NCBI GenBank assembly: GCA_002713215.1
Contig: PAVO01000039.1
Location: 124,001-188,000, forward strand
Direction: 5' to 3'
Origin: Crocinitomicaceae bacterium
Lineage (GTDB): Bacteria > Bacteroidota > Bacteroidia > Flavobacteriales_G > Salibacteraceae
DNA: 64,000 nt
Shown here: piece by piece, positions 1 through 64,000 of the stretch
Position numbering within the stretch: position 1 is the first letter of the stretch
Layout of the letters: each line of letters begins with the position of its first letter
Notes under the pieces: model-generated
Told to the model about the DNA's origin: nothing
The model's database searches: none
Seen by the model: only the letters and a program-made list of their open reading frames with translations
Made by a program: the position numbers and the translations under genes

Positions 1-31
1 TAATGAATCTACAACCTTCTCCATATTCAGT

Positions 32-910
32 CTAAACTTTGGATTTTGTAATCTCGTTGCGCATTGCGCTTACCTGCTTGTAGAATTCCTGAAAATGACT
101 TGTTTCCAAAACAGATACGTCATACGAGTATTCGTCTTCGCCTTTAAGTCCTTCTATACTTCCAAAATAATCAGACAGGGCAACAATTTTTGCCTGTAAG
201 TCCTTTGTTTGATCATTTTTATTGGGTTGGATATCCAATCCCTTGATCAAGTTAGGTAAAATGGTCATTTGCTCTATAAGTCGCTCGCGGAGCATTTCAT
301 TATCGCTATTTCTGGCAGCATCCAATCCAATGTACATTCCTTCTAACCACGCTCCGGTAAAAATGACCATTGCTGTATGCTCTTCGTTGTTTTCAGCGAT
401 TAGAACATCTGTTTTTTCCTGGAATTCTAACATGATTGAGATTACGGAATCTTTGTTTCCGATATTCGCCTCAAACCTTTCCAAAATCGGTGCCGAATTA
501 AAAATACCAGACATTCCCGTTTCATCAGAAAGTGTTCTAATGCTTTTCAAGTATTGCGTGGACAACTGCGTTTGATCATTCAATACACAGTAAAACATAT
601 CAGCAGAGTAAACCCCAAAATTGAGAAGTTTTTCAAATTTTGATAAATACTTGGAAGTATTATCCGGTGCATTGGTTATTCCATCTATATACTTTAAACC
701 TGAGCTCTTGAAAATAGTATGAATCTGAAGTGCTGAAGGAATAATGAAATCTGCCTCTTCAGTATCCTCGGTCTCAACTTGTACCTCTTCAACAACAGCC
801 TCCTGGTTATCTTCTACAGATTGTTGTTCTGTACCCGCTTCACTTCCGCAGCTCCATAACGTAATTATTCCCAGGGCTATACTCAATAAAACAATGCTTT
901 TCCTTATCAT
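32..910 (-). CDS. Predicted lipoprotein of unknown function
   Basis: 292 residues. The N-terminus is a hydrophobic signal ending in a lipobox-like LWSC (Cys at about residue 21), so it is probably a lipid-anchored envelope protein. An acidic low-complexity linker rich in Glu, Val and Gln follows (about residues 25-50), then a soluble alpha-helical domain with no cysteines beyond one at about position 105. I recognise no catalytic motif. The conserved-looking patches (a GLKY segment, then NFGVYSADMFYCVLN) suggest a family of unknown function widespread in Bacteroidota, from memory only. The neighbour on the same strand is another exported unknown, with about 70 bp between them. Confidence 0.8.
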   Translation of the reverse strand: MIRKSIVLLSIALGIITLWSCGSEAGTEQQSVEDNQEAVVEEVQVETEDTEEADFIIPSALQIHTIFKSSGLKYIDGITNAPDNTSKYLSKFEKLLNFGVYSADMFYCVLNDQTQLSTQYLKSIRTLSDETGMSGIFNSAPILERFEANIGNKDSVISIMLEFQEKTDVLIAENNEEHTAMVIFTGAWLEGMYIGLDAARNSDNEMLRERLIEQMTILPNLIKGLDIQPNKNDQTKDLQAKIVALSDYFGSIEGLKGEDEYSYDVSVLETSHFQEFYKQVSAMRNEITKSKV

Positions 911-981
911 TTTTTACTTTTTGCTATACACGTTTGCGAATATATAAATTTATGTAGACGACAAAATATCAGATTCGCTTT

Positions 982-1518
982 TTAAAATTCTAAATTATGA
1001 TATCCTGAACCCATTATAATACATCCCTTATTTCTAACACGATTGTTGTACTCCTGATCTGCAGGAACCCTAATAGAAACATATATTCTAGTACCCTCAA
1101 ATCCCTCTGGAACTTCATAAGTAAAGTGCTTATCAGAAGATTCGTGAAGTACCTTAGCAGTGCTCATCTTTAAAGGCTTATCTGTAATTTTTATTTCAAC
1201 ATTGGTCGGCATACCCTCCGAATTTACAATGAACTTATAATTCGTAGAATGATACAAGGGAATTACCACGGTCCAAACCTTATCATAGGGTTTATATTGA
1301 ATTTTAGTTGTTGTTATCTTATCAAACCGGAATGGAGTCATATCAGCTTTAATTTTCACCACCGACTCTGCCCTTTTACATGCGTCCTTTATCTCCAGAG
1401 AAGGTGCTTCTCCATTTTTTCCAGACTTAGAACTTTTCTTGTCTTTTTTTTGTGCATGGGAATGTATCGGGGTGGCAATTAAGAAAGCTAAAAATAAGAA
1501 CAACGAAAACTTAGTCAT
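982..1518 (-). CDS. Secreted protein of unknown function
   Basis: 178 residues from the ATG at 1518. An in-frame upstream start at 1542 exists, but the shorter form begins directly with a signal peptide (MTKFSLFLFLAFLI...HSHAQ, cleavage after AQ). A Lys/Ser-rich basic stretch follows the cleavage site. The remainder looks beta-rich and contains two cysteines that could pair in the periplasm (about residues 47 and 167). No known domain is recognised. It is transcribed divergently from the antiporter gene at 1757, so the 240-bp gap probably holds promoters for both. Confidence 0.7.
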   Translation of the reverse strand: MTKFSLFLFLAFLIATPIHSHAQKKDKKSSKSGKNGEAPSLEIKDACKRAESVVKIKADMTPFRFDKITTTKIQYKPYDKVWTVVIPLYHSTNYKFIVNSEGMPTNVEIKITDKPLKMSTAKVLHESSDKHFTYEVPEGFEGTRIYVSIRVPADQEYNNRVRNKGCIIMGSGYHNLEF

Positions 1519-1700
1519 GTCAATATTGTATGATTTAATCACAAATTCGAAGGTAACTAAAGTAGTAAAGATTTAGAACACATAACTACGGCTAATAAAA
1601 AATAATGAACGTTTCACCTTTCTTTATAATATTCCGTAACTCACTGATTTGCTTTAATTTAAATGATTTTATACAATTTAGGAATTATAACAAAGTTTTA

Positions 1701-1708
1701 TATTTTTG
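1701..1708 (+). promoter_or_regulatory. Promoter -7 element TATTTTTG for the CPA1 antiporter
   Basis: TATTTTTG matches the Bacteroidota housekeeping -7 consensus TAnnTTTG, 48 bp upstream of the ATG at 1757. No convincing TTTG -33 element lies at the usual distance. The in-frame TTG inside this element is not the start, because coding there would add 17 residues in front of a good signal peptide. Confidence 0.5.
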
Positions 1709-1756
1709 GTCTCACACACTCAAAATTTAATTAATCTCACAATTAATAAGTCTCAT

Positions 1757-3295
1757 ATGGAAAGATTTACAAAAATCATTTTAACCTCTATCGTTGGTTT
1801 ACTTTTCACCTCATACTCGTATGCTGGTACAATTGAATCTTCATCCCTTAAAATACTATTTCAGGATGAAATATCAGTCTTTACCAACAACAATCTACAA
1901 GCTGACGAAACCATTCAGGCGGAAGAAGTTTCTGACAATGTAGAAGAGGAGAACGCAGAACATGGACATGGTCATGGTCATGGAGAGGGAGGTATGAGCA
2001 CATTGGACTTACTGGCACTGCTGGTTATGCTTGCCGCGATCTTTATGTTTATTAATATTCATTACATTAAGCTACCAGGTACCATTGGACTTATGATTCA
2101 GGCTCTGGTGCTTAGTTTGGTAATCGTGGGCATAGGCTTTGTCTTCCCCCCTATTCGACAGGCGGCTGAAGACATAATGAGGGAGGTTGATTTTACAAAG
2201 GTGTTGCTGAACATAATGTTGAGCTTTTTACTCTATGCAGGTGCCCTGCATGTTGATATTGACAAATTAAGAGAAGAGGCAGCATCGGTTGCAGTACTTG
2301 CCATAGTAGGTACTTTAATGTCAACCTTCTTAATTGGTACGGCAATTTATTACTTCCTGGGTTTATTTGACCTCGGGTATGAAGTATCATTTATCTATTG
2401 CCTTTTGTTTGGAGCCCTTATATCACCCACCGACCCAATTGCAGTACTCGCTATATTAAAGACTACTAACATTTCGAAGAACCTACAGATTAAGATTGAA
2501 GGTGAGTCGCTTTTTAACGATGGAATTGGTGTTGTGGTGTTTCTTACCATTCTTGCAATTGCTACCGGAGGTGGTCATGGCCATGGTGGTGGAGAAATGA
2601 CAGCCAGTAGCGTAGCCATGTTGTTCGGACAAGAAGTATTTGGTGGTGTAATACTAGGGTTTGCTTTTGGAGCTTTAGGATACTGGCTATTGGTTATTAT
2701 CGACAATGCACATGAGGAACTTGAAGTGCTTACTACGCTATCACTGGTGTTGGTGGGCACGCAGTTAGCTGTCTTTTTACATTTCTCTGCTCCCCTTGCT
2801 ATGGTGGTAATGGGATTAATTGTAGGTCGAGGAAACTCTACAGCCGGAGAGCTGGATGAAGATGGAAATGAAATTGAAGGTATTGCCGGGGAATATGTTA
2901 TGAAATTCTGGCACCTGGTTGACGAGGCTATGAACGCCATACTGTTCATCCTCATTGGCCTGGAAATGTTGATTATCGTGGAAGAAAGTAGCGCTGCATT
3001 CCTTCAAATAGGACTAATTGGAATATTCATAATTCTTGCCGGAAGATTTATTGGGGTGGCAGTTCCGGTTACAATTCTTGATTTTTTCAAAAAGTCGGCA
3101 AAGGGTACAATACCCATTCTTACCTGGGGTGGTCTTCGTGGAGGAATTTCAATTGCCTTAGCACTATCACTCTCAGCTGATCAAATTGGCACTGAAATCA
3201 AGTACCTGATTGTAACTATGACCTATTGTGTGGTTGTATTCTCCATTTTGATTCAGGGAATGACCATTGAAAAACTGGTAAAAAGATATTTGTAA
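1757..3295 (+). CDS. CPA1-family Na+/H+ (cation:proton) antiporter
   Basis: 512 residues from the ATG at 1757. It begins with a signal-peptide-like segment (about 1-24), then an acidic region and a His-Gly repeat (EHGHGHGHGEGG). A 12-13 helix antiporter domain follows. The family hallmarks are visible: SPTDPIAVLAI, then the GESLFNDGIGVVVF segment with its conserved acidic residue, and GGLRGGISIALALS near the C-terminus. A second His-rich loop (GGGHGHGGG) sits between transmembrane segments. It should exchange Na+ or another monovalent cation for protons across the inner membrane. The His-rich loops may sense pH or bind metal; that is inference. It appears monocistronic, with a terminator directly after it. 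Confidence 0.93.
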   Translation: MERFTKIILTSIVGLLFTSYSYAGTIESSSLKILFQDEISVFTNNNLQADETIQAEEVSDNVEEENAEHGHGHGHGEGGMSTLDLLALLVMLAAIFMFINIHYIKLPGTIGLMIQALVLSLVIVGIGFVFPPIRQAAEDIMREVDFTKVLLNIMLSFLLYAGALHVDIDKLREEAASVAVLAIVGTLMSTFLIGTAIYYFLGLFDLGYEVSFIYCLLFGALISPTDPIAVLAILKTTNISKNLQIKIEGESLFNDGIGVVVFLTILAIATGGGHGHGGGEMTASSVAMLFGQEVFGGVILGFAFGALGYWLLVIIDNAHEELEVLTTLSLVLVGTQLAVFLHFSAPLAMVVMGLIVGRGNSTAGELDEDGNEIEGIAGEYVMKFWHLVDEAMNAILFILIGLEMLIIVEESSAAFLQIGLIGIFIILAGRFIGVAVPVTILDFFKKSAKGTIPILTWGGLRGGISIALALSLSADQIGTEIKYLIVTMTYCVVVFSILIQGMTIEKLVKRYL

Positions 3296-3318
3296 TCCCA
3301 GGATAATTTTAAAATTGC

Positions 3319-3354
3319 AAAAGACCTTTTGGATATTCCAAAGGGTCTTTTTTT
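3319..3354 (+). terminator. Rho-independent terminator after the antiporter
   Basis: An imperfect stem, AAAAGACCTTTTGG paired with CCAAAGGGTCTTT, has a 5-nt loop and is followed by seven T. It lies 24 bp after the antiporter stop. The T-tract is also the left flank of the inverted-repeat element that follows. Confidence 0.85.
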
Positions 3355-3358
3355 ATGC

Positions 3359-3528
3359 AGTGTTTTAGAATAGTGAGGGAATTATCGTCATTCCTTGCTT
3401 GACAAGGAACCGACGAAGGAGCTCAGTGAAACTAATCTAGTCTCTATATCTAGATTCCTGCTTTCGCAGGAATGACGTGTCTTTTTATATGGTAGTATTA
3501 TTAACACTCATCATTCTACAACACCATG
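3359..3528. repeat. MITE-like inverted-repeat element, copy A
   Basis: About 170 bp. The ends are imperfect inverted repeats: 3360-3377 pairs with 3507-3524 at 15 of 18 positions (GTGTT.TAGAAT..TGAG). The core at 3389-3476 is nearly identical to the core of the copy at 9877-9963. It contains a hairpin TTCCTTG/CAAGGAA and a hairpin ATTCCTGC-TTTC-GCAGGAAT, and a closing stem GTCATTCC/GGAATGAC competes with both. An exact 11-bp direct repeat TTTTTTTATGC flanks the element (3348-3358 and 3529-3539), like a target-site duplication. No ORF is inside, so any mobility would have to come from elsewhere. Confidence 0.8.
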
Positions 3529-3541
3529 TTTTTTTATGCTC

Positions 3542-3765
3542 TGTTGTAGAACAGTGGAACTATTCGATTTCGTTAAGCTGTTCGTCATTCCGTAAGATTA
3601 GATGGTCCTTCCGATGATAATCGAGAAGTAGCTAACCTTATTTACGGAATAACGGAAACTGGACTACTTTGTGTACATCGCACGTTATCTTTATAAAAAG
3701 GGCTTTTTTATCCTCAAATCTATTCGTGCCATACTTTGGAACACATTCCTCACTATCCTACAACA
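3542..3765. repeat. Related inverted-repeat element with a different core (copy C)
   Basis: About 224 bp. The ends share the terminal motif of the other copies: TGTTGTAGAACAGTG at 3542 and, on the opposite strand, TGTTGTAGGATAGTG ending at 3765 (13 of 15 identical). The interior differs from copies A and B, but it also starts its stem with CGTCATTCC: ATTCCGTAA at 3587-3595 pairs with TTACGGAAT at 3642-3650. A second short hairpin, AAAAAG-GG-CTTTTT, lies near 3695-3710. Its right end abuts the pepD terminator stem. No coding potential. Confidence 0.65.
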
Positions 3766-3797
3766 AAGAAGGCGTTGGGATATCCCAACGCCTTCTT
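3766..3797. terminator. Strong terminator hairpin for pepD
   Basis: A perfect 15-bp stem (AAGAAGGCGTTGGGA and its complement) around a central TA. It lies 20 bp beyond the pepD stop on the minus strand. The minus-strand exit reads CTTCTTTGTTG and the plus-strand exit CTTCTTACTTT, so it may work in both directions. Confidence 0.85.
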
Positions 3798-3817
3798 ACT
3801 TTAGCATTAATTCCGAA

Positions 3818-5281
3818 CTAGTTTTTGTTCGGTATATCCTTTAATATTTTCTGTAAATATCCCCAAAACCTTTCCGTGGTAGGAATATTAGCCATCTCAT
3901 CTGGCGAATGAGCATTTTTTATTGTAGGACCAAATGAAATCATATCCAATTGAGGTTGCGTACGTGCAATAATCCCACACTCCAATCCGGCGTGAATGGC
4001 ACTTACCTCAGGCTTTTCACCAAAGAACTCTTCATGTATAACCCGCATCGTTTTTAATATGTCCGAATCAGGATTTGGGGTCCAACCCGGGTAACTTCCA
4101 CCATGAGTAACTTCTGCTCCAATTAATTTAAACAGAGAGTCAATCTGATTTTTCAAATCTATCTTAGGCTCTTCAATGGAACTTCTGGTAAGAAAATCTA
4201 CGGTCATACGTCCATTCTCTATTTGAACCCTTGAAAGGTTAGTAGATGTTTCAACCAATCCGTCAAAATCAGAACTCATACGATAAACACCATTGGGAGC
4301 TGCATTAAGAGCATTTATCATCTTCATGTTATCCTCTTTGGTTACATGCTTACCAGCGCTCTCTGACCTGGAAAACTCTATATATAAATCCGGATCCGTG
4401 TTTTTAAACTCTCCCTTAATTACACCCTCAAATTCTGATACCAAGGCTTCCAAAGCAGAATAATTAGCTTCATCAACAGAGACCAGGCTTACTACTTCTC
4501 TAGGAATAGCATTTCTTAGACTACCTCCATTAAAACTGATAAGTCTAATATCAAAATTTTCGTTTGCCAATACCAAAAATCGGGATAGCAACTTATTGCT
4601 GTTTCCTTTTTGCAAGTGAATATCACACCCCGAATGACCACCAAATAATCCTTTGATGTTTAGTGAACAAGTAATGTAGTTCTCTGGAATAGGCTCTTCG
4701 CTGTAATTATAATTGGCTGAGGTATCAATTCCTCCTGCACAACCAATGCAAAGTTCTCCTTCGTCCTCAGTATCCATATTTAACAATATGTCTCCTTTTA
4801 ACCAACCAGGCTCCAAATTGTTGGCACCAGTCATTCCGGTTTCTTCATCTGCAGTAAAGAGAGCTTCAATAGGTCCATGCTCTAAATTATCGCTTGATAG
4901 TACAGCCATTGCTGCTGCAACTCCCAAACCATTATCAGCACCCAGGGTCGTCCCATCGGCCTTTACCCAATCGCCATCGATATACATTTTAATGCCTTCC
5001 GTATCAAAATCAAATTGGGTAGCTCCATTCTTTTGATGAACCATGTCTAAGTGACCTTGAAGCACAACACCCTTTTTGTTTTCCATACCAGGAGTAGCAG
5101 GCTTTTTGATCAATACGTTGCCAATTTCATCCTTAATGGTTTCCAGTCCCAATTTATTTCCAAAGTCCATCATAAACTGTTGAACCCTCTCTTCTTTTTT
5201 AGATCCCCGGGGTACTTCATTTAAATCAGCAAAATGATTCCAAATTACCTTGGGTTCTAAATTTCTTACTTCTGCACTCAT
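3818..5281 (-). CDS. pepD: Aminoacyl-histidine dipeptidase (M20 metallopeptidase)
   Basis: 487 residues, the usual length for PepD. The M20 metal-site residues are present: GHLDMVH (His77, Asp79), the bridging Asp in LGADNGLG (about 116), and the catalytic Glu pair in TADEETGM (about 146). Later come NMDTEDEG and the C-terminal HAGLECG. It should be a cytosolic di-zinc peptidase that cleaves Xaa-His and other dipeptides. It stands alone, ends at a strong terminator, and is divergent from miaE with 72 bp between the starts. Confidence 0.95.
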   Translation of the reverse strand: MSAEVRNLEPKVIWNHFADLNEVPRGSKKEERVQQFMMDFGNKLGLETIKDEIGNVLIKKPATPGMENKKGVVLQGHLDMVHQKNGATQFDFDTEGIKMYIDGDWVKADGTTLGADNGLGVAAAMAVLSSDNLEHGPIEALFTADEETGMTGANNLEPGWLKGDILLNMDTEDEGELCIGCAGGIDTSANYNYSEEPIPENYITCSLNIKGLFGGHSGCDIHLQKGNSNKLLSRFLVLANENFDIRLISFNGGSLRNAIPREVVSLVSVDEANYSALEALVSEFEGVIKGEFKNTDPDLYIEFSRSESAGKHVTKEDNMKMINALNAAPNGVYRMSSDFDGLVETSTNLSRVQIENGRMTVDFLTRSSIEEPKIDLKNQIDSLFKLIGAEVTHGGSYPGWTPNPDSDILKTMRVIHEEFFGEKPEVSAIHAGLECGIIARTQPQLDMISFGPTIKNAHSPDEMANIPTTERFWGYLQKILKDIPNKN

Positions 5282-5308
5282 TGCTTAAATTTCTTTTAAA
5301 AATTTGCC

Positions 5309-5316
5309 CAAATATA
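5309..5316 (-). promoter_or_regulatory. -7 promoter element for pepD
   Basis: On the minus strand this reads TATATTTG, an exact TAnnTTTG match 27 bp upstream of the pepD ATG. No -33 TTG is visible at 17-23 bp. It lies in the short divergent gap with miaE. Confidence 0.5.
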
Positions 5317-5353
5317 TCCAAATTTGAAGGCCGAAAACAGACTAAATTGTAAT

Positions 5354-5938
5354 ATGGAATTCGAAGTTGAATTGAGATGGAAAACACCGCAAGAATGGGT
5401 TGATGCTGTTTTAGCTGATCTTCCTTCATTTTTACAAGATCATGCAGATTGCGAGCGAAAAGCTTCGTCAATGGCCATGAGTTTTATTGCCAAATGCCCT
5501 GATCGCGTGGAAATGATTCCGGAATTAATTGAAATTGCACTGGAAGAATTGGTTCACTTTAAACTGGTTTACGAGGTAATGGACTCCAAAGGAATTGCCC
5601 TCCCAAAACAATTGGAGTCGGACAACTATATAGCTCAACTTATAAAAAAATGTCGTTCTGGGTTGAATGAGCGCTTGCTGGATAGAATGGTTGTGGCCTC
5701 TATTGTTGAGGCAAGAGGAGCTGAACGGTTTAGAATGGTTGCTGAAAACATTGAAGATGTCGATCTGAAAAAATTTTATGACATGCTCTGGAAATCCGAA
5801 TTCAAACACAGCGACGTTTTTTTAAGGCTGGCACTATCCTACTGGCCAAGAGAAACCATCCACCAACGATTGAATTACTTTCTTGATGAGGAGGCAATTA
5901 TTTGTAAATCTTTACCATTCCGAGCTGCACTTCATTAA
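5354..5938 (+). CDS. miaE: tRNA-(ms2io6A)-hydroxylase-like diiron protein
   Basis: 194 residues from the ATG at 5354. It is a ferritin-like four-helix protein with six diiron ligands arranged as expected for MiaE: Glu34 (CERKASSMAM), then EELVHF with its E..H pair (about 65-68), an isolated Glu in VEARGAERF (about 118) and E..H in KSEFKHSDVF. MiaE hydroxylates the isopentenyl group of 2-methylthio-N6-isopentenyl-adenosine at tRNA position 37, using oxygen. An in-frame TTG at 5324 is ignored, since it lacks homology-like sequence and overlaps promoter space. It is followed 24 bp later by yqgE, which has its own -7 element. Confidence 0.85.
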   Translation: MEFEVELRWKTPQEWVDAVLADLPSFLQDHADCERKASSMAMSFIAKCPDRVEMIPELIEIALEELVHFKLVYEVMDSKGIALPKQLESDNYIAQLIKKCRSGLNERLLDRMVVASIVEARGAERFRMVAENIEDVDLKKFYDMLWKSEFKHSDVFLRLALSYWPRETIHQRLNYFLDEEAIICKSLPFRAALH

Positions 5939-5950
5939 GTAACAATCATA

Positions 5951-5958
5951 TAATTTTG
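5951..5958 (+). promoter_or_regulatory. -7 promoter element for yqgE
   Basis: TAATTTTG is an exact consensus match that ends 4 bp before the yqgE ATG (5963). Transcripts from it would be leaderless or nearly so. It sits in the 24-bp gap after miaE. Confidence 0.5.
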
Positions 5959-5962
5959 ACGC

Positions 5963-6574
5963 ATGGCTGATAAAGGAAAGCAAAAAGCATTTGATGAGTT
6001 TTTTAGCGGACTTAATTATGGATCGAAAACCGTTAAAACTGGAAATGTCCTAATTTCTGATCCGTTTTTAATGGATCCGAATTTTTCGAGAACGGTTGTA
6101 CTTATGGTAAAACACAACGATGAGGGAAGCCTTGGTTTTATCCTAAATGATCAATCAAAATACTCAATTACAGAAGTGGTTGAAGACTTTCCTAAATTTA
6201 AGACCAACGTATTTTTAGGTGGACCGGTCGGTAACGAAAGCCTGTTCTTTATTCATACCCGAAACGACATTATCTCTGGAGGAGAAGAAATACTGGATGG
6301 GCTATACTGGGGCGGTAATTTTGATGAACTGAAAGCTGCGGTCTCCGATGAACGGATTAAACGAGACGAGGTAATTTTCTTTGTTGGATATTCGGGTTGG
6401 GAAAAAGACCAGTTAAATTTTGAGCTGAGCGAACGCAGTTGGATTGTTGCAGAAATAACGACAAAAGAAGTAATGCTTCAGACCGGTAAAACGCTTTGGA
6501 ACAGTAAACTAAAAAAGTTGGGTGACAAATTCAAAATATTGTCCAATTTCCCCGAAGACCCTTCAATGAATTAA
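5963..6574 (+). CDS. YqgE/AlgH family protein
   Basis: 203 residues. It carries the YqgE/AlgH signature early: GNVLISDPFLMDPNFSRTVVLMVKHND, with GSLGFILN following, then FLGGPVG and GYSGWEKDQLNFEL in the second half. The family is cytosolic with no settled biochemical role; AlgH was first linked to alginate regulation in Pseudomonas. The N-terminal 20 residues are extra compared with the short enterobacterial form. It is convergent with the DUF4197 gene, with only 6 bp between the stops. Confidence 0.9.
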   Translation: MADKGKQKAFDEFFSGLNYGSKTVKTGNVLISDPFLMDPNFSRTVVLMVKHNDEGSLGFILNDQSKYSITEVVEDFPKFKTNVFLGGPVGNESLFFIHTRNDIISGGEEILDGLYWGGNFDELKAAVSDERIKRDEVIFFVGYSGWEKDQLNFELSERSWIVAEITTKEVMLQTGKTLWNSKLKKLGDKFKILSNFPEDPSMN

Positions 6575-6580
6575 CGCTTG

Positions 6581-7432
6581 TTAATCTAGAGCACCAAATA
6601 CTTTTTTAAGAATATCGGTAACCCGGTGCAGCGGGTTTGTTCTAATCTTTTTTTCCTCTTCCTTAATTTTCACAAACAATCCATCCAATCCTTTATTGGT
6701 TGAATATGAAGATAGATCGGTTGCCCCAACTGGATTTATACTCATAAGACTTGCAATGGTGGCGCTACTGGTCAGCCCAGTGGGCACCTTCTTATTAAGA
6801 ATATCGTTGTAATCTTTTACATAATCTTCGTAGGTATCGACAACACTGCTATTACCAACTTTGATCGACTTCAAAGCAGTTTCAATTTTAGGCTCGAACT
6901 TTCCAAATAATTCAACCCTGGTTTTGCCATTTAGGTAAGCCGATGCCGCTGTATCTACACCTCCAAACAGAATATTATTTGCATCTGTAATGGTCATGTC
7001 TACTATAGCCTGAAAGAATATTGGACCTGCTTCTTTTGCAGCAGATTCAGCAGCCCGATTAATTCCTAAAATAAGATCCTCTTCCTTGCTCGATAAGGGG
7101 TTCACTAATCCGGGAATGCCTGCTGTATAGATTTGCTTACCGGTAAAACTTCCGAGTCCAAAGACATTGATTGACTTTGATTGAAAGGCTTCCAAAGAAC
7201 TGCTGACTTCATGGGGAAGCAGTAGTTTAACCGCCTGATCTTTAAAATAACCATCGGCTACAGAAAGTTTGGTGGTTGCTGTATCAACTCCTACTCTTAA
7301 AGCTGACTTTAGCCCTTCTATTATTTCAGAAGTTGCAATTCCAGTAGATGGTTCAGATTCTTCATCCTTTGTGCAGGAAAACGAAACAATTGAAAAGCAT
7401 AATAAATACAGGAATGGTCTTAAAGTTTTCAT
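6581..7432 (-). CDS. DUF4197 lipoprotein
   Basis: 283 residues. The signal ends in SFSC (lipobox Cys at about 20), which suggests an outer-membrane or periplasm-anchored lipoprotein. The mature part begins with an acidic spacer and then matches DUF4197: an ALRVGVDTAT segment, GYFKDQAVKLLLP, and later AAESAAKEAGPIFFQAI and a YLNGKTR region before a helical C-terminus. No enzymatic function is known for the family. It has its own -7 element and seems monocistronic. Confidence 0.85.
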   Translation of the reverse strand: MKTLRPFLYLLCFSIVSFSCTKDEESEPSTGIATSEIIEGLKSALRVGVDTATTKLSVADGYFKDQAVKLLLPHEVSSSLEAFQSKSINVFGLGSFTGKQIYTAGIPGLVNPLSSKEEDLILGINRAAESAAKEAGPIFFQAIVDMTITDANNILFGGVDTAASAYLNGKTRVELFGKFEPKIETALKSIKVGNSSVVDTYEDYVKDYNDILNKKVPTGLTSSATIASLMSINPVGATDLSSYSTNKGLDGLFVKIKEEEKKIRTNPLHRVTDILKKVFGALD

Positions 7433-7464
7433 ATTTAGTTCTTTGATTATCTAATGATTCTTTC

Positions 7465-7472
7465 CAAAGTTA
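7465..7472 (-). promoter_or_regulatory. -7 promoter element for the DUF4197 gene
   Basis: The minus strand reads TAACTTTG, matching TAnnTTTG, 33 bp upstream of the ATG. A TTTG (plus 7489-7492) lies 16 bp further upstream, slightly closer than typical, inside the 3' end of the upstream aminotransferase gene. Confidence 0.5.
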
Positions 7473-7480
7473 ATAATTCA

Positions 7481-8329
7481 CTAAGCAACAAAAATCTTGT
7501 TCAATTCCTGAACCAAAGCTTCACTGTATTTTTTGTAAAACCTTTTTGATTTATGTCCACTTACCCATGATATTCCATCTATCGCATTGGTGAGAAAAAT
7601 TTCGTCTGCCATTATAAGATCACTGGGCGAAATTGGAGTTTCGTTTACTTTAATACCCTTTTTAGTAAGTAGGCTAATTAAAACCATTCGCATTGTTCCC
7701 GGGAGACAACCAGAAGAAAGCGGTGGCGTATAAACCTGATCACCGCGAATGACAAAAACATTACTTGAAACGGCTTCACACAGTTCATTATTACCATTTA
7801 TAATAAAAGCATCGTCCAATTTCGATTGTTGAGCATATCGTGCCGCCATAACAAAAAGTTGAGCATTTGCCGATTTTACCATGGACAGAATATTCAATGG
7901 TTTCTTTATTCGGGTATAAAAATCCATTTGCTTTCCTCTATTATTCAATACAAAGGATTCATTGGGCAATTCGTAAGACTCTATTGAGTATTGTGCTTCA
8001 TTAGAAGTTGGAAAATAAGTTCCTCCTCCACCCCGATAAAACGACATTCTAACCTTAGCTCCTTTTTTATGCTCGTTCATTTCCAGCAATTCGGAAATTT
8101 CTGCTTTTACTTTTTGCCATTCTATTTTACTAGCATCAATTTCCAAAATCTCCAATCCATGTTTTAAACGTTGGATATGAAAATCCCAGAAAGGCAATTT
8201 GGTTTTTATTGATCTTATGGTCTCAAATAGACCGTCTCCATATTTAAACGATCTATTTTCCTGTGATATGAAAGCGTTACCTGTCGACGTTATTTTCCCG
8301 TTGTCAATTACAAAGCTTCCTCTACTCAT
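7481..8329 (-). CDS. PLP-dependent class IV aminotransferase / aminodeoxychorismate lyase-like
   Basis: 282 residues. Fold-type IV features are clear: FKYGDGLFETIR near residue 30, the PLP lysine in SMVKSANAQLFV (about 158), and the cofactor-binding ELCEAVSSNVFVI with the GCLPGTMR turn. These fit 4-amino-4-deoxychorismate lyase (PabC), branched-chain or D-amino acid aminotransferases, and the substrate cannot be told by eye. The start overlaps the preceding HAD gene stop by 4 bp, so it is translationally coupled as the last gene of a rhomboid/HAD/aminotransferase operon. Confidence 0.85.
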   Translation of the reverse strand: MSRGSFVIDNGKITSTGNAFISQENRSFKYGDGLFETIRSIKTKLPFWDFHIQRLKHGLEILEIDASKIEWQKVKAEISELLEMNEHKKGAKVRMSFYRGGGGTYFPTSNEAQYSIESYELPNESFVLNNRGKQMDFYTRIKKPLNILSMVKSANAQLFVMAARYAQQSKLDDAFIINGNNELCEAVSSNVFVIRGDQVYTPPLSSGCLPGTMRMVLISLLTKKGIKVNETPISPSDLIMADEIFLTNAIDGISWVSGHKSKRFYKKYSEALVQELNKIFVA

Positions 8330-8808
8330 CGAATTATTTTTCTAATTATTTCCAATAGGTTTTGATTGGGCGATACCAAAACACCTTTTACCCCAACCTT
8401 TTCACTTGCAATAATATCTCTTTCAGAGTCTCCAATCATAAACGATTCGGAAGTATCAATTCCATACAATGCAATCGCCTTTTCCAGCATAAGCGAATCC
8501 GGTTTTCTACTCAGCGATTTGCCTTTTATATCGTGATACGGTGAATAAAACACATCAAGAAGATGAATATTGTTCCTTTCAAATTCCTTAGACATAAATT
8601 CATGAACTTCCTTTACATCCTTGTGACTATATAATCCTTTAGCTATCCCACCCTGGTTAGTAATTACGATAAACTTAAAGCCGTTATCCTGCATTACGGT
8701 CAATGCATCCCACAATCCATCAACAAATTCAAAATCAGATATACGCCAGGTATAATCGCCGCGTTCCTCATTAATCACTCCATCCCTATCCAGAAACACA
8801 ACCTTCAT
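8326..8808 (-). CDS. HAD-IIIA phosphatase, GmhB/histidinol-phosphatase-like
   Basis: 160 residues. It has the HAD nucleophile motif LDRDGVINE at the very N-terminus, motif II in VITNQGGIAKG, a motif III lysine region SRKPDSLML, and motif IV GDSERDI. This is the class that includes D-glycero-D-manno-heptose-1,7-bisphosphate phosphatase. The zinc-loop cysteines of classical GmhB are absent: the loop reads YSPYHDIKGKSLSRKP, without Cys. The substrate is therefore open. It sits between the rhomboid gene (1-bp overlap) and the aminotransferase gene (4-bp overlap). Confidence 0.85.
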   Translation of the reverse strand: MKVVFLDRDGVINEERGDYTWRISDFEFVDGLWDALTVMQDNGFKFIVITNQGGIAKGLYSHKDVKEVHEFMSKEFERNNIHLLDVFYSPYHDIKGKSLSRKPDSLMLEKAIALYGIDTSESFMIGDSERDIIASEKVGVKGVLVSPNQNLLEIIRKIIR

Positions 8809-9419
8809 TATCCAAAAATTTGTCCAATGAACTCAAGAAACAAAGCAGGTTTAAGCGCAATAGGAAAAACCAAGCCGAACAAGGCTCCCCAGTAATGAGC
8901 ATCGTGGGCAATTCGCCCTCCTCCCCTTTTATCGAGGTAATATTCCAATCCAATATACAATGGGCCAAACAAATAAGCCGGAATTCCAATTGGAATAAAC
9001 ATGACGTAGATCTTACTGGTGGGTAACAAAATAATACTGGTAAAAAGAACCGCAGCTACCGCACCAGAAGCACCAATGGCAGTATAATTTGGGTTGTTTC
9101 CATATCTTTTAAGTGCCGGTATTGATGCAAAAGCGGCACCGCCTACATACAACAACAAATAATAAAAAGTACCTCTGCCATCAAACAGCATTGGAAACGA
9201 ACGCTCAACAATGTTTCCGAAACTGAATAAAACAAACATATTCACAAAAAGGTGCATCCAGTCGCCATGTAACAACACATGGCTTACCAGTCGGTACCAC
9301 TCCTTCCTTTGCATGACCTGATAGGGGCTAAAATCGAGTTTATGAAACAAGGTTCTATTCGAAAATCCGCTAATTGAAACTAAGGCTGTAGCAACAATTA
9401 TTAATAAGGTTATGCTCAT
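8808..9419 (-). CDS. Rhomboid-family intramembrane serine protease
   Basis: 203 residues with about six transmembrane helices. The signature elements are WYRLVSHVLLHGDWMHLFVNMFVL (the His/Asn region of TM2), GASGAV holding the catalytic Ser, and AHDAHYWGALFG with the catalytic His in the last helix. It should cut membrane-spanning substrates within the inner membrane. It is first in a compact three-gene operon with a HAD phosphatase and an aminotransferase; no obvious functional link connects them. Confidence 0.9.
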   Translation of the reverse strand: MSITLLIIVATALVSISGFSNRTLFHKLDFSPYQVMQRKEWYRLVSHVLLHGDWMHLFVNMFVLFSFGNIVERSFPMLFDGRGTFYYLLLYVGGAAFASIPALKRYGNNPNYTAIGASGAVAAVLFTSIILLPTSKIYVMFIPIGIPAYLFGPLYIGLEYYLDKRGGGRIAHDAHYWGALFGLVFPIALKPALFLEFIGQIFG

Positions 9420-9424
9420 GAAAG

Positions 9425-9432
9425 CAAATATA
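9425..9432 (-). promoter_or_regulatory. -7 promoter element for the rhomboid operon
   Basis: The minus strand reads TATATTTG, with only 5 bp between it and the start codon at 9419. The message would start at or very near the AUG. No -33 element is seen at the normal distance. Confidence 0.45.
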
Positions 9433-9506
9433 GATATTGACCAATTGCATGATTTTTATTTGTCGGATTTATGATATTTTAATCCGTTAAATTTTTTCAT
9501 TTAACA

Positions 9507-9535
9507 TTTGCGAAAAGAGATACCCCTTATATTTG
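9507..9535 (+). promoter_or_regulatory. Promoter with both -33 and -7 elements
   Basis: TTTG at 9507-9510, 17 bp spacer, TATATTTG at 9528-9535. It reads into the small secreted protein at 9557. The spacing fits the Flavobacterium consensus of TTG, 17-23 bp, TAnnTTTG. A purine-rich AAAAAAGAAAAAG stretch precedes the ATG. Confidence 0.7.
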
Positions 9536-9556
9536 GACGAAATAAAAAAGAAAAAG

Positions 9557-9787
9557 ATGAAGAAATATTTGATGATCCTCGCTATGTCTGGGCTAATGGT
9601 AGCTTTCTCTGCTCCAGCGATTTTTGCCAGCAATACGGTAAATACGGAAATAAGTACTGAAAAAGAGAAGAAAGAAAAGAAAAAGAAGAAAAAGAAAAGC
9701 AGTAGCGAATCTGCAACTGAGAAAAAAGGTTGTTCAGGTAAGTCAAGTGGCGACAGTGGTTGTTGCCATGGTAAAAAAGCTTCATAA
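9557..9787 (+). CDS. Small secreted Lys-rich, Cys-rich protein
   Basis: 76 residues from the ATG at 9557; an in-frame TTG at 9533 lies inside the promoter. A signal peptide (MKKYLMILAMSGLMVAFSAPAIFAS) is followed by a mature part of about 50 residues. This part is first almost pure Lys/Glu/Ser and then ends in CSGKSSGDSGCCHGKKAS, which holds three Cys and one His. The composition suggests a periplasmic or secreted metal-binding or polyanion-binding peptide; that is inference, and I know no family name. Its own complete promoter and strong terminator make it a genuine monocistronic gene rather than low-complexity noise. Confidence 0.75.
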   Translation: MKKYLMILAMSGLMVAFSAPAIFASNTVNTEISTEKEKKEKKKKKKKSSSESATEKKGCSGKSSGDSGCCHGKKAS

Positions 9788-9810
9788 CTATACATAAAGA
9801 ATTAGTATGA

Positions 9811-9843
9811 GCCTCTCTTCAATCTGAAGAGAGGCTTTTTTTT
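9811..9843 (+). terminator. Strong Rho-independent terminator
   Basis: A perfect 10-bp stem, GCCTCTCTTC and its complement, with loop AATCT, followed by eight T. It terminates the small secreted protein gene. Its T-tract forms the left flank of repeat copy B. Confidence 0.92.
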
Positions 9844-9847
9844 AGCC

Positions 9848-10013
9848 ATGTTGTATAATAATGTGGGAATAATCACCATTCCTTGCTTGACAAGGAACCG
9901 ACGAAGGAGCTCAGAGAAACTAATCTAGTCTTATTTCTAGATTCCTGCTTTCGCAGGAATGACTAACTTTTATTTGGTAGCTTGATTAACCCACATTATT
10001 CTACAACACTCCG
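9848..10013. repeat. MITE-like inverted-repeat element, copy B
   Basis: About 165 bp. The left end 9848-9867 and right end 9990-10009 pair at 18 of 20 positions (.TGTTGTA.AATAATGTGGG). The core at 9877-9963 differs from copy A by a single substitution plus a small variable patch. Direct repeats flank it: TTTTTTTAGCC at 9837-9847 and TTTTTTTGGCC at 10014-10024 (10 of 11 identical). The inner end sequence differs from copy A (GTGGG instead of TGAG), yet both arms changed together, which keeps the stem. Confidence 0.8.
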
Positions 10014-10037
10014 TTTTTTTGGCCTTTTCTAAAAAGG

Positions 10038-10064
10038 TTGAATTCACCTATAAATTTACTTTTG
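10038..10064 (+). promoter_or_regulatory. Promoter of the class-III aminotransferase
   Basis: TTG at 10038-10040, 16-bp spacer (1 bp short of the usual range), TACTTTTG at 10057-10064. The ATG follows 4 bp later at 10069, so the mRNA is probably leaderless or has a few nucleotides of leader. Confidence 0.5.
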
Positions 10065-10068
10065 CTGA

Positions 10069-11226
10069 ATGCTCGCGAATACTTCCACTCATCCGTATAA
10101 CCTTGACCTTGCCAGTGCAGAAGGAAGTTACCTCTATGACCTTAATGGCAACAAATACCTTGATTTTATTGCAGGCATTGGCGTAAACAACCTGGGACAT
10201 AACCTCTCTTCTGTTACTGCGGCTGTAAATGACCAAATGAATTTGCATAGCCATGCAATGGTTTATGGAGAGTTTAATCAATCAAGCCCAAATCGATTTG
10301 CGAAAAACCTACTTTCATTTTTCCCTGAAAGTTTGGACATGGTTTATCCTGTGAACTCAGGAACTGAAGCCAATGAAGCAGCTATTAAAATAGCCAAGCG
10401 ATACACAGGCAGGTCCGAAATTGTTTCTTTTAAGGGTGCTTATCATGGAAACACGGCCGGATCGATGAGCATTAGTTATAACGAATCTAAAAAATCGGCT
10501 TATCGTCCACTAATTCCAGGTACTCGCTTTATTGAATTAAACAATTCAGCGCAGCTGGGGACTATTTCTAGCCAAACAGCGGCTGTTATTCTGGAAACCA
10601 TACAGGGTGATGCAGGAGTTCGAATTCCAACTATGGAGTACCTCAAGGCATTAAGAAATAAATGTTCGGAAACAGGGACATTATTGATTCTGGACGAAAT
10701 TCAATGCGGATACGGAAGAACAGGAAAATTCAATGCTTTCGAAAACTTTGAAATAGTTCCCGATATGGTTACCCTTGGTAAAGCCCTGGGTTGTGGATTA
10801 CCCATTGGAGCGGTTGTTGGAAATCGAGAAGTGTTGTCTTGTATCCAAAACAACCCTGAATTGGGACACATTACCACCTTTGGTGGCAATCCGGTTGTAT
10901 GTGCTGCTGCCGATGAGGGATTAAACCTGTTTAGACGGCTTGTTGATTCCCAGGAAGTAGAAGAAAAGGGAAAACGAATTGATAAGTTACTAAATGCAAT
11001 ACCGGCAATTAAGGAAATAAGACGCATGGGTTTAATGATTGCGGTGGAACTGGAATCCCCGGAAAAAGTAGAGCACTGTATTTTAGAAGCTAAAAAAAGA
11101 GGAGTCATTCTTTTTTGGTTCTTAAGTACTCCTAATAGCTTCCGCATTTCTCCACCACTTACCATATCGAATGATGAAATCGATGAGGGCTGTTCCATCA
11201 TTTCATCGATTTTATCTGAAGAATAG
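10069..11226 (+). CDS. Class-III PLP aminotransferase, acetylornithine-aminotransferase-like
   Basis: 385 residues, typical for ArgD/ornithine aminotransferase-type enzymes. Seen: DLNGNKYLDFIAGIGVNNLGH at the N-terminus, the PLP-phosphate site NSGTEANEAAIKIA, FKGAYHGNT, the pyridine-binding Asp in LILDEIQCGYGRTGK, and the Schiff-base lysine in TLGKALGCGLPIGA. It transfers an amino group from an omega-amino substrate to 2-oxoglutarate. The substrate (acetylornithine, ornithine, lysine or another) is not determined, and no arginine biosynthesis genes adjoin it. It stands alone between repeat copy B and the mechanosensitive channel gene. Confidence 0.9.
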   Translation: MLANTSTHPYNLDLASAEGSYLYDLNGNKYLDFIAGIGVNNLGHNLSSVTAAVNDQMNLHSHAMVYGEFNQSSPNRFAKNLLSFFPESLDMVYPVNSGTEANEAAIKIAKRYTGRSEIVSFKGAYHGNTAGSMSISYNESKKSAYRPLIPGTRFIELNNSAQLGTISSQTAAVILETIQGDAGVRIPTMEYLKALRNKCSETGTLLILDEIQCGYGRTGKFNAFENFEIVPDMVTLGKALGCGLPIGAVVGNREVLSCIQNNPELGHITTFGGNPVVCAAADEGLNLFRRLVDSQEVEEKGKRIDKLLNAIPAIKEIRRMGLMIAVELESPEKVEHCILEAKKRGVILFWFLSTPNSFRISPPLTISNDEIDEGCSIISSILSEE

Positions 11227-11306
11227 CTCCAAATTGACTTTTTCGCGTCTAATCACAGGGCCGCAGTTCAACGCATTTTATAAATTGGCTAACTAATTTT
11301 TTAGCT

Positions 11307-12137
11307 ATGGATGAATTATCAGTTTCTCAAATGCAGGTATATATAGACAAAGGAGTGCACCTAATAATGGAGTATGCTCCTAAAATGATATTGGCCTTAC
11401 TTGTTTTATTTGCTGGGCTTAGAGTCATTAAAATGTTCTCTAATCTCTTGAATAAACTCTTTGAGAGGCAAAACATTGATATAACACTTCGTCCATTCCT
11501 GTTAAACCTAACCGTTTGGGTATTAAAGGCCATGCTATTTATTAGTGTTGCTTCAATGCTGGGAATTGAAACCACTTCGTTTGTTGCCATAATCGGTGCT
11601 GCGGGACTGGCCGTAGGTCTAGCACTTCAAGGGACGCTAGCCAACTTTGCAGGAGGAGTTCTTATTTTGTTGTTTAAACCCTATAAAGTGGGAGACCTTG
11701 TAGAAGCCCAGGGACATTTTGGCTCCGTTGAAGAGATCCAAATATTTATAACCAAACTAATTACGCCTGAAAACAAAACAGTTATTGTCCCCAATGGAGC
11801 CATTTCAAATGGAAGTTTGATTAACTTCTCAGAAAAGGGATTCCTGCGGGTTGATAATGTAATTGGAATATCTTACGATAGCGACATTAAACTGGCCAAA
11901 GAACTATTACTAAAAATGATGCAAGATCACCCCAAGGTAATGAGTGACCCGGCACCTGTTGTTGCAGTTAGTGAATTGGCAGATAGTTCTGTTAATCTGG
12001 TAGTTAGACCACATGCCAAAGTGGATGACTATTGGGACGTAAAATTTGACACACTGGAACTTGGTAAGAAGGTATTGGATGAGGCTAACATTTCCATACC
12101 ATTCCCTCAAAGAGATATTCATATGATCCAGAACTAA
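11307..12137 (+). CDS. Small-conductance mechanosensitive channel (MscS family)
   Basis: 276 residues, close to E. coli MscS. Three N-terminal transmembrane segments are visible. The pore-lining TM3 reads GAAGLAVGLALQGTLANFAGGVLILLF, with the Gly/Ala packing pattern and the LQGTLANFAGG signature. The cytoplasmic beta and alpha/beta domains follow (PYKVGDLVEA..., VIVPNGAISNGSLINFSEK). It should open on hypo-osmotic membrane tension and release solutes. The C-terminal end has the family FPQRDIHM segment. Confidence 0.95.
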   Translation: MDELSVSQMQVYIDKGVHLIMEYAPKMILALLVLFAGLRVIKMFSNLLNKLFERQNIDITLRPFLLNLTVWVLKAMLFISVASMLGIETTSFVAIIGAAGLAVGLALQGTLANFAGGVLILLFKPYKVGDLVEAQGHFGSVEEIQIFITKLITPENKTVIVPNGAISNGSLINFSEKGFLRVDNVIGISYDSDIKLAKELLLKMMQDHPKVMSDPAPVVAVSELADSSVNLVVRPHAKVDDYWDVKFDTLELGKKVLDEANISIPFPQRDIHMIQN

Positions 12138-12206
12138 GGGTCAATTTCTTCAACATAAATTTAAAAATTGACCTTGGACTAATTCAAGGTCATTCTACTA
12201 CTTTTG
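12137..12206 (+). promoter_or_regulatory. Promoter with three AAGGTCA-like half-sites upstream of the thioesterase gene
   Basis: The -33 TTG (12174-12176), 22-bp spacer and TACTTTTG (12199-12206) form a promoter. Three copies of a half-site surround it: AAGGGTCAATT (12137-12147, forward), AAGGTCAATTT (12165-12175, reverse strand) and CAAGGTCATT (12185-12194, forward). The last two form a perfect 8-bp inverted repeat (TGACCTTG, 8 nt, CAAGGTCA) covering the spacer. The first two form a 9-bp inverted repeat. This may be an operator array, or part of it may act as the mscS terminator, although no T-tract follows. Confidence 0.45.
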
Positions 12207-12222
12207 CACTTTATTTTCAAGC

Positions 12223-12609
12223 ATGGACTTATTGATGCAAAAACTGTGTATGACCAAGGATTTAGGAATACACGGAAATCTTTTTGGGGGAATTATGTTA
12301 GCATGGATTGATGAAGCAGCAGCTAGTTATGCTTCTCAGATTTGCCACACTCCTAATATGGTCACCCTTAAAGTTGAAGAGGTGGTATTTAAAAAACCGG
12401 TTAAGCTTGGCTACCAGATTCGTATTTATGGAGAAGTCATAAAAATGGGAAAAACTTCCATTACCCTAAACGTGGAAACCAGAAAATACAACGTATATAG
12501 CCAGGAAGAAAGCGTGGTTTGTACGACCAATATTGTATTTGTACGAATTGATGAGTCCGGCGAGCCTATTCCTATTCCCAGTCCCGTAATTGAGCGTTAT
12601 AGAAAATAA
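12223..12609 (+). CDS. Acyl-CoA thioesterase (hotdog fold, YciA/BFIT type)
   Basis: 128 residues. It has the hotdog acyl-CoA hydrolase pattern: HGNLFGGIMLAWIDEAAASYA with the catalytic Asp, then VTLKVEEVVFKKPVKLGYQIRIYGEV and TSITLNVETRKY. It hydrolyses acyl-CoA to free acid and CoA in the cytosol; chain-length preference cannot be read. A promoter with an inverted-repeat array precedes it, and the ZIP transporter gene follows 3 bp later, so the two are probably cotranscribed. Confidence 0.9.
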   Translation: MDLLMQKLCMTKDLGIHGNLFGGIMLAWIDEAAASYASQICHTPNMVTLKVEEVVFKKPVKLGYQIRIYGEVIKMGKTSITLNVETRKYNVYSQEESVVCTTNIVFVRIDESGEPIPIPSPVIERYRK

Positions 12610-12612
12610 TCA

Positions 12613-13413
12613 ATGGAAGATAATATAACGCTTGCATTTCTTCTTACCACACTGGCTGGATTGTCTACCGCCATTGGAGCTGGCATTGCGTTTTTTGCAA
12701 AAAAGACCAACTACAAACTACTCTCCACTGCCATGGGATTCTCCGCTGGAGTAATGATCTACATTTCTTTTGTGGAACTCTTTGCAGAAGGATACGATTC
12801 CGTCGCAGCCCATGTTGGAGAAGATGCAGGTGCTTGGTACATCACCGGAGCCTTCTTTGCAGGAATATTGGTCACGGCGCTTATCGACAAATTGGTTCCA
12901 AGCTTTGAAAATCCGCATGAATTTGACAAGGGAGATGAACCTCCCGCTGAAGAAGCGCAATACAAACACCTTTATAGAATGGGGATTTTTACGGCATTGG
13001 TAATAGGCATTCATAACTTTCCGGAAGGCATTGCAACTTTTATGGGAACATTGAAAGACCCCCAGCTTGGAATCAGTATTGCCATGGCGGTTGCTATTCA
13101 CAACATTCCTGAAGGAATAGCTGTTTCAGCACCCATTTTTTATGCAACCGGTAATAAGAAAAAAGCCTTTTGGTTTTCATTTGCTTCAGGATTGGCGGAA
13201 CCTGTTGGGGCTGCAGTAGGTTTCTTGATTCTTCGCCCCTTTTTAAACGAAGTCGTTATTGGATTATCGTTTGCCTTTATTGCTGGAATAATGATCTTTA
13301 TCTCCTTCGACCAATTGTTGCCTGCGGCACAAAAATATGGTTCACACCATCGATCACTCTATGGGCTTATTGCAGGCATGGCTGTAATGGCAATTAGTCT
13401 GATTCTTTCCTAA
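12613..13413 (+). CDS. zupT: ZIP-family metal transporter (ZupT-like)
   Basis: 266 residues with eight predicted transmembrane helices. The two ZIP metal-site helices are clear: IGIHNFPEGIATFMG (TM4) and AVAIHNIPEGIAVSAP (TM5), each with the HN.PEG motif. An acidic/His loop (FENPHEFDKGDEPPAEEAQYKH) lies between TM3 and TM4, as is usual for these carriers. It should import Zn2+ and related divalent metals into the cytosol. The start at 12613 is 3 bp after the thioesterase stop. No Zur-like operator was recognised. Confidence 0.93.
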   Translation: MEDNITLAFLLTTLAGLSTAIGAGIAFFAKKTNYKLLSTAMGFSAGVMIYISFVELFAEGYDSVAAHVGEDAGAWYITGAFFAGILVTALIDKLVPSFENPHEFDKGDEPPAEEAQYKHLYRMGIFTALVIGIHNFPEGIATFMGTLKDPQLGISIAMAVAIHNIPEGIAVSAPIFYATGNKKKAFWFSFASGLAEPVGAAVGFLILRPFLNEVVIGLSFAFIAGIMIFISFDQLLPAAQKYGSHHRSLYGLIAGMAVMAISLILS

Positions 13414-13483
13414 TAGGATTTCCAATTCAAATCTATACCTGTAATTTAAGCAGCCAAGTATTTCATTTTACTTGCACTAATTA

Positions 13484-13491
13484 TAGTTTTG
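13484..13491 (+). promoter_or_regulatory. -7 promoter element for the ribD operon
   Basis: TAGTTTTG matches TAnnTTTG. Initiation would be near 13497, giving a leader of about 115 nt before the ribD ATG, much longer than most leaders in this window. No clean -33 element is visible. Confidence 0.45.
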
Positions 13492-13574
13492 CAAGGCATT
13501 CAGGGAAGAGCTTTACAACCAAAACCTCCACTATTTATTAGGGGACTGACTGTTGTTAGATAGCTGATTGCATT

Positions 13575-13618
13575 ATGGGGGTTGCTCTTGTAACCCCCAT
13601 TTTAAATCCGGATGGGGG
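13575..13618 (+). promoter_or_regulatory. Competing hairpins over the ribD start codon
   Basis: ATGGGGGTT (13575-13583) pairs perfectly with AACCCCCAT (13592-13600), loop of 8 nt, followed by TTTT. The same CCCCCAT (13594-13600) can instead pair with ATGGGGG at 13612-13618, which is the ribD start codon and second codon. The two 7-9 bp stems exclude each other: the first leaves the start codon free, or acts as a weak terminator, and the second hides it. Confidence 0.5.
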
Positions 13619-14661
13619 ATCATGAAAAATATATGAGAAGAGCTATGGACCTTGCCCTCCTTGGCAAAGGCAATGTAGCTCCCAATCCATTAGTAGGATG
13701 CGTTATTGTTCGCAAGAATAATATCGTTGGTGAAGGGTATCATCGAAAGTATGGCTTCCCACACGCAGAACCCAATGCGCTGGCTAGTGTTGCTGACCCC
13801 TCCATATTAGCTGAATCTACTTTGTACGTAAACCTCGAACCCTGCAATCATTTTGGTAATACTCCTCCATGCAGTCAGGCAATTGTTGAGGCCGGAATTC
13901 AACGAGTTGTTATAGCAAATAAAGATCCGAATAAAGTCGTAAGTGGTAAAGGAATTGACTTTCTGGAACGAGCAGGAATAGAAGTAATAACAGGCATTTT
14001 AGAAAATGAAGGAGAGGAACTCAATCGAAGGTTTTTTACTTACCACCGCAAAAAAAGGCCTTACGTAATATTAAAGTGGGCGCAAACTGCAGACGGCTTT
14101 ATTGACAAAATAAGAAGCACTGAAGAAGAAGCACTTCAAATTAGCAATCGGGAAAATGTGGCACTTGTTCACAAATGGCGCTCGGAAGAACCTGCTATTC
14201 TGGTAGGTATGAATACCATTATGATGGATAACCCTTCTTTAACCGTAAGACATGTTAACGGAAGGAATCCATTAAGGGTTAGTATTGATTCCGAAAAGTC
14301 GGTTATCCCAACAGATAATTATTCCTTTTACGATCAAAGCACACCTACTTTAATTTTTTCAAAAACTACTTCTAAAGTTGAAAACAGCGTCGAGTACAAA
14401 CAACTACCAAGTCTTGACCTGGAAAATATTTTGTCAGAATTACATGAAAGAAAAATTCAGAGTGTAATTGTAGAAGGTGGAAGATCGTTGCTAACCAACT
14501 TTATTGAAAATGAGTTGTGGGACGAGGCGAGAATTACCAGCAGTGAATTAATCATTAAAAACGGAATTAAAGCTCCAACCCTAAAAGGTGAATTAAAAAA
14601 CGAGTTTACCTGTGGAAAGGACAATATAGTTTCCTTACTTTCACCTTTAAAATTCAGTTAG
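13612..14661 (+). CDS. ribD: Bifunctional riboflavin biosynthesis protein RibD
   Basis: 349 residues with two domains. The N-terminal deaminase (about 1-145) has the zinc site HAEPNAL and PCNHFGNTPPC. The C-terminal reductase (about 148-349) starts KRPYVILKWAQTADGFID and has the NAD(P)H-site segments AILVGMNTIMMDNPSLTVR and VIVEGGRSLL. It deaminates diaminohydroxyphosphoribosylaminopyrimidine and reduces the ribose in riboflavin synthesis. No other rib genes adjoin it. The kinase gene begins at the next base after the stop. Confidence 0.95.
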   Translation: MGDHEKYMRRAMDLALLGKGNVAPNPLVGCVIVRKNNIVGEGYHRKYGFPHAEPNALASVADPSILAESTLYVNLEPCNHFGNTPPCSQAIVEAGIQRVVIANKDPNKVVSGKGIDFLERAGIEVITGILENEGEELNRRFFTYHRKKRPYVILKWAQTADGFIDKIRSTEEEALQISNRENVALVHKWRSEEPAILVGMNTIMMDNPSLTVRHVNGRNPLRVSIDSEKSVIPTDNYSFYDQSTPTLIFSKTTSKVENSVEYKQLPSLDLENILSELHERKIQSVIVEGGRSLLTNFIENELWDEARITSSELIIKNGIKAPTLKGELKNEFTCGKDNIVSLLSPLKFS

Positions 14662-16767
14662 GTGATAGCAAAAAGGTTACGGTCATTTTTTTCTCTATTG
14701 CTTCTCATTTTTACCATCGTACCTTCCCTGGTAGGACAGTATAATGAGGAGGATCGAGAATTTAGGGAGTACCTTAAAAAGCACATCAACATTGAAGAAT
14801 TAAAAGTCAACCCCATTTTATCTTACAGCAAGACGGATAGCATAATTGGGAATATCAATATTAATTCGGACAGCCTTTTTAATGCACGATTTTACAACCT
14901 GCTGGGAAAACTGAATGCCAATAAAGGAAATCACAAAATTGCCATTGAGTATTTTAATACTGCCAATGATTTTTACGGTCGAATGAACCCCGCTCCTTTC
15001 TTTATTCATAACTCCCTAGACCGGGGAAACAGTTATTATAAAATAAAGGACATTACTAAAGCACTTGAAGATTACAACGAGGCACTGGAATTAGGAATTA
15101 TCCTTAACGACCAACAAGGAACTTCAACGGCATATAACAACCTTGGGTTATTGCAGCTGCAGGAAGGTGAAATGGAAAAGGCATTGTCTAATTTTACCAA
15201 TGCCTATGAAATTAGAATAGAACTTCAGGATTCGTTTTTAATTGGCCACAGTTTGGGCCATATAGCCATGTATGAATTCCATTCCGGCCAATTTTCAAGC
15301 TCAATTAAAACTTATAAATCGGCCTTGGCGATGCTGAAAAACATTAAGGATTCAGACGATCGGGTCTACAACGAAATATCCCGTCTTCATAACGACTTAG
15401 GTTACGCTTGCTTTAAGGAAGGAAAACCGGACATGGCCAGGAAAAGTGCACTAATGTCTGTTGAGTTTGCTAAAAAATTGAGTAAAAAAAGGCCGCAGAT
15501 CAATTTGCTTTATCAGTCTGCACGGGTACTTTACTTCAGCGGATTCTACAAAGAAGCCATTGAATTTGGCCAACAAATTCGCTTCGATGCCAGGGATAAC
15601 GATTTCAAAGACTTGTTGCTTAAATCGTATGAACTGCTTACCGATTGTTATGAAAAGCAGGGTGAATATGAAAAAGCAATTGAATATGCCAGGAAGGGGC
15701 ATCTGGTAAAAGAACGCATTAGTCAGGATCAAATCGACAAGCGCCTGGCCGATGAAAGGTTTACGTATCAAACTTTAAACAACAAAAAACTTCTTCAAAT
15801 GATTGAGAAAGAGAATCGGTTGAAGGGTATTGAATTGGACGCCCAGGAACGAATTTCTCAACTGCTTACCCTATTAATCATAATTAGCTTACTTGGAATC
15901 ATTGGTTTATACATGGCCAACAAACAAAAGAAAAAGGTAAATCTTAAACTGGTAGCCACCAATCGATTAATCGAACAGCAAAATTTGGAAATTAAAAAGC
16001 AACAAAATGCGTTGAAAACCGCTAAAGCTGATCTGGAAAATAAGATGGGTGAGATGGAAGGTTTAACCGATGAAAAAACACATCTCTTAAGTATAGTTGC
16101 TCATGATATGCGAACACCTTTGAATTCGATCCTGGGTCTGTGTGACTTAATTGAAATGGAAGAAAACGAAGAAAATGCTGCCAAATCGAGAAAACAGTAC
16201 CTTGAACTACTAAAAGAATCGGGCAACAGAATGCTGGGAATGATAAATACGCTGCTTAACGTTCGAAAAATTGAAACCCAGAACATTGAAGTTAATTTCA
16301 GCAGCATAAATGTATACAGTACTATTAATAAGGTATTAACGGATTTTAAAAACTGGTCGGACAGAAAAAGTATTAATGTCTCGATTTCCGATGTTGAGAT
16401 AACGCAAACGGTTTACGCAGATGAGAATTTATTTAGACAAGTATTGGAAAACCTAATTTCCAATGCCATTAAATACTCGCCATTTAAAACGTCTATTGAA
16501 ATTTATGGTGAACTGCGTGAATCAACCTATCTTATTCATATTAAAGATCACGGACCGGGAATTTCACAAGCTGAGCAGAGCAGATTATTTGGCAAGTACC
16601 AACGTTTATCAGCCAGGCCTACTGCTGGTGAAGATTCCATAGGAATTGGACTTTCACTGGTTAAAAAACTTACCGAATTAATGAACGGCAATGTCTTCTT
16701 CACCAGCGAACTGGGTTTTGGCAGTACCTTCTCCTGTGAATTTTCTTTGAAAAAACCATTTAATTAA
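14662..16767 (+). CDS. TPR sensor histidine kinase
   Basis: 701 residues from a GTG directly after the ribD TAG. It has a signal peptide (about 1-26, ending VGQ) and a periplasmic region with roughly six tetratricopeptide repeats (about 80-390). A single transmembrane helix LLTLLIIISLLGIIGLYMA (about 395-415) and a coiled coil follow. The kinase has an H box SIVAHDMRTPLNSILGL, N box ENLISNAIKYS, G1 DHGPGIS and G2 GIGLSLVKKL. It has no receiver domain and no adjacent response regulator. The TPR ligand is unknown; envelope proteins or peptides are likely candidates. Confidence 0.9.
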   Translation: MIAKRLRSFFSLLLLIFTIVPSLVGQYNEEDREFREYLKKHINIEELKVNPILSYSKTDSIIGNININSDSLFNARFYNLLGKLNANKGNHKIAIEYFNTANDFYGRMNPAPFFIHNSLDRGNSYYKIKDITKALEDYNEALELGIILNDQQGTSTAYNNLGLLQLQEGEMEKALSNFTNAYEIRIELQDSFLIGHSLGHIAMYEFHSGQFSSSIKTYKSALAMLKNIKDSDDRVYNEISRLHNDLGYACFKEGKPDMARKSALMSVEFAKKLSKKRPQINLLYQSARVLYFSGFYKEAIEFGQQIRFDARDNDFKDLLLKSYELLTDCYEKQGEYEKAIEYARKGHLVKERISQDQIDKRLADERFTYQTLNNKKLLQMIEKENRLKGIELDAQERISQLLTLLIIISLLGIIGLYMANKQKKKVNLKLVATNRLIEQQNLEIKKQQNALKTAKADLENKMGEMEGLTDEKTHLLSIVAHDMRTPLNSILGLCDLIEMEENEENAAKSRKQYLELLKESGNRMLGMINTLLNVRKIETQNIEVNFSSINVYSTINKVLTDFKNWSDRKSINVSISDVEITQTVYADENLFRQVLENLISNAIKYSPFKTSIEIYGELRESTYLIHIKDHGPGISQAEQSRLFGKYQRLSARPTAGEDSIGIGLSLVKKLTELMNGNVFFTSELGFGSTFSCEFSLKKPFN

Positions 16768-16774
16768 CCACTTG

Positions 16775-17626
16775 GTGCCTGTCCTCATTCTCAGTATTCT
16801 TACTTCTTCCCTTCTGTTTGTAATCTTCAAACTCTTTGATAAGTACAAAATAGATAACCTAAGTGCCATAATAATAAATTACCTGGTCGCTTTTTTAGTT
16901 GGTTGCACGGTAGAGAGGAGTCTTATTGTTGATCAGGCCATTGGCCAAAACTGGTTTTATTCTGCACTTTTTATGGGTGCTCTTTTTATCTCCTTATTCA
17001 CGCTAATGGCTAACATAACGATTAAAGAAGGAGTATCAATCTCTGTACTCGCCAATAAAATGTCTTTGATTATTCCGGTTCTTCTTGCATTTTTCTTTCT
17101 CAATGAACAAATTACCGCATTACAGTTTGGAGGAGTACTGGCTGTTTTGGTTGGGATTGTATTAACGGTTTTAAAGCCGGGACAAAAATTCAATCTTAAG
17201 CAACTTAAATGGCCATTGGTATTGTTTCTGGGTAGTGGAATTCTTGACTTTGGACTAAAAATAAATCAGCAATTCCTGTTGGGAAATACCAGCTTCTATT
17301 CCTTTATTTCTATTGTTTTTCTTTCTGCATTTATTATCGGTGGGTGCTTTGCGTTATTTCGCAATAGACTACAACTGAACCAAAAGAACCTAATTGCAGG
17401 AATTATTCTGGGAGTACCCAATTTTTACTCCATCTACTTTGTGTTAAGCGCCCTAAACATTAGCAACCTGGATAGTACCATCGTCTTCCCCATTAACAAT
17501 TCCGGAATACTGGTGGTTTCAACAGTATTGGGATTTACACTTTTCAAAGAAAATTTAAGCTTGAAAAATTGGATTGGAATAATCTGCTGTGTTGGTGGAA
17601 TATTCCTTGTTGCGCTTTATGCCTAA
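16775..17626 (+). CDS. EamA/DMT-superfamily transporter
   Basis: About 284 residues and ten hydrophobic helices in two EamA halves (first about 1-135, second about 145-283), the 10-TM drug/metabolite-transporter plan. The start is either the TTG at 16772 or the GTG at 16775; GTG was chosen as the commoner codon. Helix-loop cues include NKMSLIIPVLLAFFFLNEQIT and a C-terminal helix pair. The substrate is unknown. It begins 7 bp after the kinase stop, and its end overlaps the yigZ start, so it belongs to the ribD-kinase-yigZ run. Confidence 0.85.
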   Translation: MPVLILSILTSSLLFVIFKLFDKYKIDNLSAIIINYLVAFLVGCTVERSLIVDQAIGQNWFYSALFMGALFISLFTLMANITIKEGVSISVLANKMSLIIPVLLAFFFLNEQITALQFGGVLAVLVGIVLTVLKPGQKFNLKQLKWPLVLFLGSGILDFGLKINQQFLLGNTSFYSFISIVFLSAFIIGGCFALFRNRLQLNQKNLIAGIILGVPNFYSIYFVLSALNISNLDSTIVFPINNSGILVVSTVLGFTLFKENLSLKNWIGIICCVGGIFLVALYA

Positions 17627-18233
17627 TAATGCACATACATATCAGACCATCTCCTCTCCTTCCACTTCCATGTTCAAAGACCGAGGGTCGAAACATTACG
17701 GTTATGCTTTTCCGGTTAGTTCAAAAGAAGAGATTAGTGCATTAATAAAAGAGTTAAGAAACAAAAACCCCAAGGCCAATCACGTTTGCCATGCCTGGGT
17801 CTTACGAAATAATGGCAACCCCTTTGAATATTCTACCGACGATGGTGAGCCCGGGAATAGTGCAGGTCCTCCAATATTGGGGCAACTAAAATCATTGGAC
17901 TTACAGAATGTATTGGTTGCGGTGGTTCGGTATTTTGGCGGAACCAAATTGGGAGTCCCGGGATTGATTAATGCCTATAAAACAACAGCCAAACTATGCC
18001 TCGAAAACTCAACTGTTGTTTCAAAAGAAGATTCTATTCAACTAAACCTTCGGTACGATTATAGCGTCTATAATGAAGTAATGAGAATCATTAAAGAACA
18101 CAAACTGGATATCATAAGTCAGGACAATCAGGTGAGTTGTACCATGCTTGTTCAGGTTCCGCTGAGTATGAAACCCGAGATTGATCAACGAATAAAATCA
18201 TTAAAATGCAATTCTGTAGAATGGTTAAACTGA
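17619..18233 (+). CDS. yigZ: YigZ/IMPACT family protein
   Basis: 204 residues from the ATG at 17619, which overlaps the transporter end by 8 bp. Upstream in-frame codons belong to the transporter. The family core is present: SMFKDRGSKHYGYAFPV, HVCHAWVLR, then DDGEPGNSAGPPILG and VRYFGGTKLGVPGLI, followed by a ferredoxin-like C-terminal domain. IMPACT relatives regulate translation through Gcn2 in eukaryotes; the bacterial role is not established. Confidence 0.92.
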   Translation: MPNNAHTYQTISSPSTSMFKDRGSKHYGYAFPVSSKEEISALIKELRNKNPKANHVCHAWVLRNNGNPFEYSTDDGEPGNSAGPPILGQLKSLDLQNVLVAVVRYFGGTKLGVPGLINAYKTTAKLCLENSTVVSKEDSIQLNLRYDYSVYNEVMRIIKEHKLDIISQDNQVSCTMLVQVPLSMKPEIDQRIKSLKCNSVEWLN

Positions 18234-19963
18234 GTTGTACGGTTTTGTTACTCCTTTTCTTTGGGTCGCTATGGGCCCAAACGAGTTTTCAAGAGACAAG
18301 AATTGAACCCCTGGTTGAAACATCATTTTATCCGGAAGCCGCAGTAATTAAAGACAAAAAAGAGGCTCGTCAATACGCATTGGAATGGCTTAATTCCAGG
18401 AATGATTTTACCGAAAACAAAGGATCGATCCAACTGATTTCGGAACGAAGCACCAATCATTCGGTCCATTACCGGTTTGAGCTAATGGTGAATAACAAAC
18501 CCATTTACGGGGCTCAGATTAAAGTCAGTACTTCTTTGGAAGGTAACCTTATCTCAGTAATGGCATCCAACCATAAGTATAAAAACATCAGTGATTTGGA
18601 TGGAGAATACGATCTGTACTATTTAAGCAATGATAACCTTATACCGGTTAATGCAATTGAAACCAAGACGAACAATGGACTGACCAACAACATTAAATTG
18701 GTTTCCGAATCCAGTGACACATTGGTTAAAGATGACCTCAACTATTATAAATCGGATACAACTGCAACTGTTCGGGTGTTTTATCCCGAACCCATAACCA
18801 GCGCTAAAACCACCTATGGAATTCCGTACAACGACCGGGGAGATTCAATTAACCCCCAGCTTCAGGCTGAACATTTTACTAAGACGATGCCCTTGATCTT
18901 TAGAGATGATACGTTTAGATTGGAAAGTGATTACTTCAAAATGAATGAGCACTCACTGCCTATTGAAAAGATATGGACAGGAACTTCAGATCAAATCAAT
19001 TATAATAGATCCGATACCTTTTTTGAACAAATAAACGTGTTCTACCACCTCTCTCGGTTTAGGACTCACATGGATTCCCTGGGATATAAATCGTTAGGGA
19101 AACACCAAATCAACATTGATGCACATGGGTTTGCCGGAGCAGATGCCTCTGCCTATTCTGCGAATTTCTCACCTCCACGCCTAACATTTGGCCAGGGAGG
19201 AGTGGACGATGCAGAAGATCCCGGAATTATTATTCACGAATACACGCATGCACTTACGGATCATGCAGCGCCCAATAGCAATTTGGGGTTTCAAAGAAAT
19301 GCTATTGACGAAGGAATAAGTGACTACATAGCTGCCTCTTATTTGCGAGAGATTTCTGAATATCGATACGATGAACTATTTAAATGGGATGGACACAATG
19401 AATTTTGGCTGGGAAGAAAAATCAACTTCAATCAAAAATACCCTCAGGATACAACCGGTACCTCACATAAGGCTGGTGGAATACTGAACACCATATTAAT
19501 GAAGTTAAACAGTGAAATTGGCAGAGACAATGCTGATAAACTTGCTTTTGAAATCATGTACGACTTCATACCTCTTTTAACCTATCCGGATTTAGCCGAC
19601 ATTATTGTCAATGCAGAGAAACAACTCTTTAATGAAAAATACAAGAAGGAAGTTTGCGACGTACTCTGGAACCATGGGTTAAAAGATGCCTGCTATATAG
19701 GAATCAAAGAAAATGAAGTACCTAAAGAATTACTCGTATTCAACAGTGCGAGATTTGCTCAGGGTACAGGATCTGTCGAGATTGTCCTACCATCGTCAAA
19801 GCAATATCCTTTTCAGGTTCTAAATTCTTCCGGATCGGTTGTTGGAAATGGGAATTCAAAAAATGGAATAATTGCGTTTACTCCCGGTACGTTTAACTCC
19901 GGGATATTTTTTGTTCGCGTGCTGGAAGGAAATTATTCGGTAGTGCGCTTAGTGGTATTGTAG
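18221..19963 (+). CDS. Secreted M4/M36-like zinc metalloprotease with T9SS tail
   Basis: 580 residues from the ATG at 18221. A start at 18206 is possible, but 18221 leads straight into the signal peptide (ends LWAQ). An FTP-like propeptide lies at about 50-120. The catalytic region has IIHEYTHALTDH (zinc-binding HExxH with the catalytic Glu) and the downstream Glu ligand in AIDEGISDYIAA. The last 75 residues are beta-rich, with GIFFVRVLEG and a VVRLVVL end, typical of a T9SS type A sorting domain. It is exported across the outer membrane and probably degrades extracellular protein. It overlaps yigZ by 13 bp. Confidence 0.87.
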   Translation: MVKLSCTVLLLLFFGSLWAQTSFQETRIEPLVETSFYPEAAVIKDKKEARQYALEWLNSRNDFTENKGSIQLISERSTNHSVHYRFELMVNNKPIYGAQIKVSTSLEGNLISVMASNHKYKNISDLDGEYDLYYLSNDNLIPVNAIETKTNNGLTNNIKLVSESSDTLVKDDLNYYKSDTTATVRVFYPEPITSAKTTYGIPYNDRGDSINPQLQAEHFTKTMPLIFRDDTFRLESDYFKMNEHSLPIEKIWTGTSDQINYNRSDTFFEQINVFYHLSRFRTHMDSLGYKSLGKHQINIDAHGFAGADASAYSANFSPPRLTFGQGGVDDAEDPGIIIHEYTHALTDHAAPNSNLGFQRNAIDEGISDYIAASYLREISEYRYDELFKWDGHNEFWLGRKINFNQKYPQDTTGTSHKAGGILNTILMKLNSEIGRDNADKLAFEIMYDFIPLLTYPDLADIIVNAEKQLFNEKYKKEVCDVLWNHGLKDACYIGIKENEVPKELLVFNSARFAQGTGSVEIVLPSSKQYPFQVLNSSGSVVGNGNSKNGIIAFTPGTFNSGIFFVRVLEGNYSVVRLVVL

Positions 19964-19978
19964 GATATTATACTTTCA

Positions 19979-20392
19979 TTAAGATTCCAAATGTTGGTCC
20001 AATCGCTCTAGAAACTCCCTGGGAGCAGGAATAGGCCGACCGCTGTTCACATCAACAAATACGAGGGTGGTCTCACCACTATTTATCAATACTTTTTCAG
20101 CATTTAAGGTTTCATAATAAAATGTTATTCGAGCTTTTGGCCTTTCCTTTATTGTGGTAATAATTGTAAGCTCATCATCATAATAAGCCGGTTTATAGTA
20201 TTTAATCTTATAATCCAATACGGGCATCATTATTCCGCTATCCTCCAGTTCGCGGTAGCTCATCCCTATGGCCTTCATGGCCTCTACCCGGCCAACTTCA
20301 AAATAGGTGGCATAATTTCCATAGTATACATAGCCCATTCGATCGGTTTCCGCATACCTTACCTTTAATTTTGTCTCAACACTTAATGCCAT
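19979..20392 (-). CDS. YbgC-type acyl-CoA thioesterase
   Basis: 137 residues. It has the 4-hydroxybenzoyl-CoA thioesterase pattern: VRYAETDRMGYVYYGNYATYFEVGRVEAM with the catalytic Asp16, then PVLDYKIKYYKPAYYDDELTI. It is cytosolic and hydrolyses short or medium acyl-CoA. In proteobacteria YbgC sits with tol-pal, but it does not here. It is convergent with the metalloprotease gene (15 bp) and divergent from dnaA. Confidence 0.9.
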   Translation of the reverse strand: MALSVETKLKVRYAETDRMGYVYYGNYATYFEVGRVEAMKAIGMSYRELEDSGIMMPVLDYKIKYYKPAYYDDELTIITTIKERPKARITFYYETLNAEKVLINSGETTLVFVDVNSGRPIPAPREFLERLDQHLES

Positions 20393-20710
20393 ATATTTTA
20401 ATTTTGGATAAGGATAAAAGTAAGCTCAATTAACATCCCAATTTGGGAAATAAAAAGCGTGCCAAAATTAATTATGTGATGTTAAAACTACGCTATGTTT
20501 CCTAGTATCAATTCAATAATAATTTCACGTTAAGAGATACTTAATTAGAAGTAAAATAAATTTAAGAATCAAGTGGAAAATCATTTTTTTATTAGCTTTT
20601 TTCTTAGAATATTTGTCGGGCTTAAAACGAAGGGATAAACTCAACAATATCTTCAAACTTCTAGGAGAAATTAAGCATCGGGGTAATAAAAATGAGTTTA
20701 ACTAAACTTT
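20393..20710. other. 318-bp AT-rich divergent region upstream of dnaA
   Basis: No gene and no RNA family recognised. It has a short inverted repeat CCCAA-T-TTGGG near 20433-20443 and several T-runs. I searched by eye for DnaA boxes (TTATNCACA on both strands) and found no cluster, so there is no support for an origin here. It must contain the dnaA promoter, but no exact TAnnTTTG is seen on the plus strand. Confidence 0.6.
20463..20470 (-). promoter_or_regulatory. Possible -7 element for the YbgC-like gene
   Basis: The minus strand reads TAATTTTG, matching TAnnTTTG, 70 bp upstream of the ATG. No -33 partner was identified. Confidence 0.35.
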
Positions 20711-22162
20711 ATGAATGCAACAACAATGAGTACGAAAAGCCATGAAGAAGTATGGAAAGTCTGCCTGTCGGTAATTAAGGACAACGTCAATTTACAGAGC
20801 TATAAAACATGGTTCGAACCGATCAAACCACTAAGAATAAAAGATAGTGTTCTAACTATTCAGGTGCCGAGTCAATTCTTTTATGAATGGCTGGAAGAAC
20901 ATTATATTACTTTACTGAAGAAAGTAATTAAAAAGGAATTAGGAGCTGAGGGTAAGTTGGAGTATTCCATTATAATGGATAACAATTACAACTCTTCTAG
21001 CCCTTACACAGTAAATATCCCAACAAGTAACCGTAAAGAAACTAAAAATCCAGCTGTAACCATGCCTCTTAACATTGGGGGAAACAACACCATTAAAAAT
21101 CCTTTTGTAATCCCCGGCCTTAAAAAAGTTGTTGTTGATTCGCAATTGAACCCTAACTATTCTTTTGATACTTTCATCGAAGGAGATTCAAACCGTTTGG
21201 CTCGTTCTGCCGGTTTTGCGGTTTCTAATAAGCCTGGAGGTACTGCATTCAACCCACTATTAATTTATGGTGGCGTAGGTTTAGGGAAAACGCATTTAGC
21301 CCATGCCATTGGTATTGAAATAAAAAAGAACCATCCAAGTAAAACAGTTCTTTACGTTTCGTCTGAAAAATTTACACAACAATTCATCGAGTCGGTTAGA
21401 AACAATACTCAGAATGATTTCATTCATTTCTATCAAATGATCGATGTATTGATGATAGACGACGTTCAATTCTTTTCAGGTAAGGAAAGAACACAGGATG
21501 TATTCTTTCACGTGTTCAATCACCTGCACCAAAACGGCAAGCAGTTGGTCTTAACTTCAGATAAGCCTCCGGTTGAAATGCAGGGAATGGAACAACGCCT
21601 GCTTTCACGTTTCAAATGGGGATTATCTGCAGACCTACAGACTCCTTCAATTGAAACTCGTATTGCTATTCTTAAAATGAAAATGCATCAGGAAGGCATT
21701 GAATTACCCAACGAGGTAGTGGAGTACTTGGCTTACAGCATTACTACAAACATTCGGGAACTGGAAGGTGCGCTTATTTCTTTAATTGCTCAATCGTCGC
21801 TTAACAAAAAATCAATCACACTTGATTTGGCTAAGAAAATGATTGACAAGTTCGTAAAGAACACTGCAAGAGAAGTTTCAATCGATTATATCCAAAAAGT
21901 AGTGTGCGATTACTTTGATTTGAATATTGAATTGCTAAAATCTAAAACTCGTAAGCGTGAGGTAGTTCAGGCCAGGCAAATTGCCATGTTCTTCTCCAAA
22001 AAACTTACCAAATCGAGCCTTGCAAACATTGGCGCCCACTGTGGTGGAAAAGATCACGCTACGGTTCTTCATGCTTGCAAAACGGTTAATAACCTTATGG
22101 AAACTGATAAAACGTTCCGAGGCTACATTGCAGATTTGGACAAAAAGATTTCACTTCAATAA
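20711..22162 (+). CDS. dnaA: Chromosomal replication initiator DnaA
   Basis: 483 residues with the four-domain plan. Domain I (about 8-85) begins WKVCLSVIKDNVNLQSYKTWFEPI. A linker follows, then the AAA+ domain: Walker A GGVGLGKTHLAHAI, Walker B VLMIDDVQFF, sensor I LTSDKPP, and a region ending NIRELEGAL. Domain IV has the DnaA signature GGKDHATVLHACKTV, which contacts the DnaA box. It binds ATP and opens the replication origin. The neighbours are not dnaN or gyrB, so the classical origin cluster is absent. A second in-frame ATG at 20726 is possible. Confidence 0.97.
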   Translation: MNATTMSTKSHEEVWKVCLSVIKDNVNLQSYKTWFEPIKPLRIKDSVLTIQVPSQFFYEWLEEHYITLLKKVIKKELGAEGKLEYSIIMDNNYNSSSPYTVNIPTSNRKETKNPAVTMPLNIGGNNTIKNPFVIPGLKKVVVDSQLNPNYSFDTFIEGDSNRLARSAGFAVSNKPGGTAFNPLLIYGGVGLGKTHLAHAIGIEIKKNHPSKTVLYVSSEKFTQQFIESVRNNTQNDFIHFYQMIDVLMIDDVQFFSGKERTQDVFFHVFNHLHQNGKQLVLTSDKPPVEMQGMEQRLLSRFKWGLSADLQTPSIETRIAILKMKMHQEGIELPNEVVEYLAYSITTNIRELEGALISLIAQSSLNKKSITLDLAKKMIDKFVKNTAREVSIDYIQKVVCDYFDLNIELLKSKTRKREVVQARQIAMFFSKKLTKSSLANIGAHCGGKDHATVLHACKTVNNLMETDKTFRGYIADLDKKISLQ

Positions 22163-22186
22163 AGTGACCGATTTGATTAGATATAG

Positions 22187-22216
22187 AAAGGAGATTTTAT
22201 GATCTCCTTTTTTTTT
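22187..22216 (+). terminator. Terminator of dnaA
   Basis: A perfect 9-bp stem AAAGGAGAT and its complement with loop TTTATG, followed by a long T-tract, 24 bp after the dnaA stop. Confidence 0.92.
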
Positions 22217-22228
22217 GCCCTGGCCGTA

Positions 22229-22236
22229 TATTTTTG
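22229..22236 (+). promoter_or_regulatory. -7 element for the LpxO-like gene
   Basis: TATTTTTG, an exact consensus match 18 bp before the ATG at 22255. No separate -33 element is evident, because the terminator T-tract lies directly upstream. Confidence 0.5.
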
Positions 22237-22254
22237 CCACTAAAGAAATAGTTC

Positions 22255-23085
22255 ATGGAGATTGAGTTTAACAGGACAACGAAGAAAATAATCAAGCGCC
22301 TTATAAAAAGGTTTGTGGTAATTGGGATTATTACCTACCTGTATTGGCCCATAACGGTAGTGTATGCTATTACCGGACTGTACGATGTACTCCGACAAAA
22401 AAACAGCAAAAAGTGGCTTGTATTCCTCCACTATTTTATGGAAAATGGTTTACTCGCGTGGGTTTTTAGTCCAATTAATACAGCAATTGATATTCTATGC
22501 TTACCCTACATTAATAAACAAGTCTATCAGTTAGAAGACTTACCAAAGCTCCATCAGGAGGAAATAAAAACCTTACTTAATGAAACACCCCGCCTGGAGA
22601 TTTCAAATGCCATGAATGAGCTAAAATCATCGGATGAGAGAACCATGATGTTCTATAAGTGGTATGGATATAATGTGGAAACCAATTATGATTGCGAACT
22701 CTTCCATCGTAAGTTTAAACGCATTCTCACCATCGGCGTTTCCAGTTTTAAGGCGAACGCTAAAACCGGAGCACACTTTGGATGGTTACGAGCCGGAGTT
22801 AGGGTATTAATAAATATAGATGATGCAGTCGACGAAATGGCTTACATTGAAGTAAACGATCAAAAACATGTCTGGAAAAGGGATGGGCGTCTTTTTATTT
22901 TTGACGACACAGTTATACATCAGTCCTTCAACCTGACCAATCAAAGCAGAAATTGCTTATTTATTGATGTAACCCGTCCTTCACTGTTTCCATTCTTAAT
23001 TAACGGGTTTATAAAAACACTTGGTTTTGCTTCAATTAAAATACCAGGCTTTAACCGACTGTCGAATTGGAAGGTTGTAAAATAA
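22255..23085 (+). CDS. Aspartyl/asparaginyl beta-hydroxylase-family (LpxO-like) protein
   Basis: 276 residues. One or two N-terminal membrane segments (about 10-65) anchor it. The 2-oxoglutarate-dioxygenase-like domain (about 140-250) has the family features GAHFGWLRAGVR, VNDQKHVWKRDGRLFIFDDTVIHQSFN with a metal-binding His, and the 2-oxoglutarate Arg in NQSRNCLFIDVTRP. Where the family normally has R-x-H-L-x-L, this protein reads RVLINI, so the first iron-binding His seems replaced by Leu. LpxO hydroxylates lipid A acyl chains at the membrane. With the changed ligand the activity here is uncertain. It stands alone after the dnaA terminator. Confidence 0.8.
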   Translation: MEIEFNRTTKKIIKRLIKRFVVIGIITYLYWPITVVYAITGLYDVLRQKNSKKWLVFLHYFMENGLLAWVFSPINTAIDILCLPYINKQVYQLEDLPKLHQEEIKTLLNETPRLEISNAMNELKSSDERTMMFYKWYGYNVETNYDCELFHRKFKRILTIGVSSFKANAKTGAHFGWLRAGVRVLINIDDAVDEMAYIEVNDQKHVWKRDGRLFIFDDTVIHQSFNLTNQSRNCLFIDVTRPSLFPFLINGFIKTLGFASIKIPGFNRLSNWKVVK

Positions 23086-23165
23086 TTCTTGGTTGTACAA
23101 TTTCTATTTCCAAAGACAAAAACAGATGTTATTGATTATTTGAATTAATTTGCAAAAAGTAAATT

Positions 23166-23639
23166 ATGTTACAACGAATTCAGTCAATCTACTTGGCACT
23201 AGCCGCAATAATTAGTACGGTTTTCTTTTTTATTCCAATTTCAACCATTGAAGTTAATGACAATACCTATGCGGTTAAAGCAAGCGGGATCTACTATCAG
23301 GATATGGGTAATTATGTATTTGATTCTCCCTTATTGGCCCTAAGTTCGGTGTTGGTCTTTCATATTATTTTAAGCCTGATGACCATATTTCTGTTTAATA
23401 ACAGAAGTAGGCAAATTACGCTTTGCAACCTCAACCTGGTTCTATTGGTAATTTGCATGATTCTGGTATTCTTCTATGCAGGTGATGTACCCGAAAAGCC
23501 AATTGACGAAGCAGTTAAAACGGTTACCTATTCCTATGGTGGGTTAATTCCTATGATGCCAGTTGTACTCGTACTACTTGCAAGAAAGGCCATTAAAAAG
23601 GATGAGAACCTCGTAAAGAGTGTTGATCGATTACGATAG
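23166..23639 (+). CDS. DUF4293 four-helix membrane protein
   Basis: 157 residues with four hydrophobic segments (about 8-28, 55-78, 85-103, 123-140). It begins MLQRIQSIYLALAAI, the characteristic opening of the Bacteroidota DUF4293 family. Function unknown; it should lie in the inner membrane. Convergent with the phosphodiesterase gene, 3 bp between the stops. Confidence 0.85.
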   Translation: MLQRIQSIYLALAAIISTVFFFIPISTIEVNDNTYAVKASGIYYQDMGNYVFDSPLLALSSVLVFHIILSLMTIFLFNNRSRQITLCNLNLVLLVICMILVFFYAGDVPEKPIDEAVKTVTYSYGGLIPMMPVVLVLLARKAIKKDENLVKSVDRLR

Positions 23640-23642
23640 CCC

Positions 23643-24140
23643 CTACCCTTTTCTTGGAATTTCAATAACCTCCAAATCCATAATTCTATCCTCATGGATG
23701 GAAAAACGAATGAGCGTCTTCACTTTATGAAATCCGTGATTTCCAGCTGCACCCGGGTTAATATGAAGTAGGTCCAGTTTCTTATCGGGCATAACCTTAA
23801 GAATATGCGAATGACCACAAATAAAAAGTTTGGGCGGGTTGATTGCTATCTCCTTTCTTATTGAGGGAGAATATCTCCCAGGATAGCCACCAATGTGGGT
23901 TATCCAAACATCCACTTGCTCACATAAGAAACGATTGTTTAACGGGTATTCCTTCCTCACCTGTTGATCGTCAATATTTCCATATACCCCACGAACCGGC
24001 TTAAACTCTTTTAATTGGTCCATTACTGAAAGATCTCCAATATCTCCGGCATGCCATATTTCGTCACAATTTTTAAAGTGTCTAAACACAGCTTCATCGA
24101 GGTGGGAATGGGTATCTGATAACAGGCCAATTTTAGTCAT
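23643..24140 (-). CDS. YfcE/MJ0936-type metallophosphoesterase
   Basis: 165 residues, the standard length. The two-metal phosphoesterase motifs are in order: GLLSDTHSHLD, HAGDIGD, a GNIDD region, then THIGGYPGRY, CGHSH and LHINPGAAG. It is a cytosolic phosphodiesterase; the natural substrate is not known. Confidence 0.92.
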   Translation of the reverse strand: MTKIGLLSDTHSHLDEAVFRHFKNCDEIWHAGDIGDLSVMDQLKEFKPVRGVYGNIDDQQVRKEYPLNNRFLCEQVDVWITHIGGYPGRYSPSIRKEIAINPPKLFICGHSHILKVMPDKKLDLLHINPGAAGNHGFHKVKTLIRFSIHEDRIMDLEVIEIPRKG

Positions 24141-24144
24141 GCGT

Positions 24145-24152
24145 CAAATTTA
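24145..24152 (-). promoter_or_regulatory. -7 element for the phosphodiesterase gene
   Basis: The minus strand reads TAAATTTG, an exact TAnnTTTG match ending 4 bp before the start codon, so the mRNA is likely leaderless. Confidence 0.45.
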
Positions 24153-24294
24153 ATAGGGATACCTGAAACAGAATATTAAAATTACAATCGGCCTGTATTC
24201 TTACCATTAAATCTATACAAACACCAATTCTTTACCGTTTAACAATATACCTATAAAAGCTACGTTTCCGACTTTTAAAATTGGCTATTATAAC

Positions 24295-24302
24295 TACTTT
24301 TG
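24295..24302 (+). promoter_or_regulatory. -7 element for the TonB-dependent receptor gene
   Basis: TACTTTTG ends 6 bp before the ATG at 24309. The in-frame TTG inside it is not a start. A leader of only a few nucleotides is expected. Confidence 0.5.
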
Positions 24303-24308
24303 GCGCTC

Positions 24309-26882
24309 ATGAAATTTGGGAATTTTAAACTAATTCTTATCCCCTTTTTACTTCTGATTTTTAAGTTTACAAGCGGGCAAGAAACTGCGGTAGTGTTTGG
24401 AACCGTAGTCGATTCCTTAGGCCAACCAGTTGAAGCTGTTAGCATTGGTATAGTTGGAACAACTAAAGGGGCAACTACCAAAGAAGACGGAACCTTTAAA
24501 ATTACTGTTCCGGCAAATAAAGATGTTCAAATTGCTTTCTCATTCATTGGCTATAAATCCCGAATAGTATCGGTAAATCTTAAGCCCGGGGAAAACTACG
24601 AAGCTAATCCTATACTTAAACGTACTTCTAAATCTCTAACCGGAATAACCATTGAAGCAGAAGAAAGAGAACCAACCAACCTCGTCCGAATAGACCCTAC
24701 CCTGTTAAAAAGCCTTCCGTCGGCCAGTGGAAATTTTGAAACTATACTTTTTACGTTGCCCGGAGTAAGCTCTACCAATGAGCTAAGTTCGGGTTACAAC
24801 GTTCGGGGAGGTAACTTTGACGAGAACCTAATTTACGTAAATGATGTGGAAATATATCGACCATTCCTTGTACGATCAGGGCAACAGGAAGGGTTGAGTT
24901 TTATAAACTCCAATTTGGTAAGTTCAATTCAATTTTCTGCCGGGGGATTTGAAGCAAAATACGGAGACAAGATGTCTTCCGTTTTGGACATCAAATACAA
25001 AGAACCCAAAAAATTTGGAGGGTCGGCATCCATTAGCTTATTGGGTGGAAGCATTCATCTGGAACATGCCACTAAAGATCATCGCCTCACGCAAATTCAT
25101 GGCTTCCGTTACCGAAGTAATCAATACCTCTTGCAAGGACTTCAAACACAGGGAGATTACAAACCTCGGTTTTACGATTATCAGGGATACTTAACTTACG
25201 ATATCACGGACAAATTGGAATTGGGGCTTTTAATGAATTATTCGAACAACCGATACCAGTTTATTCCGGAGTCGAGAGAAACTGAATTTGGTACAGTAAA
25301 CGAAGCGTTACAATTAACCGTGTTCTTCGAAGGGCAGGAAATTGATGAGTACCAAACAGGCCTGGGTGCTTTAACCCTTGACTACATGGCCAGCAAAAAT
25401 GTAAACCTGAAGCTCATTGGTTCTGCCTACCGTACCGTTGAAAGTGAAACCTTTGATATATCTGGTGCTTACCGACTCGATGAATTGGAAAAGGATCTAG
25501 GAAGCGAAGATTTCGGAGAAGTAAAATTCAATAGAGGTGTTGGTGGATTTATTGACCACGCAAGAAATTATTTAGAAGCCAATGTGGCTAACATCCAACA
25601 CAAAGGAATATGGGTCGCAAAATTTGCTGAGTTCCGATGGGGAGGAAGATGGCAATACGAACAGATTAAAGATGAAATTAAAGAATGGGAATACCAGGAC
25701 TCTACAGGATATTCATCTCCTCAGTATCCGGGATTGGTTGGTTATACATTTGCAGAGGACGATACCGCTCAATTGAGGCCAATACCCGTAAGTCCTCGAA
25801 GTGAACTGAATTTAAAAACCAAATTAAATAGCAAAAACGATATCAATTCAAACCGATTGATGGGGTATATTCAGGGAAGCAAAGTCTGGGACATTGACTC
25901 CAATGAGTTATCATTTATTGCCGGAGTAAGGGCAAATTACTGGGACTTCAACAATGAACTGGTTATTAGCCCCAGAATGTCGCTTGGATACACGCCCAAT
26001 TGGAAAAGTGACTGGAACTTTCGCCTGGCCTGGGGGTATTATTACCAGCCACCATTTTACCGTGAAATGAGAGATTTAAACGGACAGATCAATTACAATA
26101 TAAAAGCCCAAACGTCAATTCATTATGTATTCGGTAGTGATTTGAATTTTACCATGGGAGACAGGCCTTTTAAGTTTACCGGAGAACTGTATTACAAACA
26201 GTTCAAGAACCTAATTCCCTATGAATATGATAATGTAAGAATACGGTATTACGCTACCAATAATGCTGTTGGTTATGCGGCTGGTGTAGATTTAAAGCTT
26301 TTTGGACAGTTTGTAAAGGGCATTGATTCATGGTTAAGCCTTAGCGTAATGAAAACTGAAGAAGATCTGCTGGATGATTTTTACTACGACTACTACAATG
26401 CGGAGGGGGAAAAAATAATTCCAGGCTTCACCTTCGATCAGGTAGCCACCGATTCGGTGAGAAACGAACCGGGTTATATTCCGAGACCCACCGACCAACG
26501 GGTACAGGTAGGGCTGTTTTTTCAGGATTATGTACCCAAAATTCCCGATTTAAAAGTGAATTTGAATTTCATTTTTGCAACCGGACTCCCATTTGGCCCT
26601 CCCACTCATGAGCGATATAAAGATGTTCAGCGCATGCCACCTTACAGAAGAGTTGATATAGGCTTTTCTTACGATTTACTTAAAGAGAGCAGAAAGAGGA
26701 ATGGAGAAAGTCCGTTTCGATTTATCAATAATGCCTGGATAAGTTTAGAGATCTTTAACTTACTGGGAATCAACAATACCATCTCATACCTTTGGATCAG
26801 GGATATAAACAATCGAGTGTATGGAATTCCTAACTACCTTACCAATAGACGGCTAAACCTAAAACTTGCTGTGGAGTTTTAA
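24309..26882 (+). CDS. TonB-dependent receptor with carboxypeptidase-like N-terminal domain
   Basis: 857 residues. A signal peptide ends near SGQ (about 25). A carboxypeptidase-regulatory-like beta domain follows (GTVVDSLGQPVEAVSIGI...GTFKITVPANK, about 30-115), then a plug (about 120-235, including GYNVRGGNFDENLIYVNDVEIYRPF) and a 22-strand-type barrel ending in LAVEF. This is the SusC-like architecture, but no SusD gene follows. The next gene, a DUF1684 lipoprotein, shares one base with its stop codon. It should import a ligand across the outer membrane with TonB/ExbBD energy; the ligand is unknown. Confidence 0.93.
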   Translation: MKFGNFKLILIPFLLLIFKFTSGQETAVVFGTVVDSLGQPVEAVSIGIVGTTKGATTKEDGTFKITVPANKDVQIAFSFIGYKSRIVSVNLKPGENYEANPILKRTSKSLTGITIEAEEREPTNLVRIDPTLLKSLPSASGNFETILFTLPGVSSTNELSSGYNVRGGNFDENLIYVNDVEIYRPFLVRSGQQEGLSFINSNLVSSIQFSAGGFEAKYGDKMSSVLDIKYKEPKKFGGSASISLLGGSIHLEHATKDHRLTQIHGFRYRSNQYLLQGLQTQGDYKPRFYDYQGYLTYDITDKLELGLLMNYSNNRYQFIPESRETEFGTVNEALQLTVFFEGQEIDEYQTGLGALTLDYMASKNVNLKLIGSAYRTVESETFDISGAYRLDELEKDLGSEDFGEVKFNRGVGGFIDHARNYLEANVANIQHKGIWVAKFAEFRWGGRWQYEQIKDEIKEWEYQDSTGYSSPQYPGLVGYTFAEDDTAQLRPIPVSPRSELNLKTKLNSKNDINSNRLMGYIQGSKVWDIDSNELSFIAGVRANYWDFNNELVISPRMSLGYTPNWKSDWNFRLAWGYYYQPPFYREMRDLNGQINYNIKAQTSIHYVFGSDLNFTMGDRPFKFTGELYYKQFKNLIPYEYDNVRIRYYATNNAVGYAAGVDLKLFGQFVKGIDSWLSLSVMKTEEDLLDDFYYDYYNAEGEKIIPGFTFDQVATDSVRNEPGYIPRPTDQRVQVGLFFQDYVPKIPDLKVNLNFIFATGLPFGPPTHERYKDVQRMPPYRRVDIGFSYDLLKESRKRNGESPFRFINNAWISLEIFNLLGINNTISYLWIRDINNRVYGIPNYLTNRRLNLKLAVEF

Positions 26883-27481
26883 TGAGAGTATTGTTTTGCA
26901 TATGGATAGTTACTGGTATGTTGGCTTGTAGTAATGATACTTCAACTGAAAGTGGTTCTTCTTTTCAAGAAGAGCTTAAAGAATTCCGAAAGGAACGAAA
27001 TAAAAAAATGGCGGGAAGTGATTCGCCACTAGCCCAGGAAGATCGAAAACACTTCGTTGGATTGAATTATTATCCAGCCAATGACACATTTTTAATTCAG
27101 GCAAAATTCGAATTGCTGTTTAGCCAGCAAGCATTTGAAATGGCTACCAATACAGACCGGAAGCCAAAATATATTCCCTTTGGAAAAATTTTGTTCAGTA
27201 TTGATAATAAGGGCTATTCGTTAACAGCCTATAAGAGTCTAGAACACTCGGGTAACGAGCTATTTGTTCCGTTCAATGACTTGACCAATGGCATTGGAAG
27301 TTATGAAACGGGAAGATATATGGATATTAAGGTTCCCGATGGCGATTCTATTGTTCTGGATTTTAATCGTTGTTATAACCCATATTGTGCTTACAATTCA
27401 AAATATTCGTGTCCAATTCCACCTGCAGCGAACAGCCTGAACATTCAAATTAACGCAGGAGAAGCAAAATTTCACCATTAG
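26882..27481 (+). CDS. DUF1684 lipoprotein
   Basis: 199 residues. It has a short signal and lipobox (GMLACSND, Cys16). The rest matches DUF1684: a KMAGSDSPLAQEDR segment, FVGLNYYPAND, ELFVPFNDLTNGIGSYETGRYMDI, and the closing DFNRCYNPYCAYNSKY / CPIPPAANSL block. Members are usually longer, so this is a compact form. It starts on the last base of the TonB receptor stop (TAATG), so the two are translationally coupled. It may help the receptor at the outer membrane; that is inference. Confidence 0.83.
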   Translation: MRVLFCIWIVTGMLACSNDTSTESGSSFQEELKEFRKERNKKMAGSDSPLAQEDRKHFVGLNYYPANDTFLIQAKFELLFSQQAFEMATNTDRKPKYIPFGKILFSIDNKGYSLTAYKSLEHSGNELFVPFNDLTNGIGSYETGRYMDIKVPDGDSIVLDFNRCYNPYCAYNSKYSCPIPPAANSLNIQINAGEAKFHH

Positions 27482-27574
27482 GTCGATAACAGGTGGAGTA
27501 ATAAGCTGAATATTCCCCTTGCCATTTTAATTTTTAATTTAGCTTTACACAACTCAAATTTGCTGGATATATTT

Positions 27575-30181
27575 ATGCGAATAACATTAGAGATCATCAC
27601 AAAAATCTTACTATCATTTTTGTTGCTTTCCGCTCCGGTAGCGCATTCCCAGATTATAAATTTTGTTCAATATGGTGTTGAACATGGGCTGCCACAATCA
27701 CAGGTAAACTCACTTGTACAAAGTAATGATGGTCGCCTTTGGATAGGTACTGTTTCCGGATTATCAAGCTACGATGGAATAAATTTTACCAATTATTATA
27801 AAAAAGACAGCCTGGCGGAAAACCGGATAACCACCAGCTTTAAAGATAGCGAAGGGCATTTGTGGTTTGGCCATTGGGGAGGCTCAATAACCAAATACGA
27901 TATGAATACGGAGCAATTTGTTTCAATTAAAATTGAAAAATTCAGCTCCTATCAGGAAGTTTCATCCATAATTGAAGATACCATTGGTGGTAATATCATT
28001 TTTTCAACTCTGGGCAGTGGCTTGTTTGTTTATAACATGGAAAGGCAGGAAGTTAAGCGGTACGACATTTCTGAAAAAAATGAAGGTTCCCGGTTTATTA
28101 CTACCATCCATTTGGATAAAGAGGGAGTTCTGTGGGCAGGTACCGAAACCGAAGGATTATTTGTTATAAATCTTATCGACCTGTTAAATGAAAAAGCAGA
28201 AATACTAAATATCAATGAAGATAAAGGGCTGGCAGGCAACCACATTACTGCATTAATAGAATACGATGAGGAATTGTGGGTTGGAACCAACAAGGGAATT
28301 AGTTTCTGGAAGATCGAGAATAATAAAAGAGTAGCTTCAGGAAATGGTAAGTCTGCCATAAGCATAATGAATGAAAAAACAGAACTTGGCGCTAATCTTA
28401 TTACCAATTTTCTAAAAGATAATCATGGCGAATTATGGATTGGAACGGCCAATGACGGTTTAAAGGTTTGTGTAAAAAAGGGCAAGGGATATAAATTCAA
28501 ACACTACAGTACGGAGCAAGGCTTAAGTTTTTATAACATTAAGTCGTTGTATATGGATCGGGAAAACACGATCTGGATTGGCACTGATGTTGGATTGAAT
28601 CAGTATACCAGTGATTATTTCGTTTTGTACGATGAAAGTGTTAGCCTAACCAACAATATTATCTGGAGTATTCTTACCGACGACAATGGCAATGTGTGGT
28701 TGGGGACCAACCGGGGTGTTTCTCAATTGATGAACGCTGATAACATCAATAACGATTCGCTCATCGTTGGCAAATACAACATTGAAGGATTGAGTAACCT
28801 CCCGGTTATGGCCTTGTACAAAGATTCTGATGGGGATATCTGGTTCGGAACAGGAACCGGAAACCTTTTCAGAAGGAGAGTACATGGTAAATATGAGCAA
28901 ATAAACATAGAAGCCCATATTCAAGATGTGATTATGAGCATCTGCGAAGATGACAATCAAAATATATGGGTAGGTACGAGAAGCGGGGTTGCCCGAATCA
29001 ATAAAATGACCCATAAAATGACCGTTTTCACAGAAGAAGATGGCCTGGGTGGAAATAGCGTTACCAAAATTATAAAGGATAAAAACGGAACCTTATGGTT
29101 TGCTGTGCTTGGAGGTAGTTTAACCAGTTTCGACGGTGAGAATTTCCGAATTTATGATGAGAAAGATGGGATGAACCACAAAGTTGTTCTGTCTCTTGCG
29201 CTAGACCAAAAAGGTGAAATCTGGATTGGGTGTTATACAGGTGGTCTTTACCACTATGATGGAAAAACCTTTACCAACTACAACACCAAGAATGGAATGA
29301 AAAGTGAAACACCTTACGCAATTGTTGCCGATCTCGACAACAATATTTGGTTCGGCACCACTTATGGAATTGAAAAATATGATCGAAAGCTTAACGAATT
29401 CTCTCATTATGGAAAATCAGAAGGGTTCCTTGGAGTTGAAGTAAACCCAAACAGTACGGCAATTGACCGAAACGGCAACCTCTGGTTTGGAACCATTCTA
29501 GGAGCTGTAAAATACAATCCAAATGTTGACTACCACAATAACACTAAACCCAGAATAAAAATTAACAAGAGTCTTAAGGTTAATCGCATTGAATCCCCTT
29601 ATCCCTTTAACAGTGTATTTGATGCAGAAAATAATGATCTAACCTTTTTGTTTACTGGAATTAGCTTGAACAACCCGAAGAAGGTAAAATACAGATATCG
29701 CCTGATCAATTATAAAAAGACTGGTTGGGACACTACTAACCAAAGAGAGTCTTCTTACACTAACTTAAGGCCAAAATCGTACACCTTCGAAGTAGTAGCA
29801 ATTAATGCGGACAATGTTGAAAGTGATGTAGCCACTTACAGTTTTGAAATTAAAACTCCATTTTATAGCAGCACTTGGTTTTATGTGATTCAGATTTTAC
29901 TCATTGGACTCATGTTATCGCTGGCCGTATTTTATGGACGTAGAACAGGTGGATCTCGAATTGCGACCATCCTCGCTTCTATTGCAATAATTATTGTATT
30001 TGAGTATGGTATAAACTTCGTTGAGGATTATTTTGAGGGACAAATAGGTAACGTAGTCTTTATAAAAGTTGGTTTAAATGCGTTGCTGGGACTTATATTG
30101 TTTCCGGTTGAAGCCATTATCAAGAAAAAACTCATTAAGGCGCATCAAGATCACGAAGCTAATCACCCATCAACAGCTTAG
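27575..30181 (+). CDS. Reg_prop beta-propeller receptor with Y_Y_Y domain and no kinase
   Basis: 868 residues from the ATG at 27575; upstream in-frame TTG ignored. It has a signal peptide (about 1-26, ending AHSQ). About 12-14 two-component-regulator propeller blades with the repeated (L)WIGT / WFGT pattern span about 30-655, and a Y_Y_Y domain with YRYRLINYKKTGWDTT lies at about 690-760. Three transmembrane helices follow, and a 20-residue basic/His tail ends the protein. Proteins of this plan usually continue into a histidine kinase; here it stops. Any signal must go through the membrane helices or a partner. It is convergent with the phosphorylase gene (8 bp). Confidence 0.87.
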   Translation: MRITLEIITKILLSFLLLSAPVAHSQIINFVQYGVEHGLPQSQVNSLVQSNDGRLWIGTVSGLSSYDGINFTNYYKKDSLAENRITTSFKDSEGHLWFGHWGGSITKYDMNTEQFVSIKIEKFSSYQEVSSIIEDTIGGNIIFSTLGSGLFVYNMERQEVKRYDISEKNEGSRFITTIHLDKEGVLWAGTETEGLFVINLIDLLNEKAEILNINEDKGLAGNHITALIEYDEELWVGTNKGISFWKIENNKRVASGNGKSAISIMNEKTELGANLITNFLKDNHGELWIGTANDGLKVCVKKGKGYKFKHYSTEQGLSFYNIKSLYMDRENTIWIGTDVGLNQYTSDYFVLYDESVSLTNNIIWSILTDDNGNVWLGTNRGVSQLMNADNINNDSLIVGKYNIEGLSNLPVMALYKDSDGDIWFGTGTGNLFRRRVHGKYEQINIEAHIQDVIMSICEDDNQNIWVGTRSGVARINKMTHKMTVFTEEDGLGGNSVTKIIKDKNGTLWFAVLGGSLTSFDGENFRIYDEKDGMNHKVVLSLALDQKGEIWIGCYTGGLYHYDGKTFTNYNTKNGMKSETPYAIVADLDNNIWFGTTYGIEKYDRKLNEFSHYGKSEGFLGVEVNPNSTAIDRNGNLWFGTILGAVKYNPNVDYHNNTKPRIKINKSLKVNRIESPYPFNSVFDAENNDLTFLFTGISLNNPKKVKYRYRLINYKKTGWDTTNQRESSYTNLRPKSYTFEVVAINADNVESDVATYSFEIKTPFYSSTWFYVIQILLIGLMLSLAVFYGRRTGGSRIATILASIAIIIVFEYGINFVEDYFEGQIGNVVFIKVGLNALLGLILFPVEAIIKKKLIKAHQDHEANHPSTA

Positions 30182-30189
30182 CATAAAAA

Positions 30190-31005
30190 CTAAAGCTTTC
30201 TTAGCAGTTCCTTAACCAGAATTATCAGTTTTTGCTCACCAACACTTGCTGCCTGTATAATGTCCTCAATATCCATGGGATGTAAATTATCCGGATCGCA
30301 AAGGTCTGTTATTACTGAAATTGCACAGCACGGCATACCAATATGATTTGCAACGATTACCTCTGGAACTGTTGACATACCTACCGCATCAGCACCAATA
30401 ATTCCCAAATATCGATACTCCGCTCTTGTCTCCAAATTAGGCCCCGATACAGAAGCATAGACTCCACTCCTCAAATTAATATCTTTCTCAGTAGCAATAG
30501 TTTCTAGCAGGTTGTTTAATTTTTCGGAATAAGGACGTGACATGTCCGGAAATCTAGGTCCTTGCTCATCCAGGTTTTTTCCGATCAGTGGATTATCCGG
30601 AAGAAGGTTAATGTGATCATCGATAAGCATTAAATCACTTTTATCGTAATTTAAATTGATACCGCCGGCAGCATTTGAAATAATCAGGTTTTCAACTCCA
30701 AGCAATTTCATAACTCGAATGGGTAAAGTAATTTGTTTCATGGAATACCCCTCATAGTAATGAAACCGACCGGCCATAGCCAAAATCTTCTTTCCAAACA
30801 ATTCGCCATAAACCAGTTTACCCTGGTGAAACTCAACCGTAGCCAATGGAAAGTTTGGAATATCACTATAGTCAATGCTTAATTCAACATCAACTGAATC
30901 CAATAGTTTTCCAAGGCCTGTACCCAACACTATACCCACCTGCGGAGCTAAAACTCCTTGCTTCTTAATATAATCGGCCGCCTGCCTTATCTCTTTCATA
31001 TTCAT
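30190..31005 (-). CDS. punA: Purine nucleoside phosphorylase
   Basis: 271 residues. It is the trimeric PNP type: GIVLGTGLG near residue 25, GRFHYYEGYSMKQITLPIRV, ISNAAGGIN, the GVYASVSGPNLETRAEYRYL active-site stretch, and GADAVGMSTVPEVIVA. It splits purine nucleosides with phosphate into base and ribose-1-phosphate. It begins with an ATGA overlap on the stop of the upstream glycosyltransferase gene, so the two are tightly coupled. In arsenosugar clusters a PNP is proposed to act on the adenosine-type intermediate; here the context supports that only in part. Confidence 0.93.
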   Translation of the reverse strand: MNMKEIRQAADYIKKQGVLAPQVGIVLGTGLGKLLDSVDVELSIDYSDIPNFPLATVEFHQGKLVYGELFGKKILAMAGRFHYYEGYSMKQITLPIRVMKLLGVENLIISNAAGGINLNYDKSDLMLIDDHINLLPDNPLIGKNLDEQGPRFPDMSRPYSEKLNNLLETIATEKDINLRSGVYASVSGPNLETRAEYRYLGIIGADAVGMSTVPEVIVANHIGMPCCAISVITDLCDPDNLHPMDIEDIIQAASVGEQKLIILVKELLRKL

Positions 31006-31688
31006 ACTACTGTTTTATAGTAAAAGCTTTCAATTTTTTCAGGAGAATAGTTCAGCCAAAATAACGTATGCATGACTCCAAAGATTAATTGAAGTCTGAT
31101 TACGCCATTCGATGAATATTTACGTGACGATGTAAGAATCCTTTCCTTAAGTATCCGAAGCTTAGCAACCTTGTTCACCCGTTTTAATAAGTCTATATCT
31201 TCCATAAATTTTAAGTTTTTATTAAAACCATCAATTTTGGCATACAATTTCCTGGTTATAAACAAGGACTGGTCTCCCCCTCTGAAAAGGAGATAAGGGT
31301 ACCCAACAAAAAACTCGTAAAACCTAAGAATCAAATTTGAAGGTGTAAACTTCAGTTGAAAACAGCCAACTTCTGCACCATTTTCAATTTCCTGCATAAT
31401 CAGATTCAAAAAGCCAGGCGGTGGAATTGAATCTGCGTGTAAGAAATAAAGAATCTCACCATTAGCTTCTTTGGCGCCAGTGCACAATTGGTTCCCTCTA
31501 CCCTTCTGCGTAAGAATTAACTTCACATTTCGTTCATTGGCCAACTTTATGGTATTGTCGGAACTGCCTCCGTCTACAATAATTATTTCGTATTTAAGGT
31601 TCCGGGTCAAATCATTATTGATTCTGTCGATTAGAAATGCAATATTTTCTTCCTCATTCCAGGTAGGAATAATTATGCTGATGTCCAT
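31002..31688 (-). CDS. Family-2 glycosyltransferase, TIGR04283 type
   Basis: 228 residues. It is a GT-A glycosyltransferase: ISIIIPTWNEEENIAFLIDRI at the N-terminus, EIIIVDGGSSDNT, GRGNQLCTGA, a DXD-like region LYFLHADSIPP, and FRGGDQSLFI followed by FMEDIDLLKR. These fit TIGR04283 (rSAM/selenodomain-associated transferase 2), the family annotated in arsenosugar gene sets. The start lies 3 bp after the TIGR04282-type gene. Sugar donor and acceptor are unknown. Confidence 0.85.
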   Translation of the reverse strand: MDISIIIPTWNEEENIAFLIDRINNDLTRNLKYEIIIVDGGSSDNTIKLANERNVKLILTQKGRGNQLCTGAKEANGEILYFLHADSIPPPGFLNLIMQEIENGAEVGCFQLKFTPSNLILRFYEFFVGYPYLLFRGGDQSLFITRKLYAKIDGFNKNLKFMEDIDLLKRVNKVAKLRILKERILTSSRKYSSNGVIRLQLIFGVMHTLFWLNYSPEKIESFYYKTVV

Positions 31689-31691
31689 GTC

Positions 31692-32318
31692 TTAATCCAG
31701 GACCGCCTTCAAGGTCGAATCCAAATCGTCTACGTTGTCCACGTCGCTTAACGTAGGAAGGAGTTCGTACTTTAAATTCAAATTCTTTAGATCCAGTAGT
31801 GTATCCAACAGAATATTGGGAGTGCTCCATTCCTTGTTTTCAAAAAGTTGACTATGCATTTTTTTTAGTCCAATTAAATAGTATCCGCCATCCTTGGCCG
31901 GCCCAATAACAACATCATTGTTTTTCAACTTTTCAAAAGCATCTTCAATAATCTCCGATGTTAATTCAAAACAATCACTGCCAATGCATACTATATTATC
32001 AAAACCTTCTTCAAAATTGGTTTTAAAGGAATTGCTTAAGCGTTCTCCCAAATTTCCTGAGGATTGTTCATCTTTAAGGAAGTAGTGGTTATTGAACAAA
32101 TGGTCTTCAAAGTCAATAAAATCAGAATAAACCACCATTCTAAAACAGTTTACCCCGAGCGCGACATCTCGTGTATGCTTCAATAATAATTGGTAAATCT
32201 CCAATGCTTTCTTGTCACCAATGTCTTTTGCCAGGCGTGTTTTGACCTTGCCTTCACTGCTATTCTTAGCAAAGATCATTAGTAAATTTCCATATACCTC
32301 ACCTGACAATTCAAACAT
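31692..32318 (-). CDS. DUF2064 / TIGR04282-type transferase
   Basis: 208 residues. It is a nucleotidyl/glycosyl-transferase-like GT-A fold with the opening LLMIFAKNSSEGKVKTRLAKDIGD, QSSGNLGERLSNSF, VCIGSDCFELT, and VVIGPAKDGGYYLIGLK. This matches TIGR04282 (rSAM/selenodomain-associated transferase 1). It is first in a three-gene minus-strand unit with the TIGR04283-type transferase and PNP. The true start may be a few codons downstream of 32318, since the family core begins near residue 11. Confidence 0.85.
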   Translation of the reverse strand: MFELSGEVYGNLLMIFAKNSSEGKVKTRLAKDIGDKKALEIYQLLLKHTRDVALGVNCFRMVVYSDFIDFEDHLFNNHYFLKDEQSSGNLGERLSNSFKTNFEEGFDNIVCIGSDCFELTSEIIEDAFEKLKNNDVVIGPAKDGGYYLIGLKKMHSQLFENKEWSTPNILLDTLLDLKNLNLKYELLPTLSDVDNVDDLDSTLKAVLD

Positions 32319-32450
32319 TCTTACAGCTCCAATGAAACTAAATTAAAAGTAAAAAAAACTTGTTGTTGTTCATTGCACAACAATTCTTGATTACTAAGTA
32401 AGATAACAATATCTACTACGTAGGGTTAGGTGATGAAGGTTGGTTTAAAA

Positions 32451-33296
32451 CTAATGCTGCTGCAAAGTTAACATCGGAACCCTGCTGTGGTAGGCTACTT
32501 TTTTAGCTACACTTTTTGAAAATATTTTTTCAAAGAAGTTCTTTTTTCGAGGAACCATAGCCAAAATATCAGCGTCCGTATTTTTTCGCATATAAGCTTG
32601 TATCCCCTCTACCGTATCATCATTTTTAGAATACTCTACATTGACGGAGCAATCTTCAAAATACTTCAACAGATGATCCCTGGATTTGGCCTTATTCTCT
32701 TCGGATATCTTACTTGAACTTTTTGTTACATGCAATAAGGTCAATTGAGCTTCTCTTCGAATGGCAATTTCTTTTAAAAACTGAAGGTGATCCAGGCTTT
32801 TAAACAGATTAAAATCCGTAGCAAAAACAATTTTGCTAATGCCTTCGAATTTGGCATTAAAAGGCACCGTTAGCGTTGGCAGATTAACATCTAAGATTAC
32901 AGAAGCTGCATTACTTCCAACAAAAAACTCCTTTAATCCACTGGCTCCGGTAGTACCCATAATTACCATGTCAATCGATCGGTCCTTGATTATATGATTA
33001 ACACAGCCCAAGAATTCACCAAACATTTGAACCGTTTCAACAGAACAGCCTTCTGCCTCGGGCAAAGCTTCTATCCACTCTTTATCCTTCTTTAATCCTT
33101 CGAGCGAATCCTTGGTAAGAATTTCACTCATGTTCATAATCATGCCTGCGCTGCTGGACGACGTAGTAGGCTCAACTGAATTGAGCATAATAAAATTACA
33201 GCCCCTTCCCTTATACAACTGTAAACCATAGCGCATAGCATTACGAGCAGATTCAGAAAAATCTGTGGGTAATAATATTGTGATGGACCCCTTCAT
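32451..33296 (-). CDS. Universal stress protein with two USP domains
   Basis: 281 residues. Two tandem USP domains: about 1-145 (ITILLPTDFSESARNAMRYGL to the ATP-loop-like VIMGTTGASGLKEFFVGSNAASVI) and about 150-281 (KIVFATDFNLFKSLDHLQ). The G-x2-G-x9-G nucleotide loop is intact in the first domain, while the second lacks it (ILAMVPRKKNFFEKIFSKSVAKKV). It probably binds ATP and acts in stress or low-oxygen adaptation. It is 2 bp from the small membrane protein gene upstream. Confidence 0.88.
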   Translation of the reverse strand: MKGSITILLPTDFSESARNAMRYGLQLYKGRGCNFIMLNSVEPTTSSSSAGMIMNMSEILTKDSLEGLKKDKEWIEALPEAEGCSVETVQMFGEFLGCVNHIIKDRSIDMVIMGTTGASGLKEFFVGSNAASVILDVNLPTLTVPFNAKFEGISKIVFATDFNLFKSLDHLQFLKEIAIRREAQLTLLHVTKSSSKISEENKAKSRDHLLKYFEDCSVNVEYSKNDDTVEGIQAYMRKNTDADILAMVPRKKNFFEKIFSKSVAKKVAYHSRVPMLTLQQH

Positions 33297-33298
33297 AT

Positions 33299-33481
33299 CT
33301 ATCGAGCTCCAGAGTTACCAATACCAATTGCTGCAACTGTTCCAGCCAACAATGCTAAAAAGCTGAAAAGATTTACAAATGGACTAGCCGTTGAGAAATC
33401 CAGAAACCCTTTATAAAAGAATAATAGAAACGAAACCAGTATTATCACCAATGCTGTTAATTGCTTTTTACCCATAGCCAA
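33299..33481 (-). CDS. Small two-helix membrane protein
   Basis: 60 residues (54-58 if a later Met is used). Two hydrophobic segments, LTALVIILVSFLLFFYKGF and a second at about 34-54, are separated by a short polar turn. No family recognised. It is accepted as real because a -7 element lies 18 bp upstream, it is 2 bp from the USP gene, and the reading frame fills the whole gap. It is probably an inner-membrane partner in the stress cluster. Confidence 0.65.
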   Translation of the reverse strand: MAMGKKQLTALVIILVSFLLFFYKGFLDFSTASPFVNLFSFLALLAGTVAAIGIGNSGAR

Positions 33482-33499
33482 TTCTTAATTTATCTGCTT

Positions 33500-33507
33500 C
33501 AAAAATA
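33500..33507 (-). promoter_or_regulatory. -7 element for the small-membrane-protein/USP operon
   Basis: The minus strand reads TATTTTTG, an exact match 18 bp before the start at 33481. Confidence 0.5.
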
Positions 33508-33545
33508 TTTATAAAGTATGAATAAACGCACGTTTAATTTCACTT

Positions 33546-34295
33546 TTAAGCGGAAAGTGAAAAAAGGGCGTATGGACTATTGGTACTTTTATTTGTACCA
33601 ATCCATTTTTTTAAATTAAAGCCCGGGTTGTCAACTACGAAAAGTGTCTTCTCTGAAAGATTAATGACTTTTTTATCAGCGCTTTGCAATTCACCATGAA
33701 CCTTGTGAATCGACAAGTTACTGCACTTGGTTTTTAAATACTCAAACAACAATTTTTCTTCATCAACGGTTAGCCCATCTTTACTATTATCCATAAATCT
33801 TAAAAGCAAAGAGTCACCGTCCTTGCAAATAGCTGGAAATAAATAGCAGAATTTTTTAAATGCTACCATCGTATTTTCAGAGCGGGTACTTAGAAATACA
33901 ACATCTTTAAATTTTTGACCGGTTATGGGGATAATAAGCAAAGGCAGAAATACGTTGTTCAAATTTTCGGTGCTAACTATTTTTCTAACATTCTCATAAT
34001 CGCTTTCGTCAGTTACCAATAAATCGTAGTAATCAATCGCCAAATTAAATGCTCCGGAGCTTAATGGCTCGGATTGCGCAAGCCGATATTTATTACTTGA
34101 ATCATAATATTGCTTGCTTGTGGTTATAAGGTTTTTAAAATGGTCTCCAATTCTCTTCTCGCTTTTTTTTATTGGATAGTCCAAAAACACTATGTCAATT
34201 GAACAATTCGTAAAATGTTGGTGCATGAAATCAATTGTTCCGATATTATGATCGATATCATTTTTAAGAATCAGGATTATTTTTTTTCTCTCCAT
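33546..34295 (-). CDS. Diverged USP-like protein of unknown function
   Basis: 249 residues, no signal peptide or membrane helix. The secondary-structure pattern resembles two alpha/beta USP-like halves: IILILKNDIDHNIGTIDFM and FKDVVFLSTRSENTMVAFKKF. The ATP-binding glycine loop is absent in both halves. I do not recognise a named family; the USP link rests on fold-like pattern and position. The cluster (this gene, the small membrane protein and the two-domain USP) lies downstream of a Crp/Fnr-type regulator on the same strand. Confidence 0.7.
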   Translation of the reverse strand: MERKKIILILKNDIDHNIGTIDFMHQHFTNCSIDIVFLDYPIKKSEKRIGDHFKNLITTSKQYYDSSNKYRLAQSEPLSSGAFNLAIDYYDLLVTDESDYENVRKIVSTENLNNVFLPLLIIPITGQKFKDVVFLSTRSENTMVAFKKFCYLFPAICKDGDSLLLRFMDNSKDGLTVDEEKLLFEYLKTKCSNLSIHKVHGELQSADKKVINLSEKTLFVVDNPGFNLKKWIGTNKSTNSPYALFSLSA

Positions 34296-34489
34296 TGAAA
34301 GTCTATTTAATTAGCGATAGATTTTCGGCAAAAAAAGAGACCTAATATTTAGTTTTTGTTTTTGATCGTCACAACCAATCACCAACTACAGCTGATTAGT
34401 ACGTAGCGACTATTTGAAATTATATGTCTCTTAACATTCGACGCCTAGCAAATGTCCCTGAAACATTTAGAAATTCAAATGAGGGGCAT

Positions 34490-34518
34490 CAAAAACAATT
34501 ATGATATTAATCATTATT
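34490..34518 (-). terminator. Weak terminator or inverted repeat after the Crp/Fnr gene
   Basis: On the minus strand, AATAATGAT, 4 nt, then ATCATAATT form a 9-bp AT-rich stem with one mismatch, followed by GTTTTTG. It overlaps the regulator stop codon. The half-sites ATGAT-N4-ATCAT also resemble an FNR box, but the position and T-tract fit a terminator better. Confidence 0.45.
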
Positions 34519-35227
34519 AGTACAGGTTGGCTATCCGAATCAGCTTCTGATCTTCAAGGACTTTTATTTTACGTCCCTGCGTTTCTATTAACTTATCTTC
34601 TTTAAAATCATGAAGAAGTCGAATCAATGTTTCTGTAGCCGTACCTACAATATTAGCCAGATCTTCCCGGGTTAAATTAATCTCCGCAGTTCCGTTGCTT
34701 TGATCATCCGCACCGTAGGTTTCTTTCAGCATTAACAATGCACCCGCCAATCGTTCACGAACCGGTTTCTGAGCCAATGAGGTTAACGAATCTGCCATAG
34801 AACCTAAATCCCTTGACATACTTTTAATAATGGTTTGCGTAAAATTTGAATCCTCGCGAAGTACATGAAGAAAGTCGGACTTGGGTATAAAACATAAGGT
34901 TGCTTCTTCTAAGGTTTCTGCACTTACCGGATACTGATCTTCACTAAGCATAGCACGATATCCCATAATATCTCCAGCCTTAAGTATCTGAATAATCTGA
35001 TCCTTGCCTTCAGCACCGGTTTTATAAATTTTAATCTTACCGGAATTAATACAGAATACCCCAAGCGGGCGAGTTCCCTCATGAAAAACTACCTGATTCT
35101 TTTTGTAAACAGTGCAGCTCTTATTTCTATTTATTTCCTCACGGCTTTCTGAGCACAATCCACCAAAAAGTGAACTATCACGAACACTACAAAGACCACA
35201 TTCAATGTCTACTCTTCTAGAACGCAT
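34517..35227 (-). CDS. Crp/Fnr-family transcription regulator with N-terminal Cys cluster
   Basis: 236 residues. The N-terminus carries cysteines at 10, 13, 25 and 38 (ECGLC..., GGLC), reminiscent of FNR-type [4Fe-4S] oxygen sensing. A cNMP-binding-like beta-roll spans about 40-150. A winged helix follows, with INLTREDLANIVGTATETLIRLLHDF and LIETQGRKIKVL. Family knowledge suggests control of low-oxygen or redox genes. It has the best promoter in the window and sits upstream of universal-stress genes, its plausible targets. Whether it holds a cluster is not shown. Confidence 0.88.
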   Translation of the reverse strand: MRSRRVDIECGLCSVRDSSLFGGLCSESREEINRNKSCTVYKKNQVVFHEGTRPLGVFCINSGKIKIYKTGAEGKDQIIQILKAGDIMGYRAMLSEDQYPVSAETLEEATLCFIPKSDFLHVLREDSNFTQTIIKSMSRDLGSMADSLTSLAQKPVRERLAGALLMLKETYGADDQSNGTAEINLTREDLANIVGTATETLIRLLHDFKEDKLIETQGRKIKVLEDQKLIRIANLY

Positions 35228-35252
35228 GCAAATGATTTGTTTATAAGGTATA

Positions 35253-35283
35253 CAAATGTACGTCGGAATCGGATAAATTCAAA
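35253..35283 (-). promoter_or_regulatory. Full promoter of the Crp/Fnr gene
   Basis: Minus strand: TTTG (35283-35280), 19-bp spacer, TACATTTG (35260-35253), which is the textbook Bacteroidota arrangement. The start codon follows 25 bp downstream. Confidence 0.8.
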
Positions 35284-35332
35284 TTTCATAAGCATGATAA
35301 ATTGACACTAAAAATAATTGGTCGATCCTTGA

Positions 35333-35362
35333 TTTGGCGAGAATTTCAATTGCTTATTTTTG
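35333..35362 (+). promoter_or_regulatory. Full promoter of the dihydrolipoamide acyltransferase gene
   Basis: TTTG at 35333-35336, 18-bp spacer, TATTTTTG at 35355-35362, and the ATG at 35381. It is divergent from the Crp/Fnr promoter about 50 bp away, so the regulator could influence both. Confidence 0.75.
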
Positions 35363-35380
35363 CAGCCGAAAATCAGGTCG

Positions 35381-36700
35381 ATGGCAGAAATAGAAATTAT
35401 ATTACCGAAAATGGGTGAAAGTGTTGCTGAGGCAACGATTACAACATGGTTAAAAAGTGAAGGAGATACCGTTGAAACAGATGAATCTATTGTAGAAATT
35501 GCCACAGATAAAGTTGATTCTGAAGTTCCTTCTCCAGGTGAGGGGGTTTTGTCGAAAATATTGGTAGGTGAAGGAGAAGTTGCTCAGGTAGGGCAAGCCA
35601 TAGCAATTTTAAGCACCGATGGTGAACAACCAGCGGAAACCCCTGCTCCGGCAGCAGCCGAAGTTGAGGCGCCTGTAGCTGTTGAAGCTGCACCGAGTAA
35701 TGAAAAGGTTACTCCCAGCGAAGAAGTAATCGCTATCAACAATTCAAATCGATTCTATTCTCCATTGGTAAAAAATATTGCCAAAAAAGAAAGCATTCCA
35801 CAGGCAGAACTAGATGCCGTTCCAGGAACCGGACAAGGGGGACGAGTTACAAAAAAGGACATTTTATCCTACATAGAAAATAGAGGTGCTGCTCCAGCCG
35901 AGAAACCAGCTGAAGTGAAGCCTTCGGTAGCTTCTGCACCAAAAGCAGCCAAACCAGTGGTTCCAAGTGCCCCGTCGCATGATCATGGAGATAACGTAGA
36001 AATCATTGAAATGGATCGGATGAGAAAACTCATTGCCGATCATATGGTTCTATCGAAGCATACTAGTCCTCACGTGACCTCTTTTGTTGAAGCAGATGTA
36101 ACCAACATTGTGAACTGGAGAAATAAAATTAAGGATGACTATTTTAAGCGTGAAGGTGAGAAATTTACGTTTACACCAATTTTCATGGAAGCTTTAATCA
36201 AAGCGATAAAAGATTTCCCAATGATCAATGTTTCTGTCGACGACAACAAAATAATCCGAAAAAAAGACATAAACGTTGGTATGGCAACTGCCTTGCCAAG
36301 CGGCAACCTTATTGTTCCGGTTATTAAAAGAGCCGATAATTTAAATCTGGTTGGACTTTCAAAAACAGTTAATGATCTGGCAACCCGGGCAAGGAATAAC
36401 AAATTACAACCTGATGAAATTCAAGGTGGAACCTATACCATTACCAATGTTGGTTCTTTTGGAAATGTAATGGGAACTCCTATTATCAATCAGCCCCAGG
36501 CTGCTATTATGGCTGTCGGAGCCATCACGAAAAAACCAGCTGTGCTGGAAACTCCGGAAGGAGATGTAATTGCAATTCGTCACAAAATGTTTTTGTCTCA
36601 TTCCTACGACCATCGGGTAGTCGATGGTTCGCTTGGTGGAATGTTTGTAAGAAGAATGGCAGATTACCTTGAAAACTTTGATATAAATCGGGAGTTTTAG
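35381..36700 (+). CDS. Dihydrolipoamide acyltransferase (2-oxo acid dehydrogenase E2)
   Basis: 439 residues from the ATG at 35381. One lipoyl domain (about 1-80, lipoylated Lys in EIATDKVDSEVPS), an Ala/Pro-rich linker, a peripheral-subunit-binding domain (about 125-160, FYSPLVKNIAKKESI...GGRVTKKDIL), a second Pro/Ala linker, and the catalytic domain (about 205-439) with the His in SHSYDHRVVDGSLGG. The single lipoyl domain and sequence style suit a branched-chain or 2-oxoglutarate-type complex. E1 and E3 genes are not adjacent. Intergenic palindromes follow before the OmpA gene. Confidence 0.93.
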   Translation: MAEIEIILPKMGESVAEATITTWLKSEGDTVETDESIVEIATDKVDSEVPSPGEGVLSKILVGEGEVAQVGQAIAILSTDGEQPAETPAPAAAEVEAPVAVEAAPSNEKVTPSEEVIAINNSNRFYSPLVKNIAKKESIPQAELDAVPGTGQGGRVTKKDILSYIENRGAAPAEKPAEVKPSVASAPKAAKPVVPSAPSHDHGDNVEIIEMDRMRKLIADHMVLSKHTSPHVTSFVEADVTNIVNWRNKIKDDYFKREGEKFTFTPIFMEALIKAIKDFPMINVSVDDNKIIRKKDINVGMATALPSGNLIVPVIKRADNLNLVGLSKTVNDLATRARNNKLQPDEIQGGTYTITNVGSFGNVMGTPIINQPQAAIMAVGAITKKPAVLETPEGDVIAIRHKMFLSHSYDHRVVDGSLGGMFVRRMADYLENFDINREF

Positions 36701-36739
36701 TTAACCGAACCATGACTTATCAACGCCCTGTTGGGAATT

Positions 36740-36770
36740 GATTTAAATCTAGATTAACAATCGTTAATCT
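36740..36770 (+). promoter_or_regulatory. Two palindromes upstream of the OmpA/TPR gene
   Basis: GATTTAAATC (36740-36749, perfect 10-bp palindrome) is followed one base later by AGATTAAC-AATC-GTTAATCT (36751-36770, perfect 8-bp arms with a 4-nt spacer). No T-tract follows, so these look more like protein-binding sites than a terminator. They lie about 70-100 bp upstream of the ATG at 36839. Confidence 0.45.
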
Positions 36771-36838
36771 CATTATTTGTATAATTGTAGATTATGGATT
36801 TTACTTTTTTGTAAAAGTCAATTAACAACTTAAATTTT

Positions 36839-39139
36839 ATGCGATTACAGCTATTCATTCCTAAGATAAGTTTCCTGATTATATTCTTAAGTTTTATTGT
36901 TGGGTCAGCACTTTCTCAAAAAGTTTCTAAAACGGAGAAAGCCCTGCATAAGCAGGCTTTTGAAAAACTGGATTTAGAGCAATATGGAGAAGCAGTAAAA
37001 GACTATCTGCAGCTTCTTGAAATGAGACCCAAAAGTTCCCAATATAACTTTGAAATAGGAATAGCCTATTTACGGTCCGCAAAGGAATTCTACAAAGCAG
37101 AAAAGTACTTTGAAGATGCGCTTAAGTACTCCACTGAAGATACAATTGAAGAATTGTTCTTTTACCTGGGCAAATCTTATCAGAATAACCACAAATTTGC
37201 TGAAGCTAAAAAATCCTACCAGAATTTTGAACGATTTATTAAGCCCAGTAAGGATGGTGCTAAACTCAAGGCTCAGGTTAATTGGCTTGAAAAAACCTGT
37301 AATCATGGAGAGTATCATGTTAAGCTAAACACCAAAAACCCGCTTGAAAATAAATCGAAACCGGTAAATGACGTTAAGAAATACTTCTTAAATGCCTCTG
37401 ACTATGTAATCCTGCAGAACCTGGGCAATAAAATCAATTCGGTGCACGATGATGAGGGTGCTGTATTCTTTGATGAGGAGAATGACATCTTTTTCACTTC
37501 CAAAAGAAACCCGTTTGCCAATCCAAATGAATTTACCTATGGAAAGGAGTTTGAACAAATTTATGTTTCGAAATACCAGGACGAAGATTGGGCACTTCCC
37601 AATCTAATTTCAAGTCTTAAGTTATTTGATAGCGGTTTTGACGATCCTTCTTCACAAATTTCTATTGTAGCCGTCAATAAGGATGAAAACACCATGATAC
37701 TGTATAAAGATGAGTTACTTTATGAAACGGTTAAGGAAAATGGAAAATGGTCAAAACCTAAAGCATTTCCTGAGACTATTAACATTAAGAAATCAAGACA
37801 ACCCAGTGCCTACCTGGCAGATGATGGAAAGACACTAATTGTTATTTCTGATAAAGAAGGTGGATATGGCGACCGTGATATGTACATAACTATCAGAGAT
37901 GAAAATGGGAAATGGGGTGAGTTGGAAAATATGGGCTCGGTATTGAATACCGAACAGGATGAAGATACACCGTTTATGATTGGCGATGATTTACTCTATT
38001 TTTCATCAAAAGGACACTCTTCCATTGGTGGCTACGATGTTTTCTTCAGTAAGTTTAAGGATGGAAAATGGAGCAACCCGCAAAGTTTGGGGATTCCGAT
38101 TAACACTCCGCGGGATGAAATAGCTTACATAAGAAGTAAAAAGGATCCGACCATTGCTTATTATGCTTCCGCAAGAGTTGACGGATATGGATATAAAGAT
38201 GTATACCGAATTACGGCGTATTACAAAACCAGGAAAAGAGAAGACCTTCCTTCAATTGCAATGGTAGATTTCTTATCTGACGAATTGAAGAGAAAAGAAG
38301 CGGAAGAAAAGAAAAAGGCAGAAGAAAAAGAAGCTGCAGCAGCAGTGGCTGTTGTAACTCCACCGGTTAAAGAAGAACCTAAGAAAGAAGTTAAAGAAGA
38401 GGTTAATACTGTAGAAGAAGTTAAAAAAGAGCCCGAGGTTGTTGTTGCTAAGAAAGAGCCTCAAAAAGTAGATGAGGATTTGTTCAGAGACATTTTGTTT
38501 AGTTTCAATGGAAATACATTGACTGAAGAAAGTGAGGAGCAAGTAAGGAAAATTGGAGAGTACATGAAGGCTAATCCTGACTTTGTGATTTCATTATCAG
38601 GACATGCCGATTACATTGGTACCGATGAAGTTAATGACGAGGTTTCCAGACAACGTGCTTTAATTGTAACCCGTAAGTTAGTTGCTGCAGGAGTTGATCC
38701 GTATAACGTTAACTATACCTACGAAGGTGAAAGAAACCCTAAAGCGGATGGTAAAAACCCTGATGGATCTGATAACCCTGACGGTAGAGCAAAAAACAGA
38801 CGTGTTGAATTTGAGTTGGGACAATTTGCAATGTACCGTGTAGTTGGATTCGCTTCCAATAGTTCAAGTGTTGGTTCTAAAGGAATGACCACTATACAGG
38901 ATGTTGCTAATTTCATGAAGAGCAATCCAGGAAGGAAGGTTGAGTTGAGTGGTTTCTCTGATTCAGTTGGTAACGCTGCTTACAACAAAGTACTTTCAGA
39001 AAAAAGAGTTTCTGCAGTGGCAGAAGAATTGAAAAAACTAGGAATAGATTCAAGCTTAATTTCAACTAGTTTCTATGGTGAAGAAAGGCCAAGTGCACCT
39101 GGAACTAATTCACGTAGAGTTGAAATTCGAATCAATTAA
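36839..39139 (+). CDS. TPR / PD40-like / double OmpA outer-membrane-associated protein
   Basis: 766 residues. Signal peptide (about 1-27, ending ALSQ), tetratricopeptide repeats (about 30-150), and a WD40-like propeller with PD40-type blades (about 190-460: DIFFTSKRNPFANP, GGYGDRDMYI, IGGYDVFFSKFKDGKW). A Lys/Glu-rich linker (about 480-540) and two consecutive OmpA-C domains follow. Both OmpA domains keep the peptidoglycan-binding Asp and Arg (GHADYIGTDEVN...NRRVEF; GFSDSVGNAAYN...SRRVEI). The plan resembles PorE-type T9SS and gliding-associated proteins, though those usually have one OmpA domain. It probably tethers an outer-membrane complex to peptidoglycan. Confidence 0.9.
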   Translation: MRLQLFIPKISFLIIFLSFIVGSALSQKVSKTEKALHKQAFEKLDLEQYGEAVKDYLQLLEMRPKSSQYNFEIGIAYLRSAKEFYKAEKYFEDALKYSTEDTIEELFFYLGKSYQNNHKFAEAKKSYQNFERFIKPSKDGAKLKAQVNWLEKTCNHGEYHVKLNTKNPLENKSKPVNDVKKYFLNASDYVILQNLGNKINSVHDDEGAVFFDEENDIFFTSKRNPFANPNEFTYGKEFEQIYVSKYQDEDWALPNLISSLKLFDSGFDDPSSQISIVAVNKDENTMILYKDELLYETVKENGKWSKPKAFPETINIKKSRQPSAYLADDGKTLIVISDKEGGYGDRDMYITIRDENGKWGELENMGSVLNTEQDEDTPFMIGDDLLYFSSKGHSSIGGYDVFFSKFKDGKWSNPQSLGIPINTPRDEIAYIRSKKDPTIAYYASARVDGYGYKDVYRITAYYKTRKREDLPSIAMVDFLSDELKRKEAEEKKKAEEKEAAAAVAVVTPPVKEEPKKEVKEEVNTVEEVKKEPEVVVAKKEPQKVDEDLFRDILFSFNGNTLTEESEEQVRKIGEYMKANPDFVISLSGHADYIGTDEVNDEVSRQRALIVTRKLVAAGVDPYNVNYTYEGERNPKADGKNPDGSDNPDGRAKNRRVEFELGQFAMYRVVGFASNSSSVGSKGMTTIQDVANFMKSNPGRKVELSGFSDSVGNAAYNKVLSEKRVSAVAEELKKLGIDSSLISTSFYGEERPSAPGTNSRRVEIRIN

Positions 39140-39160
39140 TACTGGAACTCCACAATATTT

Positions 39161-39186
39161 AAAGCCTCTTCATGGGGCTTTTTTTT
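39161..39186 (+). terminator. Terminator after the OmpA/TPR gene
   Basis: AAAGCCTC-TTCAT-GGGGCTTT (8 bp with one G-T pair) followed by T-rich sequence, 21 bp past the stop. Confidence 0.8.
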
Positions 39187-39199
39187 GATTAATAATCGA

Positions 39200-39964
39200 A
39201 TGAAATTAAATCTTGAACGCCCGATAGCATTTATTGATCTTGAAACCACTGGGGTTAATGTAGCCAAAGATCGAATTGTAGAAATCGCTGTTTTGAAGAT
39301 TCATCCCGACGGACAAAAAGAAGTCAAGGTAAAAAGGGTAAATCCTGAAATGTCAATTCCAACACAGTCGAGTGACATACATGGAATAACAGACGAAGAC
39401 GTTAAGGACTGCCCAACATTTAAACAGTTGGCAAAGTCGCTATTTATATTGCTCAATGATTGTGACGTAGCCGGATTTAATTCCATAAACTTTGACATCC
39501 CTCTACTCACCGAAGAATTTATGAGGGCGGGAATCCGATTCGATGTAAATGAAAAAAATCATATCGACGTCCAAAATATCTTCCATAAAAAAGAACAGCG
39601 AACCTTAATTGCAGGTTATAATTTCTATTGCGGAAAGGAATTAGAAAACGCACACTCTGCCGAAGCTGATATTCTTGCAACCTACGAAATACTGGAAGCT
39701 CAACTCGAAAAATACGATGACCTGGAAAACGATATGAAATCACTTCACGAGTTTTCACAGAGAAGAAAACACGCTGATGTTGCTGGTAGAATTGGCATGA
39801 ACGATAAAGGAAAAGAGGTTTTTAATTTTGGAAAACACAAGAATATACCAGTTGAAGACGTTTTTAAAAAGGAACCTGGGTATTATGGTTGGTTAATGAA
39901 TGGAGATTTTCCGTTGTATACCAAGGAAATATTCAAAGACATTTGGGAACGAAGTAGAAACTAG
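39200..39964 (+). CDS. DnaQ-like 3'-5' exonuclease with DUF3820-like tail
   Basis: 254 residues from the ATG at 39200; an earlier TTG lies in the terminator. DEDDh exonuclease motifs: ExoI FIDLETTGVN (Asp, Glu), ExoII CDVAGFNSINFDIPLL, and ExoIII HSAEADILAT with catalytic His and Asp. The C-terminal about 50 residues (NDKGKEVFNFGKHKNIPVEDVFKKEPGYYGWLMNGDFP) match the short DUF3820-type module often fused to such exonucleases. The role is nucleic-acid trimming or proofreading; the partner is unknown. It starts a plus-strand run continuing with an FAH-family enzyme 2 bp later. Confidence 0.88.
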   Translation: MKLNLERPIAFIDLETTGVNVAKDRIVEIAVLKIHPDGQKEVKVKRVNPEMSIPTQSSDIHGITDEDVKDCPTFKQLAKSLFILLNDCDVAGFNSINFDIPLLTEEFMRAGIRFDVNEKNHIDVQNIFHKKEQRTLIAGYNFYCGKELENAHSAEADILATYEILEAQLEKYDDLENDMKSLHEFSQRRKHADVAGRIGMNDKGKEVFNFGKHKNIPVEDVFKKEPGYYGWLMNGDFPLYTKEIFKDIWERSRN

Positions 39965-39966
39965 TT

Positions 39967-40578
39967 ATGAAAATAATCTGCATTGGAAGAAATTATATTG
40001 ACCACGCCAAAGAACTAAACAATCCAATTCCAGAAAAACCCGTTTTATTCCTTAAACCCGATACTGCTCTACTTAAAAAAGGGGCTCCTTTCTTCTTACC
40101 CGAACATAGTAATAACGTACACCACGAAGCCGAACTAGTCATACGAATAAATCGACTGGGCAAACATATTGAAGAGCGCTTTGCACATAAATACTACGAA
40201 GAAATTGGTCTGGGAATCGATTTTACTGCCCGCGACGTTCAAAAATCGTGTAAAGAGAAAGGCCTTCCCTGGGAAATAGCCAAAGCCTTTGATGGCTCAG
40301 CCCCACTCGGCAAATTTATTGCCATAAAAGACCTTGGAAAAGTAGACAATATCAATTTCGAGTTGAAAAAAAATGGTTCCACGGTTCAATTTGGAAATAG
40401 CTCGGAAATGATCTTTAACTTTAACCAAATTATATCGTACGTGAGTAAAATCTTTACCTTGAAGATTGGAGATTTAATCTACACCGGAACACCGGCAGGA
40501 GTTGGGCCAGTAGTAAAAGGAGATAAAATTCAAGGGTTTATTAATGGAATAGAAGTGTTAAAATGTAAAGTTCTATAG
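39967..40578 (+). CDS. Fumarylacetoacetate hydrolase-family protein
   Basis: 203 residues, the compact FAH/YcgM form. Seen: IICIGRNYIDHAKELN, PVLFLKPDTALLK, the metal-binding VHHEAELVIRI, GIDFTARDVQ, KAFDGSAPLG and IGDLIYTGTPAGVGPV. The family cleaves C-C bonds of diketo acids or decarboxylates oxaloacetate. The substrate cannot be assigned. It begins 2 bp after the exonuclease stop and is followed 2 bp later by the MORN-repeat gene. Confidence 0.92.
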   Translation: MKIICIGRNYIDHAKELNNPIPEKPVLFLKPDTALLKKGAPFFLPEHSNNVHHEAELVIRINRLGKHIEERFAHKYYEEIGLGIDFTARDVQKSCKEKGLPWEIAKAFDGSAPLGKFIAIKDLGKVDNINFELKKNGSTVQFGNSSEMIFNFNQIISYVSKIFTLKIGDLIYTGTPAGVGPVVKGDKIQGFINGIEVLKCKVL

Positions 40579-40580
40579 TA

Positions 40581-41369
40581 ATGCGGTTAATACTATTTTT
40601 TCTAATGGTTCTTCCCACTTTTCTGGCTGCGCAATCAGCGACCAGTCTGGAATTTCCGGCGGTAGATACCATCAATCAGGTGGATAAGAAAGGAAGGAAA
40701 CAAGGAACCTGGAAAAAGAAGCACGAAAATGGAAAAACCAGATACATTGGGCAGTTTATAAACGATAAACCTTCTGGCGAATTTCTTTACTACGACAACT
40801 ATGGAACATTGACCGCTAAAATCAATCATCTTACCAATGACACTGCCGAAGTGAATTTTTTTCATGATGGTAAAAATGTTATGTCCGAAGGCAAATATTA
40901 CAAGATGCAACGAACAGGAATCTGGAAGTTTTATGACCGTGAAGGAGATATTACCTCACAGTGCATTTTCGTGAACGGCAAAAAGCATGGCATGTCTCGG
41001 GTTTATTATAAGGATGGTCACATTACTAAAGAAGAGATTTATGAAAATGGAATCTTAAACGGTGTTGTAAAAGAATTTTTTCCTAGCGGCAAAATCAAAT
41101 TTACCGGAGTATATATCGACGACAATTTAGAAGGTAAGGTTGAATGGTTTCATCCCAATGGTGCCCGTAAAGTTAGGGGCTATTACAAGTATGCCGTACG
41201 AGAAAAAACCTGGACACACTTTGATAGCGGTGGGTCTCCCACTCTATATGAGTATTATGCAAAAGGCAGGTTAAAATGGTCAAAAACGCCCGCTCAGGTA
41301 AAAGCTGAAAAAGAATTAAAGAAACAGAAACAAGACTCCTTAAATTCGTCTCCTGAAATTAAGGAATGA
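40581..41369 (+). CDS. Secreted MORN-repeat protein
   Basis: 262 residues with a signal peptide ending LAAQ (about 18). It contains roughly seven MORN-type (toxin-antitoxin YwqK-like) beta-hairpin repeats with the pattern G.W..Y...G, for example QGTWKKKHENGKTRYIGQF and GIWKFYDREGD, from about 35 to 235. A charged Lys/Gln-rich tail follows. The family is common in Bacteroidota but of unknown function. It overlaps the following lipoprotein by 4 bp (ATGA), so it is coupled to it. Confidence 0.85.
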   Translation: MRLILFFLMVLPTFLAAQSATSLEFPAVDTINQVDKKGRKQGTWKKKHENGKTRYIGQFINDKPSGEFLYYDNYGTLTAKINHLTNDTAEVNFFHDGKNVMSEGKYYKMQRTGIWKFYDREGDITSQCIFVNGKKHGMSRVYYKDGHITKEEIYENGILNGVVKEFFPSGKIKFTGVYIDDNLEGKVEWFHPNGARKVRGYYKYAVREKTWTHFDSGGSPTLYEYYAKGRLKWSKTPAQVKAEKELKKQKQDSLNSSPEIKE

Positions 41370-42052
41370 AAAAGTCCCTCTGGATACTAGCTATTTTACT
41401 TGTTGTTCTTTCCTGTAGAAAAGACACTGGAACTACCACCGACTTAGGATTCAACTATTATCCCGAATCGGTTAATAGTTACAAAGTTTACCAGGTAGAT
41501 AGCTTTGTATTTAACGACTTTACTCACACCATAGATACTTTTCAGTATTACATTAAGGATATAGTAGAAAGTGAATTTGTGGACGATGGGAACCGAAAAG
41601 TAAAGCGAGTAGAACGATACAAAAGTCAAGACAAAACCAAATGGGAAATTCAAAAAGTCTGGACTTTTTATAAAAACTCTTTTCAAGTAGAAGAACAGGT
41701 AGACAATATCAGGTACATTAAACTGAACTTTCCAGTAGAAATTAATAAATCGTGGAATGGAAATGCGGCCAACGTAATGGATAAAGAGAATTATAACTAC
41801 GGAAGCAAGACAATTGACACCAACATAAGTGGTTTTAGTTTAGCCCGTACGATGAAAGTGGAACACTTCTACATTACCGATCCATTACAGATTAATACGG
41901 AAATAAGGTACGAGCACTATACTCCTGATATTGGCCTTGTAAATCGTTATGAAAAAATGGTAAAACGATTTACCACCGGAGTTCCCGGAGATCCTGTTGT
42001 TGATTCTGGATATGTATTGTCAATGCGAATAAATGAATACCACCTTGAATAA
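41366..42052 (+). CDS. Lipoprotein of unknown function
   Basis: 228 residues. Signal with lipobox VVLSC (Cys17). The mature part looks beta-rich and includes YYPESVNSYKVYQVDSF and a long antiparallel-type sequence, with no catalytic motif. It starts within the MORN gene stop, and its end overlaps the subtilisin-like gene by 20 bp. The arrangement of MORN protein, lipoprotein and T9SS protease suggests a common envelope function; that is inference. Confidence 0.8.
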   Translation: MKKSLWILAILLVVLSCRKDTGTTTDLGFNYYPESVNSYKVYQVDSFVFNDFTHTIDTFQYYIKDIVESEFVDDGNRKVKRVERYKSQDKTKWEIQKVWTFYKNSFQVEEQVDNIRYIKLNFPVEINKSWNGNAANVMDKENYNYGSKTIDTNISGFSLARTMKVEHFYITDPLQINTEIRYEHYTPDIGLVNRYEKMVKRFTTGVPGDPVVDSGYVLSMRINEYHLE

Positions 42053-43688
42053 GTTTCTGTTGGTCATATTCGCTGTACTGTTATCGGCAATTGGGACTGC
42101 CCAAACCGGATATTATTCCGTGATATTCAAGGACAAAAACTGCAGTATAAATCAATCACCAAATACTTTTCTTACTGAGAGATCATTGGAGAGAAGACGT
42201 AGATCTAAAGTTTCGATTACATTCGAGGATTTTCCACTGTGCTCCAGCTATATAAGTAAGATCACTACCATTCCAGGCGTGAGCCTTAAGAACAGGCTTA
42301 AATGGAATAATGCCATCACTGTAGACGTTTCTAACCCGAGTGTGCTACAACAAATTAATGCTCAATCGTTCGTTGAGTCAGTTACATTTATTTGCAGCAA
42401 GCCAATTCCGGAACGGGCAGCTCAGAATAAATTCAAACTGGAAGAGGAACCCTTCTTACCCAATTACGGTAAGTCTCAAACTCAAATTGAGATGATCGAA
42501 ATGAATAAACTTCATCAAAAAGGTTTTACGGGAAAAGGGATGTTAATTGCTGTATTTGATGCCGGCTTTCGAAGGGTGGATACCATGAATCATTTTCAAC
42601 CCTTGTGGAAGAACAATCAGATTGTAGGACAAAAAGACTTTGTGAATCATACGGACAACGTATTTTATGGAAGCAACCATGGCATGTCAGTACTTAGTAC
42701 AATGGCAATTCATATTGATGGTGAAATGGTTGGTACCGCACCTGGTGCAAACTATTACCTAATGAAAACCGAAGATCCTACATCAGAAACAATCATTGAA
42801 GAATATAACTGGGCAGAGGCTGCAGAATATGCCGATAGTGTGGGTGCAGACATTATCAATTCGTCGTTGGGCTACACTAGGTTTAATGATTCAACAACCA
42901 ACCATACTTATGCTGATATGGACGGTAATACAACTGTGGTTACCCGAGCAGCCAACAAAGCTTTCGAAAAGGGAATGCTGGTAGTAAATTCTGCCGGAAA
43001 TAGTGGAAACGATAGCTGGTATTATATTGGAGCTCCGGCAGACGGATATGGTGTGCTTAGTATAGGTGCCGTGGGCAGTGAGGAAACCGTAGCTGGTTTT
43101 TCTTCCAGAGGCCCCACCTCTGCAGGAGTCATTAAACCGGATGTTTGTGCAATGGGATGGTGGGTATACGTTGTTGACGCTTCAGGTGTCGTAAAAACCA
43201 GTAATGGTACTTCGTTTTCAAGTCCAATTGTGGCAGGAGCAAGCGCCTGTTTGTGGCAAGCCTATCCAGAGATGGAGAATAAAGTTCTTATGAACATCAT
43301 TCGGGAGTCTGCTCACAAGTACTCAAACCCTGATGTACACTTTGGTTATGGAATCCCCAATTTCAATGAAGCACTTAGCATTTCGGAAGGAAAACGATTT
43401 CCGGAAAATAAAAATAATGGTCTGTACGAAAGCTTCCTTCTCTACCCTAATCCTGCTGTAAGAACCACACGAGTTGAGTTTATCGTTGGTACCGAAAGTG
43501 AAAAGGCGGACCTCCGTGTTTATGACTCCAGAGGTGTTTTGGTTACTTCAGAAAACTACCACGCCAGAATCGGCCACAACTACATAGATGTCAATTGTAC
43601 AGGCCTTGCTGCCGGACTCTACCTGGTGGAACTGAAAGTTGGAGAAAACTCCCAGACCAGGCCCCTCGTGATTCAAGGGAGAAACTAG
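42033..43688 (+). CDS. Subtilisin-family (S8) serine protease with T9SS sorting tail
   Basis: 551 residues. Signal peptide (about 1-25), a short propeptide, then an S8 domain (about 140-465). Catalytic residues: Asp in IAVFDAGFRRVD, His in SNHGMSVLSTMA, and Ser in NGTSFSSPIVAGASA, with the oxyanion-region VVNSAGNSGND. The C-terminal about 80 residues (FLLYPNPAVRTTRVEFIV...GLAAGLYLVEL) are a type A sorting domain, so the enzyme is exported through T9SS. The start overlaps the lipoprotein gene by 20 bp. It is convergent with an alpha/beta hydrolase gene that also ends in a T9SS tail. Confidence 0.93.
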   Translation: MNTTLNKFLLVIFAVLLSAIGTAQTGYYSVIFKDKNCSINQSPNTFLTERSLERRRRSKVSITFEDFPLCSSYISKITTIPGVSLKNRLKWNNAITVDVSNPSVLQQINAQSFVESVTFICSKPIPERAAQNKFKLEEEPFLPNYGKSQTQIEMIEMNKLHQKGFTGKGMLIAVFDAGFRRVDTMNHFQPLWKNNQIVGQKDFVNHTDNVFYGSNHGMSVLSTMAIHIDGEMVGTAPGANYYLMKTEDPTSETIIEEYNWAEAAEYADSVGADIINSSLGYTRFNDSTTNHTYADMDGNTTVVTRAANKAFEKGMLVVNSAGNSGNDSWYYIGAPADGYGVLSIGAVGSEETVAGFSSRGPTSAGVIKPDVCAMGWWVYVVDASGVVKTSNGTSFSSPIVAGASACLWQAYPEMENKVLMNIIRESAHKYSNPDVHFGYGIPNFNEALSISEGKRFPENKNNGLYESFLLYPNPAVRTTRVEFIVGTESEKADLRVYDSRGVLVTSENYHARIGHNYIDVNCTGLAAGLYLVELKVGENSQTRPLVIQGRN

Positions 43689-44911
43689 TTTTCGATTACA
43701 ACCTTGTACTTGTAGATATTTTGGTTGGTCTGCACAACAAGTAAATACATTCCTTTCCGAAAATCTGTTTTCTCTAGGTAAACTTTATTATCTCCCTCTG
43801 GTAACTTTGATTTCACCAGCCTGCCATTTAAATCAATTACATTTAGATTCTGAATCAACTCAGTGGCATTTGATGTTACTATAAATTGGCTGGATGTATA
43901 ACCAATTGTTAACCGTTTTGACTGAGGCTTTTCAGTGGATATGTTAGAATTCAATTTAATTTTTTTCAACCACTGAGCTATAGTATCAGTGACCACCTGA
44001 GCCACAACGGGATTCGTTGAAGTTGTGAAATAATGGTTTAGCCCATTCATGTAATAGACATCAAAATCTGATCGGTTAACCTGGTTTTCGAACCGTCTTG
44101 CATCCTCCAGAGGTATATTAAAATCTTCCATGGCATGAAGCAATAAGGTGGGTTGTGAAGCATTTTGGTAATTAATAATCGTTGAATCTGTAATGTCTAT
44201 CCATTCCTTCCAAAACTTGGGATAAGAACCGAAATAAAGCGTATTGGGGTTCCAGCTACCATCTCGAATCTTACCAAAATCTACCAGCGTTTGAGTGGAA
44301 ATTGAATCTCCTGTTAAAGTATCTTTCAAACATTTGTAATAAATGTCTCGCTGCTGAATGGCAATAATTGAATCGATCCCTCTTGCTCCGGTTCCAAGTG
44401 CAATAAGTGCCGATATATCGTTCCTCTCATTGGCAACGATAGAAATAAAGTTTCCTCCCTGGCTGTGTCCCAACAACATGATGCAACTGGTGTCAACCTT
44501 CGATTGGGACTTAATAAAATTGACAGCTGCATGAATGTCTTGTACAAAATCGTAAGGTGTAATGGTCCGTGGGTTTAGATTCTTGTGGGTGTAAGTTCTT
44601 TTGTCGTACCGAAATACAGCAATTCCATGATCATTAAACGAATTGGCCAAATCCTTAAAATTCCTAACCGTGTCTTTGTACAATCCCGGAAGCAAACAAG
44701 CATGATTTGCTGAAGTCAAAGGCAATGTTTGATCTCTGTCGTTGGCTCCTGAACCATGTGAAAAAACCACAACCGGAAACGGACCGGTGCCTTGCGGAGT
44801 TGAAAACGTTCCATTCAGTAGTAAGGAACCACTTCGAAAGGTTACACTGTCCTGTGAAAAAATTAAACCATAGGAAAATGCGAATACAAATAAGAAAATT
44901 GCCTTTTTCAT
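43685..44911 (-). CDS. Secreted alpha/beta hydrolase with T9SS sorting tail
   Basis: 408 residues. Signal peptide ending IFSQ. Alpha/beta-hydrolase domain (about 30-320): PFPVVVFSHGSGANDRDQT, the nucleophile elbow GHSQGGNFISI, an acid residue near MEDFNIP and the His in NGLNHYFTT. The last about 75 residues (IGYTSSQFIVTSNATE...GMYLLVVQTNQNIYKYKVVIEN) form a T9SS sorting domain. It overlaps the upstream SdpI-like gene by 4 bp, so it lies in the SdpR/SdpI operon. It is probably an extracellular or surface esterase; the substrate is unknown. Confidence 0.88.
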   Translation of the reverse strand: MKKAIFLFVFAFSYGLIFSQDSVTFRSGSLLLNGTFSTPQGTGPFPVVVFSHGSGANDRDQTLPLTSANHACLLPGLYKDTVRNFKDLANSFNDHGIAVFRYDKRTYTHKNLNPRTITPYDFVQDIHAAVNFIKSQSKVDTSCIMLLGHSQGGNFISIVANERNDISALIALGTGARGIDSIIAIQQRDIYYKCLKDTLTGDSISTQTLVDFGKIRDGSWNPNTLYFGSYPKFWKEWIDITDSTIINYQNASQPTLLLHAMEDFNIPLEDARRFENQVNRSDFDVYYMNGLNHYFTTSTNPVVAQVVTDTIAQWLKKIKLNSNISTEKPQSKRLTIGYTSSQFIVTSNATELIQNLNVIDLNGRLVKSKLPEGDNKVYLEKTDFRKGMYLLVVQTNQNIYKYKVVIEN

Positions 44912-45564
44912 GAATTGGATGTTTTAGAATGATTTTCTTTTTGAAAAGTCAGGTAGGAATAAGTTATTGGGACAATGACCATAATGGCTACCGCAACCAG
45001 CAATGCCTGGCTTAACATAGGTTTTGAGAGAAAGAAGGAAAGGATTAACAGGACAAACCCCAGCCAAAACCAAATTCTTCCCGCCAGGCGATGGGTCTTC
45101 TTCCAAACCGATTCACTTTCTATGGTCCAGGGAACCCGGATTCCGATAAACCAATTGGGTTTTATAGTGCCCATGTAGTTACCAAAAGCCATAAGTAGTA
45201 GAATCACACCAATATATATTACCCTGTCCATGTTAATATCGAACCCAAGGGAATCCGTTATGATCACACAGGTAATAGCACTGAAGAACAAAACAAACAT
45301 TAACCTCAACTTGGAATAGGTAGTCGAAAAAATGTCGTAGTTCTTTTTTCTAGGATCAATTTTGGGTAGGATCAATAAGAGTACATACACCCCAATATTT
45401 ATCAGTGCCATTAAATATTTTGGGCCATAGCCATCGACTTCACCTTGTAAGTTCCAATGTATAGGTAGTTTAACCGGAAGTCTATCATAAACCAATGCCA
45501 AATAAACCATGGGTGCGATCAGAATAATTAGATTAAGAACTTCCTTTTTCAAAAATTTAGTCAT
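44908..45564 (-). CDS. SdpI-family membrane protein (DUF1648)
   Basis: 218 residues with about six transmembrane helices. A DUF1648-type N-terminal part holds LPVKLPIHWNLQGEVDGYG. The SdpI/YhfL signature follows: GNYMGTIKPNWFIGIRVPWTIESESVWKKTHRLAGRIW. In Bacillus subtilis SdpI gives immunity to the SdpC toxin and sequesters the repressor SdpR. Here it is 7 bp downstream of an ArsR-type repressor gene, the same arrangement, but no SdpC-like toxin gene is in the window. The hydrolase gene overlaps its end. Confidence 0.9.
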   Translation of the reverse strand: MTKFLKKEVLNLIILIAPMVYLALVYDRLPVKLPIHWNLQGEVDGYGPKYLMALINIGVYVLLLILPKIDPRKKNYDIFSTTYSKLRLMFVLFFSAITCVIITDSLGFDINMDRVIYIGVILLLMAFGNYMGTIKPNWFIGIRVPWTIESESVWKKTHRLAGRIWFWLGFVLLILSFFLSKPMLSQALLVAVAIMVIVPITYSYLTFQKENHSKTSNS

Positions 45565-45571
45565 CGTTATT

Positions 45572-45826
45572 TTACTTTTTTAATTGAATAATCCATTTCA
45601 GAATATCGTCCATTACCGTTGCATTTAAAGAATAATAAATGAACTGACCTTTCTTAACACTTGTAACCAAGTCGGCCTGTTTTAGAAGGTCTAAATGGTG
45701 TGAAATGCTAGGCTTGGAAATATCGAACTCATCAGCAATATCACCTGCAGTCATGTCATCCTCCTTGAGTAACTCAAGAATCTTCCTACGTGTGGGGTCG
45801 TTTAATGCCTTAAAAACCGAATTCAT
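45572..45826 (-). CDS. SdpR-like ArsR-family repressor
   Basis: 84 residues, a bare winged helix (NDPTRRKILELLKEDDMTAGDIADEFDISKPSISHHLDLLKQADLV, beta wing VKKGQFIYYSLN). It contains no cysteine at all, so it is not a metal-sensing ArsR/SmtB. That fits SdpR, which is controlled by membrane sequestration. A perfect 10-bp inverted repeat lies 6 bp upstream of its start codon (45833-45858) and is the likely self-operator. Confidence 0.92.
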   Translation of the reverse strand: MNSVFKALNDPTRRKILELLKEDDMTAGDIADEFDISKPSISHHLDLLKQADLVTSVKKGQFIYYSLNATVMDDILKWIIQLKK

Positions 45827-45832
45827 TAATTA

Positions 45833-45858
45833 AATATTTAGACAAATATCTAAATATT
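45833..45858 (-). promoter_or_regulatory. Operator of the SdpR/SdpI operon
   Basis: AATATTTAGA, 6-nt spacer CAAATA, TCTAAATATT: perfect 10-bp arms, centred about 20 bp upstream of the repressor start codon. The arrangement (symmetrical site next to an ArsR-family gene) is typical of autorepression. Confidence 0.8.
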
Positions 45859-45906
45859 ATTTTTAACTGCAACCTATTTACCTGAAAATCTGTCAGAATA
45901 AAAATT

Positions 45907-47403
45907 CTATTTCCTCTTATACTTCTTCAATTCCGTTGAGGGAGCTATTACCGTGCTATTGTTCCAGGCTTCAGAACTGAAGGCATATTCCTTTTTAAAC
46001 TGGACGGTTTTGGGCTGAACCACTTGCTCAAAGTCGCTCGATTGAATATCGTTCTTTTCTACTACAAGAATTTCCCAATATCCATAGGTATCAAAGAAGG
46101 CATTAACGTCAAATTTTATTTCTTTTAGTGTCTTATCTATAAACCACCTTCTCTTCTTTTTGATTATGGAAAAGTTCCGTTCTATGGATGCCGATTCATG
46201 CTTGTGTGCATTAATGTATTTGGCATAATATCCATTAGAGCCTTTTTCGAAAATAATCCTACCCGTTTTATTATTCATAGAATGGCCAAATCCCAGCAAA
46301 TGAATATTTTCATCATCTTTTCCTTTCTTAAATGCATAATCCAACTGAATTATGGCATAGGAACTGGTCGAAACATACATAACTCCTTCGTACAAGCCTC
46401 TGGACTTTGGTCTAAAAGAAATTTCATAAACCAATTCTTCACCAATCACGGTTACACCTTTCTTTTTATAACGATACTTACCCGGACTGCTGATAAACTC
46501 CCAATTACCACCATGCAATGAAGCATAGCCTTTCATTATTGATAGCATTTCGCTTTTTACGTTGGATGCTGACTTTTCATGTGGTTTCAATGTTGTTTCT
46601 TTCGATTTATTAGAATCAGCGGATGAACTGCTTTCAATTTCCTGACTAAAAATTCCACTTCGCCACTTGTAATAAATATCCTCATCTTCGCCACCTCTTC
46701 CAACATCTCCGAAAAATTTACCCAAATTCTGCTCAAACTTTTTTTCCAAATCTTTCTGCGATCCTTCCTCAATGGAAATGGCGGAAATCGGTACAATTTT
46801 CCTTTCACCATCGTGGCTATACAAATCCAGCATTACATCCTGGTATTCGATCAACGTGTCCGGAACCAGGGCCATTAACTCACTCATTAATTCGGCATTA
46901 ATCTCTTCAAAATTTGATTTTTTTACAGAGATCATTTCCTTGTCAGGGAAAGGTACTTTTTCAAATTTGTGGAAGAAAACTCTTCTTTTCGCTGTTTGTT
47001 TGGGATAGTTCTTGTCATAATTCTCTTCTATCAACTCCACAATTTCTTTGACCTTCAACGGCCTGGAAGATACTTCCACGGCATCAAGTTTCAGAGCGGT
47101 TTGCTTCAATCGAACTTCACTGGTATTAAGAAGTTCCGCTACACTCATTTTACGCGACTCGTATCCTATGTACGAAAAAGAAACATAAGACTCCTGATCA
47201 ATTCCCGATAAGTTCAATATGTAATGTCCTTCCATGTTAGTAACCGTGCCCTTAAAACGACCATCAACACCTATGTTGGCAAATGGAAGGGGTTCATTGG
47301 TTTTTGAATCAACCAAATATCCGGTTGCCGTGGTGTCCTGGGCCAATGCACCAACCGGAATCAACACTAACACAATCACTAATACTTTAATAAAACTGTT
47401 CAT
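45907..47403 (-). CDS. Exported protein with carboxypeptidase-regulatory-like domain
   Basis: 498 residues. Signal peptide (about 1-22, ending ALAQ), then a CarboxypepD_reg-like beta domain (about 24-105: GYLVDSKTNEPLPFANIGV...MEGHYILNL). A large beta-rich region of unknown function follows, interrupted by a Ser/Lys/Glu low-complexity patch at about 255-290. The architecture resembles the DUF5686-type outer-membrane proteins, but the C-terminal barrel is not obvious. It is upstream of the SdpR operon on the same strand, with an operator in the 80-bp gap between them. Confidence 0.8.
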   Translation of the reverse strand: MNSFIKVLVIVLVLIPVGALAQDTTATGYLVDSKTNEPLPFANIGVDGRFKGTVTNMEGHYILNLSGIDQESYVSFSYIGYESRKMSVAELLNTSEVRLKQTALKLDAVEVSSRPLKVKEIVELIEENYDKNYPKQTAKRRVFFHKFEKVPFPDKEMISVKKSNFEEINAELMSELMALVPDTLIEYQDVMLDLYSHDGERKIVPISAISIEEGSQKDLEKKFEQNLGKFFGDVGRGGEDEDIYYKWRSGIFSQEIESSSSADSNKSKETTLKPHEKSASNVKSEMLSIMKGYASLHGGNWEFISSPGKYRYKKKGVTVIGEELVYEISFRPKSRGLYEGVMYVSTSSYAIIQLDYAFKKGKDDENIHLLGFGHSMNNKTGRIIFEKGSNGYYAKYINAHKHESASIERNFSIIKKKRRWFIDKTLKEIKFDVNAFFDTYGYWEILVVEKNDIQSSDFEQVVQPKTVQFKKEYAFSSEAWNNSTVIAPSTELKKYKRK

Positions 47404-47586
47404 AATCCAAACGAAAATCTGCCTACACTATCATACACCATTCCATTATTTAAGGAAAGGCAAAAAAAGGTGACCGGTGGTTTATTAGCGGTTTCGATTT
47501 TCAAATTGCTTAGGCTCAGGTGGTATTCAAAATGCTTTCTATTCCGTCCAAATATAAATTACTTTCTATCAGTTATCAGGCTTGAC

Positions 47587-47594
47587 TATTTTTG
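47587..47594 (+). promoter_or_regulatory. -7 element for the NhaC gene
   Basis: TATTTTTG, exact match, 9 bp before the ATG at 47604. Confidence 0.5.
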
Positions 47595-47603
47595 GCTTCG
47601 TCT

Positions 47604-49043
47604 ATGGCAAAAAAACACATCTCACTGGCTCAGGCATTTTTACCCATTGCGGTTTTAATTCCATTGTTGGCTATAAACGTAGTTGTTTTTGGTGATAATT
47701 CATTGGGAGGGGCCAATCAGTTCGTACTGCTCACCGCTGCTGCAGTAGGAGTTGTAATTGGAATTAGACTCAATATCCCCTACCACCGGATTTTCGATAA
47801 AGTAGCTTCAAGTATTTCAAGTACCAGCTCTGCCATGCTTATTTTACTTATGATTGGTGCATTGTCTGGCACCTGGCTTATTAGCGGAATTATTCCTGCC
47901 CTAATTGTCTACGGCCTTAAAATTCTTAACCCAACTATCTTTTTGGCTGCCACAACGCTCATCTGTGCTGTCATTTCGGTAGCTTCAGGCAGTTCATGGA
48001 GTACCATTGCTACCATTGGAATTGCCCTTTTAGGAGTTGGAAGTGCATTGGGTTTTTCCGAAGCTATTACTGCCGGAGCTATAATCAGTGGGGCCTATTT
48101 TGGAGACAAAATGAGCCCGTTGAGCGATACAACCAACCTGGCTGCTGCTATGGCAAATACTGATTTGTTTACCCACATCCGATACATGGCATTAACAACT
48201 GTACCTTCTTTTGGTATTAACATTTTGATTTTTGCAGTAATCGGCCTCTTTTACGACCCATCGCAATCAGAAATCCAAATTGGAGAGTTGATTACCGCTG
48301 TGGAGAGCTCCTTCAATATCACTCCCCTGCTTTTTGTCGTTCCTGCGGTTGTTATATTTATGATTATCAAAAAGGTTAAACCACTTCCGGTATTGTTTAT
48401 TGGTTCTCTTCTGGGTGGCATATTTGCACTGGTATTTCAACCACAAATCATTGAGCAATTAGCCCCAAAATCAAACTCTTATGTAGAAGCAAGTTACATA
48501 ACCATAATTGATGCCCTAACCACCAATGTTAGTATTGAGACCGGAAACGCAGCTATCACCGATTTGTTATCAAGCGGAGGTATGAAAGGAATGCTAAATA
48601 CCATATGGCTTATTCTATGTGCTATGACCCTCGGTGGAGTTCTGGATGCGATTGGTTCACTTCAGAAAATCTCTGCAAGCTTATTGGATGGTGTTAAAAG
48701 CAATGGAGGATTATTTATGCGCACCGTTGCTTCTTGCCTCTTTGTAAACGTTACTGCTTCCGATCAGTACCTGGCCATTGTTATTCCCGGAAAAATGTAT
48801 GAAGAAGCTTATCGAAATCGAAAACTGGCCCCGGAGAACCTGAGTAGAACCCTTGAAGATTCCGGAACGGTAACTTCTGTACTCATTCCCTGGAACACGT
48901 GCGGGGCAACACAAAGTACGGTATTGGGTGTAGCTACTCTCGCCTATTTACCTTTCTGCTTCTTCAATTACCTGAGTCCTTTGATGACTTTATTTTTCGC
49001 GTACTTTGATATTAAAATAAGGAAAGTTTCAAGCTCCAAATAA
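47604..49043 (+). CDS. nhaC: Na+/H+ antiporter of the NhaC family
   Basis: 479 residues from the ATG at 47604; an in-frame TTG at 47592 lies in the promoter. About 11-12 transmembrane helices. NhaC features: SGSSWSTIATIGIALLGVG, GDKMSPLSDTTNLAAAM, a second-half re-entrant region with ASDQYLAIVIPGKMY, and DSGTVTSVLIPWNTCGATQ. It should exchange Na+ for protons across the inner membrane. This is the second cation/proton antiporter in the window, fitting a saline habitat. A BBP2 porin gene follows 78 bp later. Confidence 0.93.
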   Translation: MAKKHISLAQAFLPIAVLIPLLAINVVVFGDNSLGGANQFVLLTAAAVGVVIGIRLNIPYHRIFDKVASSISSTSSAMLILLMIGALSGTWLISGIIPALIVYGLKILNPTIFLAATTLICAVISVASGSSWSTIATIGIALLGVGSALGFSEAITAGAIISGAYFGDKMSPLSDTTNLAAAMANTDLFTHIRYMALTTVPSFGINILIFAVIGLFYDPSQSEIQIGELITAVESSFNITPLLFVVPAVVIFMIIKKVKPLPVLFIGSLLGGIFALVFQPQIIEQLAPKSNSYVEASYITIIDALTTNVSIETGNAAITDLLSSGGMKGMLNTIWLILCAMTLGGVLDAIGSLQKISASLLDGVKSNGGLFMRTVASCLFVNVTASDQYLAIVIPGKMYEEAYRNRKLAPENLSRTLEDSGTVTSVLIPWNTCGATQSTVLGVATLAYLPFCFFNYLSPLMTLFFAYFDIKIRKVSSSK

Positions 49044-49121
49044 TATCATTGTCTGTAGGCGACTGAATCGAGTAAGCCCACGTTTAAATTAAATTTTATC
49101 TTAGCATCAAACATTCCATTT

Positions 49122-50231
49122 ATGAATAAGATTATACTCCTTAGTGCCTCACTAATTTCTGTTATGGCAGCATACGGGCAATCCGATACAAGCAAACAAG
49201 CAAACAAAGGAAGCTTTGAATACACATTTTATGTTGATGCTTATTACAGCTATGATCTAAATGAACCACATGACCATAATCGACCTGACTTTCTGTTTCA
49301 GTACAATAGAAATAATCAGATTGGCATTAATATGGCTGTAGCGAAAGTTAGTTATACAAGAGGGGGACTAACCGCTAATCTAGGGTTAAATACAGGTGAT
49401 TTTCCTGCAGCAAATATGGCTCATGAAAGAGAGTTGCTTAGAATGCTTTATGAAGCTAACATCAACTATCGGTTTTTAAAGAAGTTTGAATTTACCATGG
49501 GGATGTTTGGCTCACACATGGGGTTTGAATCAGCATTGAGTTACGACAACCTGTTAACTAGTCACTCCTTAACTTCTGAATGGACACCGTACTACCTAGC
49601 TGGCGCTAAACTGGGTTACAATGCTTCGGACAAATGGTATTTTGGAGTAACAGTAGCCAACGGCAATCAAACCATAACCGAAAATGAAGGAAACACCAAT
49701 AAGCTTTTGGGATTACAGGCAACCTGGAGTCCTTCGGAGAAAGTAACTGTAAACTACAGCAACATGTATTACAATGACCAGCCCGACTCGGCGGCCAATT
49801 TCATCTTTTACAACAACCTATACTCGACCATGGCCTTGAGCAAAAAACTTGATTTGGTGGTTGGGTTCGATTTTGCGCTTAGCGACAACCGAGTAACCAA
49901 TAAACAAGATAATATCTATGCAGGAAGCCTGCTGGCAAGATATAAGTTAAGTGATCAATTTGCTGTAGCCGGACGTTACGAATATTACAGTGACGAAGCT
50001 GGTGTTTTTATTCAAACCGATGTCGTTAATCCGTTTGTAACAAGCTGCTACTCACTAAACTTCGATTATTCTCCCATTAAAAATGTGAAGTTTAGATTGG
50101 AAGGAAGAATGTTCTCAGCAGAAAAACCATTTTACAGAGACGACTCGGATTACGATCCTAACACTTCTACAACCATTAAGTACACCAATTCGAACTCAAA
50201 TATTCTATTTACCGTACAGGCTAAGTTTTAA
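49122..50231 (+). CDS. Putative beta-barrel porin (BBP2/OmpL-like)
   Basis: 369 residues. Signal peptide (about 1-19, ending AYGQ). Amphipathic beta strands continue to an aromatic-ended last strand (ILFTVQAKF), as for outer-membrane barrels. The opening YTFYVDAYYSYDLNEP and the downstream GMFGSHMGFESALSYDNLLTSHSL segment match the BBP2 putative porin family. It presumably gives small solutes passage through the outer membrane. No promoter element with a perfect match is visible. Confidence 0.85.
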   Translation: MNKIILLSASLISVMAAYGQSDTSKQANKGSFEYTFYVDAYYSYDLNEPHDHNRPDFLFQYNRNNQIGINMAVAKVSYTRGGLTANLGLNTGDFPAANMAHERELLRMLYEANINYRFLKKFEFTMGMFGSHMGFESALSYDNLLTSHSLTSEWTPYYLAGAKLGYNASDKWYFGVTVANGNQTITENEGNTNKLLGLQATWSPSEKVTVNYSNMYYNDQPDSAANFIFYNNLYSTMALSKKLDLVVGFDFALSDNRVTNKQDNIYAGSLLARYKLSDQFAVAGRYEYYSDEAGVFIQTDVVNPFVTSCYSLNFDYSPIKNVKFRLEGRMFSAEKPFYRDDSDYDPNTSTTIKYTNSNSNILFTVQAKF

Positions 50232-50253
50232 ATCCAACCTAAACTACGAGCAA

Positions 50254-52878
50254 TTATTGGTTGATCATAAGTTTCTTTGAGAATAATTCCTCCTGCGAAT
50301 TACTGATTTTTACAATGTATAACCCGGAGGCCAGCTCTGCGGTAGGAAATAAAACCGAAGAGGATCCGGTATAAGCTTTACTATTCAACGTGTGCCCTGA
50401 TGCATTAATAATGCTAATGATTACCTTGTCTGGCGGAAGGTTATTTATCCAAATGTTCTGATCATTTCCAATTACAGAAATGCCTTTAGATTTACTTTGA
50501 TCGCCTTGAACATGAATTATCCTTGAATAATGTACTTCTCCGTTAAAATCAACTTGCTTTAGTCGATACGAATAATCGCTGTTATTACCCATATAATCCA
50601 CAAATTCGTAATTAGACAAGCTATTTGAATTTCCTTTTGCTCCAACTTGTCCAATTCCCATAAACTCACCTTTATCCGACATTTTTTCAACTTCAAAATA
50701 ATCGCTATTGAGTTCGCTTGAAGTGGCCCAGGTCAATAAATTACCTTCCTCGCTTTTATGCCCATTGAAATAAAGAAGGTCTACAGGTAAGGGACTTCCA
50801 TCACCAACCCCAGTGAAAATGCTAAAACTGGTAACTCCGGTCCAGGTAAGCGTATTGGTACCAACCGTTACCGATCCTGAACCAACCGTGTCTACATTAC
50901 CATTTCCAACTGTTCCTGGTGCTGTCCAGGTACTACCCGAATATTTTACGGGCAACAAAGTAGATTCTGTTCCTTGTATGTCATCGTCTACATATACCAG
51001 ATCAACATCGTAATTGAGAGACGTAATTCCAGTGGCTTCAACAGTCCAGTTTCTATCCAGGTACGAAACAACATGTGAAGGTAAATTAGGATGTTTCGAA
51101 TTAGAAGCTGCACCTTCCAAATAAGCTGTGGAAGCCAATGTGGAAGAATTAAAAGCAATATCAACTGGAGAGTACTCCGTCCCTGCAGTTCCTATTTCGA
51201 ATTTATAGGTACCCATACTGCTATTAACATAATAGCGCACTGTTCCACCATAGATGTATGAACTTGAACTTGCATCAGTAACCGAACAATCGTACTCTGT
51301 GGTCCCCAGATGTAACTTGTTCGAATTCATGTTTAACAGGCCATTTTTAAGCTTTAGTTTATTGAGCACATAAATATCTCCGGAGGCAGTCACTTCTATG
51401 GAGGACCCATTAATGTTAAGCGTTCTGTAAATTCCCTCCACCAACGAAAAATTGGATTCAATGGTAATTTCGGGAAAGGCAGATGAATGGTCAAAAGGTT
51501 CACAAGCACTTGCTGTGCTTCCTACAATGGTCCACTCTGAAGCGGCCCAGGTCGCATTAGTAGCCGAATGATTACTATCTCGGTAGGCCCTGCTGTCGGT
51601 ATACTCCCAAGTTTTTCCGCTTCCGTCCTCACCAACCACTCCATAGGCGTCAAGCAATGTCCCCGACGAATTATCTCCTCCTACATACAAAAAATACCCG
51701 TCGTCGCCATTTCCGGATGTATTGCCAAATGTAGCACTAGCCGTTTTCGAATATTGGGTGCTAAAAGCAGAGGCGTTATTCGCAATGACATAATAATTGC
51801 CAGGAGACAAGGTACCTGTTATCTTTTCACAAGTAAAACTTCCTCCACCATTGGTTTCCCTACATACGTTAAATTCCAGGCTGGAAAAGTCAATGGTCAG
51901 CGTGTCTGCATTAAACAGTTCTACAAACCTGCCCGTTATTAAGTCACTTGGGTCAGCTACTTCAGCAATTAGCAATTTGGGGATATAAGGTACGGTTGCA
52001 TTAATCTCAGAACCGGAAGACCAATTAGAACCTGTACGGGACCAAATTTTAAAGTAATAGGTTGAAGCAGTAGTAAGGTTGGAAATGGAAACCGTGGTAC
52101 CGTTTCCCTTGTAAACTACTTTACCACCATCAAATGCTGTCCCACTCCCACTAAAATCATTGTCCGAAGTGTATGAACTTCCATCACCGGTAGGTGTGCC
52201 CGATATGGTAGAAGAGAGTTTAGCAACAATCATTACACTATCGGAGCAGGTTGGTGCGGTCCAGGTTAAAGTCGCTGCATTAACATTGGTGCTTGCCGCA
52301 AAATTACTAGATTCAGTTGGACTTGATCCACAACTTCCCTTTACCGTTACATTATCTATTCTGTGTTTTTCTGTATCCGCACCATTTTTAGCATAGACAA
52401 TTATATAAAGTGCATCTCCCGTTCCAGACAATGCAGTATCAGTTAAAGTAACGCTTGTAAAATCATCGTTTATTAACCGTACCAGGGTCTCCGATCCGTT
52501 ATCAATTTTATAATAGACCGAAATGGTATCGGACGATTCCATTGTACCAACCTCGCTTAGGTCAATCGAAAGGGTTAAAGAAATAAGATTTGTTATCGTA
52601 ATTGCTGAAGAAATCCACTTTGCATTTCCTTCCGTATCCCTGAATTCCAGTTTTTCGCTGACTACCTGAATATAGTCTGAAGCATCCTGAAAATTAACAT
52701 CCGAAGTATCCACCGACCAGGTAACATCAGAAGTGTCAATGGTTATGCTTGGTGATCCTCCAATAGCTCCCTTACCATTTTGCGACGAGAAATCTTGAGT
52801 ATAAATTGTGCTTTGCGAAGTGGCAACAAGTGAAAAGAGAATAATCGATAATGATAGTAAGGTAGTTTTAAGGTGCAT
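50254..52878 (-). CDS. Large T9SS surface protein with fibronectin-III and lamin-tail domains
   Basis: 874 residues. Signal peptide (about 1-21), a jelly-roll-like N-terminal part (about 22-185), a fibronectin-III-like region (about 190-297, TWTAPTCSDSVMIVAKLS) and a lamin-tail domain (about 300-410, LLIAEVADPSDLITGRFVELFN). Further beta-rich sequence follows, and a C-terminal T9SS type A sorting domain (ending GLYIVKISNSQEELFSKKLMINQ). Ser/Thr/Gly-rich throughout. It is probably a cell-surface or secreted adhesin-like protein. No catalytic motif. Confidence 0.85.
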   Translation of the reverse strand: MHLKTTLLSLSIILFSLVATSQSTIYTQDFSSQNGKGAIGGSPSITIDTSDVTWSVDTSDVNFQDASDYIQVVSEKLEFRDTEGNAKWISSAITITNLISLTLSIDLSEVGTMESSDTISVYYKIDNGSETLVRLINDDFTSVTLTDTALSGTGDALYIIVYAKNGADTEKHRIDNVTVKGSCGSSPTESSNFAASTNVNAATLTWTAPTCSDSVMIVAKLSSTISGTPTGDGSSYTSDNDFSGSGTAFDGGKVVYKGNGTTVSISNLTTASTYYFKIWSRTGSNWSSGSEINATVPYIPKLLIAEVADPSDLITGRFVELFNADTLTIDFSSLEFNVCRETNGGGSFTCEKITGTLSPGNYYVIANNASAFSTQYSKTASATFGNTSGNGDDGYFLYVGGDNSSGTLLDAYGVVGEDGSGKTWEYTDSRAYRDSNHSATNATWAASEWTIVGSTASACEPFDHSSAFPEITIESNFSLVEGIYRTLNINGSSIEVTASGDIYVLNKLKLKNGLLNMNSNKLHLGTTEYDCSVTDASSSSYIYGGTVRYYVNSSMGTYKFEIGTAGTEYSPVDIAFNSSTLASTAYLEGAASNSKHPNLPSHVVSYLDRNWTVEATGITSLNYDVDLVYVDDDIQGTESTLLPVKYSGSTWTAPGTVGNGNVDTVGSGSVTVGTNTLTWTGVTSFSIFTGVGDGSPLPVDLLYFNGHKSEEGNLLTWATSSELNSDYFEVEKMSDKGEFMGIGQVGAKGNSNSLSNYEFVDYMGNNSDYSYRLKQVDFNGEVHYSRIIHVQGDQSKSKGISVIGNDQNIWINNLPPDKVIISIINASGHTLNSKAYTGSSSVLFPTAELASGLYIVKISNSQEELFSKKLMINQ

Positions 52879-52987
52879 GATTAAAATTTTACTCCTGTAA
52901 AGTTCTAATTTTTTTTCTTCATTTCACAGGCAATAAAATATTGTGTAAAAATAGATTTTGAGGTGTATTCAAATTAACTTCAAGTTA

Positions 52988-52995
52988 TACTTTTG
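52988..52995 (+). promoter_or_regulatory. -7 element for guaA
   Basis: TACTTTTG ends 3 bp before the guaA ATG at 52999, leaving almost no leader. The in-frame TTG at 52993 inside it is not taken as the start. Confidence 0.5.
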
Positions 52996-52998
52996 CGT

Positions 52999-54528
52999 AT
53001 GCAGGAAACAATTCTAATTCTTGATTTTGGATCACAGTATACACAGTTAATCGCCCGTAGAATAAGGGAACTTGATGTATACTGTGAAATTCATCCTTAC
53101 AATAATATTCCGGAAATTGGTGATCACATTAGCGGTGTGATTCTTTCAGGAAGTCCATTTTCTGTTAGAGATGCCGATGCCCCAATTCCAGATTTAAGTT
53201 CAATCAAGGGAAAGTTACCACTTCTGGCGGTCTGTTATGGCGCCCAATTCCTAGCTCAACATTATGGCGGTGAGGTTGTTGCATCTGCCCATAGAGAATA
53301 TGGTAGAGCCAATATGACCATGATCAATCATTCCACAACACTTTTTGACGGAATTGAGGAAGGAACCCAGGTTTGGATGAGCCACGGCGATACCATAAAA
53401 TCACTGCCTGGTAACTACTCGCTCATTGGCAGCTCCAAGGATGTGACCAATGCAGCTTTCAAAATAGATGATGAAGAAACGTATGCCATTCAATTTCATC
53501 CGGAAGTATACCACACCACTGATGGCTTAAAGCTATTGAAGAATTTTGTCGTAGGCATTTGTGGTTGTACCCGGGACTGGACACCGGCTTCTTATATTGA
53601 AACAACTGTAAGTCAACTAAAGGAACAAATTGGTAACGAAAAAGTAATCCTGGGACTCTCCGGCGGGGTGGACTCAACGGTAGCGGCGACACTCATAAGT
53701 AAAGCCATTGGCAAAAACCTTTACTGCATATTCGTGGATAATGGTCTCCTCCGAAAAAATGAGTTTGAGAGTGTACTGGATCAATACAAACACCTGGGCT
53801 TAAATGTTAAAGGAGTTGATGCGAAATCCAAGTTTTATAAAGAACTAGCAGGGCAATCCGATCCTGAAACCAAACGCAAAATAATAGGACGCGTATTTAT
53901 CGAAGTCTTTGACGAAGAATCGCATTTGGTAGAAGATGCCAAGTGGTTGGGGCAAGGAACCATTTATCCCGATGTTATTGAATCCGTATCTGTAAAGGGC
54001 CCTAGCGCAACCATAAAATCGCATCACAACGTTGGAGGACTCCCCGATTACATGAAACTAAAGATTGTTGAACCATTGCGTTCTCTTTTTAAGGATGAGG
54101 TTAGACGAGTAGGCAAGAATTTGGGATTGGATTCCTCGTTATTGGGAAGGCACCCTTTTCCTGGACCTGGGTTAGCTATTCGAATTTTGGGAGATATTAC
54201 GCCAGAAAAGGTTGCAACGCTACAGGAGGTAGACCATATTTTCATCCAGGGACTGAAAGACAATGGTTTATATGACGAAGTATGGCAGGCAGGAGCCATT
54301 TTATTACCTGTCCAATCAGTGGGTGTTATGGGAGATGAAAGAACCTACGAAAATGCGGTAGCATTACGAGCTGTTTCTTCTACTGATGGTATGACCGCTG
54401 ACTGGTGCCATTTGCCTCACGAATTTTTGGCACGAGTTTCGTCTGAGGTTATAAATAAAGTAAAGGGTATTAATAGAGTGGTTTATGATATCAGTTCCAA
54501 GCCACCTGCTACAATTGAATGGGAATAA
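52999..54528 (+). CDS. guaA: GMP synthase (glutamine-hydrolysing)
   Basis: 509 residues from the ATG at 52999. Class I glutamine amidotransferase half (about 1-195): nucleophile in [16 protein letters not shown] and the His/Glu pair in [12 protein letters not shown]-pyrophosphatase half: P-loop [25 protein letters not shown], and the dimerisation C-terminus ending [11 protein letters not shown]. It converts XMP to GMP with glutamine and ATP. The next gene begins on the base after its stop. Confidence 0.97.
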
Positions 54529-56400
54529 ATGACAATTAAAGGTCTTTTGAGGTTTCTTGTTATTTCGTTTTTTGTTTTTTGCATAACTACGGTTTACGCA
54601 CAGCAGTTCAATGCCAAGCAGGTTCAGCTTATTGAGGGCAAAACATACTACCTTCATAAGGTTGAAAAGGGAAATACGCTTTACTCATTGAGTAAAATGT
54701 ACTCGATTAAAACCAAAGACTTAATTAAAGAAAACCCACAACTCGAGGAAGGGCTTAAAATTGGTCAGGTTATTCGAATTCCCATCAAGAAAATTGACTC
54801 GAAAGTTTCCGGCACTAATCCTCCCATGGCTGAAGGAGAGTATCTAATTCATGAGGTGCAGCCAAAAGAAACCATGTATTCCCTTACCAGAAAATATAAC
54901 GTAAGCGATAAGGTACTGATTGCCGAAAATCCTGAATTGGCCAATGGGTTAAAAATTGGAATGGAGTTGAAAATTCCACAGCCTAAGAAAAGTACCAGTG
55001 ATGTTAGTGAAATAGAATTGCAGCAAGCAGAAGAAGATTCTTTTATCACCCATTTGGTTGAACCTAAGGAGACACTCTACTCGCTGGCACTGGAATACGA
55101 TGTGAATATAGATTCGCTTCGATTGATTAATGGGGGATTAAGGGATGGGCTAAAAATTGGAACAACTGTAAGAATTCCAATTTCCAAGAATGACGATCCG
55201 GACCTTAAATCAGAATTATATGCTGATTTTGATACCAATAGTAATGTTGTCATCCTTGATTCTGGTGAACTTAGGTCAAAATACCTCATTTCACTTCTAA
55301 TTCCTTTTTACCTCGATTCCAATGACAGTTTAAGTGAAGCTAAACTCAATTACGAAAAAGAAGAGTTATTCAGGCAATCCGTGATTGGAATGGATTTCTA
55401 TACGGGTTTTCGAATGGCCGTGGAAAATCAAAAAATAGATAGCGTTGAATTTATAATCAACGTTTTTGATATTTCTATGGACCCATACACCAAAAGCACC
55501 ATGGAAATGGATAGCCTTACAAAGAATCCAACATTGCAAAAAGCAGATCTGATAATTGGCCCCTTGCACCGATCTAACTTTTTGGTTGCATCAGAATTTG
55601 CTAAAAAAACCAAGAAACCAATTGTTTCACCGGTTCCTCAACGAAACGATATTTTAAAAGAAAACCCTTACGCGATTAAGGTTTTTTCTTCCGATTTAGC
55701 TCAAGTCGATTTTATGCGATCACTGGCCCTTAATAAATGGAAGGGTAAAAATAAAATCCTAATTGAAAACCATGAATTGAAAGATATACTACTCTCTGAA
55801 CGAATCCAGGGAATTTCAAATAATGACACCAACACCGCCTTATATGCAGAATTTAATTCAACAGTAAAGAAGGTTAAAATGTTTGAGTTTGACTTTGAAA
55901 CATTGAGTTCTTCTCTGGACGACAGCCTTGAGAACATTCTATTTATGCCAATGAAGAATAAAACATTCATTGGGCGCTTCCTGGCTGCCTTAAGTAAGTA
56001 TTCAAACGACTACAACATAAAGGTTGTGGGGCTTGACAGCTGGAACAAAATGGGCTACCTGGATTTTAAATACCTCAACAACCTCAATGTCCACATGATT
56101 CGAAATCAATACATAGAATACAGTGATTCAACCACCGAAGATTTTATTCTGGTATATAGGAACACATTTGGAACTGAACCCAGCGAATGGGCTTTCTTAG
56201 GCTATGATATTGCTACTTATTTCATGAACTCTTTAGCCAAGAATGGTACTGGGTTCCAAAATTTCTTCAAGGAAAATACGTATAGGGGATTAAGCCGCAA
56301 CTTTGCCTTTAAACAAGCTGGCTCGATAAACGGTTTTGAAAACAACGGACTAAAATTGGTAGAAATAGAAAACTACCAGTACCAGGAAGCTTTTAAATAA
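54529..56400 (+). CDS. Triple-LysM protein fused to a type-1 periplasmic-binding-like domain
   Basis: 623 residues. Signal peptide (about 1-25, ending VYAQ). Three LysM motifs lie at about 40-83, 105-146 and 170-215: YYLHKVEKGNTLYSLSKMY, YLIHEVQPKETMYSLTRKY, and FITHLVEPKETLYSLALEY. A linker with DSGELRSKYLISLLIPFY leads to a domain (about 260-600) with the feel of a leucine/ABC-binding protein (LIIGPLHRSNFLVASEFAKKTKKPIVSPV). No ABC transporter genes adjoin it, so it may be a peptidoglycan-linked sensor or regulator, comparable in fold to LpoA; that is inference. The start directly abuts the guaA stop. Confidence 0.87.
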   Translation: MTIKGLLRFLVISFFVFCITTVYAQQFNAKQVQLIEGKTYYLHKVEKGNTLYSLSKMYSIKTKDLIKENPQLEEGLKIGQVIRIPIKKIDSKVSGTNPPMAEGEYLIHEVQPKETMYSLTRKYNVSDKVLIAENPELANGLKIGMELKIPQPKKSTSDVSEIELQQAEEDSFITHLVEPKETLYSLALEYDVNIDSLRLINGGLRDGLKIGTTVRIPISKNDDPDLKSELYADFDTNSNVVILDSGELRSKYLISLLIPFYLDSNDSLSEAKLNYEKEELFRQSVIGMDFYTGFRMAVENQKIDSVEFIINVFDISMDPYTKSTMEMDSLTKNPTLQKADLIIGPLHRSNFLVASEFAKKTKKPIVSPVPQRNDILKENPYAIKVFSSDLAQVDFMRSLALNKWKGKNKILIENHELKDILLSERIQGISNNDTNTALYAEFNSTVKKVKMFEFDFETLSSSLDDSLENILFMPMKNKTFIGRFLAALSKYSNDYNIKVVGLDSWNKMGYLDFKYLNNLNVHMIRNQYIEYSDSTTEDFILVYRNTFGTEPSEWAFLGYDIATYFMNSLAKNGTGFQNFFKENTYRGLSRNFAFKQAGSINGFENNGLKLVEIENYQYQEAFK

Positions 56401-56408
56401 ACTTCTGA

Positions 56409-57077
56409 CTACCTAAGGTCAATTTCCTCTACCCCTTCAGGAGTTTTAAATTCAAAGAAGGAATCCGGATAAGCTTTGTTTGGTGTAAATGATTCAATGG
56501 TATAAATAAAGGTATTACCATCCTTTGATTTCATTTCCAGGCTTTGAATTTCCATTTTAGCTTTATCTATATTCAGAATGATGGTATGGTAAGGTTTATC
56601 ACCTGGGTTTAATGGATATAAACGAATGACATGAACTGCCTTGTCATCTTTAGTTGCGTCTTTGTCCAATACATATTTAAACCCGGTTTCATATAGAGTA
56701 AACAAGTTTTTAGGGTTCATAAAAATAGCATCGTCTTCGGCTTCATCGACTTCAGCCAATTGAACTTCTCCCACGTCTTTCATATAGGTCCAAACCGTGG
56801 AGCTATTGCACACAATCTCCATTTCATTTAGAAGAACCTTGTACTTCTCCCCTTTCAGTATTAGCGTTCCACTCTGCTTGTCATCAATCCCTTCCGTTTT
56901 ATTGACCAGTCTAAACTGGAACTTAGCCGTAATGGAGGTATATGACTTTGTTTTTGCACTAAGCTTATCCAAAATTGCCTTGGCTTTAGGATCCTTGGGT
57001 GTTTGGTCTTTAGCATCGGTTTGTGCAAATGTGTTAGCTGCCAATACTACAAATAGTCCTAAAATTAATTTCTTCAT
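56409..57077 (-). CDS. LolA-like outer-membrane lipoprotein carrier
   Basis: 222 residues. Signal peptide ending TFAQ (about 19). It has the LolA open beta-barrel pattern: AKAILDKLSAKTKSYTSITAKFQF, then QSGTLILKGEKYKVLLNEMEIVCNSSTVWTYMKD and a C-terminal FFEFKTPEGVEEIDLR. It should ferry lipoproteins from the inner to the outer membrane through the periplasm. It overlaps ftsK by 4 bp (ATGA) and is convergent with the LysM-fusion gene (8 bp). Confidence 0.88.
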   Translation of the reverse strand: MKKLILGLFVVLAANTFAQTDAKDQTPKDPKAKAILDKLSAKTKSYTSITAKFQFRLVNKTEGIDDKQSGTLILKGEKYKVLLNEMEIVCNSSTVWTYMKDVGEVQLAEVDEAEDDAIFMNPKNLFTLYETGFKYVLDKDATKDDKAVHVIRLYPLNPGDKPYHTIILNIDKAKMEIQSLEMKSKDGNTFIYTIESFTPNKAYPDSFFEFKTPEGVEEIDLR

Positions 57078-59623
57078 ACTTCTTCATTTAAATCCGCATC
57101 GCGATTCAACAACTGTTCCAAAGATAGTTCGTCTGGAATTAAAACCTCCCTGGCTTTTGATCCTTTAAACGGTCCAATAATACCTGCAGCCTCCAGCTGG
57201 TCTACAATTCTACCGGCCCGATTATATCCTAATTTTAATTTTCGCTGCAAGAGAGAAGCCGAGCCCTGTTGATGCATTACCACAACCTGTGCTGCTTCAT
57301 TAAACAGTGCATCCCTTTCCATATCTTCCATTCCCTCACTCTGATTATCGCTTTCACCGACATATTCAGGAAGCATAAAAGCTTCGGGATACCCTTGCTG
57401 ATTTCCTATATAATCCGTTATCGTTTCTACTTCTGGAGTATCAACAAAAGCACACTGTACCCGCAGGAGGTCATTTCCATTGGTAAACAGCATGTCTCCC
57501 CTACCAATAAGCTGATCTGCCCCTCCGGCATCCAATATGGTTCTGGAATCGATTTTTGAAGTAACCCTAAAAGCGATTCTCGAAGGAAAGTTAGCCTTAA
57601 TGGTTCCAGTAATAATATTTACAGAAGGCCGCTGAGTAGCAATAATTAAGTGAATACCGATAGCACGTGCAAGTTGAGCAATACGGGCAATTGGAGTTTC
57701 CACCTCCTTTCCAGCGGTCATAATTAAGTCAGCAAACTCATCAACAACCACAACAATGTATGGCAAGTAGCGATGTCCATTCTCCGGATTCAGTTTACGA
57801 TTGACAAATTTGGTGTTGTATTCCGCTATATTTCTACACAGGGCGGTTTTCAATAACTCGTAGCGTTGATCCATTTCAATACACAGGCTATTGAGCGTAG
57901 CCACTACTTTAGACGTGTCCGTTATTATGGCATCCTCCTCGTCGGGAAGTTTAGCCAGGTAATGCCTTTCTATTTTATTGAACAGGGTCAACTCCACCTT
58001 TTTGGGGTCGACCAATACAAACTTAACCTGCGACGGATGCTTTTTGTAAAGCAAAGAGACCAGGATAGCATTTAATCCAACCGACTTACCCTGCCCGGTT
58101 GCACCAGCCATTAAAAGGTGAGGCATTTTCGTTAAATCGGTAACAAAAGTTTCATTACTAATGGTTTTCCCTAACACCAATGGAAGTTCCATGGTGGTAT
58201 TCTGAAACTTATCGCTGGCCACTACCGACTTCATAGACACAATTCCCGGTTTCTGATTTGGAACCTCTATACCTATGGTTCCCTTTCCAGGTATGGGTGC
58301 TATAATCCGAATTCCTAATGCTGCCAAGCTCAGAGCAATGTCATCCTCCAGGTTTTTAATTTTCGAAATTCTTACTCCTGGTGCAGGTACAATTTCATAC
58401 AGTGTAACCGTAGGCCCAATGGTTGCTTTTATTTGGGAAATCTCGATTTTGTAGTTGTTTAGTGTATTTACAATGTTGGTTTTATTGGCCTCTAATTCTT
58501 CTTTGTTAACCTCTATACCTGTATCGCCATGACCGGCCAGCATGTCAATAGTCGGTAATTTGAATTTGGATAGATCCAGGGTAGGATCATACTCCCCGAA
58601 GTCCTTTACCTTCTTATTAATCTCCTTATCGTCCAATATTTCTTCGTCAGACTCAGCAACTTCCACGTCCATAGTAAGTTCATCTTCCGAATCGGGCACA
58701 TTTCCCTCAATTGTTGGTTCCGGAACTTCAAGTTTAACCGAAGGGTCTAGTTCTGTTTCCTGTTGAACTACCTCTGAGTCTAATTCAACATCCAGCGCAG
58801 TTTCTTCTCCATTATTAGAACTTTCAATTTCCGAATCACCTTTATCATCCGGATAAAACAAATTTTCTTTTAAGCTCTCATTAGCCTCCTCTTCATCATT
58901 TTCAGAGAATTCAACCTGGATATTTTCAGAGTTAATATTGCTGAAATTGGTTTGAGTTTCAATTTCCTCCTCCAAATCAGATTTGAAAACAGGTCGAACT
59001 ACCGACTTAAAATACTGATAAATTGATTTTAAAGAAACATCAAAGCCAATGATCAGGTAACTAAACAAAACGAAAAGAATAAATGAAATAGTTCCTGCTC
59101 TTCCAAAGGTTGAGCTTAGCCAATCATTCGAATAATAACCAATCGCACCTCCAACAAAGAGGTTTTCGCTGGTAAAGAAAAAACCAAGAAATACACTTGA
59201 CCATACGATAACAAAGAGTGTGTTCTTAATGGTTTTAGCCAATGGCAATGGGGCGTAATTAAGAGAAACCTTTAATCCAAGCAATCCAAATATGCCAACA
59301 AACAGGAACGAACTGATACCAAACCAGTTATTCATGAACAGGTGTGAAGTTAATGCTCCGAATTTGCCCAACCAGTTTACTACTTCCAACTCAGGATTAA
59401 AAAGAAGTTCTTTCCATGACCCATAAAGCAGATCCTGGTCAATTTTCCAGGTGAACAAAAAAGAAGTAAAGGCTACTAGTAAATAAAAGGAAAGAAGGAA
59501 CAACAGCAGGCCAACTATACGCCTTAGCTTATCATTTAAAAAAAAGCCCTTGATTCTGGGTATCAATCCAAGCCTCTTCTTTGCCGATGATTTTTTTTTC
59601 TTCTTTTCCTTAAGTTCGGACAT
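57074..59623 (-). CDS. ftsK: FtsK/SpoIIIE DNA translocase
   Basis: 849 residues. Four N-terminal transmembrane helices (about 30-205) are followed by an acidic Glu/Asp/Asn linker (about 215-350). The motor domain has Walker A GATGQGKSVGLNAIL (about 523), Walker B YIVVVVDEFADLI, and IHLIIATQRPSVNIITG. The gamma winged-helix domain lies at the C-terminus (SLLQRKLKLGYNRAGRIVDQLEAAGIIGPF). It pumps chromosome DNA through the closing septum and activates dimer resolution. Upstream of lolA in a two-gene unit. Confidence 0.96.
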   Translation of the reverse strand: MSELKEKKKKKSSAKKRLGLIPRIKGFFLNDKLRRIVGLLLFLLSFYLLVAFTSFLFTWKIDQDLLYGSWKELLFNPELEVVNWLGKFGALTSHLFMNNWFGISSFLFVGIFGLLGLKVSLNYAPLPLAKTIKNTLFVIVWSSVFLGFFFTSENLFVGGAIGYYSNDWLSSTFGRAGTISFILFVLFSYLIIGFDVSLKSIYQYFKSVVRPVFKSDLEEEIETQTNFSNINSENIQVEFSENDEEEANESLKENLFYPDDKGDSEIESSNNGEETALDVELDSEVVQQETELDPSVKLEVPEPTIEGNVPDSEDELTMDVEVAESDEEILDDKEINKKVKDFGEYDPTLDLSKFKLPTIDMLAGHGDTGIEVNKEELEANKTNIVNTLNNYKIEISQIKATIGPTVTLYEIVPAPGVRISKIKNLEDDIALSLAALGIRIIAPIPGKGTIGIEVPNQKPGIVSMKSVVASDKFQNTTMELPLVLGKTISNETFVTDLTKMPHLLMAGATGQGKSVGLNAILVSLLYKKHPSQVKFVLVDPKKVELTLFNKIERHYLAKLPDEEDAIITDTSKVVATLNSLCIEMDQRYELLKTALCRNIAEYNTKFVNRKLNPENGHRYLPYIVVVVDEFADLIMTAGKEVETPIARIAQLARAIGIHLIIATQRPSVNIITGTIKANFPSRIAFRVTSKIDSRTILDAGGADQLIGRGDMLFTNGNDLLRVQCAFVDTPEVETITDYIGNQQGYPEAFMLPEYVGESDNQSEGMEDMERDALFNEAAQVVVMHQQGSASLLQRKLKLGYNRAGRIVDQLEAAGIIGPFKGSKAREVLIPDELSLEQLLNRDADLNEEV

Positions 59624-59647
59624 AAGTATCTAACCCAGTTAGGTATC

Positions 59648-59655
59648 CAAATGTA
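59648..59655 (-). promoter_or_regulatory. -7 element for ftsK
   Basis: The minus strand reads TACATTTG, an exact match, 24 bp upstream of the ftsK start. No -33 partner at the usual spacing. Confidence 0.5.
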
Positions 59656-59730
59656 ACATTAATGCATTGGAGAAGCAGGTTGAAATGCTAGTGTTTATGC
59701 GGTTTTTATAAACACGGAAACGTGTAAAAA

Positions 59731-60504
59731 TCAATAATCGAAGCCAATAAAAGCCTCTTCCATTTTTCTAACCAGAGCCTTATTGGAGATAACCTTGTAC
59801 TTAATAGGTATTTTAAACGACTCCATGCTAATTGAATCATTTCGCACAACATCGGCCGAAAAGTCAATAACCAAACCACTTCGCTGAACCTGGTATCCCA
59901 GCATAACTCCCTTTACCTTGGGAAAAGGAGAACACCAGTTCATTCCGGGAATGTTAATGTCTCTTGTAACCCACACGTTGTGATCCTGTACAATGTTGCT
60001 GTAATACGAAACCCGATACCCCTGACACTCGTAACCGGCAATTACACGTGTAGAATCCAGCTTTTTTAATTGATAGGAAGGAAAATCTTTGTGCAGTTTC
60101 TTTACCCCCTTCTCGTTGAAGCGGGAAACGAACTTGGAGCTTATCACCTTCAGGAAATAATCCATTTTCTTTTCCTTGTTATTGGATACATATCCGGCAA
60201 CAAACAGCCCCATTCCACCAACCGATTCCACGCGATAAAACCCATCTTTAAAAGTTAACTCCATGGATTGTGGAAGCAGATTCAATCCAATGTCGTTAGA
60301 ATCCAGGTAGGGATAGGTCACGTTGTAAACAATAGTTCCCTGAGAAATTCCTTTGCCACCCGAAGCCGAATTATCATCACTCTCGCAAGAAACAAGGGAT
60401 ACCAATACAAGAGCAAATACAAGTAGTCTGAGCACTAGCTGAATAAAATAGGTTGTGATTCTTTCAAAAAAATAATCGGTAAAGCTAAGATTTTCGTCGG
60501 ACAT
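59731..60504 (-). CDS. Lipoprotein of unknown function (DUF4412/GLPGLI-like)
   Basis: 257 residues from the ATG at 60504 (MSDENLS...). The frame is open up to 60651, but that would overlap the divergent argS start. The N-terminal part contains a membrane segment FIQLVLRLLVFALVLVSLVSC with a lipobox-like VSC at about 41. The mature beta-rich domain has GTIVYNVTYP, YQLKKLDSTRVIAGYECQGYRV and FSADVVRNDSISMESFKIP, similar in style to DUF4412/GLPGLI lipoproteins. Function not known. It is divergent from argS. Confidence 0.7.
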   Translation of the reverse strand: MSDENLSFTDYFFERITTYFIQLVLRLLVFALVLVSLVSCESDDNSASGGKGISQGTIVYNVTYPYLDSNDIGLNLLPQSMELTFKDGFYRVESVGGMGLFVAGYVSNNKEKKMDYFLKVISSKFVSRFNEKGVKKLHKDFPSYQLKKLDSTRVIAGYECQGYRVSYYSNIVQDHNVWVTRDINIPGMNWCSPFPKVKGVMLGYQVQRSGLVIDFSADVVRNDSISMESFKIPIKYKVISNKALVRKMEEAFIGFDY

Positions 60505-60580
60505 CGAAGCCACCCAGTTTATTAATCTGAAAAAAAACTGAAAGAAAGCGCTAAAAATCACGTCTGAAGATCGATTCAAA

Positions 60581-60588
60581 TACTTTTG
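60581..60588 (+). promoter_or_regulatory. -7 element for argS
   Basis: TACTTTTG, an exact match; the predicted transcript start lies close to the first candidate start codon. No -33 element found. Confidence 0.5.
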
Positions 60589-60599
60589 CAGCGTTAAAA

Positions 60600-62387
60600 T
60601 TGATAGCAATACAAGTGGAACAAAAATTACAGAATAGCATATACGAAGCATTGGACAAATTATATGGTTCGTCCATTAAAAAAGAACACATTCAAGTTCA
60701 AAGAACCAGAAAAGAGTTTGATGGTGATTTTACTGTTGTTGTATTCCCTTTTTTAAAAATCAGTAAAAAAAGCCCTGAACAAACGGCAACCGAAATTGGC
60801 CAATATGTTCTTGACAATGTTGAAATCATTGATTCATTCAACGTAATCAAAGGATTCCTGAATATCGGTTTTTCTCATCAATTTTGGATAGAGTGGTTTA
60901 AAGAACTTAAAGACCCCGAACTTCAGTTGAAAGGTTTAGTAGAATCAAAAAGCATAATGGTGGAGTACTCCTCCCCCAACACCAACAAACCTTTGCATTT
61001 GGGACACATTAGAAACAATCTCCTGGGTTATTCGGTCAGCGAAATACTGAAAGCCATGGGGCATCAGGTTTATAAAACACAAATTATTAACGACCGTGGA
61101 ATCCACATTTGTAAATCGATGCTTGCCTGGCAGCTTTTTGGAAATGGAGAAACTCCTCAATCTTCCGGTTTAAAAGGAGATAAACTGGTTGGGAAATACT
61201 ATGTAGAGTTTGATAAGCATTACAAAAACGAAATAGCCGAGTTAGTGACAGCAGGTAAATCTGAAGAGGATGCTAAAAAGGAAGCACCTCTGTTGGTTCA
61301 GGCACAACAAATGCTGTTGAAATGGGAAGCCAAAGACCCTAAGGTTATTGGGCTGTGGGAAACCATGAACGGTTGGGTTTATGACGGTTTTGATACAACC
61401 TACAAAAACCTGGGTGTTGATTTCGATAAACTTTACTACGAATCAGTTACCTACCTCTATGGGAAACAAAAAGTATTGGAAGGCCTTGAAAAAGGTATTT
61501 TTTACCAAAAAGAAGATGGCTCTGTTTGGTGCGACCTTACCGAATTTAAACTGGACCATAAATTACTGCTACGTTCTGATGGAACCAGTGTATATATAAC
61601 ACAAGATATCGGAACCGCCTTAATGCGATTAGAGGATTATCCTGAACTGAATCAACTGATTTATACGGTAGGAAACGAACAAGATTATCACTTCCAGGTT
61701 CTGTTTGCCATTTTATCCAAACTGGGATACGATTGGGCTAAAAACTGCTATCATCTGAGTTATGGAATGGTGGATTTACCAACCGGTAAAATGAAATCCC
61801 GCGAGGGAACAGTCGTGGACGCCGACGACCTGGTAAGCGACATGTATCTAAAAGCTAAGGAGACCACAACGGAACTGGGTAAATTGGAAGACGTTCCGGA
61901 AAGTGAAAAAGAAACACTGTTTCACGAGATTGGACTAGCCGGTTTAAAATACTTTATCTTAAAGGTTGACCCGAAAAAAAGAATGATGTTTAACCCGGAA
62001 GAGTCAATTGATTTTAATGGAAACACCGGACCATTTATCCAATATACACATGCCCGAATATCGGCTATTTTAAATCGGTCAAAATCTGGGTCGCCAGACT
62101 ATACCAGTAAAATAAATATCCAATCGAAAGAACTTGATGTAATTCGACAATTGTACTTCTTCCCTGCTGTAATGGAAGCTGCTGCGGAAAATTATTCTCC
62201 AGCAGAAATAGCCAGTTATGTGTATGATTTAGTTAAAATCTACAATTCATTTTACCAATCCATTAAGATCTTCGATGTCGATAATAATGAGATTACCGCA
62301 TTTAGAGTTGAACTCAGCAAAAAAGTAGGCAAAACTATTGCCTATGGTTTGCAATTGTTGGGAATCTCTGCTCCGAATCAGATGTGA
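60600..62387 (+). CDS. argS: Arginyl-tRNA synthetase
   Basis: 595 residues if TTG 60600 is used, 590 with GTG 60615; there is no ATG near the family start. Class I synthetase motifs: VEYSSPNTNKPLHLGHIRNN (HIGH equivalent HLGH), LGLDYGSS-type N-terminal Arg-S domain at about 5-80, and the KMSKS-like LPTGKMKSREGTVV. The anticodon-binding DALR domain is at the C-terminus (from about 470). It charges tRNA-Arg with arginine. Monocistronic; ffh follows after about 130 bp with its own promoter. The absent ATG is unusual for such an essential gene. Confidence 0.94.
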   Translation: MIAIQVEQKLQNSIYEALDKLYGSSIKKEHIQVQRTRKEFDGDFTVVVFPFLKISKKSPEQTATEIGQYVLDNVEIIDSFNVIKGFLNIGFSHQFWIEWFKELKDPELQLKGLVESKSIMVEYSSPNTNKPLHLGHIRNNLLGYSVSEILKAMGHQVYKTQIINDRGIHICKSMLAWQLFGNGETPQSSGLKGDKLVGKYYVEFDKHYKNEIAELVTAGKSEEDAKKEAPLLVQAQQMLLKWEAKDPKVIGLWETMNGWVYDGFDTTYKNLGVDFDKLYYESVTYLYGKQKVLEGLEKGIFYQKEDGSVWCDLTEFKLDHKLLLRSDGTSVYITQDIGTALMRLEDYPELNQLIYTVGNEQDYHFQVLFAILSKLGYDWAKNCYHLSYGMVDLPTGKMKSREGTVVDADDLVSDMYLKAKETTTELGKLEDVPESEKETLFHEIGLAGLKYFILKVDPKKRMMFNPEESIDFNGNTGPFIQYTHARISAILNRSKSGSPDYTSKINIQSKELDVIRQLYFFPAVMEAAAENYSPAEIASYVYDLVKIYNSFYQSIKIFDVDNNEITAFRVELSKKVGKTIAYGLQLLGISAPNQM

Positions 62388-62461
62388 AATTAACTTTTTG
62401 CAACCTGAATTATCGTCTGACTATCGCCCTAAATAATGGGGTGAATTCATGTGCAATTCAT

Positions 62462-62469
62462 TATTTTTG
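62462..62469 (+). promoter_or_regulatory. -7 element for ffh
   Basis: TATTTTTG, an exact match, 49 bp upstream of the ffh ATG. The leader contains a short hairpin CAGCC-N7-GGCTG. Confidence 0.5.
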
Positions 62470-62518
62470 CCGACCTTAAAATTCAGCCTGAAGTTGGGCT
62501 GTATAAAGAAGAAAAAGA

Positions 62519-63859
62519 ATGTTTGAAAGCTTATCGGAACGGTTAGAACGCTCCTTTAAAATCCTTAAAGGTCAGGGAAAAATTACTGAAATTAATGTTG
62601 CCGAAACATTAAAAGATGTTCGCCGCGCACTCCTTGATGCCGATGTTAATTATAAAGTAGCCAAACAATTTACTGACGAGGTAAAAATAAAGGCCCTTGG
62701 GGCAAATGTGCTTACTGCACTTAAACCCAGCGAACTGATGGTGAAAATTACCCATGATGAATTGGCCAAACTCATGGGTACTGAAAAATCAGACATTGAT
62801 CTTCAGGGTAATCCTTCGGTAATACTGATGGCTGGTTTGCAGGGATCGGGAAAAACTACCCATTCCGGAAAATTGGCTCGTTTTATCAAAAGCAAAAAAG
62901 GAAAAAATCCATTGTTGGTAGCCTGCGATGTTTACCGTCCTGCTGCCATCGACCAACTCCATGTTCTGGGTGAACAATTGGGAATTGAAGTTTTTAGCGA
63001 CAGAGAAAATAAAAATCCAGTTGATATTGCAAGAAAAGCAGTGAACTACGCTCGCCAGAATTCTTACAATACCGTTATCGTTGATACTGCTGGTCGTCTT
63101 GCCATTGATGAAAAAATGATGCAGGAGATTTCGGATATCAAAAGCGCCATTAACCCCAACGAAACCCTATTTGTGGTTGATGCTATGACCGGACAGGACG
63201 CTGTGAATACCGCCAAGGAATTTAACGACCGTCTTGATTTCGATGGTGTTATTCTAACCAAACTCGACGGTGATACCCGTGGTGGAGCTGCCTTGTCCAT
63301 ACGCCGTGTAGTGGATAAGCCTATCAAGTTTGTTGGTATGGGCGAAAAAATGGATGCCCTGGATGTATTCTTCCCCGAAAGAATGGCAGACCGTATCTTG
63401 GGCATGGGTGACATTGTTTCGCTGGTTGAAAAAGCTCAGGAACAATTTGACGAAGAAGAGGCCAGAAAACTTCAAAAGAAAATTGCCAAAAACCAATTCA
63501 ACTTTAACGACTTCTTAAAACAAATCCAGCAAATTAAGAAGATGGGCAATATCAAAGATCTGGCTGGTATGATCCCAGGAATGGGCAAAGCAATTAAAAA
63601 TATGGATATTGATGACGATGCATTTAAATACATCGAAGCCATCATCTATTCCATGACTGATCAGGAACGAGAAAACCCAATGATAATCAATGGGAGTCGC
63701 AAAAAAAGAATTGCCAAAGGATCTGGTAGGGATGTTCAGGAAGTAAACAAGCTCATTAAGCAGTTTATGGAAACCCGAAAAATGATGAAAATGATGTCCA
63801 ATAAGGGCAACATGGCTAAAATGATGTCTGGGCTTAAAATGCCCGGAGCAGGAAGATAA
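62519..63859 (+). CDS. ffh: Signal recognition particle GTPase Ffh (SRP54)
   Basis: 446 residues. N domain (about 1-90: FESLSERLERSFKILKGQGKITE...LKDVRRALLDADVNYKV), then the G domain with GLQGSGKTTHSGKL, DTAGRLAID and TKLDGDTRGGAA. The Met-rich M domain begins near 320 and ends MKMMSNKGNMAKMMSGLKMPGAGR. It binds signal sequences and SRP RNA and delivers ribosomes to FtsY. The 4.5S RNA gene is not recognised in this window. Confidence 0.97.
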   Translation: MFESLSERLERSFKILKGQGKITEINVAETLKDVRRALLDADVNYKVAKQFTDEVKIKALGANVLTALKPSELMVKITHDELAKLMGTEKSDIDLQGNPSVILMAGLQGSGKTTHSGKLARFIKSKKGKNPLLVACDVYRPAAIDQLHVLGEQLGIEVFSDRENKNPVDIARKAVNYARQNSYNTVIVDTAGRLAIDEKMMQEISDIKSAINPNETLFVVDAMTGQDAVNTAKEFNDRLDFDGVILTKLDGDTRGGAALSIRRVVDKPIKFVGMGEKMDALDVFFPERMADRILGMGDIVSLVEKAQEQFDEEEARKLQKKIAKNQFNFNDFLKQIQQIKKMGNIKDLAGMIPGMGKAIKNMDIDDDAFKYIEAIIYSMTDQERENPMIINGSRKKRIAKGSGRDVQEVNKLIKQFMETRKMMKMMSNKGNMAKMMSGLKMPGAGR

Positions 63860-63865
63860 AAAGAA

Positions 63866-63892
63866 GAGGTAAGTCCTTATTAGACATACCTC
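63866..63892 (+). terminator. Terminator after ffh
   Basis: GAGGTAAGTC paired with GACATACCTC (9 pairs with one A-A mismatch), loop CTTATTA, followed by a T-rich stretch, 6 bp past the ffh stop. Confidence 0.7.
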
Positions 63893-63934
63893 ATTCTATT
63901 TCATTTTTTATTTTAGCCACTCAAATCTTAGAAT

Positions 63935-64000
63935 ATGATTTTACTTGACGGAAAAGCCACCTCGAATTCAATTAAGGAAGAAATCGCAGCGGAAGTTGAA
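63935..64000 (+). CDS. folD: Start of FolD (bifunctional methylene-THF dehydrogenase/cyclohydrolase), partial
   Basis: Only 22 residues are present before the window ends. They read MILLDGKATSNSIKEEIAAE and continue, which fits the conserved N-terminus of FolD (L-D-G-K-x-x-A/S). No stop is in frame to 64000. The rest, including the NADP and folate sites, lies outside the window. The identity is therefore probable rather than certain. Confidence 0.7.
   Translation, partial: MILLDGKATSNSIKEEIAAEVE

Follow-up and report, generated by a model that had tools for sequence, protein, structure and literature searches.

A MITE family with 8-bp target duplications in a Crocinitomicaceae genome and a copy lying in a terminator T-tract

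The stretch of Crocinitomicaceae DNA analysed here (the window, 64,000 nucleotides) carries, directly behind the terminator hairpin of an Na+/H+ antiporter gene, a non-coding element that belongs to a new and well supported MITE family of known kind. This element, copy A, is very probably a MITE with an 8-bp target duplication, inserted in trans by a DDE transposase that most likely belongs to the IS1595 family. It is short, contains no transposase gene, has inverted ends and a duplication specific to the copy, recurs as dispersed copies, and its site is empty in relatives.

We propose that the transposase made a staggered cut at the target, whereby the 8 bp were duplicated. The preferred target is an A/T-rich octamer with a short G-rich arm on its left and a C-rich arm on its right, a pattern that the T-tract behind a terminator stem fits. 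Since the duplication takes in the entire T-tract, the upstream gene would keep an intact terminator, hairpin and T-tract together, and a second T-tract would come to lie on the far side, where it would be available for new insertions.

Organization of the antiporter–peptidase gap

In the window genome the antiporter gene and an M20 peptidase gene are convergent and spaced by 522 bp, and the following features are found at this locus:

1706-3295: Na+/H+ antiporter gene (PF00999)
3323-3347, plus strand: antiporter terminator hairpin GACCTTTTGGATATTCCAAAGGGTC, 11 pairs, -14.5 kcal/mol by RNA folding, with T7A directly 3'
3348-3355, plus strand: left target duplication TTTTTTTA, which is the terminator T-tract, 8/8 identical to 3529-3536
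3356-3528, plus strand: copy A, a MITE with type I interior, 173 bp, ends at 3356-3379 and 3505-3528
3529-3536, plus strand: right target duplication TTTTTTTA
3537-3770, plus strand: copy B, a second element, with ends of the same kind as copy A and a different, type II interior
3766-3797: peptidase terminator palindrome
3818-5281, minus strand: M20 peptidase gene (PF01546)

Copy B adjoins the right side of the duplication of copy A, which gives the order hairpin, TTTTTTTA, A, TTTTTTTA, B, palindrome; at the right end of copy B no duplication was found in the window sequence. Partial relatives of copy B are present elsewhere in the same genome, at C16:53824 and C54:7213, and the latter also sits at a terminator T-tract. 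The terminal repeats of copy A have 15 of their 18 positions paired, in agreement with a preliminary description of the sequence, or 16/24 across the full family end, and this limited match between its own ends indicates that copy A is old. Equally in line with that description, which saw no transposase in the element, the interval 3296-3817 was scanned for open reading frames and holds none of at least 60 amino acids, copy A being non-coding. The antiporter hairpin was missed by a consensus terminator scan, probably because the stem runs into the T-tract, and was recovered by RNA folding.

The window holds one more type I copy, likewise behind a hairpin:

9836-9843, plus strand: left duplication TTTTTTTT, the T-tract of a hairpin at 9811-9835 (-17.5 kcal/mol)
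9844-10013, plus strand: second type I copy, 170 bp
10014-10021, plus strand: right duplication TTTTTTTG, a 7/8 match

An interior hairpin, ATTCCTGCTTTCGCAGGAATGAC, occurs at 3454-3476 and 9941-9963 and is matched alone, without the family ends, in several other Bacteroidota genomes; it appears to be a separate widespread repeat that was captured inside the type I interior.

A dispersed family with 8-bp duplications

Copy A as a query gives about 45 BLAST matches in its own 5.03-Mb genome, a draft assembly of 56 contigs of which several are broken inside family copies (C5, C11, C24, C25, C38 and C55 terminate in or near one). The genome search with the end motif that the preliminary description had advised was run, and the ends recur genome-wide: a 20-mer end, allowed up to 3 mismatches, has 26 matches versus 0 for the reversed control (genome-based controls used 1.56 Mb of the genome), so that neither this recurrence nor the ends of copy A are a matter of chance. 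The family end is approximately GGYRGTGTTGTAGAATAATGTGGG, the inverted repeats are imperfect and extend over ~24 bp, and in the least decayed copies the ends begin with GG. A weight matrix built from 25 ends recognises both ends in 21 independent intact copies, which range from 82 to 251 bp and have several interiors. Since the ends partly went into building the matrix, and the flanks were not used for it, the flanks alone serve as a test.

With the boundaries fixed by the matrix, the left and right octamers of these 21 copies agree at a mean of 6.14/8, with at least 7/8 in 11 of them and exact identity in seven (7/21). Shuffled pairing of the flanks gives a mean of 3.6/8, the highest mean in 5000 trials being 4.86 with at most six pairs at 7 or more, and agreement falls to 2.8-3.2 when the frame is shifted by two or more bases. 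The exact 8-bp duplications include TTTTTTTA, TAAAATAA, TAATTAAT, TTAAATAA, TAGAAAAT and AATATTGA. Copies without flanking duplication in other genomes had been named as a finding that would speak against an insertion; in other genomes and genera, 7 of 12 copies have flanks that agree at 7/8 or better, and the duplications there comprise ATTTTTTA, TAAAAAAA, AAAAAAAA, TTTTTTAA, ATCCATTA and TTATTATT.

The preliminary description had placed the element at 3348-3539 and its target duplication, at 11 bp, on the terminator T-tract. The 11-base repeat TTTTTTTATGC is indeed exact at 3348-3358 and 3529-3539, its left copy is the T-tract directly 3' of the hairpin at 3323-3347, and in several copies of the family the base 3' of the duplication resembles the element start. 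A duplication of 11 bp, with copy A starting at 3359, is nevertheless very improbable: the match across the 21 copies is to 8 bp, only an 8-bp reading makes the ends symmetrical, with STGTTG preceded by 4 bases at either end, as it is in the Marinirhabdus transposon discussed below, and the right-hand 'TGC' is the start of copy B. Because 'TGC' begins both copy A and copy B, which share one family of ends, an 8-bp duplication looked like one of 11. On these grounds the length of 11 bp was rejected, whereas the duplication on the T-tract stands, as the 8-bp TTTTTTTA, and the borders of copy A are corrected to 3356-3528. Duplication length can thus be over-read where two elements of the same family abut.

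Two relatives from other genera, G004 (L275) and G011 (L276), have the antiporter and peptidase genes adjacent and convergent, with 70-77% peptidase identity by tblastn, and a gap of 82-83 bp that holds a single terminator and no element, versus 522 bp in the window genome; the terminator tract of G011 is TTTTTTTATGG. Given the distance, we take this empty site as absence of the element and not as base-for-base excision. An element always present with the same flanks, which the preliminary description had named as another refutation, is therefore not what the relatives have, and with the duplications at copies elsewhere its view of copy A as a non-autonomous inserted element is borne out. The same two observations bear on whether copy A, instead of being a transposed element, could be a regulatory hairpin or a REP-like repeat passed on by vertical descent, a reading to which its better folding than shuffled sequences (z -3.35 as RNA, -4.13 as DNA) and the mostly intergenic position of the copies would lend themselves. 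Duplications specific to each copy and empty sites in relatives make such inheritance hardly credible, and we retain the transposed MITE as the explanation of copy A.

The metagenome-assembled genome GWE2_42_24 carries TTGTTGTAGAATAATGTGGG many times, with one end only (L074-L081, L083, L087, L089, L094, L097, L100), and it stands behind a CGAAGC-rich repeat at the five loci whose surroundings were inspected (L074-L077 and L083). This is a different repeat from the MITE family.

An IS1595 transposon with the same ends

The end was searched in 84,980 species genomes, and a single element was found that combines the same 24-bp ends with a transposase. In Marinirhabdus gelatinilytica (L092, 537-7453), two inverted ends 6.9 kb apart enclose an IS1595-family transposon. 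Its ends, GGCGGTGTTGTAGAATAATGTGGG and GGCGCTGTTGTAGAATAATGTGGG, are 23/24 identical to each other and match the ends of the two type I copies of the window at 17-21/24; the transposon is flanked by an exact 8-bp duplication, AATAATTA, and its transposase, P0001, matches the IS1595 model NF033547 (E 7e-35) and PF12762 (E 5e-9). Target duplications made by members of IS1595 are usually 8 bp long (PMC8101967), with a preference for A/T-rich sequence in the case of ISApl4 (PMC12561309); those of the present family are 8 bp long and A/T-rich. The likeness to the IS1595 family (IS1/IS1595-Zn transposases; ISApl4, ISPna2, ISSod11, IS1016) also includes the GG with which the least decayed MITE ends start and the near-identical ends of the Marinirhabdus transposon, whereas the MITEs differ from it in having no transposase and no partner with these ends in their own genome. 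From this one linked element in another genus, we infer that the MITE family is likely to be mobilised by IS1595.

The cargo of the Marinirhabdus transposon consists of an HNH protein, an AbiU2-like HEPN protein (PF18734), a DUF5677-like protein (below the cut-off) and an SH3 protein, and by its annotation it is possibly a defence cargo.

The transposase with the same ends for which the preliminary description had proposed to look was thus found in Marinirhabdus, but none was found in the own genome, a draft in 56 contigs. The single IS1595 copy there (L044:150-2381, 2.2 kb, with ends GGTAACTAYWTACAAATYTACA and the 8-bp A/T duplication TTTATTTT) is ruled out as the partner by its different ends. 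Because this sole IS1595 has other ends, the autonomous partner is best read as lost or absent from the own genome, or as unassembled. The IS1595 loci in sampled genomes of the bacterial family were read with 1.5 kb of flank, and over that range none has these ends; G030 and G003 have 14-15 matches each to the IS1595 transposase family, and the IS1595 copies read in G030 have different ends, CTGATTCCCCC. Distant relatives of P0001 (L158-L160) are without these ends, and P0001 compared with plasmids gave only distant IS1595 matches, at <60% identity.

Duplications of 8 bp are common to several transposase families, and this, together with the lack of a partner in the own genome, is what could be said for a mobiliser from another such family (such as IS1, ISL3 or IS6), the IS1595 ends in Marinirhabdus then being convergent. 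We consider that quite improbable, as an IS1595 transposase is flanked there by 23/24 ends and an exact duplication, and the end consensus is the same as that of the MITEs. An IS1595-type transposase remains the preferred mobiliser.

Insertion at terminators

Terminator T-tracts are hit often: for at least 5 of the 21 complete copies in the own genome the insertion site is a T-tract immediately preceded by a hairpin, further cases at terminators in this genome are L022, C47 and C54:7213, and in other genomes 6 of 12 copies are in a terminator T-tract. Such hairpin-preceded sites make up 3% of A/T-rich intergenic octamers, against which 5/21 gives P = 3e-4, and 23% of intergenic T7 tracts. These counts could suggest that insertion is terminator-specific, the transposase recognising the hairpin or its transcription complex beyond base composition. 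The implied targets, however, have G/C-rich arms of ~5 bp on both sides (112/190 positions are G or C, versus a background of 34.4%, P about 4e-12), G-rich on the left and C-rich on the right. A model of the target sequence was fitted to 13 other insertions, of which 12 are off T-tracts and one is at a T-tract that lacks its own hairpin; it puts 17% of the weighted sites in terminator tracts, albeit with a crude coding mask and few sites. Against this expectation the observed 5/21 does not amount to an excess (P = 0.28; for 6/22, P = 0.16). Moreover, the exact duplications TAATTAAT, TCAATATT, TAGAAAAT and TTATTTAA occur without a hairpin, and survival bias toward harmless 3' sites may be another source of the pattern. 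We therefore regard recognition of the terminator itself as unlikely; on the model, the base composition of the target would mostly suffice to explain the terminator insertions, and a modest extra preference for terminators beyond target sequence may exist.

A search of the literature on insertion sequences targeting terminators found nothing on point. Group IIC introns insert behind terminator stem-loops and differ from the present family in being retroelements with a catalytic RNA, without inverted-repeat ends or duplications; an Rfam search of the window returned zero matches. BrickBuilt of Porphyromonas gingivalis is, similarly, an intergenic Bacteroidota MITE near terminators: predictions place Rho-independent terminators or polyadenylation sites on the flanks of 10 of its 19 copies, and the terminator beside BrickBuilt_5 is undisrupted, but it has other ends, inconsistent duplications and a minisatellite interior, and lies near the terminator and not in the T-tract (PMC4596501). 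The pneumococcal repeats RUP and SPRITE are small, non-coding and clustered like the present family, insert into each other and, in the case of SPRITE, are terminator-like (PMC10969869, PMC3049150), but belong to another phylum and have other ends.

Upstream of copy A the hairpin with T7A remains whole, and the antiporter terminator would thus have been spared. For copy A together with the duplicated tract, RNA folding gives a single long stem that closes beside the U-run (-48 kcal/mol, z -3.35), and this predicted structure may terminate read-through. A second tandem pair stands behind one terminator at C47:6934-7330 of the own genome (L010, L049; G000), like A and B, and such pairs are what repeated use of the duplicated tract would leave. 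This leads us to the tentative idea, which we hold to be less likely than not, that terminator T-tracts are self-renewing landing pads: the terminator would be spared, the duplicated T-tract would be the next site, and tandems would accumulate behind one gene. If this is true, each element would add, with its long hairpin and duplicated T-tract, a further terminator-like structure.

This Bacteroidota group now has a defined MITE family with a measurable target pattern. An A/T-rich octamer between G/C-rich arms would account for the piling up of small elements in terminator T-tracts, and the case of copy A illustrates how insertions may be able to spare the terminator that they enter.
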